A program made the position numbers and the translations under genes. Below, in pieces: positions 1 to 64,000 of a DNA stretch of 64,000 nucleotides. The notes under the pieces are model-generated. The model made no database searches. It had not been told where the DNA came from and was given only the letters and a program-made list of their open reading frames with translations. Position 1 is the first letter of the stretch. Each line of letters starts with the position of its first letter. Origin of the DNA: Solicola gregarius (lineage in GTDB: Bacteria > Actinomycetota > Actinomycetes > Propionibacteriales > Nocardioidaceae). The DNA lies in contig NZ_CP094970.1 of assembly GCF_025790165.1 (NCBI RefSeq), positions 4,340,001 to 4,404,000 on the forward strand, read 5' to 3'.

Positions 1-57
1 CTGACCACGCTCGCCCGGCTCCTCGACCAGCTCAACAACGCGCTCGACCAGGGCTGA
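1..57 (+). CDS. 3' end of an unidentified gene (partial)
   Basis: The first 19 codons of the window read LTTLARLLDQLNNALDQG and stop at TGA 55-57. The frame is open to the left edge, and the leucine/alanine-rich helix resembles the last helix of MarR-type regulators. That resemblance is weak, so no function is assigned. Confidence 0.4.
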   Translation: MTTLARLLDQLNNALDQG

Positions 58-102
58 ACCCGGCGTGCGGGTTCGCGCCCGCCCGGCGTGTACGGTCTGC
101 TC

Positions 103-585
103 ATGCGTATTGCACGAGGCGTCGCCGCGGTCACGTGTGCCATAGCGATCGCGCTGGCAGCATCGGCGTGCAGCGGCGACGATGACGAGGGTGACGACGA
201 GCCGACGGAGGCGGCCCCGACCGCCGTCGACCGGTTGAGCGACATCCCGGACGCCATCTTGGTGATCAAACCGGGTTCGCAGGGTGCGCCGAAGACGTAT
301 CGCACGGCGAAGGTCGACAGCGCGAACCCGTCGGCCAGTGGCAAGGCGGTCGACGTCAACTTCGAGGGCGGCCCGGACCTCTGCAGTATCTTCACCGGCT
401 ACGCGACCCACGAGACCGACTCGACGATTGAGGTCACCGTGATCATCGGCGAGCAGGCGGGGTGCACGGGCGACCCGACGAGGCGTACGACGGTGTTGAA
501 CGTCGACGAGCCGGTCGGCGACCGCGACATCGTCATCTCGAAGTACTCGCAGGACTCCCTACCGATCGAGAACCCCTCCGCCTAG
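103..585 (+). CDS. small secreted lipoprotein, function unknown
   Basis: The 160-residue product starts at ATG 103, which puts a short basic N-terminus directly before the hydrophobic stretch. A frame opening 15 bases earlier would add MYGLL. The signal peptide ends in a lipobox-like ASAC followed by an acidic SGDDDEGDDEP linker, typical of actinobacterial lipoproteins tethered outside the membrane. The mature domain has two cysteines (in DLCSIF and AGCTGD) that could form a disulfide. I do not recognise the family. The gene converges on hrpA across an inverted-repeat region. Confidence 0.75.
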   Translation: MRIARGVAAVTCAIAIALAASACSGDDDEGDDEPTEAAPTAVDRLSDIPDAILVIKPGSQGAPKTYRTAKVDSANPSASGKAVDVNFEGGPDLCSIFTGYATHETDSTIEVTVIIGEQAGCTGDPTRRTTVLNVDEPVGDRDIVISKYSQDSLPIENPSA

Positions 586-589
586 GAAC

Positions 590-717
590 GGTGAGGAGAG
601 GATTCCGGCCCGTCGAGGAGAGGATTCTGGCCCGTCGAGGAGAGGATTCCGACGCCCGAACTCTCTCGCGGGTGGGCCAGAACTCTCTCCTCACCGGGCC
701 AGAACTCTCTCCTCACC
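590..717. repeat. multi-copy imperfect inverted repeat between convergent genes
   Basis: Three direct copies of a GAGGAGAGGATTCYGGCCC-type unit (from about 592, 614 and 637) are followed by inverted counterparts GGCCAGAACTCTCTCCTC. The outermost arms, 590-612 and 695-717, match at about 20 of 23 positions. The right arm runs over the stop codon of hrpA (713-715). It could act as a bidirectional terminator; the repeated units suggest growth by duplication. Confidence 0.7.
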
Positions 718-3700
718 GTAGTTGGGCGAGGAGCTTGCGGACGCGCTTCACCGACACCGGGTGCGCCGTTCCGAGCGACTGCGCGAACAGACTCACCCGC
801 AGCTCCTCGAGCGCCCAGCGGGCGTCGCGTACGCGCGGCGCCGCGAGCTGCTCGGGCCGCATCCCCTCGGTGGCGGCGTAGTAGTCGGCCTCGAGGTCCT
901 GCACGTCGCTCATCGCGGCGGCGTCGGCGACCAGTGCATGGGGCGCCCGACCGAGCCGTGTCGACGCGGCACGCAGGTACCGCGACACGTGCCGCAGCTG
1001 GTCGGCGCCCGTCTCGCGTACGAACCCGTCGTAGATGAGCCACGAGACCTGGACGCGGATATCGTCGGCGACCGTGTGCAGCGAGCCCGGTGCGGCATCG
1101 AGCTCGCGCATGAGCACCTGCCGGGCCGCCAGTACGTCCGCGACGTCGCGTACCACCGCCGCGCACGCATCGAACGTGTCCGCGCGGACGGCCTCGCGTA
1201 GTCGCACGAACGCGTCGGCGTCGTTGACGGGTCCGCCGTGGCGGCCGACGAGAACGTCGATCGCCGCATCGCGGGCGTCTTCGAGCAGGTCCAGTACGGA
1301 GCGGTACGGGCTGTCCGCGAGCGTGAGCTTCGTGCGGTTGTCGAACGTCTTCGTGACCGCGGCGACCGGCGACGGCGTCGTGAGTGCGATCAGCCGGGTC
1401 ACCCCGCGGGTCATGCCGTACGCCTGCTCGTCGGAGTCCTCGACGACGGCGATGCTCACGCTCGCGCCACGGTCGACGAGGGTCGGGTAGCCACGGACCT
1501 GGTGCCCATGCCGCTCGACCTCGATGTCCGCGGGAAGGTCACCGAAGTCCCAGTCGGTGATGCCGTCGCGGCTGAGCCGGTCTGCCGCGTCGGTCAGGAC
1601 GCTCTGCAAGCGGGGACGCAGGTCGTCGCGGAGCTGCGCGAGGTCCTTCCCCTCGCCGACGGTCCGCTCGCCGTCGACGACGCGGAACCGCATCCGTAGG
1701 TGGTCGGGCAGCCGATCCGGTGCGAAGTCGTCGGCGGAGATCTCGAGGCCGCCGATCCGTTGCAGGGCATTGGCGAGCACGGTCGGCATCGGGCCGTCCT
1801 GCGGTCCGACAGTCGACAGCACTCGTCGTGCCGTGACACCGGCAGGTACGAAGTTGCGGCGAAGACCCTTCGGCAGCGTCCTGATCAGGGCGGCCACCAG
1901 CTCCTCGCGATGACCCGGGACCTGCCACCAGAACGCGTCGGCGTCGATCGTGTGCAGCTCCTCGAGCGGTACGTCGACGGTCACGCCATCGCTCGCGGCA
2001 CCGGGCTCGAACTCGTAGGTGAGCGGCAGGCTGGTCGATTCGGACGTCCACACGTCGGGGAACTGGTCCACCGTCGCGTCGACGTCGGCATCGCTGCGCA
2101 ACAGCAGCGACTTCTCGAAGTCGAGCAGGTCGGCGTCGCGCTTGCGGCGGCGCTTCCACCAGCTGTCGAAATGTCGCCCGGACACGATCGTGTCGGGTAG
2201 GCGCTCGTCGTAGAACGCGAACAGCGTGTCGTCGTCGACCAGCAGGTCGCGGCGACGTACGCGGTCCTCGAGCTCGGAGACGTCCTCGAGCATCCGGCGG
2301 TTGCGGTGGAAGAACTGATGACGGGTCGACCACTCGCCCTGTACGAGGGCGTGCCTGATGAACAGCTCGCGCGAAACGGGCGGATCGATCTTGCCGTACG
2401 TGACGGGTCGGTCGACGACGATCGGTACGCCGTACAGCGTGACCTTCTCGCGGGCCATGACGGCGCCGCGGCGCTTGGACCAGTGCGGCTCGCTGTACGA
2501 ACGTTTGACCAGATGCTGTGCGAGCGGCTCGATCCAGTCGGGGTTGATGCGCGCGGCGGTGCGCGCCCAGAGCCGTGACGTCTCGACCAGCTCGGCCGCC
2601 ATCACCCAGCGCGGCGGCTTCTTGCCGACGGGCGATCCGGGGAAGATCGCGAACCGCGCGTTGCGCGCGCCGACGTACTCGCGGGTGTCGCCTTCGCGAA
2701 GGCCGACATGCGACAAGAGTCCCGAGAGCAGCGACTGGTGGATCGCGTCGTCGCTCGGCTCGGCTTCGTTGAGGTTCATGCCGAGCTCGCGTACGGACTG
2801 GCGCAGCTGGGTGTGTACGTCCTGCCACTCGCGGATGCGCAGGTAGTGCAGGAACTCCGTGCGGCACATGCGGCGGTACTGGTTGCCGGACAGCTCGCGT
2901 CGCTTCTCCCGGAGGTACCGCCACAGGTCGAGGTATGCCGCGAAGTCGGAGTCCGGCGAACCGAACCGCCGATGACTGGCGTCGGCAGCGTCCCGACGCT
3001 CCGCCGGTCGCTCGCGCGGGTCCTGGATCGACAGCCCGGCGGCGATGACCAGCACCTCGCGAAGGCACCCGTTGCGATCGGCCTCGACGAGCATCCGCGC
3101 GAGGCGAGGGTCGAGCGGCAGCTCGGCAATCGCTCTGCCGACATCGGTGAGCCGCTTGCCTGCCTCGTCGATCGCACCCAGCTCGTGCAGGAGGGCAACC
3201 CCGTCGCGTACCGCGCGACGGTCGGGCGGATCGGGGAACGGGAACGCCGACAGCTCGCCCAGGCCGAGCGAGATCATCGACAGAATCACCGATGCGAGAC
3301 TCGTCCGGAGAATCTCGGGCTCGGTGAACTCGGGTCGAGACTCGTAGTCCTCCTCCGAGTAGAGCCGGATGCAGATGCCGTCGGACGTACGCCCGCAGCG
3401 GCCGGCGCGCTGATTCGCGCTGGCCTGCGAGATCGGCTCGATCGGGAGCCGCTGCACCTTCAGGCGCTGGCTGTAGCGGGAGATGCGCGCCGTGCCCGGG
3501 TCGATGACGTACTTGATTCCGGGCACGGTCAGCGACGTCTCCGCGACGTTGGTCGCGAGGATGATCCGCCGGCCGGTGTGCGGCTTGAAGACCCGCTGCT
3601 GCTCGGCGGTAGACAGCCGCGCATACAGCGGAAGGATCTCGGTGTTGCGGAGCTGCCGCCGCTCCAGCAGATCCGCCGTGTCGCGGATCTCGCGCTCGCC

Positions 3701-4363
3701 CGAGAGGAAGATCAGGACGTCGCCGGGTGCCTCTGTCGCGAGCTCGTCGACGGCATCGGAGATCGCCTGCAGCTGGTCCGAGTCGTCGCGCTCCGCGAGC
3801 GCCCGGTATCGCTTCTCCACCGGGTACGTACGCCCGCTGACCTCGATGATCGGCGCGGGCCCGTCCGGTCCGGAGAACAGCTCCGCGAACCGTTCCGGGT
3901 CGATCGTGGCGGACGTGATGATGACCTTGAGGTCCTTGCGCCGGGGGAGTAGCCGGCGGAGGTACCCGAGCAGGAAGTCGATCGACAGGCTGCGCTCGTG
4001 TGCCTCGTCGACGATGATCGTGTCGTACCGCCGCAGATCGGGATCTCGGCGGATCTCCGAGAGCAGCAGGCCGTCGGTCATCACCTTCACCGCGGTGTCG
4101 CGGCTCGTCCGGTCGGAGAACCGCACGGCGTACCCGATCCCGCCGCCGAGCTCGACCTTGCACTCCTCGGCGATCCGCGCCGCGACGGTACGCGCGGCGA
4201 TGCGCCGCGGTTGGGTGTGACCGATCGTCCTCCGGCCGCCGCGCCCGAGCGCCAGACAGATCTTCGGCAGCTGGGTGGTCTTGCCCGAGCCCGTCTCGCC
4301 GGCGACGATCACGACCTGGTTGGCCTCGATCGCAGACGCGATGTCGTCGCGCCGTGCGCTCAC
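713..4363 (-). CDS. hrpA: ATP-dependent RNA helicase HrpA (DEAH box)
   Basis: This is a full-length actinobacterial HrpA of at least 1216 residues. Counting from GTG 4361-4363 there is a Walker A motif GETGSGKTT (22-30), DEAH at 119-122, the SAT motif in TSATIDPERF, and motif VI QRAGRCGRT, followed by the helicase-associated and DUF3418 C-terminal regions. It should unwind RNA or RNA-protein complexes using ATP. The start is doubtful: the family-typical residues ITFPAELPV lie in frame upstream of this GTG, but no ATG, GTG or TTG occurs before the in-frame stop at 4499-4501. A CTG at 4451-4453 follows a strong GGTGGAGG ribosome-binding sequence by 6 bases and may be the real start. Confidence 0.93.
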   Translation of the reverse strand: MSARRDDIASAIEANQVVIVAGETGSGKTTQLPKICLALGRGGRRTIGHTQPRRIAARTVAARIAEECKVELGGGIGYAVRFSDRTSRDTAVKVMTDGLLLSEIRRDPDLRRYDTIIVDEAHERSLSIDFLLGYLRRLLPRRKDLKVIITSATIDPERFAELFSGPDGPAPIIEVSGRTYPVEKRYRALAERDDSDQLQAISDAVDELATEAPGDVLIFLSGEREIRDTADLLERRQLRNTEILPLYARLSTAEQQRVFKPHTGRRIILATNVAETSLTVPGIKYVIDPGTARISRYSQRLKVQRLPIEPISQASANQRAGRCGRTSDGICIRLYSEEDYESRPEFTEPEILRTSLASVILSMISLGLGELSAFPFPDPPDRRAVRDGVALLHELGAIDEAGKRLTDVGRAIAELPLDPRLARMLVEADRNGCLREVLVIAAGLSIQDPRERPAERRDAADASHRRFGSPDSDFAAYLDLWRYLREKRRELSGNQYRRMCRTEFLHYLRIREWQDVHTQLRQSVRELGMNLNEAEPSDDAIHQSLLSGLLSHVGLREGDTREYVGARNARFAIFPGSPVGKKPPRWVMAAELVETSRLWARTAARINPDWIEPLAQHLVKRSYSEPHWSKRRGAVMAREKVTLYGVPIVVDRPVTYGKIDPPVSRELFIRHALVQGEWSTRHQFFHRNRRMLEDVSELEDRVRRRDLLVDDDTLFAFYDERLPDTIVSGRHFDSWWKRRRKRDADLLDFEKSLLLRSDADVDATVDQFPDVWTSESTSLPLTYEFEPGAASDGVTVDVPLEELHTIDADAFWWQVPGHREELVAALIRTLPKGLRRNFVPAGVTARRVLSTVGPQDGPMPTVLANALQRIGGLEISADDFAPDRLPDHLRMRFRVVDGERTVGEGKDLAQLRDDLRPRLQSVLTDAADRLSRDGITDWDFGDLPADIEVERHGHQVRGYPTLVDRGASVSIAVVEDSDEQAYGMTRGVTRLIALTTPSPVAAVTKTFDNRTKLTLADSPYRSVLDLLEDARDAAIDVLVGRHGGPVNDADAFVRLREAVRADTFDACAAVVRDVADVLAARQVLMRELDAAPGSLHTVADDIRVQVSWLIYDGFVRETGADQLRHVSRYLRAASTRLGRAPHALVADAAAMSDVQDLEADYYAATEGMRPEQLAAPRVRDARWALEELRVSLFAQSLGTAHPVSVKRVRKLLAQLR

Positions 4364-4445
4364 CGGCAGCTCGGCGGGAAACGTGATCGAGGCGGGGTCG
4401 AGGCCGCCGCGCGTGACCGTCCGAGACTGGCTGGGTGGGGTGTCC

Positions 4446-4604
4446 TCAGACAGCGACGGCCTCCACCAGGATCTTGCCGGTCGCGTCGGAGCACGGGCTT
4501 ACGTAGGTGTGGGCGAAACCGTCGTCGGACTGCACGTTCCCAGCGCGTCCCCCGGTGACCGGGGAACGCGCGGTATAGAGGAACCTGTCCGTTGTCGTGG
4601 TCAT
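4446..4604 (-). pseudogene. internally deleted remnant of an Ohr/OsmC peroxidase gene
   Basis: The 52-codon frame begins with FLYTARSPVTGGRAGNVQSD, which resembles the N-terminus of organic hydroperoxide resistance protein Ohr (YTA...GGRxG...SDDG). It ends with AHTYVSPCSDATGKILVEAV, which resembles Ohr's C-terminus (AHxxCPYSxATxGNxxV). The central ~90 residues, including the first catalytic cysteine region, are absent. The simplest reading is an in-frame internal deletion of ohr. It lies directly upstream of hrpA, and its last codons overlap the probable hrpA 5' end. The alternative is a small unrelated protein. Confidence 0.55.
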
Positions 4605-4666
4605 GATCTCGACAATAGCGAGTACGTCATCGAACGACACCGTCGCAGTAGGGAAGAGGGGCCACC

Positions 4667-5314
4667 ATGCAGCTCGCGAAGTTCGGCCATTCCTGTGTCC
4701 GTCTGAGCGAGGCCGGACGGACGCTGGTGATCGACCCGGGTGTGTTCTCCGAGGCGTCCGACGCCCTAGCGGGAATCGACACCGTGCTGATCACCCACGA
4801 GCATCCGGACCACGTCGACATCGGCGCCCTCACCGCGGCCGCCGAGGCCAATGCAGACCTGCGGATCTGGGCGCCCGAAAGCGTCGCACAGATGTTGCCG
4901 GCGCTATCGGACGTCGTGACGACGGTCGGCGCCGGGGAGGAGTTCGACGCCTCCGGGTTCGGCGTGCGTACGTTCGGCGGACAGCATGCTCTGATCCACA
5001 GCAGCGTGCCGGTCGTCGCCAACGTCGGCTACCTGATCGACGAGACGGTCTACCATCCGGGCGACTCGTTCACGGTGCCGACCGCGCCGGTCGACACCGC
5101 CCTCGTGCCCATCCACGCGCCATGGTCGCGGGTCGGCGAGGTGCTCGACTTCGAGATCGCGCTTCGTGCGCGGCAGGCGTTCCAGATCCACGACGCCCTG
5201 CTCAACGACGACGGCAAGGGCGTCGTGTACGGCCACATCCGCCGTATAGCTGGCGAGTACGGCACGGACTTCCGAGTCCTGGACACAGGGGAGACGGTCG
5301 ACGTCTCCGGTTGA
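4667..5314 (+). CDS. MBL-fold metallo-hydrolase (UlaG/YtnP-like)
   Basis: The 215-residue protein carries the metallo-beta-lactamase metal motif as THEHPDHVD near residues 43-51, a later GGQHA segment, and a YHPGDSF segment with the bridging aspartate. Such zinc hydrolases act on small cytoplasmic substrates; the substrate cannot be deduced. The start ATG 4667 follows a GAGGGG ribosome-binding site. It is transcribed divergently from the ohr remnant/hrpA. Confidence 0.85.
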   Translation: MQLAKFGHSCVRLSEAGRTLVIDPGVFSEASDALAGIDTVLITHEHPDHVDIGALTAAAEANADLRIWAPESVAQMLPALSDVVTTVGAGEEFDASGFGVRTFGGQHALIHSSVPVVANVGYLIDETVYHPGDSFTVPTAPVDTALVPIHAPWSRVGEVLDFEIALRARQAFQIHDALLNDDGKGVVYGHIRRIAGEYGTDFRVLDTGETVDVSG

Positions 5315-5372
5315 ACCGCGCGCTCGCCAGTACCGGGTGACGGTGTCGATTGGCAGTGCGTACGCGAGCTCG

Positions 5373-6173
5373 CTAGGGAAGGCCCAGCGGGTCCTTCAGC
5401 AGCGCGTACCCGACGAAGGCGACGATGTCGAGGATGGTGTGGGCGATGATCAGCGGCATCACCCGCCCCGTGCGGTAGTACCAGTAACCGAAGATCACCC
5501 CCATCACGGCGTTGCCGATGCCGGGCCCGACGCCCTGGTACAGGTGGTACGAGCCCCGTACGAGCGCGCTGGTCGCGAGGGTTGCGGGCAGCTCCCAGCC
5601 GAGGTCGCGGAGCCGCGTCATCAGGTAGCCGACGACCACGACCTCCTCGAGCACGGCGTTCTGCATCGCGGAGAGGATCAGCACCGGCACTGTCCACCAG
5701 TACTCGTTGAGGGCGCTGGGCACGACGGTCGCCGTCATACCCAGCTCGCGGCCGATGAAGTAGAACGCGAGGCCGGGCAGCCCGATCAGGGCCGCGAGAC
5801 CGACACCAGCCCCGACGTCGAACCACGGTCGGGTGCGGTCGAGGCCGAGCGTACGCAGCGCCGATCGGCCGTTCGCCGACAGCAGGTAGAGCGCGAGCGC
5901 TACCGGCACGAGCGCGAAGGCGATGCCGAGCACCTGGTAGGTGAGGTCGAGGTACTCCCGGGTGCTCTCGGAGGCGTTCAGGGTCGCCGTCTGGTCACGC
6001 AGCGGTCCCTCGGTGAGCTTGCCGATCAGGCTGACCACCGCGTACACCGCGGACTGTCCGAGGCTCAGCCCCAGCACGATCCAGATCTCGGCGCGGATTC
6101 GCGTACGACTCCGGTCCTCCGCCGCGAGTTCACGCGATCCCGCGTCCGATGCGGCGTCGTCGCGGTCGTTCAT
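5373..6173 (-). CDS. CPBP-family intramembrane metalloprotease
   Basis: The 266-residue polytopic membrane protein has the three CPBP (Abi) motifs: LEEVVVVGYLMTRL, a middle YHLYQGVGPGIGNAVMG segment, and HTILDIVAF. The usual arginine of EExxxR is a valine here. CAAX-type relatives process prenylated or secreted peptides, and many actinobacterial members are uncharacterised. ATG 6171-6173 is preceded by GGGAG. It converges on the MBL gene and diverges from the DUF445 gene. Confidence 0.85.
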   Translation of the reverse strand: MNDRDDAASDAGSRELAAEDRSRTRIRAEIWIVLGLSLGQSAVYAVVSLIGKLTEGPLRDQTATLNASESTREYLDLTYQVLGIAFALVPVALALYLLSANGRSALRTLGLDRTRPWFDVGAGVGLAALIGLPGLAFYFIGRELGMTATVVPSALNEYWWTVPVLILSAMQNAVLEEVVVVGYLMTRLRDLGWELPATLATSALVRGSYHLYQGVGPGIGNAVMGVIFGYWYYRTGRVMPLIIAHTILDIVAFVGYALLKDPLGLP

Positions 6174-6313
6174 CGGGGATCCACTCCCATCTCACTCCCG
6201 CTCGCTTGTCGACGTCGAACCTACGCAGCGTAGAGGACCGCACGCCGTCTCCACGGCGTCGCATAGGCTCGCAGACGCCGGTGCTGGAGCGCCGCGAACC
6301 CGAGGAGCTGTCG

Positions 6314-7597
6314 ATGAGCCACGTGAGCGAGCGGTCCCGCCCGGTCGCGCCGTCGTTGCTCGACGGAGCGACGGACGACGACGAACGCCGCCGAGCCCTC
6401 CGCCGGATGCGTATCGTCGCGGTCTCGCTGCTGATCGCCGCAGCCGTCGTGTACGCGCTGACGCTCGACCGTGACGGCGCGTGGGGATTCGTCAACGCCG
6501 CGGCGGAGGCGGCGATGGTTGGCGCGATCGCCGACTGGTTCGCGGTGACCGCGCTGTTCCGGCATCCACTCGGCATCCCGATCCCGCACACGGCGCTGAT
6601 CCCGAACCGCAAGAACGCACTCGCCAAGAGCCTCGAGGAGTTCGTCGGTGCGAACTTCCTGGTCGAGGACGTCGTACGCGAACGCGTGCGCGACGCGCAC
6701 GTGGCTCAGCGCGTGGGCGAGTGGCTCGCCGACGAGCGGCACAGCAAACGCCTCGTCGACGAGGCGGCCACGGTGCTCGGAGCAGGGATGGGGCGGATCC
6801 GCGACGAGGACGTCGATGCGCTCGTCGGCGACGTGTTGATACCGCAGCTGATCGCGGAGCCGCTGAGTCCCGCCGCGGGCCAGCTGCTGGCCCAGGTCGT
6901 CGAGTCGGGATCGCATCACGGTCTGGTCGACCTCGGGCTGGACGAGATCCACCGCTGGCTGCAGGAGAACGAGGAGGTCGTCGAGCGGATGCTCGCCGAG
7001 CGCGCGCCGTGGTGGACGCCGCAATGGCTCGACGAGCGGGTCATCCGCCGGTTGCGCATCGAGGTGGTCTCGTGGGTCGCAGACATTCGTGACGATCCCG
7101 CCCATCCTGCGCGCAAGGCGTTCGATCGGCTCCTCGCCGATCTCGCGAACGACCTCCAGTCCGATCCGGTGGTCATGGCGAACGCCGAGAGTCTGAAGGA
7201 GCGGGTCCTCTCGCAACCGGGCGTACGCGACGCGTCGATCGCGATCTGGAAGGCCCTGCGCGACGCGCTGACAGAGGCGCTCGATGACCCCGACGGGATG
7301 CTGCGCCGGCGCGGCCTCGCCGAGGTGCGCGCGTTCGGTAGCCGGCTGGCGAACAATCCCGAGCTCCAGCAGCGAGTCGATGCCTACGCCGAGGACGGCG
7401 CGGCGTACCTCGTCGGCAGGTACGGCGCGGAGGTCACCACGATCATCTCGGAGACCGTCGGGCGGTGGGACGGCCGCGACACCGCGAATCGCATCGAGCT
7501 GTACGTCGGCCGCGATCTGCAGTTCATCCGGATCAACGGCACGGTGGTGGGTGGCCTCGTCGGGCTGGTGATCCACACCGTTACCGTTCTTGTATGA
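6314..7597 (+). CDS. DUF445 family membrane-associated protein
   Basis: The 427-residue product starts at ATG 6314, 6 bases after GAGGAG; an upstream in-frame extension is arginine-rich and not credible. One transmembrane helix near residues 38-55 is followed by a conserved AAAEAAMVGAIADWFAVTAL block and a long helical region. A second hydrophobic helix sits at the very C-terminus (VGGLVGLVIHTVTVLV). This matches DUF445 (YjiN-like), of unknown function. A TAGGCT near 6262 may be its -10 element. Its stop overlaps the next start as ATGA. Confidence 0.85.
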   Translation: MSHVSERSRPVAPSLLDGATDDDERRRALRRMRIVAVSLLIAAAVVYALTLDRDGAWGFVNAAAEAAMVGAIADWFAVTALFRHPLGIPIPHTALIPNRKNALAKSLEEFVGANFLVEDVVRERVRDAHVAQRVGEWLADERHSKRLVDEAATVLGAGMGRIRDEDVDALVGDVLIPQLIAEPLSPAAGQLLAQVVESGSHHGLVDLGLDEIHRWLQENEEVVERMLAERAPWWTPQWLDERVIRRLRIEVVSWVADIRDDPAHPARKAFDRLLADLANDLQSDPVVMANAESLKERVLSQPGVRDASIAIWKALRDALTEALDDPDGMLRRRGLAEVRAFGSRLANNPELQQRVDAYAEDGAAYLVGRYGAEVTTIISETVGRWDGRDTANRIELYVGRDLQFIRINGTVVGGLVGLVIHTVTVLV

Positions 7598-7956
7598 GCG
7601 GCCTCGACCTTCGTGCGGTCGCGTTCGACGTACTGGCCGTTCTGGTGTTCGTCGGCGTCGGCCGCATGCAGCACGACGGTGGCGACGCGTTCGCCGTCGG
7701 AGGTGTGCTGCGCACACTGTGGCCGTTCCTGGGTGGCCTGCTGATCGCCGTCGTGGTCGTCTCGGTCGGGTCCGCACGGTACGCGGCGGTCGTGACGGGT
7801 GTGGCGGTCGTCGTACTCACGGCGGGTTGCGGGCTGGCCCTTCGGTACGCAAGCGGGCAGGGCATCGCGGTGTCGTTCGCGATCGTCACCGTCGTCGTGC
7901 TCGCCGTGCTCATGCTCGGCTGGCGGTCTCTTGCCGCCGTTGTCAGACCCGGGTGA
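7594..7956 (+). CDS. DUF3054 family membrane protein
   Basis: The 120-residue integral membrane protein has about four hydrophobic segments. The FDVLAVLVFVGVGRMQHDGG and TLWPFLGGL blocks are typical of DUF3054. ATG 7594 overlaps the preceding stop by 4 bases (ATGA), indicating translational coupling with the DUF445 gene. Function is unknown. Confidence 0.82.
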   Translation: MSGLDLRAVAFDVLAVLVFVGVGRMQHDGGDAFAVGGVLRTLWPFLGGLLIAVVVVSVGSARYAAVVTGVAVVVLTAGCGLALRYASGQGIAVSFAIVTVVVLAVLMLGWRSLAAVVRPG

Positions 7957-7968
7957 CACGCTTGCGGC

Positions 7969-8562
7969 GTGCACGTATCGCTCGATGACCAGCGGAGTCT
8001 CGCCGTGCTGTCGGACGCGCTCGACGTGCTACAACGGCTCGTCGACCCGATCGACGAACCTCAGCTCGTGCTGCCGACACCTTGCGACGAGTTCGACGTA
8101 CGCCGGCTGCTCGGGCACCTGATCGGGTGGCAGCGCGTGGTCGCGGCATGCGCGGTGGGGGAGGCACCGCCGTTCGCCGACGGCTCACCGACGTACCGGC
8201 TCCGACCCGGCCGCGCGGCAGCCGACCTGAGGCACGCGTCGACCGCGCTCGTCGCGTCCCTGGTTCGAGCGACCGTGATCGATCTTCCGTACCGGGGGCC
8301 AACCGATCGGAGCATCGTTCTCATCGAGCAGGTCGCCGAGATGGTCATCCACACGTGGGATCTCGCGCGGGCGCTCGGCGAGGAGGCCGTGTTCGACGAA
8401 CGAACGGTCGCGGTTGCACACCTCGGCCTCACCGAGCTGCTGGGCGAGTCCTTCGCACCGATGGGATTCCGGGCGGCGCATGTCGGCTCAGGGGCACCGG
8501 CTGACCTCGACGGCCTGATCGCGCGCAGCGGTCGTCGACCAGTTGACCTAAACCAAACTTGA
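7969..8562 (+). CDS. TIGR03086-type DinB/mycothiol-dependent enzyme family protein
   Basis: The 197-residue protein starts at GTG 7969, 12 bases after the DUF3054 stop. The PTPCDEFDVRRLLGHLIGWQ segment and the later MVIHTWDLARALGEE segment are hallmarks of the TIGR03086/maleylpyruvate-isomerase-like DinB four-helix fold. The histidines in GHL and HTWD, with a glutamate, would bind a divalent metal. Relatives use mycothiol as thiol cofactor, consistent with mshC in this window; the substrate is unknown. Confidence 0.8.
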   Translation: MHVSLDDQRSLAVLSDALDVLQRLVDPIDEPQLVLPTPCDEFDVRRLLGHLIGWQRVVAACAVGEAPPFADGSPTYRLRPGRAAADLRHASTALVASLVRATVIDLPYRGPTDRSIVLIEQVAEMVIHTWDLARALGEEAVFDERTVAVAHLGLTELLGESFAPMGFRAAHVGSGAPADLDGLIARSGRRPVDLNQT

Positions 8563-8573
8563 CGTTCTAGGCT
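8543..8573 (+). promoter_or_regulatory. possible promoter of the ABC exporter gene
   Basis: TTGACC (8543-8548) and TAGGCT (8568-8573) could be -35 and -10 boxes, with a long 19-base spacer that is unusually A-rich for this genome. It overlaps the stop of the preceding gene and ends about 37 bases before the next start. Confidence 0.35.
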
Positions 8574-8610
8574 TGCGGATGCCGCAGCCACACATCGAGG
8601 GGAAACGACA

Positions 8611-10506
8611 ATGAGCATGGAAGTCACCGCGTGGACGTCGATGTACCACGCGATGCACGCGCAGGAGGAGCGACGCCCGTTCTCGCGCGCGACGCTGCGG
8701 CGGATCCTCGGGTTCGCACAACCGCACCGGTCCAAGCTGATCGCGTTCTTCGTGGTCAGCACCGTCAGCGCTGCGATGGCCGTGCTCACACCGGTCCTTG
8801 CCGGGCGTGTCGTCGACGCGATCACGGCCGGCGACGACGTCTCGGTCGTCGTCACGATCGCGCTCGTGATCGCCCTGCTTGCTGTGGGCGAGGCCGTTTT
8901 CGGCATCCTGACCCGCTGGCTCTCGGCGACGATCGGCGAGGGTCTGATCGTCGACCTGCGTACGGCGGTCTTCGACCACGTCCAGCGGATGCCGGTCGCG
9001 TTCTTCACCCGGACCCAGACGGGTGCGCTGGTCAGCCGGCTGAACAACGACGTCATCGGCGCGCAGCGGGCCTTCAGCGACACCCTCTCGGGTGTCGTCA
9101 GCAACCTGGTCAAGGTGCTGCTGACGTTCGGCGTGATGATCGCCATCTCGTGGCAGATCACCTTGCTCGCGCTCATCATGCTGCCGGTCTTCGTACTCCC
9201 GGCGAGGCTGATGGGCCGCCGCCTCGCCGCGTTGGAGCGCGAGGCGGCCAACCACAACGCGGTGATGGGCAGCCGGATGACGGAGCGGTTCTCGGCTCCT
9301 GGCGCGACCCTGATCAAGCTCTTCGGGCGTCCGGCGGACGAGTCACGCGAGTTCGCGGTACGCGCCTCACGGGTACGTGACATCGGTGTCCGCACCGCAA
9401 TGCTGCAGGTCATCTTCGTGACCGCGCTGACGCTGGTCTCGGCGCTCGCGCTCGCGTTGGTCTACGGGCTCGGCGGGTTCTACGCGCTGCGCGGCGATCT
9501 CGACGCCGGGGCGGTCGTCACCCTTGCCTTGCTGCTCACCCAGCTGTATGCGCCGCTCACCGCGCTGGCCAGTGCCCGCGTCGAGGTGATGAGTGCGCTG
9601 GTCAGCTTCGAGCGGGTCTTCGAGGTGCTCGATCTGGTCCCCCTGATCCGTGACTCCGAGGATGCCGGACCCGTTCCCGACGGTCCGATCGCGGTCGAGT
9701 TCGACAGCGTCGGCTTCGCGTATCCGTCCGCGGACAAGGTCTCACTCGCGTCGCTCGAGGAGGTCGCGTCGCTCGACACCCGTGGCGGCGAGACCGTGCT
9801 GCACGACGTCAGCTTCACGGTCGAGCCAGGAGAGCTGGTCGCGCTCGTCGGGTCGTCGGGCGCGGGCAAGTCGACCATCGCGCAGCTCGTACCCCGCCTT
9901 TACGACGCCGAGGAGGGCAGCGTGCGGTTGTCCGGCGTCGACGTACGCGAGCTGTCGGCCGATTCGCTGCGCGACGCGCTCGGCATGGTGACCCAGGACG
10001 GCCACCTGTTCCATGAGTCGCTGCGCGCCAACCTGAAGCTGGCGCACCCGGAAGCCAGCGACGACGACCTGTGGGACGTGCTGCGCAGCGTACGGCTGGA
10101 CCGCCTCGTCGCCGAGCTGCCCGACCAGCTCGACACCGTCGTGGGGGAACGCGGATACCGGTTCTCCGGCGGCGAGCGGCAGCGCATCACCATCGCGCGG
10201 CTGCTTCTCGCCGAGCCGCGGGTGGTCATCCTCGACGAGGCGACGGCCCATCTCGACTCGACGTCGGAGGCCGACGTACAGCATGCGCTGAACGTCGCAC
10301 TCGAGGGCCGGACGGCCATCGTCATCGCCCACCGGTTGTCGACCGTACGCGCGGCCGACCAGATCCTCGTGATCGAGGCCGGCCGGATCGCCGAGCGCGG
10401 TACGCACGCCGACCTGATCGCACTCGGCGGGCGGTACGAGGAGCTCTATCGCACGCAGTTCAGCGAGCAGTCGACGGACGAGGTGACGGTCGGGGCCGCC
10501 GGCTGA
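8611..10506 (+). CDS. ABC exporter, fused permease and ATPase
   Basis: The 631-residue half-transporter has an N-terminal six-helix exporter domain (about residues 45-325) and a C-terminal nucleotide-binding domain. The latter has Walker A GSSGAGKST near 413-421, signature FSGGERQR near 519 and Walker B VVILDEAT near 538. It should act as a homodimer exporting a drug, lipid or peptide; the substrate is not evident. ATG 8611 follows GAGGGG. It is apparently monocistronic, with a strong inverted repeat 24 bases after its stop. Confidence 0.92.
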   Translation: MSMEVTAWTSMYHAMHAQEERRPFSRATLRRILGFAQPHRSKLIAFFVVSTVSAAMAVLTPVLAGRVVDAITAGDDVSVVVTIALVIALLAVGEAVFGILTRWLSATIGEGLIVDLRTAVFDHVQRMPVAFFTRTQTGALVSRLNNDVIGAQRAFSDTLSGVVSNLVKVLLTFGVMIAISWQITLLALIMLPVFVLPARLMGRRLAALEREAANHNAVMGSRMTERFSAPGATLIKLFGRPADESREFAVRASRVRDIGVRTAMLQVIFVTALTLVSALALALVYGLGGFYALRGDLDAGAVVTLALLLTQLYAPLTALASARVEVMSALVSFERVFEVLDLVPLIRDSEDAGPVPDGPIAVEFDSVGFAYPSADKVSLASLEEVASLDTRGGETVLHDVSFTVEPGELVALVGSSGAGKSTIAQLVPRLYDAEEGSVRLSGVDVRELSADSLRDALGMVTQDGHLFHESLRANLKLAHPEASDDDLWDVLRSVRLDRLVAELPDQLDTVVGERGYRFSGGERQRITIARLLLAEPRVVILDEATAHLDSTSEADVQHALNVALEGRTAIVIAHRLSTVRAADQILVIEAGRIAERGTHADLIALGGRYEELYRTQFSEQSTDEVTVGAAG

Positions 10507-10529
10507 GGTTTCCGAGCCACCCGCCCCGC

Positions 10530-10586
10530 TGGGCATGACGTTCGGGTGGGCTTTCGCGGCGTGTCGCGACTCGAACGTCATGCCCA
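10530..10586. terminator. 15-bp perfect inverted repeat after the ABC gene
   Basis: Arms TGGGCATGACGTTCG (10530-10544) and their exact complement (10572-10586) enclose a 27-base loop. It is probably the terminator of the ABC gene, though there is no T-run and the loop is long; an operator for the next gene is the alternative. Confidence 0.6.
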
Positions 10587-10598
10587 CGGGGGTGGACG

Positions 10599-12584
10599 GT
10601 GCCCGTACGCGGTGCTTCGATGGCCGGTATGTCCTCGTCACGTTCGGTCACTGCTCCCACTGTGCGTAGCGTCGTCGCCGCCGCTGCCGCACTTCTCGTC
10701 GCTGCGCTGCTCGTCGTAGCGGGTTCTCCGCGGTCCGCGGATGCGCAGCCCGCCACGGCCGACGGCGACGTCACCCCGCTGCAGGTCTCGGGCCCGCCCG
10801 AGGAGAGCCTCAACCTGATCGTGCTCGGCGACGGATACACCGCCGACGAGCTGGACGACTACTACGCCGACGTCGACAAGCACCTGAACGTGCTCTGGAG
10901 CATCGAGCCGTTCCGCAGCTACCGCAACTACATCAACGTCTACCGGGTCGACGTCGCGTCCGCCGAGTCCGGCATCAGCTGTGACCCCGACGATGGCAAC
11001 GTGCGCCGCGACACCGCGCTCACCCTCGAGTACGCCGAGCAGTGCCCCGCCGACCCGAACGCCCGCGGCATCACGTTCGGCGAGGGCGGTAGCGAGGCAC
11101 TGGAGGCGTACGTCGACGAGATCCCTGGCGTCACGCCGCAGAACCGACAGACGCTGACGCTCGCCAACACCGGTACGTACGGCGGAATCGGCGGTCGCAA
11201 CGCGACGACATCGGGTGGCAACTCGCTGGGCCCGTACATCACGCCACACGAGCTCGGGCATTCCCTCGGTGAGCTGCAGGACGAGTACCCGTACTACGAC
11301 CGCGGCGTGCCCGGCGATCCGTACACCGACGAGGAGCCCGACTCGGCACACCACACCACCCTGACGAGCGGTCAGCTGCGGAGCCAGCACAAGAAGTGGT
11401 GGCGTTGGCTCGGCGAGGAGAGCCTGTCCGGTGGCCGCATCGGCCGTTACGAGAGTGGCATGTACGCCTGCTGCGACATCTGGCGGCCGAGCAGGCACTC
11501 GATGATGCGGTGGCTCGCGTACCCGTTCGACCAGGTCAGCCGCGAGGTGATGACGCGCCAGATCTCCGGTCGCCGCGACCTGTCGCAGCTCGCGGCGGAT
11601 GCGACGCCTGCGGGTGACGTGGCGCCGAACGATGTGCTGTGGGTGGAGACCCCGCATCCCACGTACCACGATCTCGACGTGCGTTGGTCGGTCGGCGGCG
11701 AGGACGTCGGCGGCACTGATGGTGCGCGGAACCTCGATCTCTCCGAGCTCGACGTCGAGGCGGGGGAGGAAGTCACGGTCGACGTCTCCGACCCGACCGA
11801 GTTCGTGCGCGATCCGGCGCTCCGCGAATCCGCCGCGATGTCGTTCTCGCGCACGTGGACCGTCGGGGAGTCGGCGCCGCCGGCCGATGACGAGCTGGCG
11901 TTCTCGGCGTCCACGCCGACCGAGCGGCAGGTCGGTGGCGAGGACGTCGTCTTCGCAGAGACGACGCACCCGGGCGGAGTAGAGCCCGACGTCCGCTGGA
12001 CCCTCGACGGTGACCCGATCGATGACGCGGATGGCAGCGGCAGTGTCGATCTCGGGTCCCTCGATCTCGCGGCCGGTACGTACGAGCTGACCGCGACGTT
12101 GCTCGACGGCGGCGCCCCCGTCGACGAGCGCCGCTGGACCGTCGACAACGTCGCGCCAACCGTCGAGGCCGATCTCTCGCGGCCGTTCAAGCGGATCGGC
12201 ATCCCGCGCCGCGCGCCGCTGCGGATCTACCGCAACGACCTCACCATGGGACTCGACCCCTCCGACGACCAGGAAGGCTATGTCGTTGCGGAGTTCCGTC
12301 TCGACGGCGACGGCTGGCACCACTACTACGGCTGGCCGGATGCGCCCGAAGGCACGCCGTTCCACTTCACGCCGCGAGGGACGACGATCAAGGAGCTCGT
12401 GTACGGCGCACTGAGCCCGGGCGGCATGTCGTGGGCGCCGTTCGAGAAGCGCAAGCCCGGGTACGGGCACCATCGAGTCGAGTACCGCGCCGTCGACGCC
12501 GCCGGCAACATCGGTGAGGTCACGTCGTTCCGGTTCGTCGTCGTACCGGACGAGAAGCACGCGGCCGAGAGGCCCCGACGCTGA
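10599..12584 (+). CDS. secreted M64 family metallopeptidase
   Basis: The product of up to 661 residues has an N-terminal signal peptide (AAAALLVAALLVVAG, ending near ADAQ). The M64 (IgA-peptidase-like) domain contains the zinc motif HELGHSLGELQDEY beginning at about residue 217, and NLIVLGDGYTADEL near the start of the catalytic region. The C-terminal half contains two immunoglobulin-like repeats (around LDVRWSVGGEDVGG and PDVRWTLDGDPIDD). It is probably an extracellular protease. GTG 10599, ATG 10620 and ATG 10629 are all possible starts; the last gives the cleanest signal peptide. Confidence 0.88.
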   Translation: MPVRGASMAGMSSSRSVTAPTVRSVVAAAAALLVAALLVVAGSPRSADAQPATADGDVTPLQVSGPPEESLNLIVLGDGYTADELDDYYADVDKHLNVLWSIEPFRSYRNYINVYRVDVASAESGISCDPDDGNVRRDTALTLEYAEQCPADPNARGITFGEGGSEALEAYVDEIPGVTPQNRQTLTLANTGTYGGIGGRNATTSGGNSLGPYITPHELGHSLGELQDEYPYYDRGVPGDPYTDEEPDSAHHTTLTSGQLRSQHKKWWRWLGEESLSGGRIGRYESGMYACCDIWRPSRHSMMRWLAYPFDQVSREVMTRQISGRRDLSQLAADATPAGDVAPNDVLWVETPHPTYHDLDVRWSVGGEDVGGTDGARNLDLSELDVEAGEEVTVDVSDPTEFVRDPALRESAAMSFSRTWTVGESAPPADDELAFSASTPTERQVGGEDVVFAETTHPGGVEPDVRWTLDGDPIDDADGSGSVDLGSLDLAAGTYELTATLLDGGAPVDERRWTVDNVAPTVEADLSRPFKRIGIPRRAPLRIYRNDLTMGLDPSDDQEGYVVAEFRLDGDGWHHYYGWPDAPEGTPFHFTPRGTTIKELVYGALSPGGMSWAPFEKRKPGYGHHRVEYRAVDAAGNIGEVTSFRFVVVPDEKHAAERPRR

Positions 12585-12603
12585 CCATGGCGGGATCCCG
12601 AGG

Positions 12604-12771
12604 CTAGGGCATGTCCGCAAACCCCCGTCGGCTCGCGTGCCTCGGCATCACGACCGGCTGCGTTGCGATCGCTCCAGGGAGGATCCAGCTCCATGCTCGC
12701 TCCCGCGCCTTGCCGGATCGCGCGCCGAGACCCGCTCCCTGATCGACGCGGATTTGCGGGACACGCCCTAG
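12604..12771. mobile_element. CTAG-bounded miniature inverted-repeat element, copy 1
   Basis: The 168-bp segment begins and ends with CTAG. Its ends are imperfect terminal inverted repeats: CTAGGGCATGTCCGCAAA at the left and TTTGCGGGACACGCCCTAG at the right. The core (GGCTCGCGTG..., CGCTCCCGCGCCTTGCC, GAGACCCGCTCCCT) is clearly homologous to the copy at 25953-26121. It has no coding capacity. The right CTAG supplies the TAG stop of the minus-strand gene at 12768. Confidence 0.75.
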
Positions 12772-13124
12772 TGCGTGAGGAGTACCTTGAGCGCGACCAG
12801 CACGAGGCCGAGAACGAGGTTGACGGTCATCGCGAGAGCGACCATCCGCCGGACCGCCCCGGTCGAGAGCGCCGACGCCGCAGCCCAGGCGGTCTGCCCG
12901 ACAACGGCAACTCCCAGCCCGAGCCAGGCGCTGCTCGCGTCCGACAACCCTGCCATCGCACCGATGGCGACCGCCACCGCCGGCGGGACAACGGCTCCGG
13001 CGATCGGCCACTCCCGCCCCGCCGCCCGACGAATCGTTGCTCGTCCTGCGCGGCTGAACGCGTGCGTCGTGCCGAACACGTCGCTACGTCGATCCTGGCT
13101 TCCGTTCGTTCGCGAGTGGCGCAA
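12768..13124 (-). CDS. small membrane protein, probably 5'-truncated
   Basis: Up to 118 codons encode two or three hydrophobic segments (GAVVPPAVAVAIGAMAGL, LGLGVAVVGQTAWAAASAL, MVALAMTVNLVLGLVLVALK), preceded by a basic SRAGRATIRRA stretch. The only start in the open frame is a poor TTG (13122-13124), just inside the inverted repeat 13109-13173, and a stop lies 18 bases further upstream. This looks like the C-terminal part of a longer membrane protein whose 5' end was lost. I do not recognise the family. Confidence 0.5.
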   Translation of the reverse strand: MRHSRTNGSQDRRSDVFGTTHAFSRAGRATIRRAAGREWPIAGAVVPPAVAVAIGAMAGLSDASSAWLGLGVAVVGQTAWAAASALSTGAVRRMVALAMTVNLVLGLVLVALKVLLTH

Positions 13125-13173
13125 GTCCCTTACTGAAGCGCCTTACTAGCAACGGATCTGCGCCACTCGCGAA
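13109..13173. repeat. 15-bp perfect inverted repeat
   Basis: Arms TTCGCGAGTGGCGCA (13109-13123) and their exact complement (13159-13173) surround 35 bases containing CCTTACT twice. It overlaps the 5' end of the truncated membrane-protein gene and lies upstream of the SulP gene. It may be an insertion that truncated the former or a regulatory structure. Confidence 0.6.
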
Positions 13174-13341
13174 GGTACGAGCACCCCAGTACTCCTCCGT
13201 CGCATCGGTCGGTCTGCACCGACGTACACGGGAATGACGAAAGGCGGGAAGCCGACAAAACGCCCCACTCACGCACCCGCGACCAGCACACCCGCACCTT
13301 AGGGTTGGGGACGGGTCGAATCGAGATGTGGCGGTGGTCGA

Positions 13342-15087
13342 GTGGCGGCAGCGTGGATGCGCCGGCTCCGTGAGCGCGCCGTTGGCGCCGTCGGGGGTGC
13401 CCGGCGGGTGAGGGACATCGACCGCGCGAAGCTGAAGGCCGACACGTCGGCCGGTGTCGTGCTCGGGGTGGAGAGCGTTCCGGACGGTCTCGCCAGCGGC
13501 ATCCTGGCCGGCGTCAACCCGCTCGCGGGTTTGTACGCGTACCTCTTCGGCATGGTCGGTGCGGCCGCATTCACCAGTAGTGCGCTGATGGCGGTGCAGT
13601 CCACGGGCGCAATGGCGCTGATCGTCGCCGACACCGACCTCGCCGCGCGCGACGACCCCGACCGGGCGCTGTTCACCCTTGCGGTGTTGACGGGCGTCGT
13701 CATGATCGTCGCGGGCCTGGTACGCGGAGGCGCGCTCCTGCGGTTCGTACCGACGGCGGTGATGACGGGGTTCGTCACCGCCGTCGGCATCAACATCGTG
13801 CTCGGGCAGCTGAGCAACTTCACCGGGTACGACGCACCGGGCGCGAACCGGGTGCTTCGCGCCGTCAACCTGGTTCTGCATCCGTGGCGGGTGGACGGGT
13901 GGACCGTTGTGGTGGGCGCTGTGTCGATCGTCCTGATCGTGCTCTTGCGCCGAACCCGGCTGCGGTCGCTCGGTCTCGTGGTCGCGATCATCATCGGGTC
14001 GGCGCTGGCGGCCGTCATCGATGCGGCCGGCGGGTCGATCGCGCTCGTCGGCGACCTGGCGGATCTCCCGCGGGCGTTACCGGCTCCGCGCCTTCCCGTC
14101 CCTAGTGAGGCACTCGCCCTGCTGCTGCCCGCCCTGTCGCTCGCCTTCGTCGGTCTGGTCCAGGGCGCCGCGGTGTCGAGCGGTGTGCCGAACCCCGACG
14201 GCCGGCCCGCCGATGCGTCGCGCGACTTCATCGGACAGGGTGCGGGAAACGTCGTCGCGGGTCTCTTCCAGGGCATGCCGGTCGGCGGCTCGATGTCGGC
14301 ATCGGGTCTCGCACAGTCCGCCGGCGCGAGGAGCCGGATGGCGTTGTTCGCTGCCGGAGTCGTCATGGCCGTGGTGATCGTCGCCCTCGGCGGGGTTGTA
14401 GGGCATGTGGCGATGCCGGCGCTCGCTGCGTTGCTGATCGTGGTCGGCATCGCGACGATCAAGCCCAGCCAGGTCATGTCGGTGGTGCGTACGGGTCCGT
14501 TGCAGACGACCGTGCTCGTGGTGACACTGGTCATGACCCTGGTGATTCCGCTGCAGTACGCGGTGTTGGCCGGCGTCGGCCTCGCGATCGTCCTGCACGT
14601 CGCCGAGCAGTCCAACCGGGTGGCGCTTCGCCAGATCGAGGTGGCACCGGACGGCCGGCTGCACGAGTCGGAACCACCCGGCATGCTCGAAGCGGCCAGC
14701 GTCGTGGTGCTGCAGCCGTACGGCAGCCTGTTCTTCGCCAGCGCGCCCGTGCTGAGGGGACAGCTGCCCGTCGTCACGGGCAGGAGCCGACCCGCCGTGG
14801 TGGTCATCCGCCTGCGCGGCGTCGACCAGCTCGGCCTGTCCATCATCGATGTACTCCGCCAGTACGGGCGCGCACTGCAGGCGCACGGCTGCGTACTGAA
14901 GCTCATCGTCGCAAGCGATCGCGTACTCCACCAGCTCCGCACGGAGCGTGTGCTGGGTGAGCTCGGCGAGGACAACGTCTACCGGGGCACCGAGTGGCTG
15001 GGCGATGCCGTACGACGCGCACACGCGGATGCGACCGACGAGCTCGCATCGTTCGGCCCTGACCCCGGAACCGAGAAGGGGCACTAG
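13342..15087 (+). CDS. SulP-family anion transporter with STAS domain
   Basis: The 581-residue protein has about eleven transmembrane helices (residues 35-430). They include the SulP blocks VPDGLASGILAGVNPLAGLY and GVPNPDGR...FIGQGAGN...GMPVGGSMSASG. A C-terminal STAS domain (about 455-560, VVVIRLRGVDQLGLSIIDVL) follows. It should carry sulfate, bicarbonate or another anion. GTG 13342 is taken as start; ATG 13357 is possible. Its TAG stop (15085-15087) is part of the CTAG that opens the element at 15084-15251. Confidence 0.88.
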   Translation: MAAAWMRRLRERAVGAVGGARRVRDIDRAKLKADTSAGVVLGVESVPDGLASGILAGVNPLAGLYAYLFGMVGAAAFTSSALMAVQSTGAMALIVADTDLAARDDPDRALFTLAVLTGVVMIVAGLVRGGALLRFVPTAVMTGFVTAVGINIVLGQLSNFTGYDAPGANRVLRAVNLVLHPWRVDGWTVVVGAVSIVLIVLLRRTRLRSLGLVVAIIIGSALAAVIDAAGGSIALVGDLADLPRALPAPRLPVPSEALALLLPALSLAFVGLVQGAAVSSGVPNPDGRPADASRDFIGQGAGNVVAGLFQGMPVGGSMSASGLAQSAGARSRMALFAAGVVMAVVIVALGGVVGHVAMPALAALLIVVGIATIKPSQVMSVVRTGPLQTTVLVVTLVMTLVIPLQYAVLAGVGLAIVLHVAEQSNRVALRQIEVAPDGRLHESEPPGMLEAASVVVLQPYGSLFFASAPVLRGQLPVVTGRSRPAVVVIRLRGVDQLGLSIIDVLRQYGRALQAHGCVLKLIVASDRVLHQLRTERVLGELGEDNVYRGTEWLGDAVRRAHADATDELASFGPDPGTEKGH

Positions 15088-15251
15088 TGCCCTGCGTTCG
15101 AAATGGCTTTACGGAAGGCGTCGTCCAGGTGGATGCACCCGCAAGGCCGAGGAGGAAAGTCATAGTGGGCCCTATTTCCGACGACGAGAACGCCGCGGGG
15201 CGCCGCCTGGGCGGCGAAGGACGTCAAGGTATTTCGAACGCAGGGCACTAG
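15084..15251. mobile_element. CTAG-bounded miniature inverted-repeat element, copy 2
   Basis: The 168-bp element has perfect 21-bp terminal inverted repeats: the left end starts CTAGTGCCCTGCGTTCG (15084-15104) and the exact complement is at 15231-15251. Its length equals copy 1. The core is diverged, with limited similarity (a GGCCTTGC block) to copies 1 and 3 in the reverse orientation. The left CTAG holds the stop of the SulP gene. No transposase is encoded. Confidence 0.78.
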
Positions 15252-15301
15252 AGTCGAGGCGGCGAAGGCAGAAGCCAATGTACGCGAACGAGAGGCTGCA
15301 G

Positions 15302-17065
<1,764 letters not shown>

Positions 17066-17068
<3 letters not shown>

Positions 17069-17082
17069 GCAGACCCGACCTG
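17066..17082. repeat. solo end of a CTAG-type element
   Basis: TAGGCAGACCCGACCTG directly overlaps the stop codon of the GH15 gene. It is identical to 25014-25030 and closely matches the right terminal repeat of the element at 25953-26121 (GCAGACACGACCTAG). It is read as an excision footprint or truncated copy. Confidence 0.5.
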
Positions 17083-17101
17083 AGCGTGATGCACTGGAGG
17101 C

Positions 17102-17668
17102 ATGGACGTACGCGCGGTCGCAGACGCCATGCGGGCGATGGACCGGCGCGAGTTCCTGCCGAAGGCACAGCGCCCCTGGGCGGGTGAGGACCGCCCCCTC
17201 GCGATCGGCGGCGGACAGACCAACTCCCAGCCGACGACCGTGCTCAACCAGATCGTGCTGCTCGACGTACGCGAGGGGGCTCGGGTCCTCGACGTCGGCG
17301 CCGGCTCCGGCTGGACGACCGCGATCGTGGCGTACCTCGTCGGGGCCACGGGGCAGGTGATCGGCGTCGAGATCGACGAGGCCATCGCGGCGTGGGGTGG
17401 CGGGAACGTCGCTCGGCGCGGAATGCCGTGGGCGGAGTATCACCGGACGCAGGAGGGGGTGCTGGGCTGGCCGGACGAGGCACCGTACGACCGGATCCTC
17501 GTCTCGGCGGAGGCGCGTACGATCCCGCCGCCGCTCGTCGACCAGCTCGGCGATGACGGCACGATGGTGGTCGTCGTGAACGGCGTCATGCTCCGCGTGC
17601 GGCGCGAACACGGGTCGGAGCCGACGGTCACCGAGCACGGCCACTACCGCTTCGTCCCGTTGCGCTGA
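17102..17668 (+). CDS. protein-L-isoaspartate O-methyltransferase-like protein
   Basis: The 188-residue class I SAM methyltransferase has the PIMT motifs REFLPKAQRPWAGEDRPLAI, GGGQTNSQPTT (substrate-binding loop) and the SAM-binding LDVGAGSGWTTAIVAYLVG. It should repair isoaspartyl residues in aged proteins. It is slightly shorter than typical Pcm proteins, and ATG 17102 is the only reasonable start. It stands alone 33 bases after the GH15 gene. Confidence 0.82.
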   Translation: MDVRAVADAMRAMDRREFLPKAQRPWAGEDRPLAIGGGQTNSQPTTVLNQIVLLDVREGARVLDVGAGSGWTTAIVAYLVGATGQVIGVEIDEAIAAWGGGNVARRGMPWAEYHRTQEGVLGWPDEAPYDRILVSAEARTIPPPLVDQLGDDGTMVVVVNGVMLRVRREHGSEPTVTEHGHYRFVPLR

Positions 17669-17675
17669 CCGACCG

Positions 17676-17863
17676 CTAGCGGTAGAGCGTCGAGAGGACG
17701 ACCGCGCGTAACCGTTCGGACTTCTCCGCATTCCACCCGTCCGGCCGCCCGAGCGCTGCCCCGGCCCTCATCAGGAAGGCACGTACCGTGCTCAGGCGTC
17801 GCTCCCCGAAGGCGTCACCTAACCAGCCCCTCAGTGCGCCGGTTGCGGCGGTGTGGGCATCGG
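17676..17863 (-). pseudogene. frameshifted small gene or fragment downstream of arginine deiminase
   Basis: An ATG at 17857-17859 follows a near-perfect AGAAGGAG ribosome-binding site but encodes only MPTPPQPAH before TGA. A different frame then stays open to TAG at 17676-17678, with strongly GC-biased third positions and protein-like sequence (ALRGWLGDAFGERRLSTVRA, GRPDGWNAEKSERLRAVVLS). That frame has no upstream start. A single-base shift after the ninth codon would join them into a protein of about 60 residues. The family is not recognised. Confidence 0.45.
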
Positions 17864-17928
17864 TGCTCCTTCTCGATCGTGGGTCGGGTTCAGTCTGAGC
17901 TGGTTGCGCTGATTCAGGCTGCGCTGAC

Positions 17929-19182
17929 TCAATACGTGACCGGGTCGCGGATGATCGGGCAGGTCATGCAGTGGCCACCGCCGCGGCCTCGCCCGAGCTC
18001 GGCGCCGACGATGGTGATCACCTCGACGCCGGCCTTGCGCAGCAACGTGTTGGTGAGCGTGTTGCGGTCGTAGGTGAACACGACACCAGGGGACAGCGCG
18101 ACGGCGTTGTTGCCGCTGTCCCACTGCTGGCGCTCCGACTGGTACGCGTCGCCGCCGGTCTCGACGACGCGTAGCTCGGGTAGGCCGAGCGACTCGGCGA
18201 CCACGTCGACGAACGGTGTCGTCTCGTGGTCGGTGATGTTGATGTCCTTGGCGTTGTCGCCGGGTCGCAGCGAGAACGTGTGCACGGCGTCCATGATCGT
18301 CGGGAACAGCGTGACGATGTCGCGATCGGCGAACGTGAACACCGTGTCCAGGTGCATTGCGGCGCGTAGCTTGGGCATGCCCGCCACGACGACGCGCTCG
18401 GCGGCGCCCTGCTCGAACAGTGCCGACGCGACCTGGGTGATCGCCTGGCGCGACGTACGCTCGCTCATGCCCATCAGCACGACGCCGTTGCCGACGGGCA
18501 TGATGTCTCCGCCCTCGAAGGTCGCCTGTCCCCAGTCGACGTCGGGGTCGCCCCACCAGACGGTTGCGCCGACGAAGTCCGGGTGGAACTGGTAGATCGC
18601 CTTCATCAGCAGGGTTTCGTCATGTCGCGCGGGCCAGTAGAGCGGGTTCAGGGTCACCCCGCCGTACAGCCAGCACGTCGTGTCGCGGGTGTAGAGCGTG
18701 TTGGGCAGCGGAGGCATCAGATACTCGCGTACGCCTGCCGACTCGCGGGCGAGGGCGATGTACGCGGGTCTGAAGTCGTCGGGCAGATCGCTGGTGGCGA
18801 GGCCACCGATGAGGTACTCCGCGAGCTGCCGGGGGTCCAGCGACTCGAGGAACGCACGAGTGTCGTCGACCAGGCCGAGCCCGACCTCGTTCGCGACGAT
18901 CTTGCGGTCGAGCAGCCACGCTCTCGCTTCTGGGTCGCGCATGGTCTCGGTCAGCAAGTCATGCAGCTCGACTACCTCGACCCCTCGCGTCGTCAGCTTG
19001 TTGACGAAGTCGGCGTGATCGCGTTGGGCGTTCTCGACCCACATGACGTCATCGAAGAGGAGGTCGTCGTTGTTGCTCGGGGTGAGGCGCCGGTGTGCGA
19101 GACCGGGCGCGCAGACGAGCACTTTGCGGAGCGTGCCCACCTCCGAGTGGACGCCGTACGCTGCGCTGGGGGCATCGGTCAT
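17929..19182 (-). CDS. arcA: arginine deiminase
   Basis: The 417-residue enzyme converts L-arginine to citrulline and ammonia. It starts [17 protein letters not shown] and contains [25 protein letters not shown] and a C-terminal [10 protein letters not shown], in which Cys405 is the expected nucleophile. ATG 19180-19182 follows AAAGGAA. It lies 25 bases after arcD on the same strand, forming a transporter-enzyme pair. No carbamoyltransferase (arcB) or carbamate kinase (arcC) gene is nearby, so the ATP-yielding half of the pathway is not shown here. Confidence 0.95.
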
Positions 19183-19207
19183 GGGCAGTTCCTTTCTACA
19201 AGGCGGG

Positions 19208-20662
19208 TCACAGGTCGATGTACCCGGTGGAGAGGCCGATCACGCCGGTCACGCCGCCGGCGACGATGACGGCCAGTAGACCGATCTCGGTCGGTGTGAA
19301 CAGCCGGCGGCCGGTCTCGCTGCGTGCCTTGATGTACAGCAGCGTCGCCGGGGCGTAGATCACCGTGGAGAGCAGCAGGAACTTCAACCCGGCCGCGTCG
19401 AACAGGAACAGGGTGTACGCCGTCGCGGCCCCGGCGAAGATCGTCTCCCTGCGTCTGACGCGCGCGGTCACGTTCTCGTACGCCTCGCCGGTCAGCCCGA
19501 GCTTGAGCGCGTATGCGGCGGCGAGGAAGTACGGAACCAGCGCCAGGCTGGTGCAGAGGTCCAGCATGAAGTTCAGCGCGTCGTCGACGACGAGCGTGAG
19601 GGCGACCAGCGCCTGGACGCCGAGCGAGGTGATGACGAGCGCGGTGATCGGCGTACCGTTGCCGTCCTCTTGGCCGAGGAACTTCGGGAAGTCCTCGTTT
19701 CGTGCCGGGATGTACATCACCTCGGCCGCCATCAGCGTCCACGCGAGGTACGCGCCGAGCACGGAGACGATCACCGCGACGCTGATGAACACCTCGCCCC
19801 AGTCGCCCACCACCGACTCGAACAGCCCGACCATCGACGGCTGACGGGTGTCGGCGATCTCCGGCTGCGGCTTCACCGAGTAGCTCGACAACGTGACCAG
19901 CGCGAAGAGTGCGAGCACGCTGAGGAACCCGAGGACGGTTGCCCGGCCGACGTCCGAGCGCCGCTTCGCGTATCGCGAATAGACACTCGCACCCTCGATC
20001 CCGAGGAACACGAACGTGGTGATGATCATCGTGTTGCGGACCTGCTCGTTGAGGTTGCCGAGATCTCCGTACCCGTACGCCGTCCAGTTGTCGGCGAAGA
20101 CACCGGTATCGAGGGCGAAGAAGAGCACGACGATGAAGACCAGGATCGGCAGGATCTTGAAGACCGTCACGATCCGGTTGATGACCGCCGCGTCGCGTAC
20201 GCCGCGGGAGATGAGGTAGTGAAAGAGCCACACGCCGGCCGTCGAGAGGGCCGCCGCGAGCACCGTGTCTCCGTCGCCGAAACCGTCGAAGAAGGTCCCC
20301 AATGTCGCGGAGATGAAGACCCAATAGAAGGTGTTACCGGCGACGGCGCTCGCCCAGAATCCGATCGCGGAGTTGAACCCCGCGTAGTCGCCGAACCCGG
20401 CTTTGGCATAGATGAATACGCCGGAGTCCAGCTCCGGTTTGCGAATCGCGAGGTTCTGGAAAACGAATGCCAGCATCAACATCCCGGCACCGGCAACGAC
20501 CCACGCGATCAGGGATCCGAGGATTCCGGTTGCGACGCCGAAGCGTGCCGGTAGGGAGAAGACTCCCGCGCCGACCATCGATCCGACGACCATCGCCGTG
20601 AGCGTCGGAAGGGTCAGCTTCTGCGCCGTCGACGCCTCGCCTTCAGTTTCCGTCTCGGCCAT
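19208..20662 (-). CDS. arcD: arginine/ornithine antiporter (APA family)
   Basis: The 484-residue protein has about twelve transmembrane helices. The APA-family N-terminus [20 protein letters not shown] and the [19 protein letters not shown] segment are typical of basic amino acid/polyamine antiporters. Adjacent arcA makes arginine/ornithine (or citrulline) exchange the most likely role. The start follows GGGGAGCGGAG. It is the first gene of a minus-strand operon. Confidence 0.88.
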
Positions 20663-20734
20663 CTCCGCTCCCCACGATCATGCCTACCACCGACGCCGAG
20701 CCGTCCTCGAGCCATCATCGACTCTCGTGTCGGC

Positions 20735-20762
20735 GGATAACAAGGTAGTTGCGTCGTTATCC
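20735..20762. promoter_or_regulatory. operator-like palindrome upstream of arcD
   Basis: GGATAAC (20735-20741) and GTTATCC (20756-20762) form perfect 7-bp half-sites separated by 14 bases, in an AT-richer island 73 bases upstream of arcD. It is a candidate binding site for a regulator of the arginine deiminase operon or of the divergent phoD gene. The regulator is unknown. Confidence 0.4.
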
Positions 20763-20929
20763 CACCGTTCGGCCACTCTTCCCGAGCGCGCGAAGTTCCG
20801 CAATTCGAACGGGTTCTCGTCGTCGGCGCCGGCTCGGCCGGGTGCAGTTCTGCGACTGTTCGCGGCTCGGCCATCGTCGCGCCACGGCGAACACACCGTG
20901 CCGCAACCGGCGCGCGGGATCCAGGAGTC

Positions 20930-22588
20930 ATGGAGACTTCACGCCGTACCCTGATCAAGGCCGGTGCCGCTACCGGCGTCGCACTCGGCGTGCCACTCGC
21001 GTCCGCCTCCCCAGCCGATGCGCGCAAGCACGCCGCCCGACTTCGCTCCGACCCGTTCACGCTGGGAGTCGCCTGCGGCGACCCCTGGCCCGACGGGTTC
21101 GTCATCTGGACCCGGCTCGCGCTCGAACCGCTCGCCGGGGACGGGCTCGGTGGCATGCCGAGCGTTCCGTTCCGCGTCGAATGGGAGGTCGCACGCGACC
21201 CGTCCTTCCGTCGCGTCGTACGCCGTGGCTCGCAGCAGGCGCGCCCGGAGTCCGCTCACACCATCCATGTCGAGCTGCACGGCCTGCCCGCCGATCGGGA
21301 CTACTGGTACCGGTTCCGCTGCGGTCGGTTCGACTCGCGATCCGGCCGGGCGCGTACGGCTCCGCGGCGGGGCACGATGCCGTCGTCGCTCGCGATGTCG
21401 TTCGTCTCCTGCTCGCAGTTCGAGCACGGCTACTTCACGGCGTACCGACGGATGGCGGAGGACAACCCGGACCTGGTCCTGCACCTCGGCGACTACCAGT
21501 ACGAGTACACCGCCGGTGACTATGAGGCACCCGGCGGCAACGTCCGCGACCACGAGGGACCGGAGACGACGACGCTGGAGACGTACCGGCAGCGCCACGC
21601 GCAGTACAAGACCGATCCCGACCTGCAGGCGGCGCACGCGGTCGCGCCGTGGCTCGTCGTGTTCGACGACCATGAGCTCGACAACAACTGGGCCGACGAG
21701 ACGCCGGAGAAGCCCGAGGACGGGTTCCTCGCGCGCCGGGCAGCGGCCTTCCAGGCTTACTACGAGAACATGCCGCTGCGGCGTACGTCGGTGCCGCGGG
21801 GCATCGACATGCAGCTGTATCGCCGAGTCGCATGGGGAGAGCTCGCGACGTTCCACATGCTCGACACCCGTCAGTATCGCGACGACCAAGGGTGCGGTGA
21901 CGGGTATGACACTGACTGCCCTGCGGCCGTCGACCCGTCGCGCTCGCTCACGGGAGCAGCGCAGGAAGCGTGGCTGTTGAACGGCTTCCGCCGGTCGCAG
22001 TCCCGCTGGGATCTGCTCGGGCAGCAGGTCTTCTTCGCCCAACGGGACAGCGACGAAGGGCCGCTGAAGACGGTCTCGATGGACGCATGGGACGGGTACG
22101 TCGCATCGCGCGACCGCATCACCCAGGGCTGGGTCGACGCGGACGTACGCAATCCGGTGGTGCTGACGGGAGATGTGCACGCCCACTGGGCGAGTGACCT
22201 CAAGCTGGACTACGACGATCCGACGACGAGGACGGTGGGGGCCGAGTTGGTGTGTTCGTCGATCACGTCGGGCGGCAGCGGTGCGGACTCCGCATCGGGC
22301 TCGCATCCGTGGCTGAAGTGGAACCCGCATCTGAGGTTCCAGAACAACCTCCGCGGGTACGTGCGTACGCAGATCACGCCGACCGAGATGCAGGCCGACT
22401 TCCGGTGCCTCCCCGACGTCACGACCGACACGGCCGCGGCGTTCACGCGTGCGTCGTTCGTGATCGCCGATCGCGAGCCGGGCCTGCATCAGACGTACGA
22501 CAACCCGCCGGCGCAGGCGAAGCGCGACGGTCGGTCGGACCGCGAGATCGGTCGCGACACGATCCGGTGGGAGACCCAGCGCCCCTAG
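20930..22588 (+). CDS. phoD: PhoD-family alkaline phosphatase/phosphodiesterase (Tat-secreted)
   Basis: The 552-residue protein begins METSRRTLIKAG, a twin-arginine signal that ends near ASADAR-type residues. The N-terminal PhoD domain (FTLGVACGDPWPDGFVIWTR) is followed by the metallophosphatase core with HLGDYQYEY, VFDDHELDNNWAD and a late TGDVHAHWAS metal motif. Relatives cleave phosphodiesters and monoesters outside the cell using Ca2+/Fe3+. AGGAG lies only 2 bases before ATG. It ends with DTIRWETQRP, followed by an inverted repeat. Confidence 0.92.
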   Translation: METSRRTLIKAGAATGVALGVPLASASPADARKHAARLRSDPFTLGVACGDPWPDGFVIWTRLALEPLAGDGLGGMPSVPFRVEWEVARDPSFRRVVRRGSQQARPESAHTIHVELHGLPADRDYWYRFRCGRFDSRSGRARTAPRRGTMPSSLAMSFVSCSQFEHGYFTAYRRMAEDNPDLVLHLGDYQYEYTAGDYEAPGGNVRDHEGPETTTLETYRQRHAQYKTDPDLQAAHAVAPWLVVFDDHELDNNWADETPEKPEDGFLARRAAAFQAYYENMPLRRTSVPRGIDMQLYRRVAWGELATFHMLDTRQYRDDQGCGDGYDTDCPAAVDPSRSLTGAAQEAWLLNGFRRSQSRWDLLGQQVFFAQRDSDEGPLKTVSMDAWDGYVASRDRITQGWVDADVRNPVVLTGDVHAHWASDLKLDYDDPTTRTVGAELVCSSITSGGSGADSASGSHPWLKWNPHLRFQNNLRGYVRTQITPTEMQADFRCLPDVTTDTAAAFTRASFVIADREPGLHQTYDNPPAQAKRDGRSDREIGRDTIRWETQRP

Positions 22589-22603
22589 GACTCTCGAATC
22601 CGG

Positions 22604-22648
22604 TGACCTCGCTGCCGCGGACCATACGGGCTCGCGGTAGCGAGGTCA
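22604..22648. terminator. 16-bp inverted repeat downstream of phoD
   Basis: TGACCTCGCTGCCGCG (22604-22619) pairs with CGCGGTAGCGAGGTCA (22633-22648) with one mismatch and a 13-base loop. It lies 16 bases after the phoD stop and is a probable terminator without a T-run. Confidence 0.6.
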
Positions 22649-22729
22649 TGCTGGGTCGGCCGAGCGTTTCCGCCGCGCTCGGGTGGGAAGGGTGGGGCCG
22701 ACAGTTGTCAACCGACCTGGGAGGTTCCC

Positions 22730-22960
22730 ATGGATCGACCGACCGAGAGCCGCGGCGGACGGATGAGCCGCCGCGGAGTACTGATGGGCATCGCGCTCGG
22801 TGCCACCGCACCAGTCGCGTCCGCACTCACCGGAGGCCCGGCGATGGCCCACCCGCGTGCGTCGGCGGCACGGCGTACCACGAGCAACCGGGCACCCGAG
22901 TGCCTGTCCGGACTGATTCAGGAAGGGCGGATGACCTATGCAGATCTCATGGCTGGCTGA
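22730..22960 (+). CDS. Tat-signal mini-protein upstream of and overlapping an amidase gene
   Basis: The 76-codon gene has an excellent GGGAGG site 5 bases before ATG 22730 and a twin-arginine signal (MSRRGVLMGIALGATAPVAS). A short mature part of about 40 residues follows, ending RMTYADLMAG. It overlaps the amidase start by 23 bases in a different frame. It is either a genuine small exported protein coupled to the amidase, or the detached signal peptide of that amidase after a one-base indel. No known domain is visible. Confidence 0.6.
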   Translation: MDRPTESRGGRMSRRGVLMGIALGATAPVASALTGGPAMAHPRASAARRTTSNRAPECLSGLIQEGRMTYADLMAG

Positions 22961-23501
22961 CGTGCTTCGTGGAGCCGGGCTCGCGGTCGTCGAACAAGGC
23001 GACTGGCTCAATCGCAGCGCGGGGTCCGACTTCGAGCCGTTCGGCGTGCTCTGGCACCACACGGCGGCCCTGTCCAGCCCCGAGAATCCGGCGCCCGCCC
23101 TCGGCATCTGCATCGACGGGCGGTCTGACCTGCCGGGCCCGCTGTGCCATGCGCACGTCGACTACAACGGCGTGTTCAACGTGATCTCGGCGAACCGCGC
23201 GAACCACGCGGGGGAGTGTGGCGGCAGCGGGCCGATTCCGCCCGGTGACGGCAACACGATGATGGTCGGGTGGGAGATCGACTACGCCGGTGACGGCTCG
23301 GGCGAGGGCGGTCCCGTCCAGGAGATGACACAGGCGCAGTACGACGCCTCGATCGCGGCGACCGCGGCGGTCATCGCCCAGCTCGGGACCGATGCGGAGC
23401 ATGTGCGCGGGCATCGCGAGACGAGCACCAGCGGCAAGATCGACCCGTCGTTCATCGACCTGGACGCGATGCGCGCCGACGTCGCCGCGGCGATGGGCTG
23501 A
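22938..23501 (+). CDS. N-acetylmuramoyl-L-alanine amidase (PGRP/amidase_2 type)
   Basis: The 187-residue protein starts MQISWLADVLRGAGLAVVEQ and has the zinc-amidase landmarks GVLWHHTAA (first His ligand), CHAHVDYNGV, GWEIDYAG and HVRGHRETS (later ligands). It should cleave the muramoyl-alanine bond of peptidoglycan. It has no signal peptide of its own, while the overlapping upstream frame supplies a Tat signal. The intact start is family-typical, so the frame itself seems complete. Confidence 0.82.
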   Translation: MQISWLADVLRGAGLAVVEQGDWLNRSAGSDFEPFGVLWHHTAALSSPENPAPALGICIDGRSDLPGPLCHAHVDYNGVFNVISANRANHAGECGGSGPIPPGDGNTMMVGWEIDYAGDGSGEGGPVQEMTQAQYDASIAATAAVIAQLGTDAEHVRGHRETSTSGKIDPSFIDLDAMRADVAAAMG

Positions 23502-23520
23502 CTGCGGCGGTTCGCCAGTG

Positions 23521-23551
23521 GCCGGCTCCGCTCGCGATGGGCGGAGCCGGC
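23521..23551 (+). terminator. terminator hairpin after the amidase gene
   Basis: GCCGGCTCCGC and GCGGAGCCGGC form a perfect 11-bp stem with a 9-base loop, 19 bases after the amidase stop, followed by TGTTGCCC. Confidence 0.75.
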
Positions 23552-23559
23552 TGTTGCCC

Positions 23560-23571
23560 GTAATCGATTCC
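23560..23571 (+). promoter_or_regulatory. upstream LacI-type operator (O1) of the sugar ABC operon
   Basis: GTAATCGATTCC contains the palindrome AATCGATT with a central CG, as LacI/GalR-family sites do. A second copy lies exactly 80 bp downstream (centre to centre). Confidence 0.6.
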
Positions 23572-23605
23572 CTGTCGAAGCCATGCGGATCCTCGAGCGG
23601 GCCCC

Positions 23606-23634
23606 TTGACGTACTGGGACTCCGGTCCTAGTTT
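23606..23634 (+). promoter_or_regulatory. promoter of the sugar ABC operon
   Basis: TTGACG (23606-23611) and TAGTTT (23629-23634) are separated by 17 bases. The predicted transcription start falls near 23641, inside operator O2. Confidence 0.65.
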
Positions 23635-23638
23635 GGCG

Positions 23639-23651
23639 TGAAATCGATTAC
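23639..23651 (-). promoter_or_regulatory. LacI-type operator O2 at the transcription start
   Basis: Read on the minus strand, this is GTAATCGATTTCA, matching O1 at nearly every position. Its placement over the expected +1 and the 80-bp spacing to O1 fit repression with DNA looping by a LacI-family sugar regulator. No lacI gene is present in the window. Confidence 0.65.
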
Positions 23652-23670
23652 TCAGAATCGGAGTCACGCC

Positions 23671-25016
23671 ATGGTCGCCCGCCACGTCACCCGCCGTACC
23701 CTCCTGCGCGGCAGCGCGGGCGGCCTCGCCGCCACCACGTTCGCGGGTTCCGCGGCGACGCTGCTCGGCGGATGCAGCGGCGACGATGCCGAAGGAGGCG
23801 ACCTGACGTTCTGGAACTTCTACGGCCCGGCCGACGACGGCAATCCGCAGAGCAAGTGGTTCGTCGCACTCGTCGACGAGTGGAACGCCAACAACGACGT
23901 CAAGATCAAGCTGCACTACCTGCCTCCCGCGGAGTACTTCTCCGGTACGCCGCTGCAGACGGCCTTCCAAGGGGTGAGGGCCCGGACATCTTCATGATCA
24001 GTCCGGGCGACTTCCTGCGGTACTACAACGGCGGTGCGCTCGAGGACCTGACATCGCACCTGGGCGATGCCCGCGACGACTTCAAGCCTGGGCTGCTGGA
24101 CGGCCGCAGCGTCGACGGAGCGGTGTACGGCCTCCCCATGGAGATCGAGCCGCTCGGCCTCTTCTACAGCGAGGCGGCGTACGAGAAGGCGAGGCTGTCG
24201 GAGGGCGACGTCCCGCGTACGTGGGACCAGCTGCTCGACGTAGCCGACAAGCTCACCGGCAACGACCGATTCGGCATGCTGTTCGAGACGGTGCCGGGCT
24301 ACTACCAGAACTTCAACTGGTATCCGTTCCAGTGGATGGGCGGCGGCGCCGTCGTCGACGGCGCCAGCAGCGCCTTCGACTCGGACGCGACCGCCGCCGC
24401 GCTCGAGCTCTGGCAACGGGCGGTCGACAGCGGCGTCGCGCCGCGCAAGCCACAAGGAGACGGGGGTTCGGACGGCTCGGCGAACCTCGGCAGCGGGTTC
24501 GTCGGGATGCAGCAGACCGGGATCTGGGCGGTGTCGAGCCTCGAGCTCGACTACCCGAAGCTCCCGTACGGCGTCGCGGCCCTGCCGACGCCGGACGGCG
24601 GTGAGGCGAGCACCGACATGGGCGGTTGGGCATTCGTAGCGAATGCCAAGGGCAAGGACCCGTCGACGGCGGCGAAGTTCGTGACGTGGGCGCTCGGGTC
24701 TACCGACAAGGCGGGCGTCGAGCGGTGCCGCCAGTGGAACACCGTCGTGAAGACGAACCTGCCCGCGCGCAAGTCGGTCGAGCAGGTCGCGTTGCAACGC
24801 GGCGCGTTCGAGACCGAGCAGCTGAAGACGTTCGTCGAGGACATCGCCCCGACCGGTGAGTCCGAGCCGCGTTACCCGCCGGAGGTGTACCAGCCGGTGT
24901 CCGACGCGATCCAGGCCTGCCAGCTCGACGGCGCCGACCCGGTCGAGGAAGCGGCGAAGGCGGCCGATGCCATCGACACCTTCCTGGAGACGTACGACGG
25001 TGCTCCGATCCTCTAG
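23671..25016 (+). pseudogene. sugar ABC transporter substrate-binding lipoprotein, frameshifted
   Basis: ATG 23671 (GGAG 7 bases upstream) begins a Tat/lipoprotein signal (HVTRRTLLRG, lipobox LLGGC with Cys35). The mature family-1 binding-protein sequence DLTFWNFYGPADDG follows. In this frame translation stops at 23998 after QGVRARTSS, but the rest of the protein continues in another frame as EGPDIFMISPGDFLRYYNGG to TAG 25016. One missing G in the run at 23971-23974 explains the break; restored, the protein would have about 448 residues. It is the first gene of the GH172-linked operon. A sequencing error cannot be excluded. Confidence 0.85.
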
Positions 25017-25030
25017 GCAGACCCGACCTG
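25014..25030. repeat. solo end of a CTAG-type element at the operon junction
   Basis: This 17-bp sequence is identical to 17066-17082 (TAGGCAGACCCGACCTG) and starts with the binding-protein stop codon. It is probably an excision footprint of the family represented at 25953-26121, and may have removed the start region of the next gene. Confidence 0.5.
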
Positions 25031-25089
25031 GCAGGGGGCGACGCTCGCCGGGCGCTCCCCGGAGACGGTCGCGCTACCGTCGTCGCGAG

Positions 25090-25956
25090 GTGGTCGCCGC
25101 GTACCTCTTCCTCGCGCCGGACCTGCTCGGACTCCTCGTGTTCGTGGTGCTCCCGATGTGTCTGGCCTTCGGGGTCGCCCTGTTCGAGGTCGACGGCTTC
25201 GGCAACTACACGTACGTCGGGTTCGACAACTACGCCCTGATGGCCGACGACGACAAGCTGCTGCAGAGCCTGCGAGTCACGGGCATGTACGTCGTCGCGT
25301 TCGTGCCGCTGGCGTTCGTCTCGAGCCTCGGAATCGCGCTGTTGGTCCGCCGGCAGTTCCGTGGCGTCGGCGCCGTACGCGCGGCGTTCTTCCTGCCCAA
25401 CGTGATCAGCCTCGTCGTCGCCGGACTGATGTGGCAGTTCCTGCTCGTCGACAAGCGCGGCATCGTCGGGAACGTCCTCGGTACCGTCGGCCTCGGCGAC
25501 GTCTCGCTGCTGGGCGAGCCGTCGCTGGCACTCGCGACCTTCATCGCGATCAGCGTCTGGTTCATGATGGGCTACCAGATGATGGTCTTCCTCGCGGGCC
25601 TGAAGGATATTCCGGCCGATCTCGAGGACGCCGCGACCGTCGACGGCGCCGGGGTCTGGCAGCGCTTCCGACACGTCACGTGGCCGCTGTTGCGGCCGAC
25701 GAGCTTCTTCGTCCTCGTGACGTCCACGGTTGCCGCTGTCACGGGCGTGCAGGCATTCGACCTCGTTTACGTACTGACGAAGGGCGGGCCGGCGAACTCG
25801 ACGTCGACGATCGTCTACTACATCTACGAGCAGGCGTTCACCTTGAACAACATCGGGTACGCGTCTGCGGTGACAACGCTCGCGGTCGGCATCCTGATGG
25901 TCGGAACGGCCCTGATGTTCGCGCTCACCCGAGGAGGCCGGTTCGATGAGGACTAG
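25090..25956 (+). CDS. sugar ABC transporter permease (MalF-type), start uncertain
   Basis: The membrane protein has about six helices, starting VVAAYLFLAPDLLGLLVF, with the EAA-loop region LKDIPADLEDAATVDGAGVW typical of sugar permeases. The frame is open from far upstream, but no ATG follows the previous stop; GTG 25090 is the first plausible start and has no ribosome-binding site. The arginine-rich stretch just before it looks like a normal cytoplasmic N-terminus, so the true start may have been lost near the repeat remnant at 25014. Its TAG stop is inside the CTAG of the element at 25953. Confidence 0.82.
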   Translation: MVAAYLFLAPDLLGLLVFVVLPMCLAFGVALFEVDGFGNYTYVGFDNYALMADDDKLLQSLRVTGMYVVAFVPLAFVSSLGIALLVRRQFRGVGAVRAAFFLPNVISLVVAGLMWQFLLVDKRGIVGNVLGTVGLGDVSLLGEPSLALATFIAISVWFMMGYQMMVFLAGLKDIPADLEDAATVDGAGVWQRFRHVTWPLLRPTSFFVLVTSTVAAVTGVQAFDLVYVLTKGGPANSTSTIVYYIYEQAFTLNNIGYASAVTTLAVGILMVGTALMFALTRGGRFDED

Positions 25957-26917
25957 GCCGCGTCTGCTTATACCCCGCCGGCTCGCGTGTCTCCGCATCC
26001 CGCCTGGCGGCGTTACGGTCGCTCGCAGGAGAAGCCAACTACGGCGTCGCTCCCGCGCCTTGCCAGCTCGGGCGCGGAGACCCGCTCCCTTATCGACGCG
26101 GCATAAGCAGACACGACCTAGCCGAGTCCCGTACGTCGCGATCCTGGCGTACCTGACCGCGGTCATCGTGGTCGCGCCGCTGCTCTGGACACTGTTCAGC
26201 GCGTTCAAACCCGAGAACGAGATCTTCTCGACGGGGTTCCCGTCGGACCTCACGCTCGACAACTTCAGATACGTGTTCACCGACATGGAGCTGCCGCGGT
26301 ACCTGCTGAACTCCGCGATCGTCTCCGTTGTCGTCACGGCGGTCGCGCTGCTGACCCACTCGATGGCCGCGTACGCGTTGGCGCGGTTGCGGTTCCCGGG
26401 CAGGGGAGTGGTGTTCTCGCTGATCATCTCGACCCTGCTGGTGTCGCTGCCGGTGATCCTGGTGCCGTTGTTCCTGGTGGTCAAGGAGCTCGACATGCTG
26501 GACAGCTACGCGGGGCTGATCGTGCCGATGATCTTCCACGCGTACGGCATCTTCCTGCTGCGGCAGTTCTACCTGAACATCCCCCGAGAGCTGGAGGAGG
26601 CGGCGGACCTCGACGGCTGCGGGTATCTGCGGCGCTACTGGAACGTGGTGCTGCCGCTGAGCCGGCCGGCGCTCGCGTCGCTGGCAGTGCTCTTCTTCCT
26701 CGCCAACTGGAACGCGTTCCTGTGGCCGCTCAGCATCACCCAGAACCCCGATCTGCGCGTCACCCAGGTCGGCATCGCCGGGCTGCAGGGTCAGTACTCC
26801 TCCAGCTGGAACTACATCCTCGCGGCAGCGGTCGTCGCGGCGATCCCCACGACTGTGGTTTTCCTGCTCGGCCAGCGCCGGCTCGTCGACGCGATGAAGA
26901 CCTCAGGCATCAAGTAG
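25946..26917 (+). CDS. sugar ABC transporter permease (MalG-type) with in-frame element insertion
   Basis: From residue ~60 this is a normal six-helix permease: YVAILAYLTAVIVVAPLLWT, then the EAA loop NIPRELEEAADLDGCGYLRR and a C-terminus ending VDAMKTSGIK. ATG 25946 overlaps the previous gene by 11 bases. Codons 4-58 are supplied by a 165-bp CTAG-bounded element; removing it leaves MRTSRVPYVAILAY, a typical start. The insertion keeps the frame, giving an arginine-rich 55-residue N-terminal extension whose effect on membrane insertion is unknown. Confidence 0.87.
   Translation: MRTRPRLLIPRRLACLRIPPGGVTVARRRSQLRRRSRALPARARRPAPLSTRHKQTRPSRVPYVAILAYLTAVIVVAPLLWTLFSAFKPENEIFSTGFPSDLTLDNFRYVFTDMELPRYLLNSAIVSVVVTAVALLTHSMAAYALARLRFPGRGVVFSLIISTLLVSLPVILVPLFLVVKELDMLDSYAGLIVPMIFHAYGIFLLRQFYLNIPRELEEAADLDGCGYLRRYWNVVLPLSRPALASLAVLFFLANWNAFLWPLSITQNPDLRVTQVGIAGLQGQYSSSWNYILAAAVVAAIPTTVVFLLGQRRLVDAMKTSGIK
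25953..26121. mobile_element. CTAG-bounded miniature inverted-repeat element, copy 3 (inside a permease gene)
   Basis: The ends are CTAGGCCGCGTCTGCTTAT (left) and a complement-like ATAAGCAGACACGACCTAG (right), with two mismatches in 19. The core is homologous to copy 1 at 12604-12771 (GCTCGCGTG.CTC, CGCTCCCGCGCCTTGCC, GAGACCCGCTCCCT.ATCGACG). The net insertion is 165 bp, consistent with duplication of a CTAG target. The left CTAG still provides the TAG stop of the preceding permease. Confidence 0.8.
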
Positions 26918-26933
26918 GACAAGGAGCCATTGG

Positions 26934-28007
26934 ATGGACTACGGATCGTACGGCAGCAGCCTGCGCGACCTGCCCCGACTGCGCAGCTCGCGGCGACGCC
27001 GCGCGTCGAGCTGGGACCGCAGCGGCGGAAACGACGACCGGATCACGGTCGAACCCGGTGCGACCGCGCTCCTCGCCGACATCGACGGCGCCGGCTCGAT
27101 CAACCACATCTGGTGCACGGTGGCCCGTCCGCTGCTCGACGGGCCCGACGACGTCGAGGCCGACTACCTTCGGCGGCTCGTCCTGCGCATCACCTGGGAC
27201 GACCAGTCGCACCCGAGCGTTCTGGTCCCGCTCGGTGACTTCTTCGGCGTCGGCCACGGACGCACGGTCAACTTCAACTCGGCCCCGCTGCAGATGAGCC
27301 CACAGGACGGCCGTGGCTTCAACTGCTGGTTCCACATGCCGTTCGCGTCGGGCGCGCGGATCGAGCTCGTCTCGGAGATGGAGCGGCTTCCGGTCTTCTT
27401 CTACTACTACATCGACTACGAGACGTACGACGATTCGCGCGACGACCTGGGCTACTTCCACGCGTCGTTCCATCGGGAGAACCCGACCGACGGCCGGCCG
27501 CAGGGTGACGCGACGCTCCGCGAACACCTCGTCGAGGGCGAGAATCTCTCGGGCGACGGCAACTACGTGATCCTCGAGGCCGCGGGCAAGGGACACTTCG
27601 TCGGATCGGTGCTGAACATTCGCAACCTCCGCGAGTCGAGCGAGTGGAACTGGTACGGCGAGGGCGACGACATGATCTTCATCGACGGCGAGCCGTTCCC
27701 GCCGTCGCTGCATGGCACCGGCACCGAGGACTACTACAACACCGCGTGGTGTCCCGACCAGGCGTACGCGGCGCCCTACCACGGGATCACCCTTCCCGGC
27801 GGCGCGAACTGGAGCGGCGAGATCTCCATGTACCGCTTCCACATCGAGGACCCCGTCACGTTCGAGCGCTCCATCCGGGTGACCGTCGAGCACGGCCACG
27901 CGAACAAGCGCAGTGATGACGTCTCGTCGGTGGCGTACTGGTACCAGACCCTGCCTGGGGTCCCGCTGCGTCTACCGCCGGTCGACCAGCGCCTGCCGCA
28001 CCCCTAG
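26934..28007 (+). CDS. DUF2961 / glycoside hydrolase family 172 enzyme
   Basis: The 357-residue cytoplasmic protein contains the DUF2961 blocks GAGSINHIWCTVA, VPLGDFFGVGHG, NWYGEGDDMIFIDGE and HGTGTEDYYNTAWCP. The acids in GEGDD and GTEDYY correspond to the catalytic region known in GH172 enzymes, which cleave alpha-D-fructofuranosides, difructose anhydride or arabinan linkages. AAGGAG precedes ATG 26934, and it follows the permease by 16 bases. It should hydrolyse the sugar imported by this transporter; the exact sugar is inference. Confidence 0.88.
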   Translation: MDYGSYGSSLRDLPRLRSSRRRRASSWDRSGGNDDRITVEPGATALLADIDGAGSINHIWCTVARPLLDGPDDVEADYLRRLVLRITWDDQSHPSVLVPLGDFFGVGHGRTVNFNSAPLQMSPQDGRGFNCWFHMPFASGARIELVSEMERLPVFFYYYIDYETYDDSRDDLGYFHASFHRENPTDGRPQGDATLREHLVEGENLSGDGNYVILEAAGKGHFVGSVLNIRNLRESSEWNWYGEGDDMIFIDGEPFPPSLHGTGTEDYYNTAWCPDQAYAAPYHGITLPGGANWSGEISMYRFHIEDPVTFERSIRVTVEHGHANKRSDDVSSVAYWYQTLPGVPLRLPPVDQRLPHP

Positions 28008-28083
28008 CCACGCCCTCGGCGGTTCGTCGGCGGATCGCGCCGGGATGACAGATGATGGGAGCACTCCAGCAGGGAGGCTCAAA

Positions 28084-28131
28084 ATGTCATCGCATCTCGG
28101 GGCCTGCCGGCGCTCGGCCGGTGACCCGTGA
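28084..28131 (+). CDS. 15-residue leader ORF coupled to the GGDEF/EAL gene
   Basis: CAGGGAGG lies 6 bases before ATG 28084. The ORF reads MSSHLGACRRSAGDP, and its TGA overlaps the GTG start of the next gene (GTGA). The main gene has no ribosome-binding site of its own, so this short ORF probably delivers ribosomes to it. A regulatory leader peptide is possible. Confidence 0.5.
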   Translation: MSSHLGACRRSAGDP

Positions 28132-30596
28132 GCCCGTCGCTGCTGCTCGCGGCCCATGTCGCGGTGTACGCCGCGATCCCGATGCTGTTCGGAGTCCTGC
28201 GCCGGCCGTTCCGCGTGATCGCGTTCTACCTCTACATCGGTCTGATCCTGCTCGCGGGTGGGCTGATCGGCTCGGTGTACGTGCTGCCCGTCGCGGGAGG
28301 GATCCCGGCCGGCAGCATCCTGTACGCCGCGCTGCTCTTCTCGAGCGTGCTCCTGGTGATCCTCGAGCACGACGCCCGCGTGGTTCGCAACGTGATCAAG
28401 GTGGTCATCGGAGTCGAGGCGTTCAAGTTCGTCATGTTCGCGCTGGCCACCTACTCGCTGCGCGACGACCAGGTCGTGAACCCCTTCGACACGGACCCCG
28501 CGCTGTTCGACGAGTCGCTCATGGTGACGCTTCTCGGCGGCCTGCTGATCGTCGCCGAGCTGGTGATCCTCACGATCATCCTGGAGCTGCTCAAACGACG
28601 AATGAGCAATCCGGTGCTGCTCGCGTCGACGTACGTCGCGATCTTCGTGGCGCTGTTGTGCTTCGACGGGGTGATGCTGCCGTTCATCGCGCTGCAGTCA
28701 CTGGCCGACATCGGGGAGTTCGTGCAGAGCGGGGTACGCGTCAAGCTGGTGCTCGGACTGTCGTTCGGCATACCGCTCGTCGTGTTCCTCGTGCTCTTCC
28801 GGCGGCACCTCGCGGCGTACCGCAAGGCGTCGATCCCGTTGCACGAGCTGCTGATCGGGCCACGCGAGGACCTCGTACGCGAGCTCGAGCGTCAGCGGCT
28901 CGCGATTCGTGCGGGGGTGGAACAGTACCGGCATCTGGTCGAGTCGTCCGGCGACGTCGTCATCACCAGCACGGTCGACGGCATGATCACCAGCTGGAAC
29001 CACGCGGCCGAGCGCCTCTACGGGTATACGCGGGACCGGGCCGTCGGCTCGCCCATGGAGTTGATCGCGGCGCCGGACCAGCTCGACGACCTCACCGAGA
29101 TCATGCGGGCGGGCTCGCGTGGCACCACGATCAGCGGGCACGAGACCATCCACCGTCGTGACGACGGCACCCGGGTCGAGGTGTCCCTGACGGTCTCGCC
29201 GGTGATCGACCACGCCGGCACCACCATCGGGCTGTCCTACATCGGGCGTGACATCGGCGAGCGCCGTCGGATGGAGCGCACCCTCACGTACCAAGCCAGG
29301 CACGATGCGCTGACCGGCCTTCCGAACCGCGTCTACCTCGAGGACATGATCGCGGAGCTGGCCCGCACTCGCGTCGCTCCAACGCCGGTGGCGGTGCTGT
29401 TCGTCGACATCGACCGGTTCAAGATCGTCAACGACGCCGCCGGGCACCACGTGGGCGACGGGCTGCTGATCGAGGCGGCGGCGCGGCTTCGATCCGGGGT
29501 CGGAGTCGGTGAGACGGTCGCGCGCTTCGGCGGCGACGAGTTCGCGCTGCTGTGTCCCGGGCGGGACGAGGAAGGCGCGACCGCGCTCGCAACCCGGCTC
29601 CTCGACGCGCTCACCGTGCCGTTCGAGATCGCCGGGCACCGATTCTTCGTCAGCGCGAGCATCGGCATCTCGGTCGACACCACCCCGCACGCGGACGAGC
29701 TGCTGCGTCGTTCCGACATGGCGATGTACGCCGCGAAGGATCAGGGCAGCGGCACCTGGCGGGTGTTCGACCAGACGATGGACCAGCGAGCACGGTGGGT
29801 CCTCTCGTTGGGCAACGATCTCAGCGACGCGATCGAGTCCGACAGCCTCGAGCTGCACTACCAGCCGGTCATCGACCTCGGAACGGGCCGGATCAGGTCG
29901 GTGGAGGCGCTGACCCGATGGCGGCACGATCGGCGCGGCTACGTCGAGCCCGAGGAGTTCGTCTCGGTCGCCGAGGACACCGGCCTGATCACGCCGCTCG
30001 ACACCTGGGTGATCCATCGGGCGTCCCGCGACGGCGCCCGGCTGTTCGCATCCGGCACGTTGCCGCCCAACGGCCACGTTGCGGTGAATCTGTCCGTGCA
30101 GGACATCGCGGACCCCGAGTTCGGGGCGGTTCTGGTGGAGGCGGTCGCGGAGGGGGCCCCCGATTTCGGCATGGACCGGCTGATGATCGAGCTCACCGAG
30201 ACGGTGCTGATGAACGACGTCGAGCGTACGGCTGCACGCCTACGCGAGCTGACTGCGCTTGGCGTACGTATCGCGATCGACGACTTCGGAACCGGCTACT
30301 CGTCGCTCGCCTATCTGCGGCCGTTCCCGACGACGACCCTGAAGATCGACCAGACCTTCGTCGGCGGGATCGCCTCCAACGCCAGTGACTTGGCGATCGT
30401 CCGGTCGGTCGTCGAGCTCGCCCACGCGATCGGGCTGGAGACGGTTGCGGAGGGGGTCGAGACGACCGGTCAGCTGGAGCTTCTGCGCGAGATGGGATGC
30501 GACGCCGGCCAGGGGTTCCTCTGGGGACCGGCGGTCGCCGTCGACGGCTTGATCGCCGGGTTCACGCCCTCAGGCAGCCTTCCGAGTGGGCTCTGA
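28128..30596 (+). CDS. membrane-anchored PAS-GGDEF-EAL c-di-GMP enzyme
   Basis: The 822-residue protein has an N-terminal hydrophobic region of about six to seven helices (1-235) and a PAS domain (about 265-385, SSGDVVITSTVDGMITSWNH). The GGDEF domain has the intact motif GGDEF at about 468-472, and the EAL domain has EAL at about 593 and DDFGTGYSSLAYL. Both catalytic signatures look complete, so it may make and break cyclic di-GMP. The usual RxxD inhibitory site before GGDEF is absent (GETV). The start is GTG 28128, overlapping a short leader ORF. Confidence 0.92.
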   Translation: MSPSLLLAAHVAVYAAIPMLFGVLRRPFRVIAFYLYIGLILLAGGLIGSVYVLPVAGGIPAGSILYAALLFSSVLLVILEHDARVVRNVIKVVIGVEAFKFVMFALATYSLRDDQVVNPFDTDPALFDESLMVTLLGGLLIVAELVILTIILELLKRRMSNPVLLASTYVAIFVALLCFDGVMLPFIALQSLADIGEFVQSGVRVKLVLGLSFGIPLVVFLVLFRRHLAAYRKASIPLHELLIGPREDLVRELERQRLAIRAGVEQYRHLVESSGDVVITSTVDGMITSWNHAAERLYGYTRDRAVGSPMELIAAPDQLDDLTEIMRAGSRGTTISGHETIHRRDDGTRVEVSLTVSPVIDHAGTTIGLSYIGRDIGERRRMERTLTYQARHDALTGLPNRVYLEDMIAELARTRVAPTPVAVLFVDIDRFKIVNDAAGHHVGDGLLIEAAARLRSGVGVGETVARFGGDEFALLCPGRDEEGATALATRLLDALTVPFEIAGHRFFVSASIGISVDTTPHADELLRRSDMAMYAAKDQGSGTWRVFDQTMDQRARWVLSLGNDLSDAIESDSLELHYQPVIDLGTGRIRSVEALTRWRHDRRGYVEPEEFVSVAEDTGLITPLDTWVIHRASRDGARLFASGTLPPNGHVAVNLSVQDIADPEFGAVLVEAVAEGAPDFGMDRLMIELTETVLMNDVERTAARLRELTALGVRIAIDDFGTGYSSLAYLRPFPTTTLKIDQTFVGGIASNASDLAIVRSVVELAHAIGLETVAEGVETTGQLELLREMGCDAGQGFLWGPAVAVDGLIAGFTPSGSLPSGL

Positions 30597-31190
30597 GGCC
30601 GGCGCGGCCGCCCTCATGGTCGTGGTGTCGCGCCCGCCCACCGGAAGGGGAGCGGGCTCACGAGGGGGGTCGTCACGCTCGTCGTTGCGCGCCGCGGCGA
30701 TGATCGACGTCGCGAGACAAAGCAGGCCGAGGACGAGCGTCAACGCGATCCACACGGTGTTGATCGGCTCGACGAGCGGGTCCGGGCTGTGCGATCCGAT
30801 CAGCTCGTAAGGTACGACGACGGCGCTCACCATGATGGTGAGGGCGGCACCGAGGGGACGGAGCCAGTCCTGCCGCGATGCGGCGACGGAGTCCTCGCGA
30901 TCGGCGACCTCGGCGCGGAAGTCGGGAAGCTCGTTCGGCGGCAGCGTCGACAGCCACGCGCGGTGGCGGTCGTTTCGCTCGCGCTGGGCAGCCCGCGTAC
31001 TGAAATGCACGACGAGCCCGGTGACGAGAAGGACGGCCGCGACGATGACGACCACGACGGCCGCGCCGAGCGGGAGCCCCACGAAGGCGAGTACGGTCAC
31101 GGCGAGGGAGGTGGCGGTGATGGTGGTCAGGCCGACGCCCAGCGGCGCGTCCTCGAGTCGCTCGTGAATGTTCTGTGCCCGCCCCGCCAT
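30570..31190 (-). CDS. four-helix membrane protein, function unknown
   Basis: The 206-residue protein starts at ATG 31188-31190 (GGAGGG upstream). It has two helices near the N-terminus (ATSLAVTVLAFVGLPLG, VVVIVAAVLLVTGLVV), a charged middle region and two more helices (PLGAALTIMVSAVVVPYELI, TVWIALTLVLGLLCLATSII). The tail is proline/arginine-rich. No recognised domain. Its 3' end overlaps the convergent GGDEF/EAL gene by 27 bases. Confidence 0.75.
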   Translation of the reverse strand: MAGRAQNIHERLEDAPLGVGLTTITATSLAVTVLAFVGLPLGAAVVVVIVAAVLLVTGLVVHFSTRAAQRERNDRHRAWLSTLPPNELPDFRAEVADREDSVAASRQDWLRPLGAALTIMVSAVVVPYELIGSHSPDPLVEPINTVWIALTLVLGLLCLATSIIAAARNDERDDPPREPAPLPVGGRDTTTMRAAAPASEPTRKAA

Positions 31191-31294
31191 GGTGCTACTT
31201 CCCTCCGTGTTATTCGAACCCACCTCCTATGGTGAACCTCCGGACGGCGCTTTACGTTCCCGACCCGACGTGATCTCGGTCATGTCGTCGAGCC

Positions 31295-33445
31295 TCACCC
31301 GAGGTAACGCGCGGCCAGATCGTCGGGCATCGGCTCGTAATGGTCGAGCGTGCGGGTGAACGTGCCGGTGCCGTGCGTGGCCGAACGCAGGTCGATCGAG
31401 TAGCGCACCAGTTCGGTTGCGGGCACGTGGGCGCGTACGACGGTGCGGTCGTCGTCGTCCTTGTCGGTACCGAGCAGCCGGCCGCGGCGCGACGAGAGGT
31501 CGCTCATCACCGCACCGATCAGGTCGTCGGGTATGAAGACCGCGATCTCGTCGTACGGCTCGAGGATGGCCACGCCGGCCGACTCGGCGGCGTCGCGCAG
31601 TGCGAGGGCGCCGGCCGTCTGGAACGCGGCGTCCGACGAGTCGACACTGTGCGCCTTGCCGCCGGTCAGCGTCACTCGTACATCGACGAGCGGATGCCCG
31701 CTGCGGACGCCCTTGTCCATCTGGGCGCGTACGCCCTTCTCGACGCTCGGGATGAACTGCCGGGGCACGACACCGCCGACGACCGACTCCTGGAACTCGA
31801 AGCCGCTGCCGCCGGGCAACGGCTCGACCTCGATCTCGCAGATCGCATACTGGCCGTGCCCGCCGGACTGCTTGACGTGCCGGCCGTGGCCGGTGCTCCG
31901 CCGGGCGAACGTCTCCCGCAGAGGGACGCGTACATCGATCTGGTCGACGTTGACGCCGAACCGGTTGCGAAGCCGGTTCAGGCACTCGTCCGCGTGCGAC
32001 TCACCCATCGACCACAGCACGAGCTGACGAGTCTCGGGGTTGTTCTCGATCCGCAGGGACGGGTCTTCGGCGGCCAACCGGGTGAGCGCCTCCGGCAGCT
32101 TGTCGTCATCTGTCTTGGTGGCCGCCTCGAGCGCGACCGGGAGCAGCGGGGTCGGCATGTTCCAGGGCCGCAGCAGCCGCGGCTCGTCCACGTGGGACAG
32201 CGTGTCGCCGGTCTCGGCTCTGCTCAGCCTGCCGATCAGCGCGATGTCGCCCGCGACCACCCGCTTGGCCGGCTGCTGATGTTTGCCGAAGGGGTGTCCG
32301 AGCGAGCCGACGCGCTCGTCCTCGTCATGCTCGGCGTGGCCGCCGTCGACGCCGAAGAAGGAGGAGAAGTGGCCCGAGACATGGACGGTCTCGTCGCCGT
32401 CGAGGGTGCCGGAGAAGACCCGGACCAGGCTGACCCGGCCGACGTACGGGTCGCTGGTCGTCTTGACGACCTCGGCGACGAGGGTGGTGTCCGGGTCGCA
32501 GGGCAAGCCGTCGGTCGCGACGCCCGCGGGCGTGAACAGCGAGGGGGTCGGATGCGTCGCGGGTGGCGGGAACCCGCGTACGAGCAGGTCGAGCAGTTCC
32601 ACGCAACCGATGCCGGAGGCGCACGTCGCGACGACCGGGTAGAACGAACCGCGGGCGACGGCGCGCTCGAGGTCGTCGATCAGGGCGTCCTCGGAGATCT
32701 CCTCGCCGCCGAGATAGCGGTCCATCAGGGTCTCGTCCTCGGACTCCTCGATCACCCCCTCGATGAGGGTGCCCCGCAGCTCGGCCTCCACAGCGGCCTG
32801 CGGGGCGGCGGGGGAGTCCTCGAGCGGTACGGGGCGCACGCCGACTCCCCGATGGTCGTAGAACCTCCCGCTGAGCAGGCCGACCAGCCCGACCAGGTCG
32901 CCGGACTCGGCGACGGGCATGAACAACGGGAGCACCTTCTCGCCGAACGCTGCCTGCGCTTGCGCCAGTACGCCGTCGTAGTCGGCACGTGCATGGTCGA
33001 GCTTGGTGATCGCGACGACTCGCGGCATGCCGACGTCCGCGCACTCGCGCCACAGTGCGGTCGTCGCATGGTCGATGCCCTCGTTGGCGGCCACGACGAA
33101 CAGCGCGCAGTCCGCGGCTCGGAGCCCGGCGCGCAGCTCACCGACGAAATCCGCGTACCCCGGCGTGTCGATCAGGTTGACCTTCGTGCCCTCGTACACC
33201 AGCGGTGCGACAGACAACGACATCGACCGGCCGTGCGCGTGCTCGGCCTCGTCGAAGTCGCAGACCGTCGTACCGTCGGCGACACTGCCGGCGCGCGGGA
33301 TCGCGCCGCCTACTGCGAGCAACGTCTCGACAAGGGTGGTCTTGCCGGAGGAGCTGGGCCCGATCAGGACGACGTTGCGGATCCTGTCGGGCCCGAAGTC
33401 GGCTAGGTCGGGGTTGCCGCCACTGGATGTCGTCTTATCGCTCAT
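31295..33445 (-). CDS. elongation factor G-like protein (EF-G2)
   Basis: The 716-residue translational GTPase has G1 GPSSSGKTTL, G3 DTPGYADF and an unusual G4 TKLD (canonical NKxD), followed by EF-G domains II-V. Domain IV/V signatures include HGQYAICEIEVEPLPGGSGF. The divergent G4 and overall sequence match the actinobacterial EF-G2 family, distinct from the translocase FusA; its ribosomal role is poorly defined. MSDKTTSSGG at ATG 33443-33445 is the likely start. Confidence 0.9.
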   Translation of the reverse strand: MSDKTTSSGGNPDLADFGPDRIRNVVLIGPSSSGKTTLVETLLAVGGAIPRAGSVADGTTVCDFDEAEHAHGRSMSLSVAPLVYEGTKVNLIDTPGYADFVGELRAGLRAADCALFVVAANEGIDHATTALWRECADVGMPRVVAITKLDHARADYDGVLAQAQAAFGEKVLPLFMPVAESGDLVGLVGLLSGRFYDHRGVGVRPVPLEDSPAAPQAAVEAELRGTLIEGVIEESEDETLMDRYLGGEEISEDALIDDLERAVARGSFYPVVATCASGIGCVELLDLLVRGFPPPATHPTPSLFTPAGVATDGLPCDPDTTLVAEVVKTTSDPYVGRVSLVRVFSGTLDGDETVHVSGHFSSFFGVDGGHAEHDEDERVGSLGHPFGKHQQPAKRVVAGDIALIGRLSRAETGDTLSHVDEPRLLRPWNMPTPLLPVALEAATKTDDDKLPEALTRLAAEDPSLRIENNPETRQLVLWSMGESHADECLNRLRNRFGVNVDQIDVRVPLRETFARRSTGHGRHVKQSGGHGQYAICEIEVEPLPGGSGFEFQESVVGGVVPRQFIPSVEKGVRAQMDKGVRSGHPLVDVRVTLTGGKAHSVDSSDAAFQTAGALALRDAAESAGVAILEPYDEIAVFIPDDLIGAVMSDLSSRRGRLLGTDKDDDDRTVVRAHVPATELVRYSIDLRSATHGTGTFTRTLDHYEPMPDDLAARYLG

Positions 33446-33556
33446 GGGGCCACGCTGCTCCGATTCATCCCCGAGCACAACCCCCGAATTTCGGGCCGTT
33501 TCGGGCGAGGACCGCGAGCGGCCGACCGGCGTCACAAGAACCTCAGAAATGCGAGC

Positions 33557-33585
33557 GGCCCACATCCGACAAGGGGATGTGGGCC
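33557..33585 (-). terminator. terminator hairpin of tRNA-Leu
   Basis: A perfect 11-bp stem (GGCCCACATCC / GGATGTGGGCC) with a 7-base loop lies just 3' of the tRNA on the minus strand, followed by a short T-containing stretch. Confidence 0.7.
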
Positions 33586-33595
33586 CTGGCATGTG

Positions 33596-33681
33596 TGTCC
33601 GAGGGGGGGACTTGAACCCCCACCCTCTATACGAGGACTAGCACCTCAAGCTAGCGCGTCTGCCTATTCCGCCACCCGGAC
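33596..33681 (-). tRNA. tRNA-Leu (anticodon GAG)
   Basis: The minus strand folds as a class II tRNA: acceptor GTCCGGG with CTCGGAC (one G-U), D-arm GTGGCGGAATAGGCAGACGC, anticodon stem CTAGC/GCTAG around loop TTGAGGT, a long variable arm, and T-arm GGGGGTTCAAGTCCCCC. The anticodon is GAG, and the 3' CCA is not encoded. Confidence 0.95.
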
Positions 33682-33803
33682 ATGCAGCAGCCCGACCGAT
33701 GTCGTTGCTGCGATCCCAAACTCTAGCAAACCCGGCTGGGCATCCGCGCATCGAGCAGGCAGGATGGTGGCAACGGTGCGATGCGATGTGGGAGGCGGCT
33801 GCC

Positions 33804-35111
33804 ATGGTTGAGGATTCGACGTACGACCCGACTGCGGAGGTCGTCGACATCTGTCGCGAGCTGATCCGCATCGACACGCAGAACTACGGCGACGGCTCCG
33901 GCCCGGGTGAGCGGAAGGCGGCCGAGTACGTCGCGCAACTGCTCGACGAGGTCGGCATCGAGTCGGAGATCCACGAGTCCGCGCCCGGCCGCGCGAGCCT
34001 GGTCGCGAGGTGGGGCGACCACTCCGGGAGCGAGCCACCGCTGCTCATCCACGGCCACCTCGACGTCGTCCCGGCCGAGGCGCGCGACTGGAGCCAGGAT
34101 CCGTTCGCGGCCGAGGTCGTCGACGGCTACGTGTACGGCCGCGGTGCGGTCGACATGAAGGACTTCGACGCGATGGTCCTCTCGGTCGTACGCGCTCGCC
34201 AGCGTGCCGGCGTGGCGCCCAAGCGCCCGATCGTGCTCGCCTTCACGGCAGACGAAGAGGCGGGCAGCCTCTACGGCGCGCACTGGCTCGTCGACGAGCA
34301 CGCCGACCTGGTCGCCGACTGCACCGAGGCCATCGGCGAGGTCGGCGGCTTCTCGACCGAGGTCGGCGGCAAGCGGCTGTACGTGATCGAGTCGGGGGAG
34401 AAGGGCATCTCCTGGATGCGTCTTCGCGCCGACGGCACAGCGGGCCACGGCTCGATGCGCCAACCCGACAACGCCGTCACGGCGGTCGGCGAAGCGGTCG
34501 CGGCGCTCGGCGCGCACGAGTGGCCAGCGGAGCCCGGACCCTCGATCAACCTGCTGCTCGACAAGGTCAGCGAGCTGACCGGCGTCGACCGCGGCGACAC
34601 CGAGGCGCTGATGGCGGAGTTCGGTCCGGCAGTACGGATGATCGGCGCCGGCATGCGCAACATCACCAACCCGACGATGCTCGACGCCGGGTACAAGGTG
34701 AATGTCGTGCCGAGCCACGCCGAGGCGAGGGTCGACGGCCGGTACCTGCCGGGGCAGGGCGAGACGTTCATGCGAGACGTACAACAGATCGTGGGCGACA
34801 AGGTACGCGCGGAGCCGGACGTGTTCCAGCCGGCGCTGGAATATGAGTTCACCGGTGACCTCGTCGACGCGATGACGGTGGCGCTCACGTCGGAGGACCC
34901 GGAGGCGCACGTGGCGCCGTTCCTGATGTCGGGCGGGACTGATGCGAAAGCCTGGGACCGCCTCGGCATCCGCTCGTACGGCTTCACTCCGCTTCGGCTG
35001 CCCGGAGACCTCGACTTCACCGCGTTGTTCCACGGCGTCGACGAGCGCGTACCGACGGACGCGTTGGAGTTCGGCGCCCGGGTGTTCGACCGGCTGGTCG
35101 ACCTGGCGTGA
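33804..35111 (+). CDS. M20/M25/M40 family metallopeptidase (ArgE/DapE type)
   Basis: The 435-residue dizinc hydrolase has the metal-binding HGHLDVVPAE, GRGAVDMKD and the catalytic DEEAGS, followed by the dimerisation domain with AGHGSM. ATG 33804 lies 8 bases after GGGAGG; an upstream frame extension into the promoter region is not credible. It resembles the widespread actinobacterial peptidases that remove acyl or amino-acid groups. Substrate unknown. Confidence 0.9.
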   Translation: MVEDSTYDPTAEVVDICRELIRIDTQNYGDGSGPGERKAAEYVAQLLDEVGIESEIHESAPGRASLVARWGDHSGSEPPLLIHGHLDVVPAEARDWSQDPFAAEVVDGYVYGRGAVDMKDFDAMVLSVVRARQRAGVAPKRPIVLAFTADEEAGSLYGAHWLVDEHADLVADCTEAIGEVGGFSTEVGGKRLYVIESGEKGISWMRLRADGTAGHGSMRQPDNAVTAVGEAVAALGAHEWPAEPGPSINLLLDKVSELTGVDRGDTEALMAEFGPAVRMIGAGMRNITNPTMLDAGYKVNVVPSHAEARVDGRYLPGQGETFMRDVQQIVGDKVRAEPDVFQPALEYEFTGDLVDAMTVALTSEDPEAHVAPFLMSGGTDAKAWDRLGIRSYGFTPLRLPGDLDFTALFHGVDERVPTDALEFGARVFDRLVDLA

Positions 35112-35150
35112 GTCGCCGGGGCCACGCCTAGCACGGCAATGGTGCGCTGG

Positions 35151-35269
35151 GCACGGCAAATTCGCCCTGTTCGATGCACGTTTACCATGTTTACATGGTA
35201 AACGTGCACATTGCATGGCAGATTTGCCGTGTAGGGCGACTGTTTACCATGTTTACATGGTAAACGTGC
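35151..35269. repeat. tandem 57-bp repeat with AT-rich palindromes between convergent genes
   Basis: Two diverged 57-bp units (35151-35207 and 35213-35269) each end in a hairpin TTTACCATG-TTTA-CATGGTAAA. The first has a 14-bp stem (35176-35189/35194-35207), the second a 10-bp stem (35242-35251/35256-35265). A third partial unit (GCACGGCAA) starts at 35131. The unit starts also form short inverted pairs (GCACGGCAAAT against ATTTGCCGTG). It is a bidirectional terminator or a protein-binding array. Confidence 0.7.
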
Positions 35270-35276
35270 GGCCGGG

Positions 35277-35459
35277 TCAGTAGGTCCGCGCGACGCGGAT
35301 GATCTTGCGGCGCATGGTGACCCGGCGCCGCCCGTCGGGGAACATCCGCAGCCGCGACAGCTCCCAGCCGCCGTACTCCGCGGCGTCGGTCAGAAGCCGG
35401 CGTACGGAAGAGCGCGAGTACTCCCGCGAGACCCAGAAGCGCCTGAACTCGTACTCCAT
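35277..35459 (-). CDS. DUF5703 family small protein
   Basis: The 60-residue basic protein MEYEFRRFWVSREYSRSSVR... ends with RRRVTMRRKIIRVARTY and contains AEYGGWELSRLRMFPDGRR, the hallmark of DUF5703. ATG 35457-35459 follows GAGGAG, which overlaps the aldo/keto reductase stop region, so the two genes are probably co-transcribed. Function unknown. Confidence 0.82.
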   Translation of the reverse strand: MEYEFRRFWVSREYSRSSVRRLLTDAAEYGGWELSRLRMFPDGRRRVTMRRKIIRVARTY

Positions 35460-35463
35460 CGGA

Positions 35464-36414
35464 TCACTCCTCGCCATGCTCCGACACGTCGTCGAGCGCC
35501 CGGACGATCTCGTCGGGCAGCTCGACGTCGTCCGCGGTCAGCGCGCCCTTGAGCTGTGCGGCCGTACGCGCGCCGAGGATGGCCGAGCTGACGCCCGGAC
35601 GGTCCCGCACCCACGCGAGCGCGACCTCGGTGGGCGATAGCTGCAGCCCGTCGGCCGCTCGTGCGACGGCCTCGACGATCTGCCGCGACGAAGCGCCCAG
35701 GTAGACGCCCACGAAGCGCTCGAAGTGCGGCGAGGCGCCGCGCGAGTCGGCGGGCGTGCCGCTGCGGTACTTCCCGCTGAGCACACCGCGGCCGAGCGGC
35801 GACCACGCGAGCAGCCCCATGCCGAGCGCGTCGGCCGCGGGGCCGACCTCCAGCTCGACATCGCGGTTGAGCAGCGAATACTCCACCTGTGTCGACACGA
35901 GCGGTGCATGACCGTCGTGCGCACTCTGCAAGGTATGCGCGAGGGCGGTCTGCCATCCCGCGTAGTTCGAGACACCCACGTACGCCGCCCGCCCGGTGCG
36001 TACGGCGTGGTCGAGGGCGGAGAGCGTCTCCTCGAGCGGAATCTCGTCGACCCACGTCTGCACCTGCCACAGGTCGAGGTGGTCGACGCCGAGCCGCCGC
36101 AGACTCGTGTCGAGCTGGCGGAGGAGCGTGCGACGCGACGTGTCACGGTCACCGTTGCCGGGAGCGACCCCCGCCTTCGACGACAGCACGAGGGAGTCGC
36201 GGTCGACGGTCGTGGCCAGCAGCGACCCGATCAGCTCCTCGCTCGCGCCGTCGCCGTACGAGACCGCGGTGTCGACGAGAGTGCCCCCGGCGTCCACGAA
36301 CGAGGTGAGCTGGTCGCGCGCGTCGTGCTCGTCGGTGTCGCGCCCCCAGGTGAGTGTTCCGAGCCCGATCCGGGAGACCTTGAGTCCGCTCCGCCCGACG
36401 TATCGCTGCCGCAT
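35464..36414 (-). CDS. aldo/keto reductase with altered catalytic histidine
   Basis: The 316-residue (beta/alpha)8 oxidoreductase has GLGTLTWG, the catalytic Asp/Tyr region DTAVSYGDG, the catalytic lysine in LSSKAG, and NADPH-binding GVSNYAGWQ. The usual histidine of LxQxHxW is a glutamine here (DLWQVQTW), which may change the reactions it can perform. It should reduce small carbonyl compounds with NADPH. Transcribed with DUF5703 and divergent from the LLM oxidoreductase. Confidence 0.88.
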   Translation of the reverse strand: MRQRYVGRSGLKVSRIGLGTLTWGRDTDEHDARDQLTSFVDAGGTLVDTAVSYGDGASEELIGSLLATTVDRDSLVLSSKAGVAPGNGDRDTSRRTLLRQLDTSLRRLGVDHLDLWQVQTWVDEIPLEETLSALDHAVRTGRAAYVGVSNYAGWQTALAHTLQSAHDGHAPLVSTQVEYSLLNRDVELEVGPAADALGMGLLAWSPLGRGVLSGKYRSGTPADSRGASPHFERFVGVYLGASSRQIVEAVARAADGLQLSPTEVALAWVRDRPGVSSAILGARTAAQLKGALTADDVELPDEIVRALDDVSEHGEE

Positions 36415-36486
36415 GAGACGTCAGGCTAGTCGAGGATCCGTGCCGGCGTCCGGATAGGCTCGCCGCAACCTACTGGGAGGTACGCG

Positions 36487-37533
36487 ATGCGACTGGGTGT
36501 CAATGTCGGATACGTCGCCGGACCCGACACTGCCGAGCGGGTCAAGACGGCCGTCGAGGCGGAGCATCTCGGCTACTCCGTTGCCTGGGCGGCCGAGGCG
36601 TACGGCTCCGATGCGGTCACCATGGTGAGCTGGATCGGCGCGCGGACCAGCCGGATGGACATCGGCACGGCAATCATGCAGATTCCCGCTCGCACACCGG
36701 CGATGACCGCGATGACCGCCGCGACGCTCGACAACCTCTCCGAAGGCCGCTTCCGCCTCGGCATCGGGGTGTCCGGCCCGCAGGTCTCGGAGGGTTGGCA
36801 CGGGGTTCGGTTCGCCCAGCCGCTCGGACGCACCCGCGAGTACGTCGACATCGTGCGCAAGGCACTTCGCCGAGAGACGGTCGCGTACGACGGCGACCAC
36901 TACACCCTGCCGCTGCCCGACGGACCCGGCAAGGCGCTGAAGATCATGATCCATCCGCGTCGGGCGGACGTTCCGCTCTACCTCGCGTCGGTTGGTCCGA
37001 AGAACCTCGAGCTGACCGGCGAGGTCGCGGACGGCTGGCTGGCGATCTTCTTCGCGCCCGAGCACGCCGACGTCTCTCTCGACCCGTTGCGCGCGGGGCT
37101 GGAGCGGTCCGGTCGGGAGCTGGCCGACTTCGACGTCTCGCCGACGGTCCCGGTCGTGGTCGGAGACGATCTCGAGGCGTGTGCCGAGCCGCTTCGGGCG
37201 TACACCGCGTTGTACGTCGGAGGCATGGGGAGCCGCAAGCAGAACTTCTACAACGCGCTCGCCCGTCGGATGGGCTTCGAGGACGCCGCGCAACGGATCC
37301 AGGACCTCTACCTGGACAAGAAGCAGCGCGACGCAGCGGCGGCGGTGCCGTTCGAGCTCATCGACCAGACCGCGCTCATCGGCCCGCCGGCCCGGATCGC
37401 CGATCGCCTGCACGCATACGCGGGCGCCGGCGTGACCACGCTCAACGTCTCTACGTTCGGTGCGACACACGAGGAGCGAGCGGCGACGCTGCGAACCGTG
37501 GTGGAGGCGGTTGAGCTCGCAGGGCTGGCGTAG
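36487..37533 (+). CDS. LLM-class F420-dependent oxidoreductase
   Basis: The 348-residue luciferase-like barrel protein begins MRLGVNVGYVAGPDTAERVK, with AEAYGSDAVTMVSWIGARTS and GIGVSGPQVSEGWHGVRF typical of F420-dependent LLM enzymes. GGGAGG precedes ATG 36487, and a TAGGCT at 36455-36460 may be the -10. It should transfer hydride with coenzyme F420 (or FMN). Substrate unknown. Confidence 0.87.
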   Translation: MRLGVNVGYVAGPDTAERVKTAVEAEHLGYSVAWAAEAYGSDAVTMVSWIGARTSRMDIGTAIMQIPARTPAMTAMTAATLDNLSEGRFRLGIGVSGPQVSEGWHGVRFAQPLGRTREYVDIVRKALRRETVAYDGDHYTLPLPDGPGKALKIMIHPRRADVPLYLASVGPKNLELTGEVADGWLAIFFAPEHADVSLDPLRAGLERSGRELADFDVSPTVPVVVGDDLEACAEPLRAYTALYVGGMGSRKQNFYNALARRMGFEDAAQRIQDLYLDKKQRDAAAAVPFELIDQTALIGPPARIADRLHAYAGAGVTTLNVSTFGATHEERAATLRTVVEAVELAGLA

Positions 37534-37616
37534 TCCTCGACTTCCTGCTCGGTTCCGCGCCAATTCCGCCGCGATGATGGGACCATTGAGGGGTCACTCA
37601 CTGAGGAGCTGACCGG

Positions 37617-38606
37617 GTGCGGGCGATCGTCCAGGATGACTACGGTTCGCCGGATGTTCTCGAACTCCGGGACATCGCCGTGCCGACGATCGTCGACGAC
37701 GAGGTCCTCGTCCGTGTCCACGCGGCAGGGGTGGATCGGGGCGTCTGGCACCTCGTGACCGGGATGCCGTACCCGATTCGACTGGCCGGATACGGCCTGC
37801 GGTCGCCGAAGCGAGCAGTTCCCGGGACGGACCTCGCCGGGGTCGTCGAGGTTGTAGGGAGCGCCGTGACCCGGTTCAGACCGGGTGCTGAGGTGTTCGG
37901 CATCGGGATCGGATCGTTCGCTCAGTACGCTCGCGCCGCCGAAGCCTCGCTTGTCACGGTCCCGCGGGACCTGACATTCGAGCAGGCAGCCGCGACTTCG
38001 GTGTCCGGCATCGCCGCACTGCAAGGCCTACGCGATCACGCGCACGTCGAATCCGGTCAGCGGGTGCTCGTCATCGGCGCATCTGGCGGGGTCGGAACCT
38101 TCGCGGTGCAGCTCGGCAAGGCGCTCGGCGCCGAGGTGACGGGTGTATGTAGCGCGGCGAAGGTGGAGCTCGTTCGCTCGCTCGGCGCGGATGACGTCAT
38201 CGCCTACGAGGTCGAGGACTTCGCCGACCGGCGCGACGGGTTCGACGCCATCCTCGACATAGGTGGGAACGCGACGTTGACGCGGCTGCGTCGGGCGTTG
38301 CGGCCGAAAGGCACGCTCGTCATCGCGGGAGGGGAGACGGGTGGACGATGGCTCGGCGGTACGGATCGTCAACTGCGGGCGATGTTGCTGTCTCGCTTCG
38401 TCGGGCAGACCTTGACGACTTTCGTCAGTCGCGAGAACGGTGCCGACATCACTGCCCTCGCCGAGTTCATCGAATCAGGGGCGGTCCGGCCGGCGATCGA
38501 TCGGACGTTTCCGTTGGAGTTGGCCAGCGATGCCCTCAGGTACGTCGAGCAGGGGCGGGCCCGCGGAAAGGTCGTCTTGAACGTCAGAGCCAGCCCGAGC
38601 GCTTGA
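37617..38606 (+). CDS. zinc-independent MDR alcohol dehydrogenase/quinone reductase
   Basis: The 329-residue medium-chain dehydrogenase/reductase has a GroES-like N-terminal domain (PGTDLAGVVEVVGSAVTRFR) and the NADPH-binding VIGASGGVGTFAVQLGKALG. No catalytic or structural zinc ligand set is visible, so it belongs with the quinone reductase-like members. GTG 37617 follows GAGGAG. Its 3' end overlaps the convergent corA gene by 23 bases. Confidence 0.87.
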   Translation: MRAIVQDDYGSPDVLELRDIAVPTIVDDEVLVRVHAAGVDRGVWHLVTGMPYPIRLAGYGLRSPKRAVPGTDLAGVVEVVGSAVTRFRPGAEVFGIGIGSFAQYARAAEASLVTVPRDLTFEQAAATSVSGIAALQGLRDHAHVESGQRVLVIGASGGVGTFAVQLGKALGAEVTGVCSAAKVELVRSLGADDVIAYEVEDFADRRDGFDAILDIGGNATLTRLRRALRPKGTLVIAGGETGGRWLGGTDRQLRAMLLSRFVGQTLTTFVSRENGADITALAEFIESGAVRPAIDRTFPLELASDALRYVEQGRARGKVVLNVRASPSA

Positions 38607-39564
38607 AGGCGCGCCAGAGTACGAGTACGACGGCGACCATCACGAGCAGGCACAGCCCGTAGCCGTAGCGCCAGCCGAGCTCCGGCATATTCGTGAAGTT
38701 CATTCCGTAGACCCCGGCGATCAGCGTCGGCGCCGCGAACATGGCGGCGTACGCGGCGAGCTTGCGCATGTCGTCGTTCTGCTGGACGCTCAACCGCGCC
38801 ATGTGGGCGTCGAGGGCGTTGTCGAGCAGCTTGTCGATGGAGTCGATCGTGTCAGAGACGCGGACGAGGTGGTCGACGACGTCGCGGAAGAACGGCATGG
38901 CGACCGGGCGTACATCGCGGAACCTGCCATCGGTGAAGTTCAGCAACGGGTCGCGCATCGGGATGACGGCGCGGCGGAACTCGAGGATCTCTCGCTTGAG
39001 CCGGTAGATGCGATCGGAGTTGGCTGCGCGGGTCGAGGAGAAGACCGCGCTCTCGACCTCGTCGACGTCGACCTCGAGATCGGCGGCGACCTTCTCGTAC
39101 TGGTCGACGACGGCATCCACGATCGTATAGAACGCGGCTGCCGGGCCCTGGCCGAGCAGCTCGTGCTTGAACTCTGCCGCGTGGCGAACGGCCGCGAGCG
39201 CTTGGCCTTTGCCGTGCCGCACGGTCACCAGGTAGTTCGACCCGAGGAAGGCGTTGATCTCGCCGGTGTCGACGGCATCGCTCTCGTCGGTGTACCAGAC
39301 GGTCTTGAGCACGATGAACAGGTGCCCGCTGTAGGGCTCGATCTTCGGCCGCTGGTGGGCGTGGATCGCGTCCTCGATCGCGAGTGGGTGGAGGTCGAGC
39401 GCCTTGCCGATGCGGTCGAACTCCTCCTGGGTCGGGTCGTGGATGCCGACCCAGATGAAGTCGTCGTTCTCGGCCATCGACGTGACGAGATCGTCGAGCT
39501 CATCCGACGAGGTCGTCTCGGCAACCCGGCGCCCCTTCCGGTAGACCGCACAGTCGATGATCAT
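38584..39564 (-). CDS. corA: CorA-type Mg2+/Co2+ transporter
   Basis: The 326-residue protein has a long soluble N-terminal domain and two C-terminal helices. The signature GMN sits after the first (TLIAGVYGMNFTNMPE), and it ends AFKRSGWL. It should form a pentameric magnesium channel. MIIDCAVYRKGRR at ATG 39562-39564 is the family-typical start; a longer arginine-rich extension in the same frame is not credible. Divergent from the phosphatase gene. Confidence 0.93.
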   Translation of the reverse strand: MIIDCAVYRKGRRVAETTSSDELDDLVTSMAENDDFIWVGIHDPTQEEFDRIGKALDLHPLAIEDAIHAHQRPKIEPYSGHLFIVLKTVWYTDESDAVDTGEINAFLGSNYLVTVRHGKGQALAAVRHAAEFKHELLGQGPAAAFYTIVDAVVDQYEKVAADLEVDVDEVESAVFSSTRAANSDRIYRLKREILEFRRAVIPMRDPLLNFTDGRFRDVRPVAMPFFRDVVDHLVRVSDTIDSIDKLLDNALDAHMARLSVQQNDDMRKLAAYAAMFAAPTLIAGVYGMNFTNMPELGWRYGYGLCLLVMVAVVLVLWRAFKRSGWL

Positions 39565-39619
39565 GCCGTCATTGTGCCGTGCAACGGCTCGGATCGGCCG
39601 CAACCCGTACGCTGGCCGG

Positions 39620-40333
39620 GTGCCCATCATGATCCTCGTCCGGCACGGACGCACGGAGGCCAATGCACGCGGGGTTCTGGCGGGGAGGAGCAAGGGCGTC
39701 CACCTCGACGATGTCGGCCGCGACCAGGCGGCCGCCGTCGCACGCCGACTCGCGAAGGTTCCCCTCGCCGCCGTGGTCACCAGCCCGATGGAGCGTACGC
39801 AGCAGACGGCACGCGTGATCGTACGAGCCCAGGATGGCGAGACCGAGCTGCATCGTGACCGGTTCCTCACCGAGTGCGACTACGGCGAGTGGACCGGCCG
39901 ACCGATCAAGGAGCTCGCTCGCCTGAAGCTGTGGAAGACGGTGCAGAGCCATCCGAGCGCCGTTGTGTTTCCCGGCGGGGAGGCGATGGTCGCCATGCAG
40001 TCGCGGGCGGTCGCCGCCGCGCGGGCGTGGGACACCCGGGTCGCGGAGTCGCATGGCCCGAACGCCTGCTTCGCCGTGGTCAGCCACGGTGACGTGATCA
40101 AGTCGATCCTCGCGGATGCCACCGGGATGCACCTCGACCAGTTTCAACGCCTCGTCGTAGCGCCCGCGTCGGTCAGCGTCGTCGAGTACGCCGAGCTGCG
40201 GCCCGTCGTGCTGCACGTGAACGACAGCGGTTCCGACCTCGGCGGTCTCGTCCGCGCGAAGGCCCGCCGGCGCCGAGCGACGGGCGACGCGACCATCGGC
40301 GGCGGCGTCGGTGTGGGATCGGTGGAAACCTAG
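39620..40333 (+). CDS. MSMEG_4193-family histidine phosphatase
   Basis: The 237-residue protein has the histidine phosphatase signature MILVRHGRTEANARGVLAGR, SPMERTQQTA and the second catalytic His in VVSHGDVIKS. The family usually sits beside DUF3090, SCO1664 and mshC; here mntH-mntR separate it from them. GTG 39620 is chosen, with ATG 39629 possible. The last codons overlap a strong hairpin. Confidence 0.88.
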   Translation: MPIMILVRHGRTEANARGVLAGRSKGVHLDDVGRDQAAAVARRLAKVPLAAVVTSPMERTQQTARVIVRAQDGETELHRDRFLTECDYGEWTGRPIKELARLKLWKTVQSHPSAVVFPGGEAMVAMQSRAVAAARAWDTRVAESHGPNACFAVVSHGDVIKSILADATGMHLDQFQRLVVAPASVSVVEYAELRPVVLHVNDSGSDLGGLVRAKARRRRATGDATIGGGVGVGSVET

Positions 40334-40356
40334 TCCACCGGTCCCACACCGACGCC
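40304..40356 (+). terminator. 23-bp stem terminator at the phosphatase 3' end
   Basis: Arms 40304-40326 and 40334-40356 match at 22 of 23 positions around the 7-base loop AACCTAG. The hairpin includes the last codons and stop of the phosphatase gene. Confidence 0.75.
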
Positions 40357-40383
40357 ACCCGGACGCGGCCGCGCGTGATAGAA

Positions 40384-40399
40384 GTTAGGCGTGCCGAAC
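40384..40399. promoter_or_regulatory. DtxR/MntR-type operator upstream of mntH
   Basis: GTTAGGC-GT-GCCGAAC is a 7-2-7 near-palindrome (6 of 7 pairs) resembling DtxR-family boxes. It lies 48 bases before the mntH start. The mntR gene follows mntH, so manganese-dependent repression is likely. Confidence 0.6.
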
Positions 40400-40446
40400 T
40401 TTTGGAGTGAGGCCGCTCCAACAATCCCCGAGGCCGTGAACACGCG

Positions 40447-41718
40447 GTGACCGATCCACGGGTCGCCGCGCCCTCCCAGAGCGATCTCCAGCATGCTCGA
40501 GACCGCGGGCCGATCCGCGGTCGGATCGCGCTGCTCGGGCCCGCTTTCGTGGCGGCGGTCGCGTACATCGATCCCGGCAACTTCGCCACGAACATCGCGG
40601 GCGGTGCCAAGTACGGCCTGCTGCTCGTCTGGGTGATCGTCGCCGCGAACCTGATGGCGATGCTCGTCCAGTACCTCTCGGCCAAGGCCGGCATCGCCAC
40701 CGGCCGCAACCTTCCCGAGCTGTGCCGCGAGAGCTTCCCGCGCCCGGTCTCGTGGGGCTTGTGGGCCCAGGCCGAGGTAGTGGCGATCGCGACCGACCTC
40801 GCGGAATTCGTTGGCGCCGCCATTGCCCTGAACCTGCTGTTCGGCATCGAACCCCTCGCCGCGGGACTGATCACCGCGGTCGTCGCCTTCGGCATCCTCG
40901 CGTTGCAGAACCGCGGCTACCGCAAGTTCGAACTGGCGATCGCCGGCTTCCTCGCGATCGTGCTGCTCGGGTTCGCGTACGACCTCGCGCAGGTAGGCAT
41001 CGACCTGCCGGGCACCGCGGCCGGGCTCGTGCCTCGGTTCGACGGCACCGAGAGCGTCCTGCTCGCCGTCGGCATCCTCGGCGCGACCGTCATGCCGCAC
41101 GTCGTCTATCTGCACTCGGCGCTCACTCAGGACCGCATCCGCCCCGTGGACGACCGCGAGCGGTTCGCCCTGTTGCGCTTCGTACGCATCGACGTCGTGA
41201 TCGCGATGGGCGTCGCCGGACTCGTGAACCTGACCATGCTGATCGTCGCGGCGGGGCTCTTCCACGAAGGCGGCCGCAGCTCGATCGACACCATCGAGGA
41301 CGCCCACGCGGGCTTCGAGACGCTCCTCGGCGGCGGTGCGGCCCTCGCGTTCGCGGTCGCGCTGCTCGCGTCGGGGCTGTCCAGCTCGAGCGTCGGTACG
41401 TACGCCGGCCAGGTCGTCATGCAGGGCTTCATCGGACGCCGGATCTCGCTGTTCGTACGCCGAGCGGTCACGATGGTTCCAGCGCTCGTGGTGCTGTCGA
41501 CGGGCGTCAACACGACCGACGCATTGGTCATCTCCCAAGTGGTGCTGTCATTCGGCATACCGTTCGCACTCGTACCGCTCATCATGCTCACTGCGCGACC
41601 GGTCCTCATGGGCGCGCTCACGAACCGCACCCACACCACCGCGGCCGCGAGCGCCGTGGCCTCGCTGATCATCGCGCTCAACGCGTTCCTGCTCTACGAC
41701 ACGCTGCTCGTAGGGTGA
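40447..41718 (+). CDS. mntH: NRAMP Mn2+ transporter
   Basis: The 423-residue protein has eleven predicted helices with the metal-binding DPGN motif at 42-45 (AYIDPGNFATN) and MPH at 216-218 (GATVMPHVVYLHSAL). It imports manganese or iron with protons. The start is GTG 40447. It overlaps or nearly abuts mntR and has a DtxR-type box upstream. The pair interrupts an otherwise conserved phosphatase-DUF3090-SCO1664 arrangement. Confidence 0.93.
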   Translation: MTDPRVAAPSQSDLQHARDRGPIRGRIALLGPAFVAAVAYIDPGNFATNIAGGAKYGLLLVWVIVAANLMAMLVQYLSAKAGIATGRNLPELCRESFPRPVSWGLWAQAEVVAIATDLAEFVGAAIALNLLFGIEPLAAGLITAVVAFGILALQNRGYRKFELAIAGFLAIVLLGFAYDLAQVGIDLPGTAAGLVPRFDGTESVLLAVGILGATVMPHVVYLHSALTQDRIRPVDDRERFALLRFVRIDVVIAMGVAGLVNLTMLIVAAGLFHEGGRSSIDTIEDAHAGFETLLGGGAALAFAVALLASGLSSSSVGTYAGQVVMQGFIGRRISLFVRRAVTMVPALVVLSTGVNTTDALVISQVVLSFGIPFALVPLIMLTARPVLMGALTNRTHTTAAASAVASLIIALNAFLLYDTLLVG

Positions 41719-41723
41719 CCCGG

Positions 41724-42485
41724 ATGAAGAGTCAGCGGCCCACGGCCACCGAGGACTACCTCAAGGTCATCTTCGCCTTGGGCGAATGGGGCCCGGCGCC
41801 GTCGTCGGGCGCCACGAGCTCGGTCACGACCTCCGTGGTCGCCGCACGCCTGGGGCTGTCGGCGTCATCGGTCTCCGAGATGGTGCGCAAGCTCGCCGCG
41901 CTCGACCTCGTACGTCATGAGCGCTACGGCGCGATCACGCTGACCGCGCAGGGACGTACGGAGGCGCTGCAGGTGCTGCGACGACACCGCCTCATCGAGA
42001 CCTACCTGGTGCGCGCGCTCGACTACTCATGGGACGAGGTGCACGACGAGGCCGAGGTGCTCGAGCACGCCGTGTCCGCACGGATGATCGAGCGAATGGA
42101 CGCCGCGCTCGGTCACCCGTGGCGCGACCCGCACGGTGACCCGATCCCGACCGCCGAAGGCGTGATCCATCAGCCGCCGGCCCGTCGGCTCACCGACCTC
42201 GCGGAGGAGGAGAGCGGATACCTCGCCCGGATCGCCGACGACGACCCACAGCTGCTCCGGTCGCTCTCCGAACGAGGCCTCGCCCTCGACGACCGAGCCG
42301 TACGTCGAGGACGACACCGCCTGGCGGGCGCGACCGAGGTCGAGTTCCATCACCGAGGCCGACGTACGCGCGTCGAGCTCGGCGACGATGCCTTGGCCGC
42401 GCTCTGGGTCACCGAGGCTCCGCCGCTTTCCGTGACGTCCGGCGACTGCCCGTACGTCGGCTGCGTCCACCTCGAAGCCGGGTGA
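41724..42485 (+). CDS. mntR: DtxR-family manganese-dependent repressor
   Basis: The 253-residue protein has the N-terminal winged helix (RPTATEDYLKVIFALGEWG, LGLSASSVSEMVRKLAAL), the DtxR dimerisation/metal region (LIETYLVRALDYSWDEVHDEAEVLEHAVS) and a C-terminal FeoA/SH3-like domain. It should repress mntH when manganese is plentiful. ATG 41724 is used; a GTG at 41715 overlaps the mntH stop. A hairpin follows immediately. Confidence 0.88.
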   Translation: MKSQRPTATEDYLKVIFALGEWGPAPSSGATSSVTTSVVAARLGLSASSVSEMVRKLAALDLVRHERYGAITLTAQGRTEALQVLRRHRLIETYLVRALDYSWDEVHDEAEVLEHAVSARMIERMDAALGHPWRDPHGDPIPTAEGVIHQPPARRLTDLAEEESGYLARIADDDPQLLRSLSERGLALDDRAVRRGRHRLAGATEVEFHHRGRRTRVELGDDALAALWVTEAPPLSVTSGDCPYVGCVHLEAG

Positions 42486-42509
42486 TCCGTCGAGCGACGG
42501 ACGATCACC
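42481..42509 (+). terminator. hairpin at the mntR stop
   Basis: GGTGATC pairs with GATCACC, with an inner CGTC/GACG pairing, overlapping the mntR TGA. A likely terminator separating mntR from the DUF3090 gene. Confidence 0.55.
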
Positions 42510-42512
42510 TAC

Positions 42513-42518
42513 TAGGCT
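42513..42518 (+). promoter_or_regulatory. -10 element for a probable leaderless DUF3090 transcript
   Basis: TAGGCT ends 7 bases before ATG 42526, which places the transcription start at or next to the A of the start codon. No ribosome-binding site is present, as expected for a leaderless mRNA. Confidence 0.45.
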
Positions 42519-42525
42519 CGGTTAC

Positions 42526-43050
42526 ATGCTGATCCATCGCTACGACGCGCCGGACCGATTCGTCGCCGGGACGGTCGGATCGCCGGGGGAGCGGACGTTC
42601 TTCCTGCAGGCGCGCGAGGGCAACCGGCTCACCTCGGTGACGCTGGAGAAGCAGCAGGTCTCGGTACTCGCCGAGCGGGTCGAGGAGCTCCTTGCGCAGG
42701 TCGAGCAGGAGCGCGACGTCGACGTACCCGAGGATCCGGAGACCGACCGGTCACCACTCGACCAGCCGATCGAAGAGGAGTTCCGGGTCGGCACGATGAC
42801 CCTCGCCTGGGACGAGGCCAGCGGCACCGTGACGATCGAGGCGTTCGCACTGACCGAGACCGAGGACGACGAGGCCAGCGACTGCCTCGTCGTTGGGCTC
42901 CTGCCCGCCGCCGCCCTGAGCTTCGCTCGGCGCGCGGAGTCCGTCGTGACCGCCGGCCGCGACCAGTGCCCGTTCTGCGGCGGTCCGATCGACGCCAACG
43001 GGCACATCTGCCCGCGGGCCAACGGATTCCGACGGGTGATCCGTGACTGA
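42526..43050 (+). CDS. DUF3090 family protein
   Basis: The 174-residue protein starts MLIHRYDAPDRFVAGTVGSP and ends with a zinc-ribbon-like CPFCGGPIDANGHICPRANG. This actinobacterial family is always found near a SCO1664-type kinase-like gene and mshC, with which it is probably co-transcribed. It may bind zinc; the function is unknown. It overlaps the next start by 8 bases. Confidence 0.9.
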   Translation: MLIHRYDAPDRFVAGTVGSPGERTFFLQAREGNRLTSVTLEKQQVSVLAERVEELLAQVEQERDVDVPEDPETDRSPLDQPIEEEFRVGTMTLAWDEASGTVTIEAFALTETEDDEASDCLVVGLLPAAALSFARRAESVVTAGRDQCPFCGGPIDANGHICPRANGFRRVIRD

Positions 43051-43840
43051 CGTTGCCCAAGACGTCCTCCTCGACGTCCTCGAACACGGCGAGCTCGATC
43101 TCACCGGAAGGCTCGTCAACGCCTCCAACGGGACGTTCCTCGCCGACGTCGAGCGCGACGGCGTACGCCTGTCGTGCGTGTACAAGCCAGTACGCGGTGA
43201 GCGACCACTGTGGGACTTCCCCGACGGTACGCTCGCGGGGCGCGAGGTGGCGGCGTACCTCATCTCCGAAGCGGCCGGATGGACGCTCGTGCCGCCGACG
43301 GTGATGCGCGACGGGCCGTTCGGGGCCGGCATGGCGCAGCTGTGGGTCGACGTCAGCGAGGAGGAGCCGGTCGACGTCGTGGCGCAAGACAGCGTGCCCG
43401 CGGGCTGGCTGCACGTTCTCGATGCGTACGACCAGGACGACCGTCCCGTCGCTCTCGTGCACGAAGACACCGTGCGGCTGCGGCGGATGGCCGTCTTCGA
43501 CATCGTCATCAACAACGCAGACCGTAAGGGCGGCCACGTTCTGCCCGACGGGTCCGGAGGACTGTACGGCTGCGACCACGGAGTCAGCCTGCATGTCGAG
43601 CACAAGCTGCGCACGGTCCTGTGGGGCTGGGCCGGCGAGGCCGTGACCGCGGACGAGTGCGAGTCGCTCGCCGCATTGCGCGAGCGGCTCGGTGAGCCCG
43701 ACCTGCGCTCGCGACTCTGCGAGCTGATCACCGTCGTGGAGTACGACCAGGTGATCGCGCGGATCGACCGGCTGCTTCGCCGGGGCATCCTGCCGTATCC
43801 GGGAGGGCGTGGACCGTCGATCCCGTGGCCCGCGTTCTGA
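43043..43840 (+). CDS. SCO1664 family protein (PI3/4-kinase-like)
   Basis: The 265-residue protein begins at GTG 43043, overlapping the DUF3090 stop. It carries kinase-like residues in FDIVINNADRKGGHVL and YGCDHGVSLHVEHKLRTVL, recalling the catalytic and metal-binding loops of phosphatidylinositol kinase-like folds. The role is unknown. Its conserved linkage with DUF3090 and mshC suggests a shared process. Confidence 0.85.
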   Translation: MTDVAQDVLLDVLEHGELDLTGRLVNASNGTFLADVERDGVRLSCVYKPVRGERPLWDFPDGTLAGREVAAYLISEAAGWTLVPPTVMRDGPFGAGMAQLWVDVSEEEPVDVVAQDSVPAGWLHVLDAYDQDDRPVALVHEDTVRLRRMAVFDIVINNADRKGGHVLPDGSGGLYGCDHGVSLHVEHKLRTVLWGWAGEAVTADECESLAALRERLGEPDLRSRLCELITVVEYDQVIARIDRLLRRGILPYPGGRGPSIPWPAF

Positions 43841-43942
43841 GGCTCACCCGTCGCCGCGGCGAAGCACCGGTCTGGACGGATCGTGAACACCGAGGTGCGT
43901 CCATTCCGTGGGCCGCGTACGACCTGGCCCCTGCCGACGGCC

Positions 43943-43948
43943 TAGGCT
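43943..43948 (+). promoter_or_regulatory. -10 element for a probable leaderless mshC transcript
   Basis: TAGGCT ends 6 bases before ATG 43955 and there is no ribosome-binding site. This is the same geometry as at 42513 and 45857. Confidence 0.4.
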
Positions 43949-43954
43949 CGGGCC

Positions 43955-45193
43955 ATGCGAGCTTGGCCGGAACGCGACGTACCAGACCTGTCGGCACTCG
44001 GATTCGGCCGCGGCCCCGCACCGGTCGTGCACGACACGGCATCCGGCGGCCGCCTGACGATCGACCCGGCCGACCGAGCACGCATGTACGTCTGCGGGAT
44101 CACGCCGTACGACGCGACCCATCTCGGCCACGCGGCGACGTACCTCGGGTTCGACCTGCTCCAGCGGGTGTGGCGCGACCACGGCACCCGCGTCACGTAC
44201 GTCCAGAACGTCACCGACGTCGACGATCCGCTGCTCGAGCGTGCGGCCGAGACGGGCACGACTTGGGAGGCGCTCGCCGAGCGCGAGACGGACCTGTTCC
44301 GTGCGGACATGACGGCGCTCGGCGTACTCCCGCCCGACCATTACCTGGGCGCCGTCGAGACGATCGAGCTGGTGGTCGATCTGGTCGCCGACCTTCGCAA
44401 GCGCGATGCGGTGTACGACGTCGACGGCGACCTGTACTTCGCGGTTCACGAGGATCCGGCGTTCGGTGACATCTCGGGGCTGGGACGCACCGACATGACC
44501 GAGCTCTTCGGCGAGCGCGGCGGCGACCCCGGCCGCGCGGGCAAGCGCGACCCCCTGGACTGTCTGGTCTGGCAGGCTGCTCGCCCGGGCGAACCGGCCT
44601 GGGACAGCGAGCTCGGCCGTGGCCGGCCCGGCTGGCACATCGAGTGTGCGTCGATGGCGCTGCAGTATCTGGGCGTCGGGTTCGATGTCCAGGGCGGCGG
44701 CTCCGACCTGGTGTTCCCGCACCACGAGATGTCCGCCTCGGAGGCGCAGGTCGCTCGCGACGGGGAGCGGTTCGCCCGCGCGTACGTGCATGCCGGCATG
44801 GTCGGCTACGACGGCGCCAAGATGTCGAAGTCGAAGGGCAACCTGGTGCTGGTCTCGTCGCTGCGCGAGCAGGGGACCGACCCGATGGTGATCCGCGCCG
44901 CGCTGCTCGGGCACCACTACCGCTCCGACTGGGAGTGGACCGCCGCCGACCTGACGTCCGCGGAGCAGCGAGTCGCCCGATGGCGTACCGCGCTGGCGAC
45001 GGGCGGCGCCGGCGACGTGCGCAGGCTCGTCGACGATGTACGCACGGCGCTCGCCGACGACCTCGACGCACCGACTGCGCTCGCGGCGGTCGACGCATGG
45101 GCGGCTGCGAGTCCTGCCGGATCGCCGGACGCCGACGGCGATGTCTCAGCCGTACGCGCGGTGCTCGACTCCCTGCTCGGACTCCGGGTCTGA
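43955..45193 (+). CDS. mshC: cysteine--1-D-myo-inosityl 2-amino-2-deoxy-alpha-D-glucopyranoside ligase
   Basis: The 412-residue enzyme adds cysteine to GlcN-Ins with ATP in mycothiol biosynthesis. It is a CysS-like class I enzyme with HIGH-type [11 protein letters not shown], zinc ligands in [10 protein letters not shown] and HIECASM with [10 protein letters not shown], and KMSKS at 289-293 (KMSKSKGN). The shortened C-terminus and the SCO1664/DUF3090 context separate MshC from cysteinyl-tRNA synthetase. Confidence 0.94.
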
Positions 45194-45211
45194 CCGACCC
45201 GCCCCGCAGCG

Positions 45212-45790
45212 CTACGTCGTCGCCCCGGCGGGCTCGCGGAGCGTGGCGAGGGCATGCGACAGCCGGAGGATCTCGTCGAGCATCGCCTCGGCCGTGTCGT
45301 CCATCTCGGGAGTCGGCCGCAGCGCACCGTCTTCGTCGACGTGCTCGCTCAGCGAGATTGCCACGCTCCGGGACGCGGGCATCATCCGCAGCGCGGTCAT
45401 GACCTGCTTGGTCGCCTCCACCGCGCGCGTACCGGCCGCGAGTACTCCGTACCCGACGAACCCGACGGGCTTGTACGCCCACTCCGCGAACAGGTAGTCG
45501 ACCGCGTTCTTCAGCGACGCCGGAAGACTGTAGTTGTACTCGGGCAGCACGAACACGAAGGCGTCCGACGAGTCGACGATCGCGCTCCATGCCTGGGTGT
45601 GCGGCTTGGTGTACGCCCCGAACGACGGGTGCTGTGGCTCGTCGAGCAGGGGCAGGTCCAATGTGGCGAGGTCGACGGTCTCGACCTCGAAACCGCCATG
45701 CGCCGTGGCGCGCTCGGAGAACCACGCCGCGGCGGTCGGGCCGAACCGACCCGGGCGGGTGCTAGCGATGATGATGCTGAGCTTCGGCAT
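45212..45790 (-). CDS. NADPH-dependent FMN reductase
   Basis: The 192-residue flavodoxin-like protein begins MPKLSIIIASTRPGRFGPTA, a phosphate-binding loop for FMN, and has VLPEYNYSLPASLKNAVDYL. AAGGAGG precedes ATG 45788-45790. It should reduce FMN or quinones with NADPH. It is divergent from a MarR gene, with two operators between them, so it is probably induced by the MarR ligand. Confidence 0.9.
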   Translation of the reverse strand: MPKLSIIIASTRPGRFGPTAAAWFSERATAHGGFEVETVDLATLDLPLLDEPQHPSFGAYTKPHTQAWSAIVDSSDAFVFVLPEYNYSLPASLKNAVDYLFAEWAYKPVGFVGYGVLAAGTRAVEATKQVMTALRMMPASRSVAISLSEHVDEDGALRPTPEMDDTAEAMLDEILRLSHALATLREPAGATT

Positions 45791-45802
45791 CGGAGCCTCC
45801 TT

Positions 45803-45853
45803 GAGTTGATGTGTCAACTCAGAGTGTACGCGATCGACTTGACACGTCAACTC
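45803..45853. promoter_or_regulatory. two MarR-type operators between divergent genes
   Basis: Site 1 is GAGTTGA-TGTG-TCAACTC (45803-45820), a perfect palindrome. Site 2 is GACTTGA-CACG-TCAACTC (45836-45853), with one mismatch. The centres are 33 bp apart, about three helical turns. They likely bind the adjacent MarR protein to control both directions. Confidence 0.72.
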
Positions 45854-45868
45854 GCGTAGGGTGAGGCC

Positions 45869-46345
45869 ATGTCCGACACAAGCTGGCTGAACGACGAGGA
45901 GTCGCGGGCCTGGCGCAGCTACAACCGCATGCGCGGGTTGCTCGACCTCGAGATCGCCCGCGACCTCGCAGCCGACTCCGGCCTCTCGGGCTCGGACTAC
46001 ACCGTCCTCGTCGTCCTCTCCGAAGCCCCGAACCAGCGCGTACGACAGATCGACCTCGCGGCGAGAATGCTGTGGTCGCACAGCCGGGTCTCACACCACC
46101 TCGGCCGAATGGAGCGCCGCGGACTCGTCCGCCGGGAGACCCACGCCGACAACGCGCGGGCCGTCGATGCCGTGCTGACACCGGCGGGCCTGGACGCGAT
46201 CGAGTCCGCGGCACCATGCCACGTACGATCCGTGCGCCGCCATTTCATCGACCAGCTCACCGCCGAGCAGGTCACGGTGCTCGCCGACATCGCCGACACC
46301 GTGGTCGACCACCTCACCGTCGCCGCCGACGGCGAGCAGAGCTAG
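45869..46345 (+). CDS. MarR-family transcriptional regulator
   Basis: The 158-residue winged-helix protein has recognition-helix sequence QIDLAARMLWSHSRVSHHLG and wing MERRGLVRRETHADNARAVD. It probably represses itself and the divergent FMN reductase through the two upstream operators. TAGGGT at 45857-45862 ends 6 bases before ATG, which suggests a leaderless transcript. Confidence 0.9.
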   Translation: MSDTSWLNDEESRAWRSYNRMRGLLDLEIARDLAADSGLSGSDYTVLVVLSEAPNQRVRQIDLAARMLWSHSRVSHHLGRMERRGLVRRETHADNARAVDAVLTPAGLDAIESAAPCHVRSVRRHFIDQLTAEQVTVLADIADTVVDHLTVAADGEQS

Positions 46346-46347
46346 CC

Positions 46348-46591
46348 GCCGGCCTGCGGGGCTCGCAAGCTCACTCCTCAGCCGTCGCTACCTTCACCGC
46401 CGGCCTGCGGGGCTCGCAAGCTCACTCCTCAGCCGTCGCTACCTTCACCGCCGGCCTGCGGGGCTCGCAAGCTCACTCCTCAGCCGTCGCTACCTTCACC
46501 GCCGGCCTGCGGGGCTCGCAAGCTCACTCCTCAGCCGTCGCTACCTTCACCGCCGGCCTGCGGGGCTCGCAAGCTCACTCCTCAGCCGTCG
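46348..46591. repeat. 51-bp perfect tandem repeat (minisatellite), five copies
   Basis: Units start at 46348, 46399, 46450, 46501 and 46552, with the last truncated at about 46591. They appear identical over 51 bp (GCCGGCCTGCGGGGCTCGCA...). The array duplicates the end of the PAC2 gene: each unit reads on the minus strand as ...GGTAGCGACGGCTGA. It also holds a small hairpin GCTTGCG-AGCCC-CGCAGGC. It contains no spacers, so it is not a CRISPR. Confidence 0.95.
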
Positions 46592-47439
46592 GAACCATCG
46601 CCCGACCGGCGCTTCAGGTACCGCTCGAACTCCCGCGCTATCGCGTCGCCGGATGCCTCCGGGAGGTCGGTCGTGTCACGCGCCTCCTCCAGCGACTCGA
46701 CGTACTCCGCGATCTCGCCGTCCTCGCTCGCCAGCTCGTCGACGCCGCGCTCCCACGCCCGCGCCTCCTCCGGCAGGTCGCCTTCGGGGATGGTCAGCTC
46801 GAACACATCCTCGAGCCGACCCAGCAAGGCGAGCGTCGCCTTCGGGCACGGAGGCTGACCGACATAGTGCGGCACAGCGGCCCACAACGAGGTGTTCGGG
46901 ATGCCGGAGCGTGCGCACATGTCGGCGAAGACCCCGTTGATGCCGGTCGGCCCCTCGTAGCGCGACTCCTCCAGATCGAGCCGGTCGAGCAGCCCCGGAT
47001 CGCTGATCGAACCGGTGACCGGAACGGGCCGGGTATGCGGTGTGTCGGTCAGCAATGCACCGAGCGTCACCACCATCCGTACGCCGAGCCAGTCGGCGAT
47101 CACCAGCAGCTCCTCGGAGAACTGACGCCACCGCATGTTCGGCTCGATGCCGCGCACGAGCACGATGTCGCGCTCGGACCCGACCGGCCGCGCGACGTAC
47201 ACACGCGTCGTCGGCCAGGTGATGCCCCGCTCGCCCGACTCGGTGATGCCCACGAACGGGCGGTTGACCTGGAAGTCGTAGTAGTCGTCGGGGTCGATCT
47301 CCGCGATCTGCTCTGCGTCCCACACGTCGATGAGATGGTCGATGACGCCCGACGCGGACTCGGCCGCGTCGTTCCAACCCTCGAACGCGACGACCATCCA
47401 CGGATCGGTGAGACCGAGCGGCTCCCTTTGACTCTCCAC
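46582..47439 (-). CDS. PAC2 family protein (proteasome assembly chaperone-like)
   Basis: The 285-residue protein starts at GTG 47437-47439. It has the actinobacterial PAC2 blocks DPWMVVAFEGWNDAAESASG, DPDDYYDFQVNRPFVG and GPTGINGVFADMCARSGIP, with an acidic C-terminus ending SGDGSDG. Despite the name, bacterial members have no proven assembly role; presence alongside ARC genes is suggestive. Its stop codon lies in the last unit of the 51-bp array. Confidence 0.9.
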   Translation of the reverse strand: MESQREPLGLTDPWMVVAFEGWNDAAESASGVIDHLIDVWDAEQIAEIDPDDYYDFQVNRPFVGITESGERGITWPTTRVYVARPVGSERDIVLVRGIEPNMRWRQFSEELLVIADWLGVRMVVTLGALLTDTPHTRPVPVTGSISDPGLLDRLDLEESRYEGPTGINGVFADMCARSGIPNTSLWAAVPHYVGQPPCPKATLALLGRLEDVFELTIPEGDLPEEARAWERGVDELASEDGEIAEYVESLEEARDTTDLPEASGDAIAREFERYLKRRSGDGSDG

Positions 47440-47610
47440 GCACCAAGGGTAGGTCTTGGCACCGTCAGTCCATCGCGCGAGACCCCAGAACACGTCCCAT
47501 CTCACGGGCGGAGACGGGTGTCCAGAGTTCGAACGGTCGTCTCGTAGACTCGGAGTGTCCTTTGCGGTCGTGACAGGCCGTGCCCCCTCGCCCCGGAGTT
47601 GGTCGTCGCC

Positions 47611-50600
47611 ATGTCTGCCCCCCCTTCGTCCCTACGAACTGCGCTCGCCGAGCGCGTCGTCGTCGCGGACGGGGCAATGGGCACCATGCTCCAGGACTAC
47701 GACCTCGGCCTCGACGACTTCCAGCAACACGAGGGCTGCAACGAGATCCTCAACGTCACCCGCCCGGACGTCGTACGCGCGATCCACGACGCCTACTACG
47801 AGGTCGGCTGCGACTGCGTCGGTACGAACACGTTCGGCGCCAACTTCGGCAACCTCGGCGAGTACGACATCACCGAGCGCACGTACGAGCTGGCGCACGC
47901 GGGCGCGGCGATCGCACGCGAGGCGGCCGACGCCTGGTCGACCGACGACCATCCACGCTGGGTACTCGGGTCGCTCGGACCCGGCACGAAGCTACCGACC
48001 CTTGGGCATGCGCCGTTCGCGGTGCTGCGCGACTCGTACGAGGATGCCGCCCGCGGCCTGATCGAGGGGGGTGCCGACGCGATCCTGGTCGAGACGACCC
48101 AAGACCTGCTGCAGGCGAAGTCTGCGGTCATCGGCGCCAAGCGCGCGCGTACGGCCACCGGATCGTCGCTGCCGATCATCGTCAACGTCACGGTCGAGAC
48201 GACCGGCACCATGCTGCTCGGCAGCGAGATCGGTGCGGCGCTCACCGCGCTCGAACCGCTCGGCGTCGACCTGATCGGCCTGAACTGCGCCACCGGGCCC
48301 GCCGAGATGAGCGAGCACCTGCGCTACCTCGCACGAACCGCTCGCATCGGGTTGGCATGCATGCCGAACGCCGGCCTTCCGCAGCTCACCAAGGACGGTG
48401 CGCACTACCCGCTCACTCCGGCCGAGCTCGCCGACGCGCACGATACGTTCACCCGCGACTACGGTCTCTCCCTCGTCGGCGGCTGCTGCGGTACGACCCC
48501 GGAGCATCTGCGCCAGGTCGTCGAGCGCGTACGCGGCCGAGCCGTGACCGAACGCGAGCCCACCTCGGAGCCTGGCACGTCGAGCCTGTACCAGACAGTG
48601 CCGTTCCGTCAGGACGCCTCGTACCTCGCGGTCGGCGAGCGTACGAACGCCAACGGGAGCAAGGCGTTCCGCGAGGCCCTGCTGGAAGAACGCTGGGACG
48701 ACATCGTCGAGATCGCCAAGTCACAGATCCGCGACGGCTCGCACCTGCTGGACCTGTGCGTCGACTACGTCGGGCGCGACGGTGCCGCCGACATGCAGCA
48801 CATTGCAGCCCGGCTCGCGACCGCGTCGACGCTGCCGATCATGCTCGACTCGACCGAGCCGCCGGTGATCCAGACCGGGCTGGAGCTCCTCGGTGGGCGA
48901 TGCGTGGTCAACTCCGTCAACCTCGAGGACGGCGACGGCCCCGACAGCCGGTACGCCCGGATGATGCCGCTGATCAAGGAGCACGGCGCCGGCGTCGTCG
49001 TGATGTGCATCGACGAGGAGGGGCAGGCGCGTACGGCCGAGCACAAGGTCGCGATCGCCGAGCGCACGATCGACAAGCTGGTCGACGAGTGGGGCCTCGA
49101 CGAGAGCTCCATCCTCGTTGACACATTGACGTTCACGCTCGGCACCGGGCAGGAGGAGAGTCGTCGCGACGGCATCGAGACGATCGAGGCGATCCGGCTG
49201 CTGAAGCAGCGGCGGCCGAACGTACAGACCGTCCTCGGCCTGTCGAACATCTCGTTCGGCCTCAACCCCGCCGCCCGCCAGGTCGTGAACTCGGCCTTCC
49301 TGCACGAGTGCCAGGAGGCCGGCCTCGACGCCGCCATCGTGCACGCGAGCAAGATCCTGCCGATGAACCGTATTCCCGACGAGCATCGCGAGATCGCGCT
49401 CGACCTCGTGTACGACCGCCGCTCCGAGGGGTACGACCCGCTGCAACGACTCCTCGGCCTGTTCGAGGGCGTGAAGGCCGCGGACGCCCGCGCCTCCCGC
49501 GCCGAGGAGCTCGCGGCGCTGCCGCTGTCGGAGCGGCTGCGGCGGCGGATCATCGACGGCGAGTCGAACGGACTTCCCGACGACCTCGACGAGGCGATGG
49601 CCGGTGGGCAGACCGCCCTGGCGATCATCAACGACGAGCTCCTCGAGGGCATGAAGGTCGTCGGCGAGCTGTTCGGCAAGGGCGAGATGCAGCTGCCGTT
49701 CGTACTGCAGTCGGCCGAGACGATGAAGGCGGCCGTCGCGCACCTCGAGCCGCACATCGAGAAGTCCGAGGATGACGAGGGCAAGGGCACCATCGTGCTC
49801 GCGACCGTCAAGGGCGACGTACACGACATCGGCAAGAACCTCGTCGACATCATCCTCACGAACAACGGCTACAACGTGGTCAACATCGGCATCAAGCAGC
49901 CGGTCAACTCGATCGTCGAGGCGGCCGAGGCGAACAAGGCCGATGTGATCGGCATGTCCGGGCTGCTCGTCAAGAGCACGGTCGTGATGAAGGAGAATCT
50001 CCAGGAGCTCAACTCCCGTGGGCAGGCGGGGCAGTTCCCGGTGCTGCTCGGGGGAGCGGCGTTGACCCGCGGGTACGTCGAGGAGGATCTGGCCGAGGTG
50101 TACGAGGGCGATGTGCGCTACGCGCGCGACGCCTTCGAAGGGCTACGCCTGATGGACGCCCTCGTCTCCGTGAAGCGCGGCGTGCCCGGCGCGGAGCTGC
50201 CGCCCCTGCGCAAGCGCAAGGTGCGTTCGCGTGCGGCGGCCGCCAGCGCCGAGCCGGTGGAGGTGCCGGAGCGGTCGGACGTGGCCACCGATGTCGACGT
50301 GCCGACGCCGCCGTTCTGGGGTGACCGCATCGTGAAGGGTCTGCAGCTGGGCGACTTCTCCGGCTGGCTCGACGAACGGGCGACCTTCATGGGGCAGTGG
50401 GGACTCAAGTCGTCTCGCGCGGACGACGGTCCGACGTACGAGGAGCTCGTCGAGTCGGAGGGTCGCCCGCGGCTGCGGATGTGGATGGACCGGATCCAGA
50501 CCGACGGCATCATGGAGCCCAGCGTCGTCTACGGCTACTGGCCGTGCTTCGCCGAAGGCAACGACCTCGTGGTGCTCGACGCCGACACGCAGTCGGGCGA

Positions 50601-51099
50601 GGTCGCGCGGTTCTCGTTCCCGCGCCAGCAACGCGGCCGGTTCCTGTGCCTGGCGGACTTCTTCCGGCCGAAGGACTCCGGCGAGATCGACATGGTCGGC
50701 TTCCACCTGGTCACGATGGGCGCCCACGTCAGCGAGGTGACGGCCGAGCTGTTCGAGCGCAACGCGTACCGCGACTACCTCGAGCTCCACGGGTTGTCGG
50801 TGCAGTTGACGGAGGCCTTGGCGGAGTACTGGCACGCACGCGTACGAGCCGAGCTCGGCATCGGCGGCGACGACGCGGCAGACCTGTCGGGGATCCTCAA
50901 GCAGGGCTACCGCGGCGAGCGCTACTCCTTCGGCTACCCGGCCTGCCCGGACCTCGAGGATCGCACCCAGATCGCCCGCCTGCTACGCCCGGAGCGGATC
51001 GGCGTCGAACTCTCCGAGGAGCTCCAGCTCCACCCCGAGCAGTCCACCGACGCGATCGTCCTGCACCACCCGGAGGCGTCGTACTTCAACGCGCGGTGA
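47611..51099 (+). CDS. metH: cobalamin-dependent methionine synthase
   Basis: The 1162-residue enzyme transfers methyl from methyl-tetrahydrofolate to homocysteine. In order: the homocysteine-binding domain with zinc motif GGCCGTTPEH (about 290), the pterin domain (NANGSKAFREALLEERWDD), the B12-binding region with the cobalt-ligand motif GDVHDIGKN (about 732), and a C-terminal SAM-dependent activation domain. ATG 47611 follows CCGGAG at long distance. A TAGACT at 47545-47550 may be its -10. No B12 or SAM riboswitch is obvious upstream. Confidence 0.96.
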   Translation: MSAPPSSLRTALAERVVVADGAMGTMLQDYDLGLDDFQQHEGCNEILNVTRPDVVRAIHDAYYEVGCDCVGTNTFGANFGNLGEYDITERTYELAHAGAAIAREAADAWSTDDHPRWVLGSLGPGTKLPTLGHAPFAVLRDSYEDAARGLIEGGADAILVETTQDLLQAKSAVIGAKRARTATGSSLPIIVNVTVETTGTMLLGSEIGAALTALEPLGVDLIGLNCATGPAEMSEHLRYLARTARIGLACMPNAGLPQLTKDGAHYPLTPAELADAHDTFTRDYGLSLVGGCCGTTPEHLRQVVERVRGRAVTEREPTSEPGTSSLYQTVPFRQDASYLAVGERTNANGSKAFREALLEERWDDIVEIAKSQIRDGSHLLDLCVDYVGRDGAADMQHIAARLATASTLPIMLDSTEPPVIQTGLELLGGRCVVNSVNLEDGDGPDSRYARMMPLIKEHGAGVVVMCIDEEGQARTAEHKVAIAERTIDKLVDEWGLDESSILVDTLTFTLGTGQEESRRDGIETIEAIRLLKQRRPNVQTVLGLSNISFGLNPAARQVVNSAFLHECQEAGLDAAIVHASKILPMNRIPDEHREIALDLVYDRRSEGYDPLQRLLGLFEGVKAADARASRAEELAALPLSERLRRRIIDGESNGLPDDLDEAMAGGQTALAIINDELLEGMKVVGELFGKGEMQLPFVLQSAETMKAAVAHLEPHIEKSEDDEGKGTIVLATVKGDVHDIGKNLVDIILTNNGYNVVNIGIKQPVNSIVEAAEANKADVIGMSGLLVKSTVVMKENLQELNSRGQAGQFPVLLGGAALTRGYVEEDLAEVYEGDVRYARDAFEGLRLMDALVSVKRGVPGAELPPLRKRKVRSRAAAASAEPVEVPERSDVATDVDVPTPPFWGDRIVKGLQLGDFSGWLDERATFMGQWGLKSSRADDGPTYEELVESEGRPRLRMWMDRIQTDGIMEPSVVYGYWPCFAEGNDLVVLDADTQSGEVARFSFPRQQRGRFLCLADFFRPKDSGEIDMVGFHLVTMGAHVSEVTAELFERNAYRDYLELHGLSVQLTEALAEYWHARVRAELGIGGDDAADLSGILKQGYRGERYSFGYPACPDLEDRTQIARLLRPERIGVELSEELQLHPEQSTDAIVLHHPEASYFNAR

Positions 51100-51117
51100 C
51101 GTTGCCCCGCGGGGCCT

Positions 51118-51210
51118 GCAGCGATACCAAGTTCACCAGGTATCGCCCACTTGGCTAGGCGTCGACGCCCGGTGAGGTGCAGCGATACCTAGTGAACTTG
51201 GTATCGCTGC
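51118..51210. repeat. 93-bp palindromic element, copy A
   Basis: The outer arms GCAGCGATACCAAGTTCAC (51118-51136) and their exact complement (51192-51210) extend inward with few mismatches. Each arm itself contains GCGATACC...GGTATCGC. It shares both ends and exact length with the element at 52372-52464, while the middle 33 bases differ. Confidence 0.8.
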
Positions 51211-51317
51211 ACCGGATCGAGCGCGATCTGTCCACAGCGGCAACCCGTGGATGGGGTGTATCCACAAGTCAGCATGCGCGGCCGACGAACAACTGTTGAG
51301 ACACCAACGCTGCCGGT

Positions 51318-52307
51318 ATGAGCGATTCATTCCGAAGTTGGGTAAGCCGCCGAGGCGGATTTTTCAGCCGGGCCGAGGCAAAGGACTGCGGATTCAGCGA
51401 CAGAGACATCCAGGGCGCCGTACGCAGTGGGCGCTGGATTCGGCTGAGGCGTGGATACTACGCGTACGCCGAGTACGTCGCGGAACTCGACCCGCCCGCA
51501 CGGCATTGGCTGTTGGCGCGCGCGGTCCTGCACCGGCTCGGTGAGCGGTATGTCGCCGTAGGCGTGACGGCCTGTATCGCGCACGGTATCGACACCTGGG
51601 GTGCCGACCTCGCAACTGTGCACGTCGCGAGACTCGACCATCGCTCGTCGATTCGAGAAGCGGGCGTCGCCTTCCATGACATGCCCGTCGATGGCGGCCG
51701 CGATGTTGTTTCTGTCGACGGTGTGCCCGTCATCAGGCCGGCTCGCGCCGTTTGGCAGGCGAGTTGCGAGCTCTCGACCGAGGGCGCATTCGTGTGCATG
51801 AACTCGGCACAGCACAAACGCTGCGTCGACGAGCCAGAGCTCTACCGCGTAGGCGAGTCGTTCGAACGTTGGCCCGGCTCGCGTACGGCGCGTCTCGCCT
51901 TCTGGCTCAGCGATTCCCGTATTGAAACCGTGGGGGAGTCGCGCACGTACTTCCTGTGCTGGGAGTTCCACCTGCCACGGCCGCAACCGCAGTTCGAGGT
52001 CTACAACGCGAATGGCCGGTTGATCGCGCGCACGGACTTCGCCTGGGTCGAGGCGCGGCACGTCGCCGAGTTCGATGGCAAGGTGAAGTACCTCAGATAC
52101 CTGCGGCCGGGCGAGACGGTAAGCGAGGCGATCGTACGAGAGAAGCGCCGAGAGGATCTCGTCCGAGCGGAACGATTCGGCATGTCACGTGTGGTCTGGC
52201 TCGACGTCGAGGGCCGCAACAGGCCACGTACCGCGTATGCCCTCCAGGACTCGATCGACCAATCGGCGAGGCTCTACACCCGAAACCGTACGACCATCGT
52301 GGCCTGA
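51318..52307 (+). CDS. AbiEi-type antitoxin-domain protein with nuclease-like C-terminus
   Basis: The 329-residue protein has an N-terminal winged-helix typical of type IV AbiEi antitoxins (SRAEAKDCGFSDRDIQGAVR, RWIRLRRGYYAY). It is followed by a conserved VTACIAHGIDTW-type middle domain. The C-terminal region (LIARTDFAWVEARHVAEFDG, KVKYLRYLRPGE) resembles DUF559/Vsr-like nuclease folds. No AbiEii toxin gene is adjacent. It is bracketed by two 93-bp palindromic elements, and its role is unknown. Confidence 0.8.
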   Translation: MSDSFRSWVSRRGGFFSRAEAKDCGFSDRDIQGAVRSGRWIRLRRGYYAYAEYVAELDPPARHWLLARAVLHRLGERYVAVGVTACIAHGIDTWGADLATVHVARLDHRSSIREAGVAFHDMPVDGGRDVVSVDGVPVIRPARAVWQASCELSTEGAFVCMNSAQHKRCVDEPELYRVGESFERWPGSRTARLAFWLSDSRIETVGESRTYFLCWEFHLPRPQPQFEVYNANGRLIARTDFAWVEARHVAEFDGKVKYLRYLRPGETVSEAIVREKRREDLVRAERFGMSRVVWLDVEGRNRPRTAYALQDSIDQSARLYTRNRTTIVA

Positions 52308-52371
52308 CTTCTGCAGCACAGCGGTCCTGTCATCCGCGCCGCCGGGCCGACCGGTTCCGGCAGCGCGGCCC

Positions 52372-52464
52372 GCAGCGATACCAAGTTCACCAGGGATCGC
52401 CCCACTTCCCTGGGCACCGATGCCTAGGTCCGTACGCGATACCTGGTGAACTTGGTATCGCCGC
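52372..52464. repeat. 93-bp palindromic element, copy B
   Basis: It begins GCAGCGATACCAAGTTCACC and ends with the near-complement GGTGAACTTGGTATCGCCGC. The first 23 and last ~28 bases match copy A at 51118-51210 with three differences. Together they bracket one gene. Confidence 0.8.
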
Positions 52465-52513
52465 CCGAGGACGCGCCAGCAGGCCCACCCGCGCAGGCTG
52501 AGAGAATCGACCC

Positions 52514-53173
52514 ATGCCCGAAGCCTTCCCTGTCGCCGTCCTGTGGGACCTCGACGGCACGATCGTCGACACCGAACCGCTGTGGATCGATGCCGAGTAC
52601 GATCTCGCGCGGCGCCACGGCGCGGAGTGGACCAGGGACGACGCGCTGAAGCTCGTCGGCAACGACCTGCTCGCGTCGGGGCGCTACATCCGCGAGCGGA
52701 TGGGGCTGACGATGACCGCCGAGCAGGTGGTCGACGAGCTCGTCGGCGTGATGGCCGAACGCATGGAAGGTCCGCTCGTCTGGCGCCCCGGTGCCCTGGA
52801 ACTGCTCGCCGACCTGCGTACGCACAACGTCCCGACGGCGCTCGTGACCATGTCCTACCGCGCGATCGTCGAACCGCTGCTGCGCCGGATTCCCGACGGG
52901 AGCTTCGACACGGTCGTCGTCGGCGACGAGGTCAGTGACGGCAAGCCGCACCCGGCGCCGTACCTGACGGCGGCGCGTCTCCTCGGCGTCGACCCGGCCG
53001 ACTGCGTCGCGATCGAGGATTCACCGACCGGGGCCGCCTCTGCCGCGGCGGCCGGCTGTCGGGTGCTCGCCGTGCCCCATCACGTCGCCGTGCCCGCATC
53101 GCCGCGTACGACCCGTCGCGACACCCTCGAGGGGCTCGATGCGCGCCGTCTGCTGACGGCAGCGACCGCCTGA
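52514..53173 (+). CDS. HAD-superfamily phosphatase/phosphomutase-like hydrolase
   Basis: The 219-residue protein has HAD motif I VLWDLDGTIVDTEPLW (nucleophile and acid Asp), motif II TMSY, motif III lysine in SDGKPHPAPYL and motif IV IEDSPTGAASA. A helical cap lies between motifs I and II. Such enzymes dephosphorylate sugar phosphates or related metabolites; the substrate is unknown. Confidence 0.88.
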   Translation: MPEAFPVAVLWDLDGTIVDTEPLWIDAEYDLARRHGAEWTRDDALKLVGNDLLASGRYIRERMGLTMTAEQVVDELVGVMAERMEGPLVWRPGALELLADLRTHNVPTALVTMSYRAIVEPLLRRIPDGSFDTVVVGDEVSDGKPHPAPYLTAARLLGVDPADCVAIEDSPTGAASAAAAGCRVLAVPHHVAVPASPRTTRRDTLEGLDARRLLTAATA

Positions 53174-53252
53174 CCGCGCGACTACTGCGCAGATCTGCGC
53201 GATCGACGCCAGATCGTTGCAGGATTGGGATGCGGTAGCGCCCTGCATCGTC

Positions 53253-53280
53253 TTTACATGGATATGGCCACTAGTAGGGT
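53253..53280 (+). promoter_or_regulatory. promoter of the peptide ABC operon
   Basis: TTTACA (53253-53258) and TAGGGT (53275-53280) are separated by 16 bases, about 63 bases upstream of the binding-protein start. Confidence 0.6.
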
Positions 53281-53343
53281 GTCCACATTCTGGTATGTCG
53301 GGCCTCCAATGACGGGGTCCCGCGGAACGAGAGGTATTGGGCT

Positions 53344-54906
53344 GTGAAGAAGATCCTGGCCTTGGCCAGCGCGGGCGTGCTGGCGATGTCGCTGGCGGCA
53401 TGCGGCGGCGACGATGACGACAGCGGTGGCGCGGCCGGGGGAGTCGGCGAGCCATGGACGCTCGGTACGACCGACGTCGTCACGGCCCTCGACCCGGCGG
53501 CCGCGTACGACCTCGGATCGTCCACGCTGCACTACGCGATCTATCAGACGCTGCTGACGATCCCCGCCGGTGAGAACACCCCGCAGGGCGACGCCGCCGA
53601 GTCCTGTGAGTACAAGGACCCGAAGACGTTCGTCTGCACACTGCGCGATGGGCTGAAGTTCTCCAACGGCGACGAGCTCACGTCGTCCGACGTCAAGTAC
53701 TCCTTCGACCGCAACCTCAAGATCGCGGACCCGAACGGCGCCTCGACGCTGCTGGCGAGCCTGAAGGACATCGAGACCCCCGACGACAAGACGGTGCAGT
53801 TCAACCTGTCGCGTCCGGACACGACCTTCCAGTTCGTGCTCACCCACTCGTCGACCTCGATCGTCGACGAGGACGTCTTTCCGGCAGACGAGATCACCGC
53901 CGACGCCGATGTGATCGGCTCCGGCCCGTACGTGATGGACGACTACGAGGCGGGCCAGCAGGCGTCGCTGAAGAAGTCTGAGACGTATCAGGGCGCCAAC
54001 GAGGGCAAGTCGCCGCTGATCTTCGTCAAGTACTACCCCGAGTCGTCGAACCTCAAGCTGGCGGTCCAGAACGACGAGGTCCAGGTCGCATGGCGCAGCC
54101 TGAGCCCGACCGACATCACCGACCTCGAGGGCAACGACAGCGTCGACGTGCTCAAGGGCGAGGGTTCGGAGATCCGTTACTGGACCTGGCAGCTCGGCAC
54201 GCCGGTCGGCAAGGACAAGGCGATCCGACAGGCGGCCGCGCAGCTCATCGACCGCGACGCAATCTCGGAGCGCGCGTACGAGGGCACGGTCGATCCGCTG
54301 TACTCGCCGGTGCCGCCGGGCTTCCCGGGTCAGGTCGACTCGTTCAAGGCCAAGTACGGTGAGCCGAGCGTCGACAAGGCGAAGGCCATCTTGTCGAAGG
54401 CCGGCGTCAAGACGCCCGTCGACATCACCCTCGGCTACACGCCGTCGCACTACGGGCCCAACGCGGTCGATGAGGCCACCGAGCTGAAGAGCCAGCTCAA
54501 CGACAGCGGCCTGTTCAACGCGACGACGAAGAGCGCGGAGTGGGAGCAGTACCAGAACCTCTACAAGGAGAACGCGTACGACCTGTTCATCCTGGGCTGG
54601 TTCCCCGACTTCCTCGACGCCGACAACTACCTGTCGCCGTTCTTCGTCGATGGTGGCTTCTACGCAAACAACTACACGAACCCCGAGGTGAACAAGCTGG
54701 TCGCGAGCTCGCAGGCAACGGACGACTCCGCTGCCCGCGAGAAGGACTTCGGCAAGATCCAAGACATCGTCGCCGAAGACGTCCCGACGATTCCCTCGTG
54801 GGTCGGCAAGAACACCGCCGTCACCCAGCCGGGCATCGAAGGCGTCCAGGAGACCCTGGACCCCGCCTTCATCTTCCGGTTCTGGATGGTTTCGTACAAC
54901 GGCTGA
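53344..54906 (+). CDS. peptide/nickel-type ABC transporter substrate-binding lipoprotein
   Basis: The 520-residue family 5 binding protein starts at GTG 53344. It has a lipoprotein signal MKKILALASAGVLAMSLAAC with lipobox SLAAC and an acidic GGDDDD linker. The body has the SBP_bac_5 blocks DVKYSFDRNLKI, YSPVPPGFPGQ and WFPDFLDADNYLSPFF. It delivers oligopeptides or similar solutes to the permeases encoded downstream. A strong hairpin follows its stop. Confidence 0.93.
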   Translation: MKKILALASAGVLAMSLAACGGDDDDSGGAAGGVGEPWTLGTTDVVTALDPAAAYDLGSSTLHYAIYQTLLTIPAGENTPQGDAAESCEYKDPKTFVCTLRDGLKFSNGDELTSSDVKYSFDRNLKIADPNGASTLLASLKDIETPDDKTVQFNLSRPDTTFQFVLTHSSTSIVDEDVFPADEITADADVIGSGPYVMDDYEAGQQASLKKSETYQGANEGKSPLIFVKYYPESSNLKLAVQNDEVQVAWRSLSPTDITDLEGNDSVDVLKGEGSEIRYWTWQLGTPVGKDKAIRQAAAQLIDRDAISERAYEGTVDPLYSPVPPGFPGQVDSFKAKYGEPSVDKAKAILSKAGVKTPVDITLGYTPSHYGPNAVDEATELKSQLNDSGLFNATTKSAEWEQYQNLYKENAYDLFILGWFPDFLDADNYLSPFFVDGGFYANNYTNPEVNKLVASSQATDDSAAREKDFGKIQDIVAEDVPTIPSWVGKNTAVTQPGIEGVQETLDPAFIFRFWMVSYNG

Positions 54907-54911
54907 CCCGA

Positions 54912-54954
54912 CCGAGGGGAGGGGAAGTCCGATTCGGGCTTCCCCTCCCCTCGG
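54912..54954 (+). terminator. 16-bp perfect intercistronic hairpin
   Basis: CCGAGGGGAGGGGAAG (54912-54927) pairs exactly with 54939-54954 around an 11-base loop. Placed between binding-protein and permease genes, it probably attenuates transcription or protects the upstream mRNA, giving more binding protein than permease. Confidence 0.75.
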
Positions 54955-54976
54955 CCTGTGAGAAGGACGGTGCTCG

Positions 54977-56005
54977 ATGGCGGCCCAGGCCGGTTCGTTA
55001 CCCCGATACATAGTGCAGCGGCTGCTCCTCATCATCCCGATGGTGTGGATCCTGCTGACCCTCGTCTTCCTGCTGATGCGGGTCGCACCGGGCGACCCGG
55101 TGTCGGCGTCGGTCGGTGGCCGGTTGTCGGAGGCCGCGCTCGACGAACGTCGCGCCTCTCTCGGCCTCGACCGACCACTGATCGTCCAGTACTTCGACTA
55201 CCTCGGCAGCATTCTGCGGCTCGACTTCGGCAAGACGATCACCGACAACCAGCCGATCCTCGACGTCGTCAAGGAGAACGGCGGCGCCACCCTCACGCTC
55301 ACGGTCTCGGCGATGATCATCGCGCTGGTGGTAGGCATTCCACTCGGCCTGCTGGCCGGCCGGCTACGCGACACCACCAGCGACGCTGTGATCCGGATCT
55401 TCGGAATCATCACGTACGCCGCGCCGGTGTTCTACACCGGTCTGCTGGTGCAGATCCTGTTCCTGAATGTCTTCCCGGGCTGGCCGCTGCTCGGCGACAG
55501 CGACACGATGACGACGTACAACGTCCCGAGCAAGACCCACATCCTGCTGCTCGACGCGATCATCGCCGGCGACAGCACCGCGGTCGTCGACGTGCTCAAG
55601 CACCTGATGCTGCCCGCGGTCACGTTGGCGCTGCTGATCTGCGGCATCTTCATCCGCCTCACCAGGGTCAACGTGCTCCAGACCCTGCAGGCCGACTACG
55701 TCGAAGCGGCACGGGCGCGTGGCATCAAGGAGAGCAAGGTCGTACGCGCACACGCGTTCCGTAACGCGCTGGTGCCGGTCGTCACGATCGTCGGTCTGCA
55801 GGTCGCGTTGCTGATGTCGGGAGCGGTGCTCACCGAGAAGACGTTCGCCTGGCCGGGCCTGGGCAACCGGCTGATCGACTACATCGAGGGTCGCGACTAC
55901 ATCGCCGTACAAGGAATCATCAGTCTGTTCGCGATCGTCGTCGTCGTGGTGAGCTTGGTGATCGACATCATCAACGCGATGATCGACCCGAGGGTGAGGT
56001 ACTGA
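54977..56005 (+). CDS. peptide ABC transporter permease (DppB-type)
   Basis: The 342-residue protein has six helices, the N-terminal PRYIVQRLLLIIPMVWILLT and FLLMRVAPGDPVSASVGG typical of DppB/OppB, and the EAA loop EAARARGIKESKVVRAHAFR. AGAAGGA precedes ATG 54977. Second gene of the operon. Confidence 0.92.
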   Translation: MAAQAGSLPRYIVQRLLLIIPMVWILLTLVFLLMRVAPGDPVSASVGGRLSEAALDERRASLGLDRPLIVQYFDYLGSILRLDFGKTITDNQPILDVVKENGGATLTLTVSAMIIALVVGIPLGLLAGRLRDTTSDAVIRIFGIITYAAPVFYTGLLVQILFLNVFPGWPLLGDSDTMTTYNVPSKTHILLLDAIIAGDSTAVVDVLKHLMLPAVTLALLICGIFIRLTRVNVLQTLQADYVEAARARGIKESKVVRAHAFRNALVPVVTIVGLQVALLMSGAVLTEKTFAWPGLGNRLIDYIEGRDYIAVQGIISLFAIVVVVVSLVIDIINAMIDPRVRY

Positions 56006-56006
56006 C

Positions 56007-56930
56007 ATGGGTATGTGGAGCAGGCTGACCTCGCCGATCCGGCAGACGAGCGGCATGGGCCGGTGGGTACTGCTATCGGGCATCATCATCGTCGCGTTCT
56101 TCGTGATCCTGGCGATCTTCGCGAACTGGATCGCGCCGTACGGGTTCGCCCAGAACTCGGCCGACGGCGTCGACTTCCCGCAGAAGGCGCCACCCGGCGG
56201 CGACCATCTGATGGGCACCGACGGCTTCGGGTACGACGTGTGGTCACGGGTCATCTTCGGCTCCCGCACCGCCCTGCTGGTCATCGTGCTCGCGGTGCTC
56301 GGCTCGCTGGTGCTGGGCCTGATTCTCGGCCTCATCTCCGGGTACGTCGGCGGTTGGCTCGACCGGATCCTGGTGCTCATCATGGACGCGCTGTACGCGT
56401 TCCCGTCGCTGCTGTTGGCGATCGTCGTCGGCTTCCTGCTCAGCGAGAAGATTGGTGCAGGTGTTGCCTCGGCCGCGCTGGCGTTGACCGTCGTCTACAT
56501 GCCCCAATACTTCCGGGTCGTACGAAACAGCACGGTCAGCGCGCGAGAGGCGACGTACGTCGAGGCGGCGAGGGCCATCGGTGCCCCTGGCCGCACAGTG
56601 ATCACCCGGTACCTGTTCGGCAACGTGATCCAGAGCGTTCCGGTGATCGGCACCCTGAACGCATCGGACGCACTGTCGACGCTCGCGGCGCTCGGCTTCC
56701 TCGGGCTCGGCATCCAGCCGAGCGACGGCGCAGACTGGGGCTATGACCTCAGCGCCGCGCTCGAGGATGCCGCGGCCGGCATCTGGTGGACCGGCGTGTT
56801 CCCCGGTCTCGCGATCGTGCTGCTGATCGTGGGCCTGACTCTCGTCGGCGAGGGCCTGAACGAGACGATCAACCCGACGCTTCGCAAGCGAAGGCTGAAG
56901 AAGATCACCGCAGAGGAGACGGGCAAGTGA
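56007..56930 (+). CDS. peptide ABC transporter permease (DppC-type)
   Basis: The 307-residue protein has an N-terminal helix, a periplasmic stretch with HLMGTDGFGYDVWSRVIFGS, and the EAA loop YVEAARAIGAPGRTVITRY. It pairs with the preceding DppB-type permease, following it by 1 base. Its stop overlaps the next start (GTGA). Confidence 0.92.
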   Translation: MGMWSRLTSPIRQTSGMGRWVLLSGIIIVAFFVILAIFANWIAPYGFAQNSADGVDFPQKAPPGGDHLMGTDGFGYDVWSRVIFGSRTALLVIVLAVLGSLVLGLILGLISGYVGGWLDRILVLIMDALYAFPSLLLAIVVGFLLSEKIGAGVASAALALTVVYMPQYFRVVRNSTVSAREATYVEAARAIGAPGRTVITRYLFGNVIQSVPVIGTLNASDALSTLAALGFLGLGIQPSDGADWGYDLSAALEDAAAGIWWTGVFPGLAIVLLIVGLTLVGEGLNETINPTLRKRRLKKITAEETGK

Positions 56931-57997
56931 GCGATACGACCACCGTCCCCGAACCGGCGCCGAGCGATGCGCCCGGCGATGCCGTGCTGTCGGTACGCGA
57001 CCTTCGGGTCTGGTACGGCACCGACCGCGGAGCGGCCAAGGCCGTCAACGGCGTGAGCTTCGACATCCACCCGGGCGAGACGCTCGGCCTGGTGGGGGAG
57101 TCCGGCTGCGGCAAGACCACCCTCGGACGCGGCCTGCTCGGGCTGCTGCCGCGCGGCGCGTACGTCGATGGCGACGTCACGTTCAAGGGCTCGCGGATGC
57201 CGGCGCTCGGCAGCAAGGAGCATGCGGCGCTCCGCGGACGCGAGCTCGGGATGATCTTCCAGGAGCCCATGACCCGGCTCGACCCGCTGATGCGGATCTC
57301 GGGCCATTTCTCGGAGGCACTGAAGGCGCACCACCCGGATATGTCCGACGCCGACATCAAGCACGCCTCGCTCGAGGTGCTGCGCGCGCTCGGCATCCCA
57401 CCGACGCGGTTCCGCTCGTACCCGCACGAGTTCTCCGGCGGCATGCGGCAGCGACTCACGATCGCGCTGGCGCTCGTACTCCGGCCGGCGTTCATCGTCG
57501 CCGACGAACCGACGACGGCCCTCGACGTGCTCGTCGAGGCGCAGATCATCCGTATCCTCGCCGAGATACGCCGCGAGTTCGACACCTCGCTGCTGCTGAT
57601 CACCCACAACCTCGGCATCGTGGCCGAGGCGTGCGACCGCGTGGCGGTGATGTACGCGGGCCGCATCGTCGAGATCGGCAACGCGCGGGCGGTGTTCCGT
57701 GACCCGCAGCATCCCTACACCCAGGAGCTGCTGCGCTCGACGATCTCGTTGCAGACGACCGGTCTGAACTTCATCCCCGGCGCACCACCGGACCTGATCG
57801 ACCCGCCCGCCGGGTGCCTGTTCCATCCACGGTGCCCGCACGCGATGGCGGTGTGCGGTACGCAGTCGCCGGTCCCGTTGGACGTACCACCGAACCAACG
57901 GGTCGAGTGCTGGCTGCACGGCCCCGACGACGCAATTCCCGAGGGCGGCCGGGCCCGCCTCGAGCGAGAGGAGCTGAGCCTTGCCGACGAAGCATGA
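56927..57997 (+). CDS. peptide ABC transporter ATPase (DppD-type)
   Basis: The 356-residue ATPase starts at GTG 56927. Walker A is GESGCGKTTLGRG, signature FSGGMRQR, Walker B FIVADEPTTALD, and the C-terminal oligopeptide motif PPAGCLFHPRCPHAM is present. It energises import with the next gene's product. Its 3' end overlaps the next gene by 17 bases. Confidence 0.92.
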   Translation: MSDTTTVPEPAPSDAPGDAVLSVRDLRVWYGTDRGAAKAVNGVSFDIHPGETLGLVGESGCGKTTLGRGLLGLLPRGAYVDGDVTFKGSRMPALGSKEHAALRGRELGMIFQEPMTRLDPLMRISGHFSEALKAHHPDMSDADIKHASLEVLRALGIPPTRFRSYPHEFSGGMRQRLTIALALVLRPAFIVADEPTTALDVLVEAQIIRILAEIRREFDTSLLLITHNLGIVAEACDRVAVMYAGRIVEIGNARAVFRDPQHPYTQELLRSTISLQTTGLNFIPGAPPDLIDPPAGCLFHPRCPHAMAVCGTQSPVPLDVPPNQRVECWLHGPDDAIPEGGRARLEREELSLADEA

Positions 57998-59285
57998 GCA
58001 GGCCCTGGATCCACAGAGCGCCGACGGCGCGACCACCTTGGTCACGATGCGCGATGTCGAGGTCTACTTCCGGCTGCAAGGCAGCGGTCTCTCCCGACTG
58101 CTCGGCAGCGACACCGGCTCGGTGAAGGCGGTCGACGGGGTCTCCCTCGACATCGCCAAGGGCGAGGTCGTCGGCCTCGTAGGGGAGTCGGGCAGCGGCA
58201 AGAGTACGCTCGGCCGCTCGCTGCTCGGCCTGGCGCCGATCACCGGCGGCAGCATCCACTACGGCGACCAGGCGATCGCCGACCTCTCGAACCGCGAGCT
58301 CCGGGGGATCCGCCGCGACCTGCAGATGGTCTTCCAGGACCCGAGCGCGGCACTCAACCCGTCGATGGACATCGAGACCGCCGTCGGGCATCCGTTGAAG
58401 ATCCACAAGATCGCTCGCGGCAACGACCTGCGTGAGCGCGTGGTCGATGCACTCGAGCGCGTCGGGCTGTCGCCGGCAGAGCAGTTCCTGAAGAAGTACC
58501 CGGGTGACCTCTCGGGTGGCCAGAAGCAGCGCGCGGTGATCGCGCGGGCGATCATCTTGAACCCCCAGCTGCTGGTCGCCGACGAGCCGATCTCGATGCT
58601 CGACATGAGTGTTCGCTCGAAGATCCTGCAGCTGATGCTCGATCTCAAGGCCGATCTCGACCTCACGTACGTCTACATCACCCACGACCTCGCCAGCGCG
58701 AAGTTCTTCTGCGACCGGATCGCGATCATGTACCTCGGTCGCATCGTGGAGATCGGCACGACCGACGAGATCTTCAATCACCCGAAGCATCCGTACACGA
58801 AGTCACTGGTCGCGGCGATCCCCGATCTCGATCCCGACCGCGCGGTCGACCGGGAGGTGCCACGCGGGGAGATACCCGATGCCGCGAGCCCCCCGCTCGG
58901 CTGCGCGTTCCATCCGCGCTGCCCCGCCGCATTCGACAAGTGCGGTTGGGAGAGCCGTGACCTCCGAGCGTTGCTCGAGGCGCACTGGACCAAGGTGCCC
59001 GAGGCCGACTTCGAGGCCGAGCGCGCGACGATCGGCGAGGTCGACGCCCTCGACGTCCCCAGCCATACCTCGCACGTGCCCGCAGGCAAGGACCACTCGG
59101 GTGTCGATGTCGACGAGGTGCTGACCCGGATCAAGGACTCCGATCCCCAGGAACCCCTCTGGACCGGTGTTTCGGGCCGTGACGTACGCCCGGACGGCGT
59201 CGACGTGACGTTCGAGCCGGGACAGGACCCCAAGCTCCGGGCGGCGGGCAGCGTGCAGGTCGCCTGCCACCTCTATCCGGAGTAG
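57981..59285 (+). CDS. peptide ABC transporter ATPase (DppF-type)
   Basis: The 434-residue ATPase starts at TTG 57981 after GAGAGGAG. Walker A is [13 protein letters not shown], signature LSGGQKQR, Walker [13 protein letters not shown], and the CAFHPRCP motif is present. An unusual ~100-residue C-terminal extension (ending [11 protein letters not shown]) goes beyond the standard domain. Last gene of the operon; it overlaps the convergent nuclease gene by 13 bases. Confidence 0.92.
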
Positions 59286-60145
59286 GACTCGGTCGGCAGC
59301 GGGGGAGGCGTGCCGCCCCACTCGGGACAGTGGGCCTTGTAGTCGCACCAGCCGCAGAGCGCGCTCTTGCGTGGACGCCAGTTGCCCGTCGAGGTCGCGC
59401 GAGCGATCGCATCCCATAGTGCGTTGACCTTGCGCTCGGTCGCGAGCAGGTCGGCCTCGTCGGGGGCGTACCGCAGGATCTCGGCGTTGCCCAGGTAGAT
59501 CAGCTGCAGCAGGGCCGGCACGGTGCCGCGCGTACGCCACAGGACCAGCGCGTAGAACTTCATCTGGAAGAGCGCCTTCGCCTCGAACAGCTCACTCGGC
59601 GAGCGCCCGCTCTTGTAGTCGACCACGCGCACCTCGCCGGTCGGTGCGACGTCGAGACGGTCGATGTAGCCGCGGATCAGCAGCTTCGAGTCGAGCAGGT
59701 GCTCGACGTACAGCTCGCGCTCGGCCGGCTCGAGCCGGCTGGGGTCCTCGAGGGTGAAATAGGCTTCCAGCAGCGAGCCGCATTCGCCCAGCCAGTCGGC
59801 GAGATCGAGTGCGTCGTCGCCCTCGAACATTGTCGCGAGCTCGGGCTCCTGCTCGACCAGCGCCTCCCAGCGGGGCCGCACCAGCTCGACCGCGCGCTCC
59901 AGCGTACGAGCGGCGCTCGGCTCGTCGAAGAGGGTCTCGAGCACCGAGTGCACGACCGTGCCGCGAGCGGCAGCAGGGCTCGGCAGCTCCGGCAGCTTGT
60001 CGATGACGCGGAACCGGTAGAGCAGCGGGCAGGTCATGAAGTCGGACGCGCGACTGGGGGACAGGCTGCCGACCACGTCGACCCCGTCGACGGGCGTACG
60101 CGGCGCGATGCCGTCGGTCGGGTCGTCGCGGAGATCGGACACCAT
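59273..60145 (-). CDS. RecB-family PD-(D/E)XK exonuclease with Fe-S cluster motif
   Basis: The 290-residue nuclease has the Cas4/AddB-like arrangement: a first cysteine in FMTCPLLYRF, GTVVHSVLETLF with the catalytic His, VRVVDYKSGRSP with the active-site Asp-Lys, and a C-terminal cysteine set CGWCDYKAHCPEW for a 4Fe-4S cluster. Stand-alone members lie beside the proteasome locus in many Actinobacteria. It presumably processes DNA ends. ATG 60143-60145 is preferred. Confidence 0.9.
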   Translation of the reverse strand: MVSDLRDDPTDGIAPRTPVDGVDVVGSLSPSRASDFMTCPLLYRFRVIDKLPELPSPAAARGTVVHSVLETLFDEPSAARTLERAVELVRPRWEALVEQEPELATMFEGDDALDLADWLGECGSLLEAYFTLEDPSRLEPAERELYVEHLLDSKLLIRGYIDRLDVAPTGEVRVVDYKSGRSPSELFEAKALFQMKFYALVLWRTRGTVPALLQLIYLGNAEILRYAPDEADLLATERKVNALWDAIARATSTGNWRPRKSALCGWCDYKAHCPEWGGTPPPLPTESYSG

Positions 60146-60300
60146 GGCCGACACACTAGGACACCGCACCGACACCGGCGTGCGTACACACCCGAGCGAT
60201 CCGCAGCGCCGATGCGTTGACCGCTCGCGACCGGAGCTCTCTCTGTCTCTGTGGACAGAGGTCTTACCTCTGCACGGTCACCGCGAAGGGACGCTCCGTC

Positions 60301-60474
60301 ATGCCGACCCCGCTTCTGCTCCGCCTCCGCCGCCGTGCATACGCGCTCACCACGCCACGGCAGGCCGGCCTCCAGCTGACCGAGCACGAGCGCGCCGCTC
60401 AGCCCGAGGCGGGACTGCTGTTTCGCGCACGGCCGGGCTTCGTCGGGCTCCCGGCCAGTGCCTACGCGAGCTGA
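60301..60474 (+). CDS. possible small basic protein in the nuclease-protease gap
   Basis: The 57-codon ORF (MPTPLLLRLRRRAYALTTPR...) has AAGGGA 9 bases before its ATG and GC-rich third positions. No family is recognised. The 405-base gap 60146-60550 otherwise holds only a 7-bp hairpin CAGAGGT-CTT-ACCTCTG (60256-60272). It could be a real mini-gene or chance. Confidence 0.35.
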   Translation: MPTPLLLRLRRRAYALTTPRQAGLQLTEHERAAQPEAGLLFRARPGFVGLPASAYAS

Positions 60475-60550
60475 CCGGGGCCGAACCGGTAGCGTTGAGG
60501 GTACGGACACGGGGCGCCGCCCGTGCCCGCACGACTGGCTCGAGGAGCAG

Positions 60551-61690
60551 ATGAGCGCCCGCCCCGACGACGATCGACCGCAGCGACGACCCGGAACCCT
60601 GAGGATCGGGCAGATCGCCGGCGTCGACGTGCTCATCCGGTCGTCGTGGCTACTCGTCGCCGCGCTGATCGCCGTGCTGATGGGCGACCGCATCGACTCG
60701 GTCGCGCCGGGTCTCGGCGAGCTGAGGTATCTCGCCGGGTTGGCGTTCGCGGTCCTGCTGTACCTCTCGGTGCTGATGCACGAGATCTCGCACGCATTGG
60801 TCGCCAAGGCGTTCGGGATGCAGGTGCGGTCGGTGACCTTGCACTTCCTCGGCGGCGTGACCGAGATCGACGGCGAGTCGGAGACACCCTGGCGCGAGTT
60901 CTGCATCTCGATCGCCGGCCCGATCACGTCACTCGGGGTGGCGGCCGGTGCGTGGGGCTTGACGTACGTCGCGCCCGACGGCCTGGTCGGCTTCGCCTGC
61001 GAGGCGCTGGCGCTCACCAACCTGATCGTCGGCCTGCTCAACCTCGTGCCCGGCATGCCGCTCGACGGTGGCCGGGTGCTGCGGGCGATCGTCTGGGGCA
61101 TCACCGGCAACGCCGTCACGGGCACCCTCATCGCCGGCTGGGCCGGCCGGGTCGTGGCGGTACTCGTTCTCGGGTACCCGTCGGTGCTCGCGTACTTCCT
61201 CGGTGTCGAGCCGACGATGGTCGACTACCTGTTCGCGGGCGTGATCGCGATCTTCATGTGGACCGGTGCGACGCAGACCATCATGTCGGCGAAGGTTCGC
61301 CGCAAGCTGCCCTCGATCAGCGCGCGCGCTCTCGGCCGCCGGGCGCTCACGATCTCCGACGACACACCGCTCAGCGAGGCCGTACGCGCGGCGCGCGACA
61401 GCGAGGCCGGCGGGATCGTCGTCCTCGACCGCCGCGGCGAGATCTTCGGTGTCGTCAACGAGGCCGCCGTGCTCGCAACACCCGAGGAGCGGCGGCCGTG
61501 GCTCTCGGTCGCGAGCGTCACCCGCCGGATGGAGTCCGGGTTGGCGTTGTCGGCCGATCTTTCGGGCGAGGCCCTCGTACGGGCGATGCAGACCACTCCG
61601 GCGCCGGAGTACGTACTGACCGAACCAGACGGATCGGTCTACGGCGTGCTCACCGCAGGCGACGTCGACCGCGCATTCGTACAGGCCTGA
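60551..61690 (+). CDS. site-2-protease-like M50 metallopeptidase with CBS domains
   Basis: The 379-residue membrane protease has the zinc motif HEISH at 77-81 and the second motif NLVPGMPLDGGRVLR, with about six helices. A C-terminal CBS-pair region (LSEAVRAARDSEAGGIVVLD, DGSVYGVLTAGDVDRAF) follows. GAGGAG precedes ATG 60551. CBS-type rhomboid-like M50 proteases may sense nucleotides; substrate unknown. The following gene begins 11 bases downstream. Confidence 0.9.
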   Translation: MSARPDDDRPQRRPGTLRIGQIAGVDVLIRSSWLLVAALIAVLMGDRIDSVAPGLGELRYLAGLAFAVLLYLSVLMHEISHALVAKAFGMQVRSVTLHFLGGVTEIDGESETPWREFCISIAGPITSLGVAAGAWGLTYVAPDGLVGFACEALALTNLIVGLLNLVPGMPLDGGRVLRAIVWGITGNAVTGTLIAGWAGRVVAVLVLGYPSVLAYFLGVEPTMVDYLFAGVIAIFMWTGATQTIMSAKVRRKLPSISARALGRRALTISDDTPLSEAVRAARDSEAGGIVVLDRRGEIFGVVNEAAVLATPEERRPWLSVASVTRRMESGLALSADLSGEALVRAMQTTPAPEYVLTEPDGSVYGVLTAGDVDRAFVQA

Positions 61691-61701
61691 GGGGCACAGC
61701 G

Positions 61702-62607
61702 TTGATCGAAGAGACATACTCCGGGGTCCGCCGCGGCCCGCTCGCCGCGGGCGACTGGGTGCGGCTGACCGACAGCAAGGGCCGCAAGCACAACATCTGC
61801 CTCGAGGCCGGCGCGTCGTTCTTCACCAACAAGGGCGAGATCAAACACGATGCGTTGATCGGCCGCGAGGAGGGCTTCGTCGTCACCACCCAGGCGGGCG
61901 CCGAGTACCTCGTGTTCCGGCCGGTGATGAGCCAGTACGTCGTCTCGATGCCGCGCGGCGCCGCCGTCATCTATCCCAAGGACGCCAGCCAGATCGTGTC
62001 GGCGGCCGACATCTACCCGGGCGCCCGGGTCGTCGAGGCGGGCGCCGGCTCGGGCGCGCTCACCTGCCACCTGCTGCGCGCGGTGGGTCCGAACGGCAGC
62101 GTCACCTCGTACGAGGTGCGCGACGACTTCGCCGAGATCGCGCGCCGCAACGTCGAGCAGCTGTTCGCCGGCCCACACCCCGCATGGAACCTCGTGGTCG
62201 GCAACCTGGCCGAGTCCTCCCACGACGGCGACGTTGACCGGATGATCCTCGATATGGTCGACCCCTGGGAGTACGTCGACCTCGCGGGGCGCGCCTTGGT
62301 CTCGGGCGGATTCGTCTGCGCGTACGTCGCAACGACGACCCAGCTGTCGCGGGTCGTCGAGACCTTGCGTGCGCATGGGGAGTTCACGGAGCCGCAGGCC
62401 TGGGAGAGTCTGGTACGCGACTGGCACGTCGAGGGCCTCGCGGTACGCCCGGATCACAAGATGCTCGGCCACACGGCGTACCTCGTGACGGCGCGCCGGA
62501 TGGCGCACGGCGAGCGGGCGCCCTTGAAGAAGCGTCGCCCCGCACCCGGTGCCTACGGGCCCGACTACACCGGTCCGCGGCCGCCCGGTGTGACACCCGA
62601 GACATAG
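61702..62607 (+). CDS. trmI: tRNA (adenine-58-N1)-methyltransferase
   Basis: The 301-residue enzyme methylates A58 of tRNA using SAM. It starts at TTG 61702 after GAGGGG. It has a small N-terminal domain (GDWVRLTDSKGRKHNICLEA), PRGAAVIYPKDASQIV and SAM motif I VVEAGAGSGALTCHLLRAVG, then DMVDPWEYVD. The gene order protease-trmI-arc is the common actinobacterial proteasome lead-in. Confidence 0.93.
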   Translation: MIEETYSGVRRGPLAAGDWVRLTDSKGRKHNICLEAGASFFTNKGEIKHDALIGREEGFVVTTQAGAEYLVFRPVMSQYVVSMPRGAAVIYPKDASQIVSAADIYPGARVVEAGAGSGALTCHLLRAVGPNGSVTSYEVRDDFAEIARRNVEQLFAGPHPAWNLVVGNLAESSHDGDVDRMILDMVDPWEYVDLAGRALVSGGFVCAYVATTTQLSRVVETLRAHGEFTEPQAWESLVRDWHVEGLAVRPDHKMLGHTAYLVTARRMAHGERAPLKKRRPAPGAYGPDYTGPRPPGVTPET

Positions 62608-62730
62608 CCCGTACCTACCGCCGTCGCGAGCCGACCGGGTACCAATCTCATAACCACATAAAGTCGTACGACCATTGGGGGTCGTGGCGGGTAGGGTCGG
62701 ATTCGACCGTGGATCGCTTGGAGGTGCCTG

Positions 62731-64000
62731 ATGACTGACCAGGACAACTCTCATCCGCTCGAGGCGGAGCCCGAGATCGCCTACCTGCGCGCCGAGGTCG
62801 AGCACCTTCGCCGCCGCCTGTCGTCCGGCGTACAGGGCGGAGGGAGCGCCGAGGCGCGTCTCGCCGAGACCGAGGCGCGGCTCGCGGCGACGACGGCCCA
62901 GAACGAGCGGCTCAGCGAGACCCTGCGCGAGGCGCGCGACCAGATCCTGAGCCTCAAGGAGGAGATCGACCGGCTCGCCCAGCCGCCGACGGGCTTCGGC
63001 ACCTTCCTGCAGTCCAACGACGACGACACCGTCGACGTGTTCACCGGCGGCCGCAAGCTACGGGTCAACGTCAGCCCGACCGTCGAGGTCGAGGACCTGC
63101 AGCGCGGCCAGGAGGTCATCCTCAACGAGGCGCTCAATGTCGTGACGGCGCTCGCGTACGAGACGACCGGCGAGGTCGTCATGCTCAAGGAGATCCTGGC
63201 CGACGGCGAGCGCGTACTCGTGATCGGCAACGCCGACGAGGAGCGGGTCGCCCGGCTCGCCGACTCGCTGAAGGGTACGAAGCTGCGCGCCGGCGACTCC
63301 GTGCTGTTCGACCCGCGCGCGGGGTACGTGTTCGAGCGGGTGCCGAAGACCGAGGTCGAGGAGCTGGTGCTCGAGGAGGTCCCCGATATCGACTACACCA
63401 GCATCGGCGGGCTCGCCGGGCAGATCGAGTCGATCCGTGACGCCGTCGAGCTTCCGTACCTGCATCCGGAGATGTTCATCGAGCACGAGCTGAAGCCGCC
63501 CAAGGGCGTGCTGCTCTATGGTCCGCCCGGATGCGGCAAGACGCTGATCGCGAAGGCCGTCGCCAGCTCGCTGGCCAAGAAGGTCTCCGACAAGACCGGC
63601 GAGGAGGGGCGCAGCTACTTCCTCAACATCAAGGGCCCGGAGCTGCTGAACAAGTACGTCGGCGAGACCGAGCGCCATATCCGGCTGGTGTTCCAGCGGG
63701 CGCGCGAGAAGGCCAGCGAGGGCACGCCGGTGATCGTCTTCTTCGACGAGATGGACTCGCTGTTCCGTACGCGTGGCTCGGGTGTCTCCTCGGATGTCGA
63801 GAACACCATCGTTCCGCAGCTGCTGAGTGAGATCGACGGCGTCGAGGGCCTCGAGAACGTGCTCGTCATCGGCGCCTCCAACCGCGAGGACATGATCGAC
63901 CCCGCCATCTTGCGGCCCGGTCGGCTCGACGTGAAGATCAAGATCGAGCGGCCGGACGCCGAGGGCGCACAAGACATCTTCAGCAAGTACCTCACCGCGA
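62731..64000 (+). CDS. arc: proteasomal AAA ATPase ARC/Mpa (5' part)
   Basis: The first 423 residues of the Pup-proteasome ATPase are present; the gene runs off the right edge. In order: an N-terminal coiled coil (about 14-83) that binds Pup, tandem OB domains (about 95-205), and an AAA domain with Walker A GPPGCGKT (264-271), Walker [12 protein letters not shown] (about 335-345), sensor-1 GASNRED and RPGRLD arginine finger region. It unfolds pupylated proteins for the 20S proteasome. GGAGG precedes ATG 62731. Confidence 0.96.

Follow-up and report, generated by a model that had tools for sequence, protein, structure and literature searches.

A gene for an AbiEi-type protein with a predicted nuclease domain, bracketed by dispersed triple palindromes in Solicola gregarius: candidate master locus of a selfish repeat system

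The window analyzed here is a stretch of 64,000 nucleotides from the genome of Solicola gregarius (G000). Within it, a single gene encoding a protein of 329 amino acids is located between two palindromic elements of exactly 93 bp each (Table 1) and is adjoined by metH and a gene encoding a HAD hydrolase. A first-pass annotation, made from the nucleotide sequence alone, had already placed two elements of this length around one AbiEi-like gene, and their positions were confirmed. The elements are inverted copies of each other with 82% complementarity over the full length (direct identity 70%) and are separated by 1161 nt. Each element is composed of three palindromes: palindrome A of 26 nt (GCGATACC...GGTATCGC, also given as GCGATACCAAGTTCAC..GGTATCGC), a middle palindrome B of about 35 nt whose consensus is close to CACTTCCCTAGGCGTCGATGCCTAGGGAAGTG, and A' in inverted orientation. 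The elements had been described as having near-identical ends and different middles; they are real, but their middles are not unrelated, being homologous, diverged copies of B. An 18-nt arm of the element occurs four times within the window (up to three mismatches), compared to 0.01 expected occurrences, and an Rfam search of the region gave no match.

Table 1. Features of the bracketed locus, in positions of the window.
Feature	Position	Strand	Details
Upstream 93-bp element	51118..51210	.	A 51121-51146, B 51147-51181, inverted A' 51182-51207
Gene for the presumed trans-acting enzyme of the element family (329 aa), with AbiEi-type DNA-binding domain and EDxHD/Vsr-like nuclease	51318..52307	+	
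AbiEi_4 winged-helix region, aa 8-51	51339..51470	+	PF13338, E 1.5e-9; structural match to AbiEi 6y8q
Predicted nuclease domain, aa 202-318	51921..52271	+	Structural match; invariant residues
Downstream 93-bp element, oriented opposite to the upstream one	52372..52464	.	A 52375-52400, B, A' 52436-52461

In a domain search of the protein AbiEi_4 (PF13338) was the sole match, and a sequence search of the PDB as well as NCBIfam yielded no meaningful match. An AlphaFold2 model (pLDDT 93.2, pTM 0.88) combines an N-terminal fold corresponding to the AbiEi antitoxin 6y8q (Foldseek E 1.8e-5, Z 11.3) with a C-terminal domain whose nearest structural match is the homing endonuclease I-Bth0305I (3r3p; Z 12.0, rmsd 2.3, 97 residues) and which also resembles Vsr (1cw0, Z 9.9). 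DUF559 is weakly matched by a few members of the homologue family. Within the nuclease domain E207, D240, E251, D253, G254, K257, E275, R278, and E279 are invariant across 19 homologues; judging from the fold, these residues probably include the catalytic ones. The antitoxin-type N-terminus and nuclease-like C-terminus proposed by the first-pass annotation are thus borne out by the PF13338 match and the modeled fold, and what the databases label as an orphan antitoxin is predicted to combine a DNA-binding part of antitoxin fold with a nuclease of the homing type. As had also been noted there, a partner toxin is missing: no gene for an AbiEii nucleotidyltransferase lies beside the AbiEi-like gene.

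For the analysis of homologous loci, 80 named loci were collected from a scan of GTDB genomes with a five-sequence subset as query, the full homologue alignment being too diverse. The 350 nt upstream of each gene were aligned with the 350 nt downstream, and flanks mispaired between loci served as control. The median score was 40, compared to 11 for mispaired flanks, and 63 of 78 named loci lay above the 99th percentile of the control; loci from relatives behaved in the same way. Altogether 79 of 94 non-redundant loci, including the one of the sister species G001 with a score of 25.0 just below the cut of 25.6, carry on both sides a matched palindromic element that is specific to the locus; its two copies are inverted in 62 cases and direct in 17, while 15 loci are without matched flanks. 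The threshold was reached by just one of 202 other genes from these stretches. Within distant homologues from the whole phylum approximately 12 of 27 exceeded their own control maximum and about half had no matched flanks. The same bracketed architecture is found at scattered loci in many genera.

The Solicola genome itself encodes 13 genes of the nuclease type, 10 of which each have a bracketing element of their own, and three of which lack matched flanks. Three further genes with an AbiEi_4 domain and no nuclease are without any bracketing element. The AbiEi-nuclease paralogues are at most 41% identical, so that each represents a distinct, single-copy gene. Three homologues (G023:C1:3805405-3806315, G058:C1:2360806-2361721, and G058:C1:2587026-2587938) appear to be split into two adjacent matches and are probably decaying master genes. 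A tandem array of part-elements with a period of 22 bp lies beside an AbiEi-nuclease gene at L235 (1119-1445), and repeated half-elements are located downstream of such a gene at L097.

A genome-wide scan detected the element family of the locus at 13 sites in G000. Three of these are compound, two being extended or rearranged and one carrying an extra partial copy, and throughout the simple copies the spacing from A to A' is 61 nt. In 57 relatives (up to one mismatch) the family is absent; the single match, in G054, has an unrelated core. This search of the genome and its relatives had been proposed by the first-pass annotation, which regarded many copies at unrelated genes as the mark of a general terminator repeat. 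Such copies do exist, and the elements are located close to gene 3' ends, as would be expected of ordinary terminators or of chance hairpins beside the gene. Nevertheless, this explanation is hardly credible and a general terminator repeat was ruled out, given the locus-specific match on both sides of the homologous genes, its near-complete lack at control genes, and the organization of the elements as multi-palindrome units of about 90 bp with exact ends.

Dispersal was then assessed in 14 genomes with a concatenate of 17 elements. Dispersed copies were found in all 14, with 21 to 72 raw matches each, many elements being counted on both strands; among the matches listed, each belongs to the element of the respective genome. 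This corresponds to at least 31 distinct sites in G058 and at least 21 in G023. Aligned copies, 20 from G058 and 19 from G023, have exact common ends and unrelated flanks and are multi-palindrome units of about 90 bp. The 12 bp outside the ends of the G058 copies (L196-L215) follow a spaced consensus that is symmetric (G.C.C.G..G.C on the left, G.C..C.G.G.C on the right) and represents either degenerate longer ends or a target preference. Pairs of elements about 0.6-1 kb apart in G058 and G023 were considered as remnants enclosing decayed AbiEi copies; this was rejected, as they enclose other host genes. At one site in G023 (L190, G023:C1:735300-738800), two inverted elements about 1 kb apart enclose a methyltransferase-like ORF, perhaps by chance or perhaps as cargo.

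The dispersal also bears on the defense or toxin-antitoxin cassette between repeated ends towards which the first-pass annotation had leaned. The bracketing itself stands, and PADLOC models for AbiEi match the N-terminus of the protein. The ends, however, are not private to one cassette, as the 13 genomic sites demonstrate, and they are dispersed on their own, while the complete architecture recurs across genera. With no toxin partner adjacent and no homologue in plasmid or phage collections at E 1e-5, by which carriage on such replicons was dismissed as well, nothing supports a defense or toxin-antitoxin function, and we regard this reading as very improbable.

Six of the other element families of G000 likewise have further copies within the 242 kb sampled. 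Several families are represented in the window: a clear element (GTTTACCATGTTTACATGGTAAAC) at 35131-35273 belongs to the family of a second AbiEi-nuclease gene, the presumed master being located at G000:C1:431226, and copies of the L235, L274, and L278 families, cognate to other AbiEi-nuclease paralogues, are located at 593-651, 10526-10586, and 13111-13170. A repeat of a different kind, a 51-bp unit present 4.8 times with 100% identity, lies at 46346-46591 directly 3' of a PAC2-family gene. The similarity of the elements is correlated with that of the proteins (Mantel rho 0.32, permutation maximum 0.12), and paralogues of the same genome with 35-50% identity carry unrelated elements. Therefore, the element follows the protein and not the genome.

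Another, unrecognized transposase could move the elements, with the AbiEi-nuclease unit being a passenger that uses them as ends or insertion sites. This would be in line with the fact that hydrolytic nucleases do not transpose DNA alone, and the copying activity of the AbiEi-nuclease is one that we infer. A common passenger, however, predicts one element family per transposase, whereas here each paralogue has its own family and element similarity tracks the protein. Moreover, a search for Y1_Tnp (PF01797) found no member in 12 genomes, with E. coli detected as positive control, and RAYT activity was rejected for these genomes. We therefore consider the passenger explanation quite unlikely.

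The locus was also compared with that of the sister species G001. Its ortholog, with 54% identity, is situated in the same gap between metH and HAD in inverted orientation, whereas the C-terminus of the neighboring metH is 92% identical. It is bracketed by a different palindrome, GCGCGGTTTGCCTTGG-NN-CCAAGGCAAACCGCGC, which is dispersed in G001 and absent from G000, G004, and G006. In three other genera without the cassette metH and HAD are only 0-30 nt apart, so that the place taken by the bracketed gene is elsewhere a tight junction; a comparison of loci with and without the cassette had been suggested by the first-pass annotation. At the G001 counterparts of nine G000 element sites, the G000 family is missing. 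Their flanks align, and the intergenic gaps differ beyond the element, so that clean empty sites had to be discarded because the gaps are too diverged to give clean insertion ends. Gaps of G001 orthologous to G000 element sites (L179, L183, L177, and L184) contain palindromes of other families, which suggests shared preferred gaps for elements in both species.

The comparison of G000 and G001 caught no insertion event, and no signal of a target-site duplication was obtained at the copies in G058 (p 0.17) and G000 (p 0.66). When copies within a family were compared, compensatory changes in the stems did not exceed those of shuffles, with the exception of a weak excess of pairing in the middle palindrome of G000. 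Apart from this excess, selection for hairpins at each copy was rejected on these grounds; the stems are as expected of neutral selfish copies and not of structures maintained per site.

Regulation would be a further explanation of the arrangement: the AbiEi domain would repress its own gene via the flanking palindromes, and the dispersed copies would be operators of a regulon. AbiEi antitoxins are reported to bind to inverted repeats located in the promoters of their own genes (PMC7319586), and the upstream element of the locus ends about 107 bp before the start codon. Several observations are at odds with operators. A matching element is also present downstream of the gene; the copies are exact units of three palindromes, about 90 bp long, whose flanks are unrelated; at no fewer than four of the 11 dispersed G000 sites, two convergent ORFs face the element with their 3' ends (simple ORF calling), and no promoter is expected there; and the element families are lineage-specific. 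An autoregulator with a regulon is therefore unlikely.

The arrangement resembles that of RAYTs and REPINs, in which a single-copy enzyme gene lies between two inverted palindromic elements whose family is dispersed in intergenic regions, with one family per enzyme (PMC2817692, PMC3116915). Common to both are the single-copy gene between mostly inverted elements, the doublets of inverted palindromes, and a gene-specific, lineage-specific family dispersed between genes, with an own family for each paralogue. In contrast to the Y1 HUH transposase RAYT, the enzyme predicted here consists of an AbiEi winged helix-turn-helix and an EDxHD/Vsr nuclease; the element is a triple palindrome A-B-A', no GTAG head is found in the elements aligned, and the hosts are Actinobacteria, with no Y1_Tnp gene in the 12 genomes searched. 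As the defining Y1 enzyme is absent, the present system would work like REPIN-RAYT without being a member of it. The protein shares the fold of its catalytic domain with I-Bth0305I and Vsr, but its gene lies outside an intron or intein and is tied to dispersed palindromes, and it possesses an AbiEi-like DNA-binding part. It shares the N-terminal fold and PF13338 with the type IV AbiE antitoxin AbiEi, but carries the additional nuclease domain, has palindromes on both sides and dispersed, and is not adjacent to an AbiEii toxin gene. Short dispersed palindromic or inverted-repeat elements are also known as TIRtrons, CGTC REPs, and MITEs, of which CGTC REPs were reported without a dedicated transposase (PMC3733652). 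Here, in contrast, the elements are consistently partnered by a particular gene that does not encode a transposase, and no target-site duplication was seen.

Taken together, we consider it probable that the gene, with its flanking elements, is the master locus from which a selfish system of repeats is spread, similar to REPIN-RAYT and based on a non-homologous enzyme. The first-pass annotation had offered as a second option that the protein binds its own flanking palindromes; here it appears to have been right, and these palindromes are probably the substrate. The AbiEi-type winged helix would bind the A and B palindromes and the EDxHD/Vsr-like domain would nick or cut there, whereupon the A-B-A' elements of about 90 bp may be copied in trans to intergenic sites elsewhere. 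Strand transfer would have to rely on host repair, since EDxHD enzymes are hydrolases. The simplest route would be host repair of the cut in a homing-like manner, or else a mobilization of extruded or single-stranded palindromes. The gene would remain single copy and, like a RAYT with its REPINs, coevolve with the elements of its own family. Weighing against this view are that no movement of an element was observed, that part of the homologous loci have no matched flanks, that the enzyme type is hydrolytic, and that compensatory changes are missing from the stems.

In the open-access literature we found no earlier description of AbiEi or DUF559 proteins linked to dispersed palindromes. Neither the class of the enzyme nor the anatomy of the element corresponds to any system found in this literature, although the organization parallels that of REPIN-RAYT. 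By extension, and with somewhat less assurance, we favor the view that many solitary actinobacterial "AbiEi antitoxin" genes with a DUF559/Vsr-like C-terminus encode the enzymes of a selfish system that is REPIN-like but of a non-HUH kind. An EDxHD nuclease would here promote the spread of its cognate triple palindrome, with up to about ten independent pairs of enzyme and element coexisting in one genome. If this is true, a large class of actinobacterial genes currently annotated as orphan antitoxin or DUF559 would be assigned a function. It would also establish a second, non-homologous type of enzyme behind dispersed bacterial palindromes, with a bearing on the repeats for which no dedicated transposase was reported (PMC3733652). 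Selfish palindrome systems would then have arisen by convergent evolution, and the spread of such repeats would become testable with a hydrolytic nuclease.
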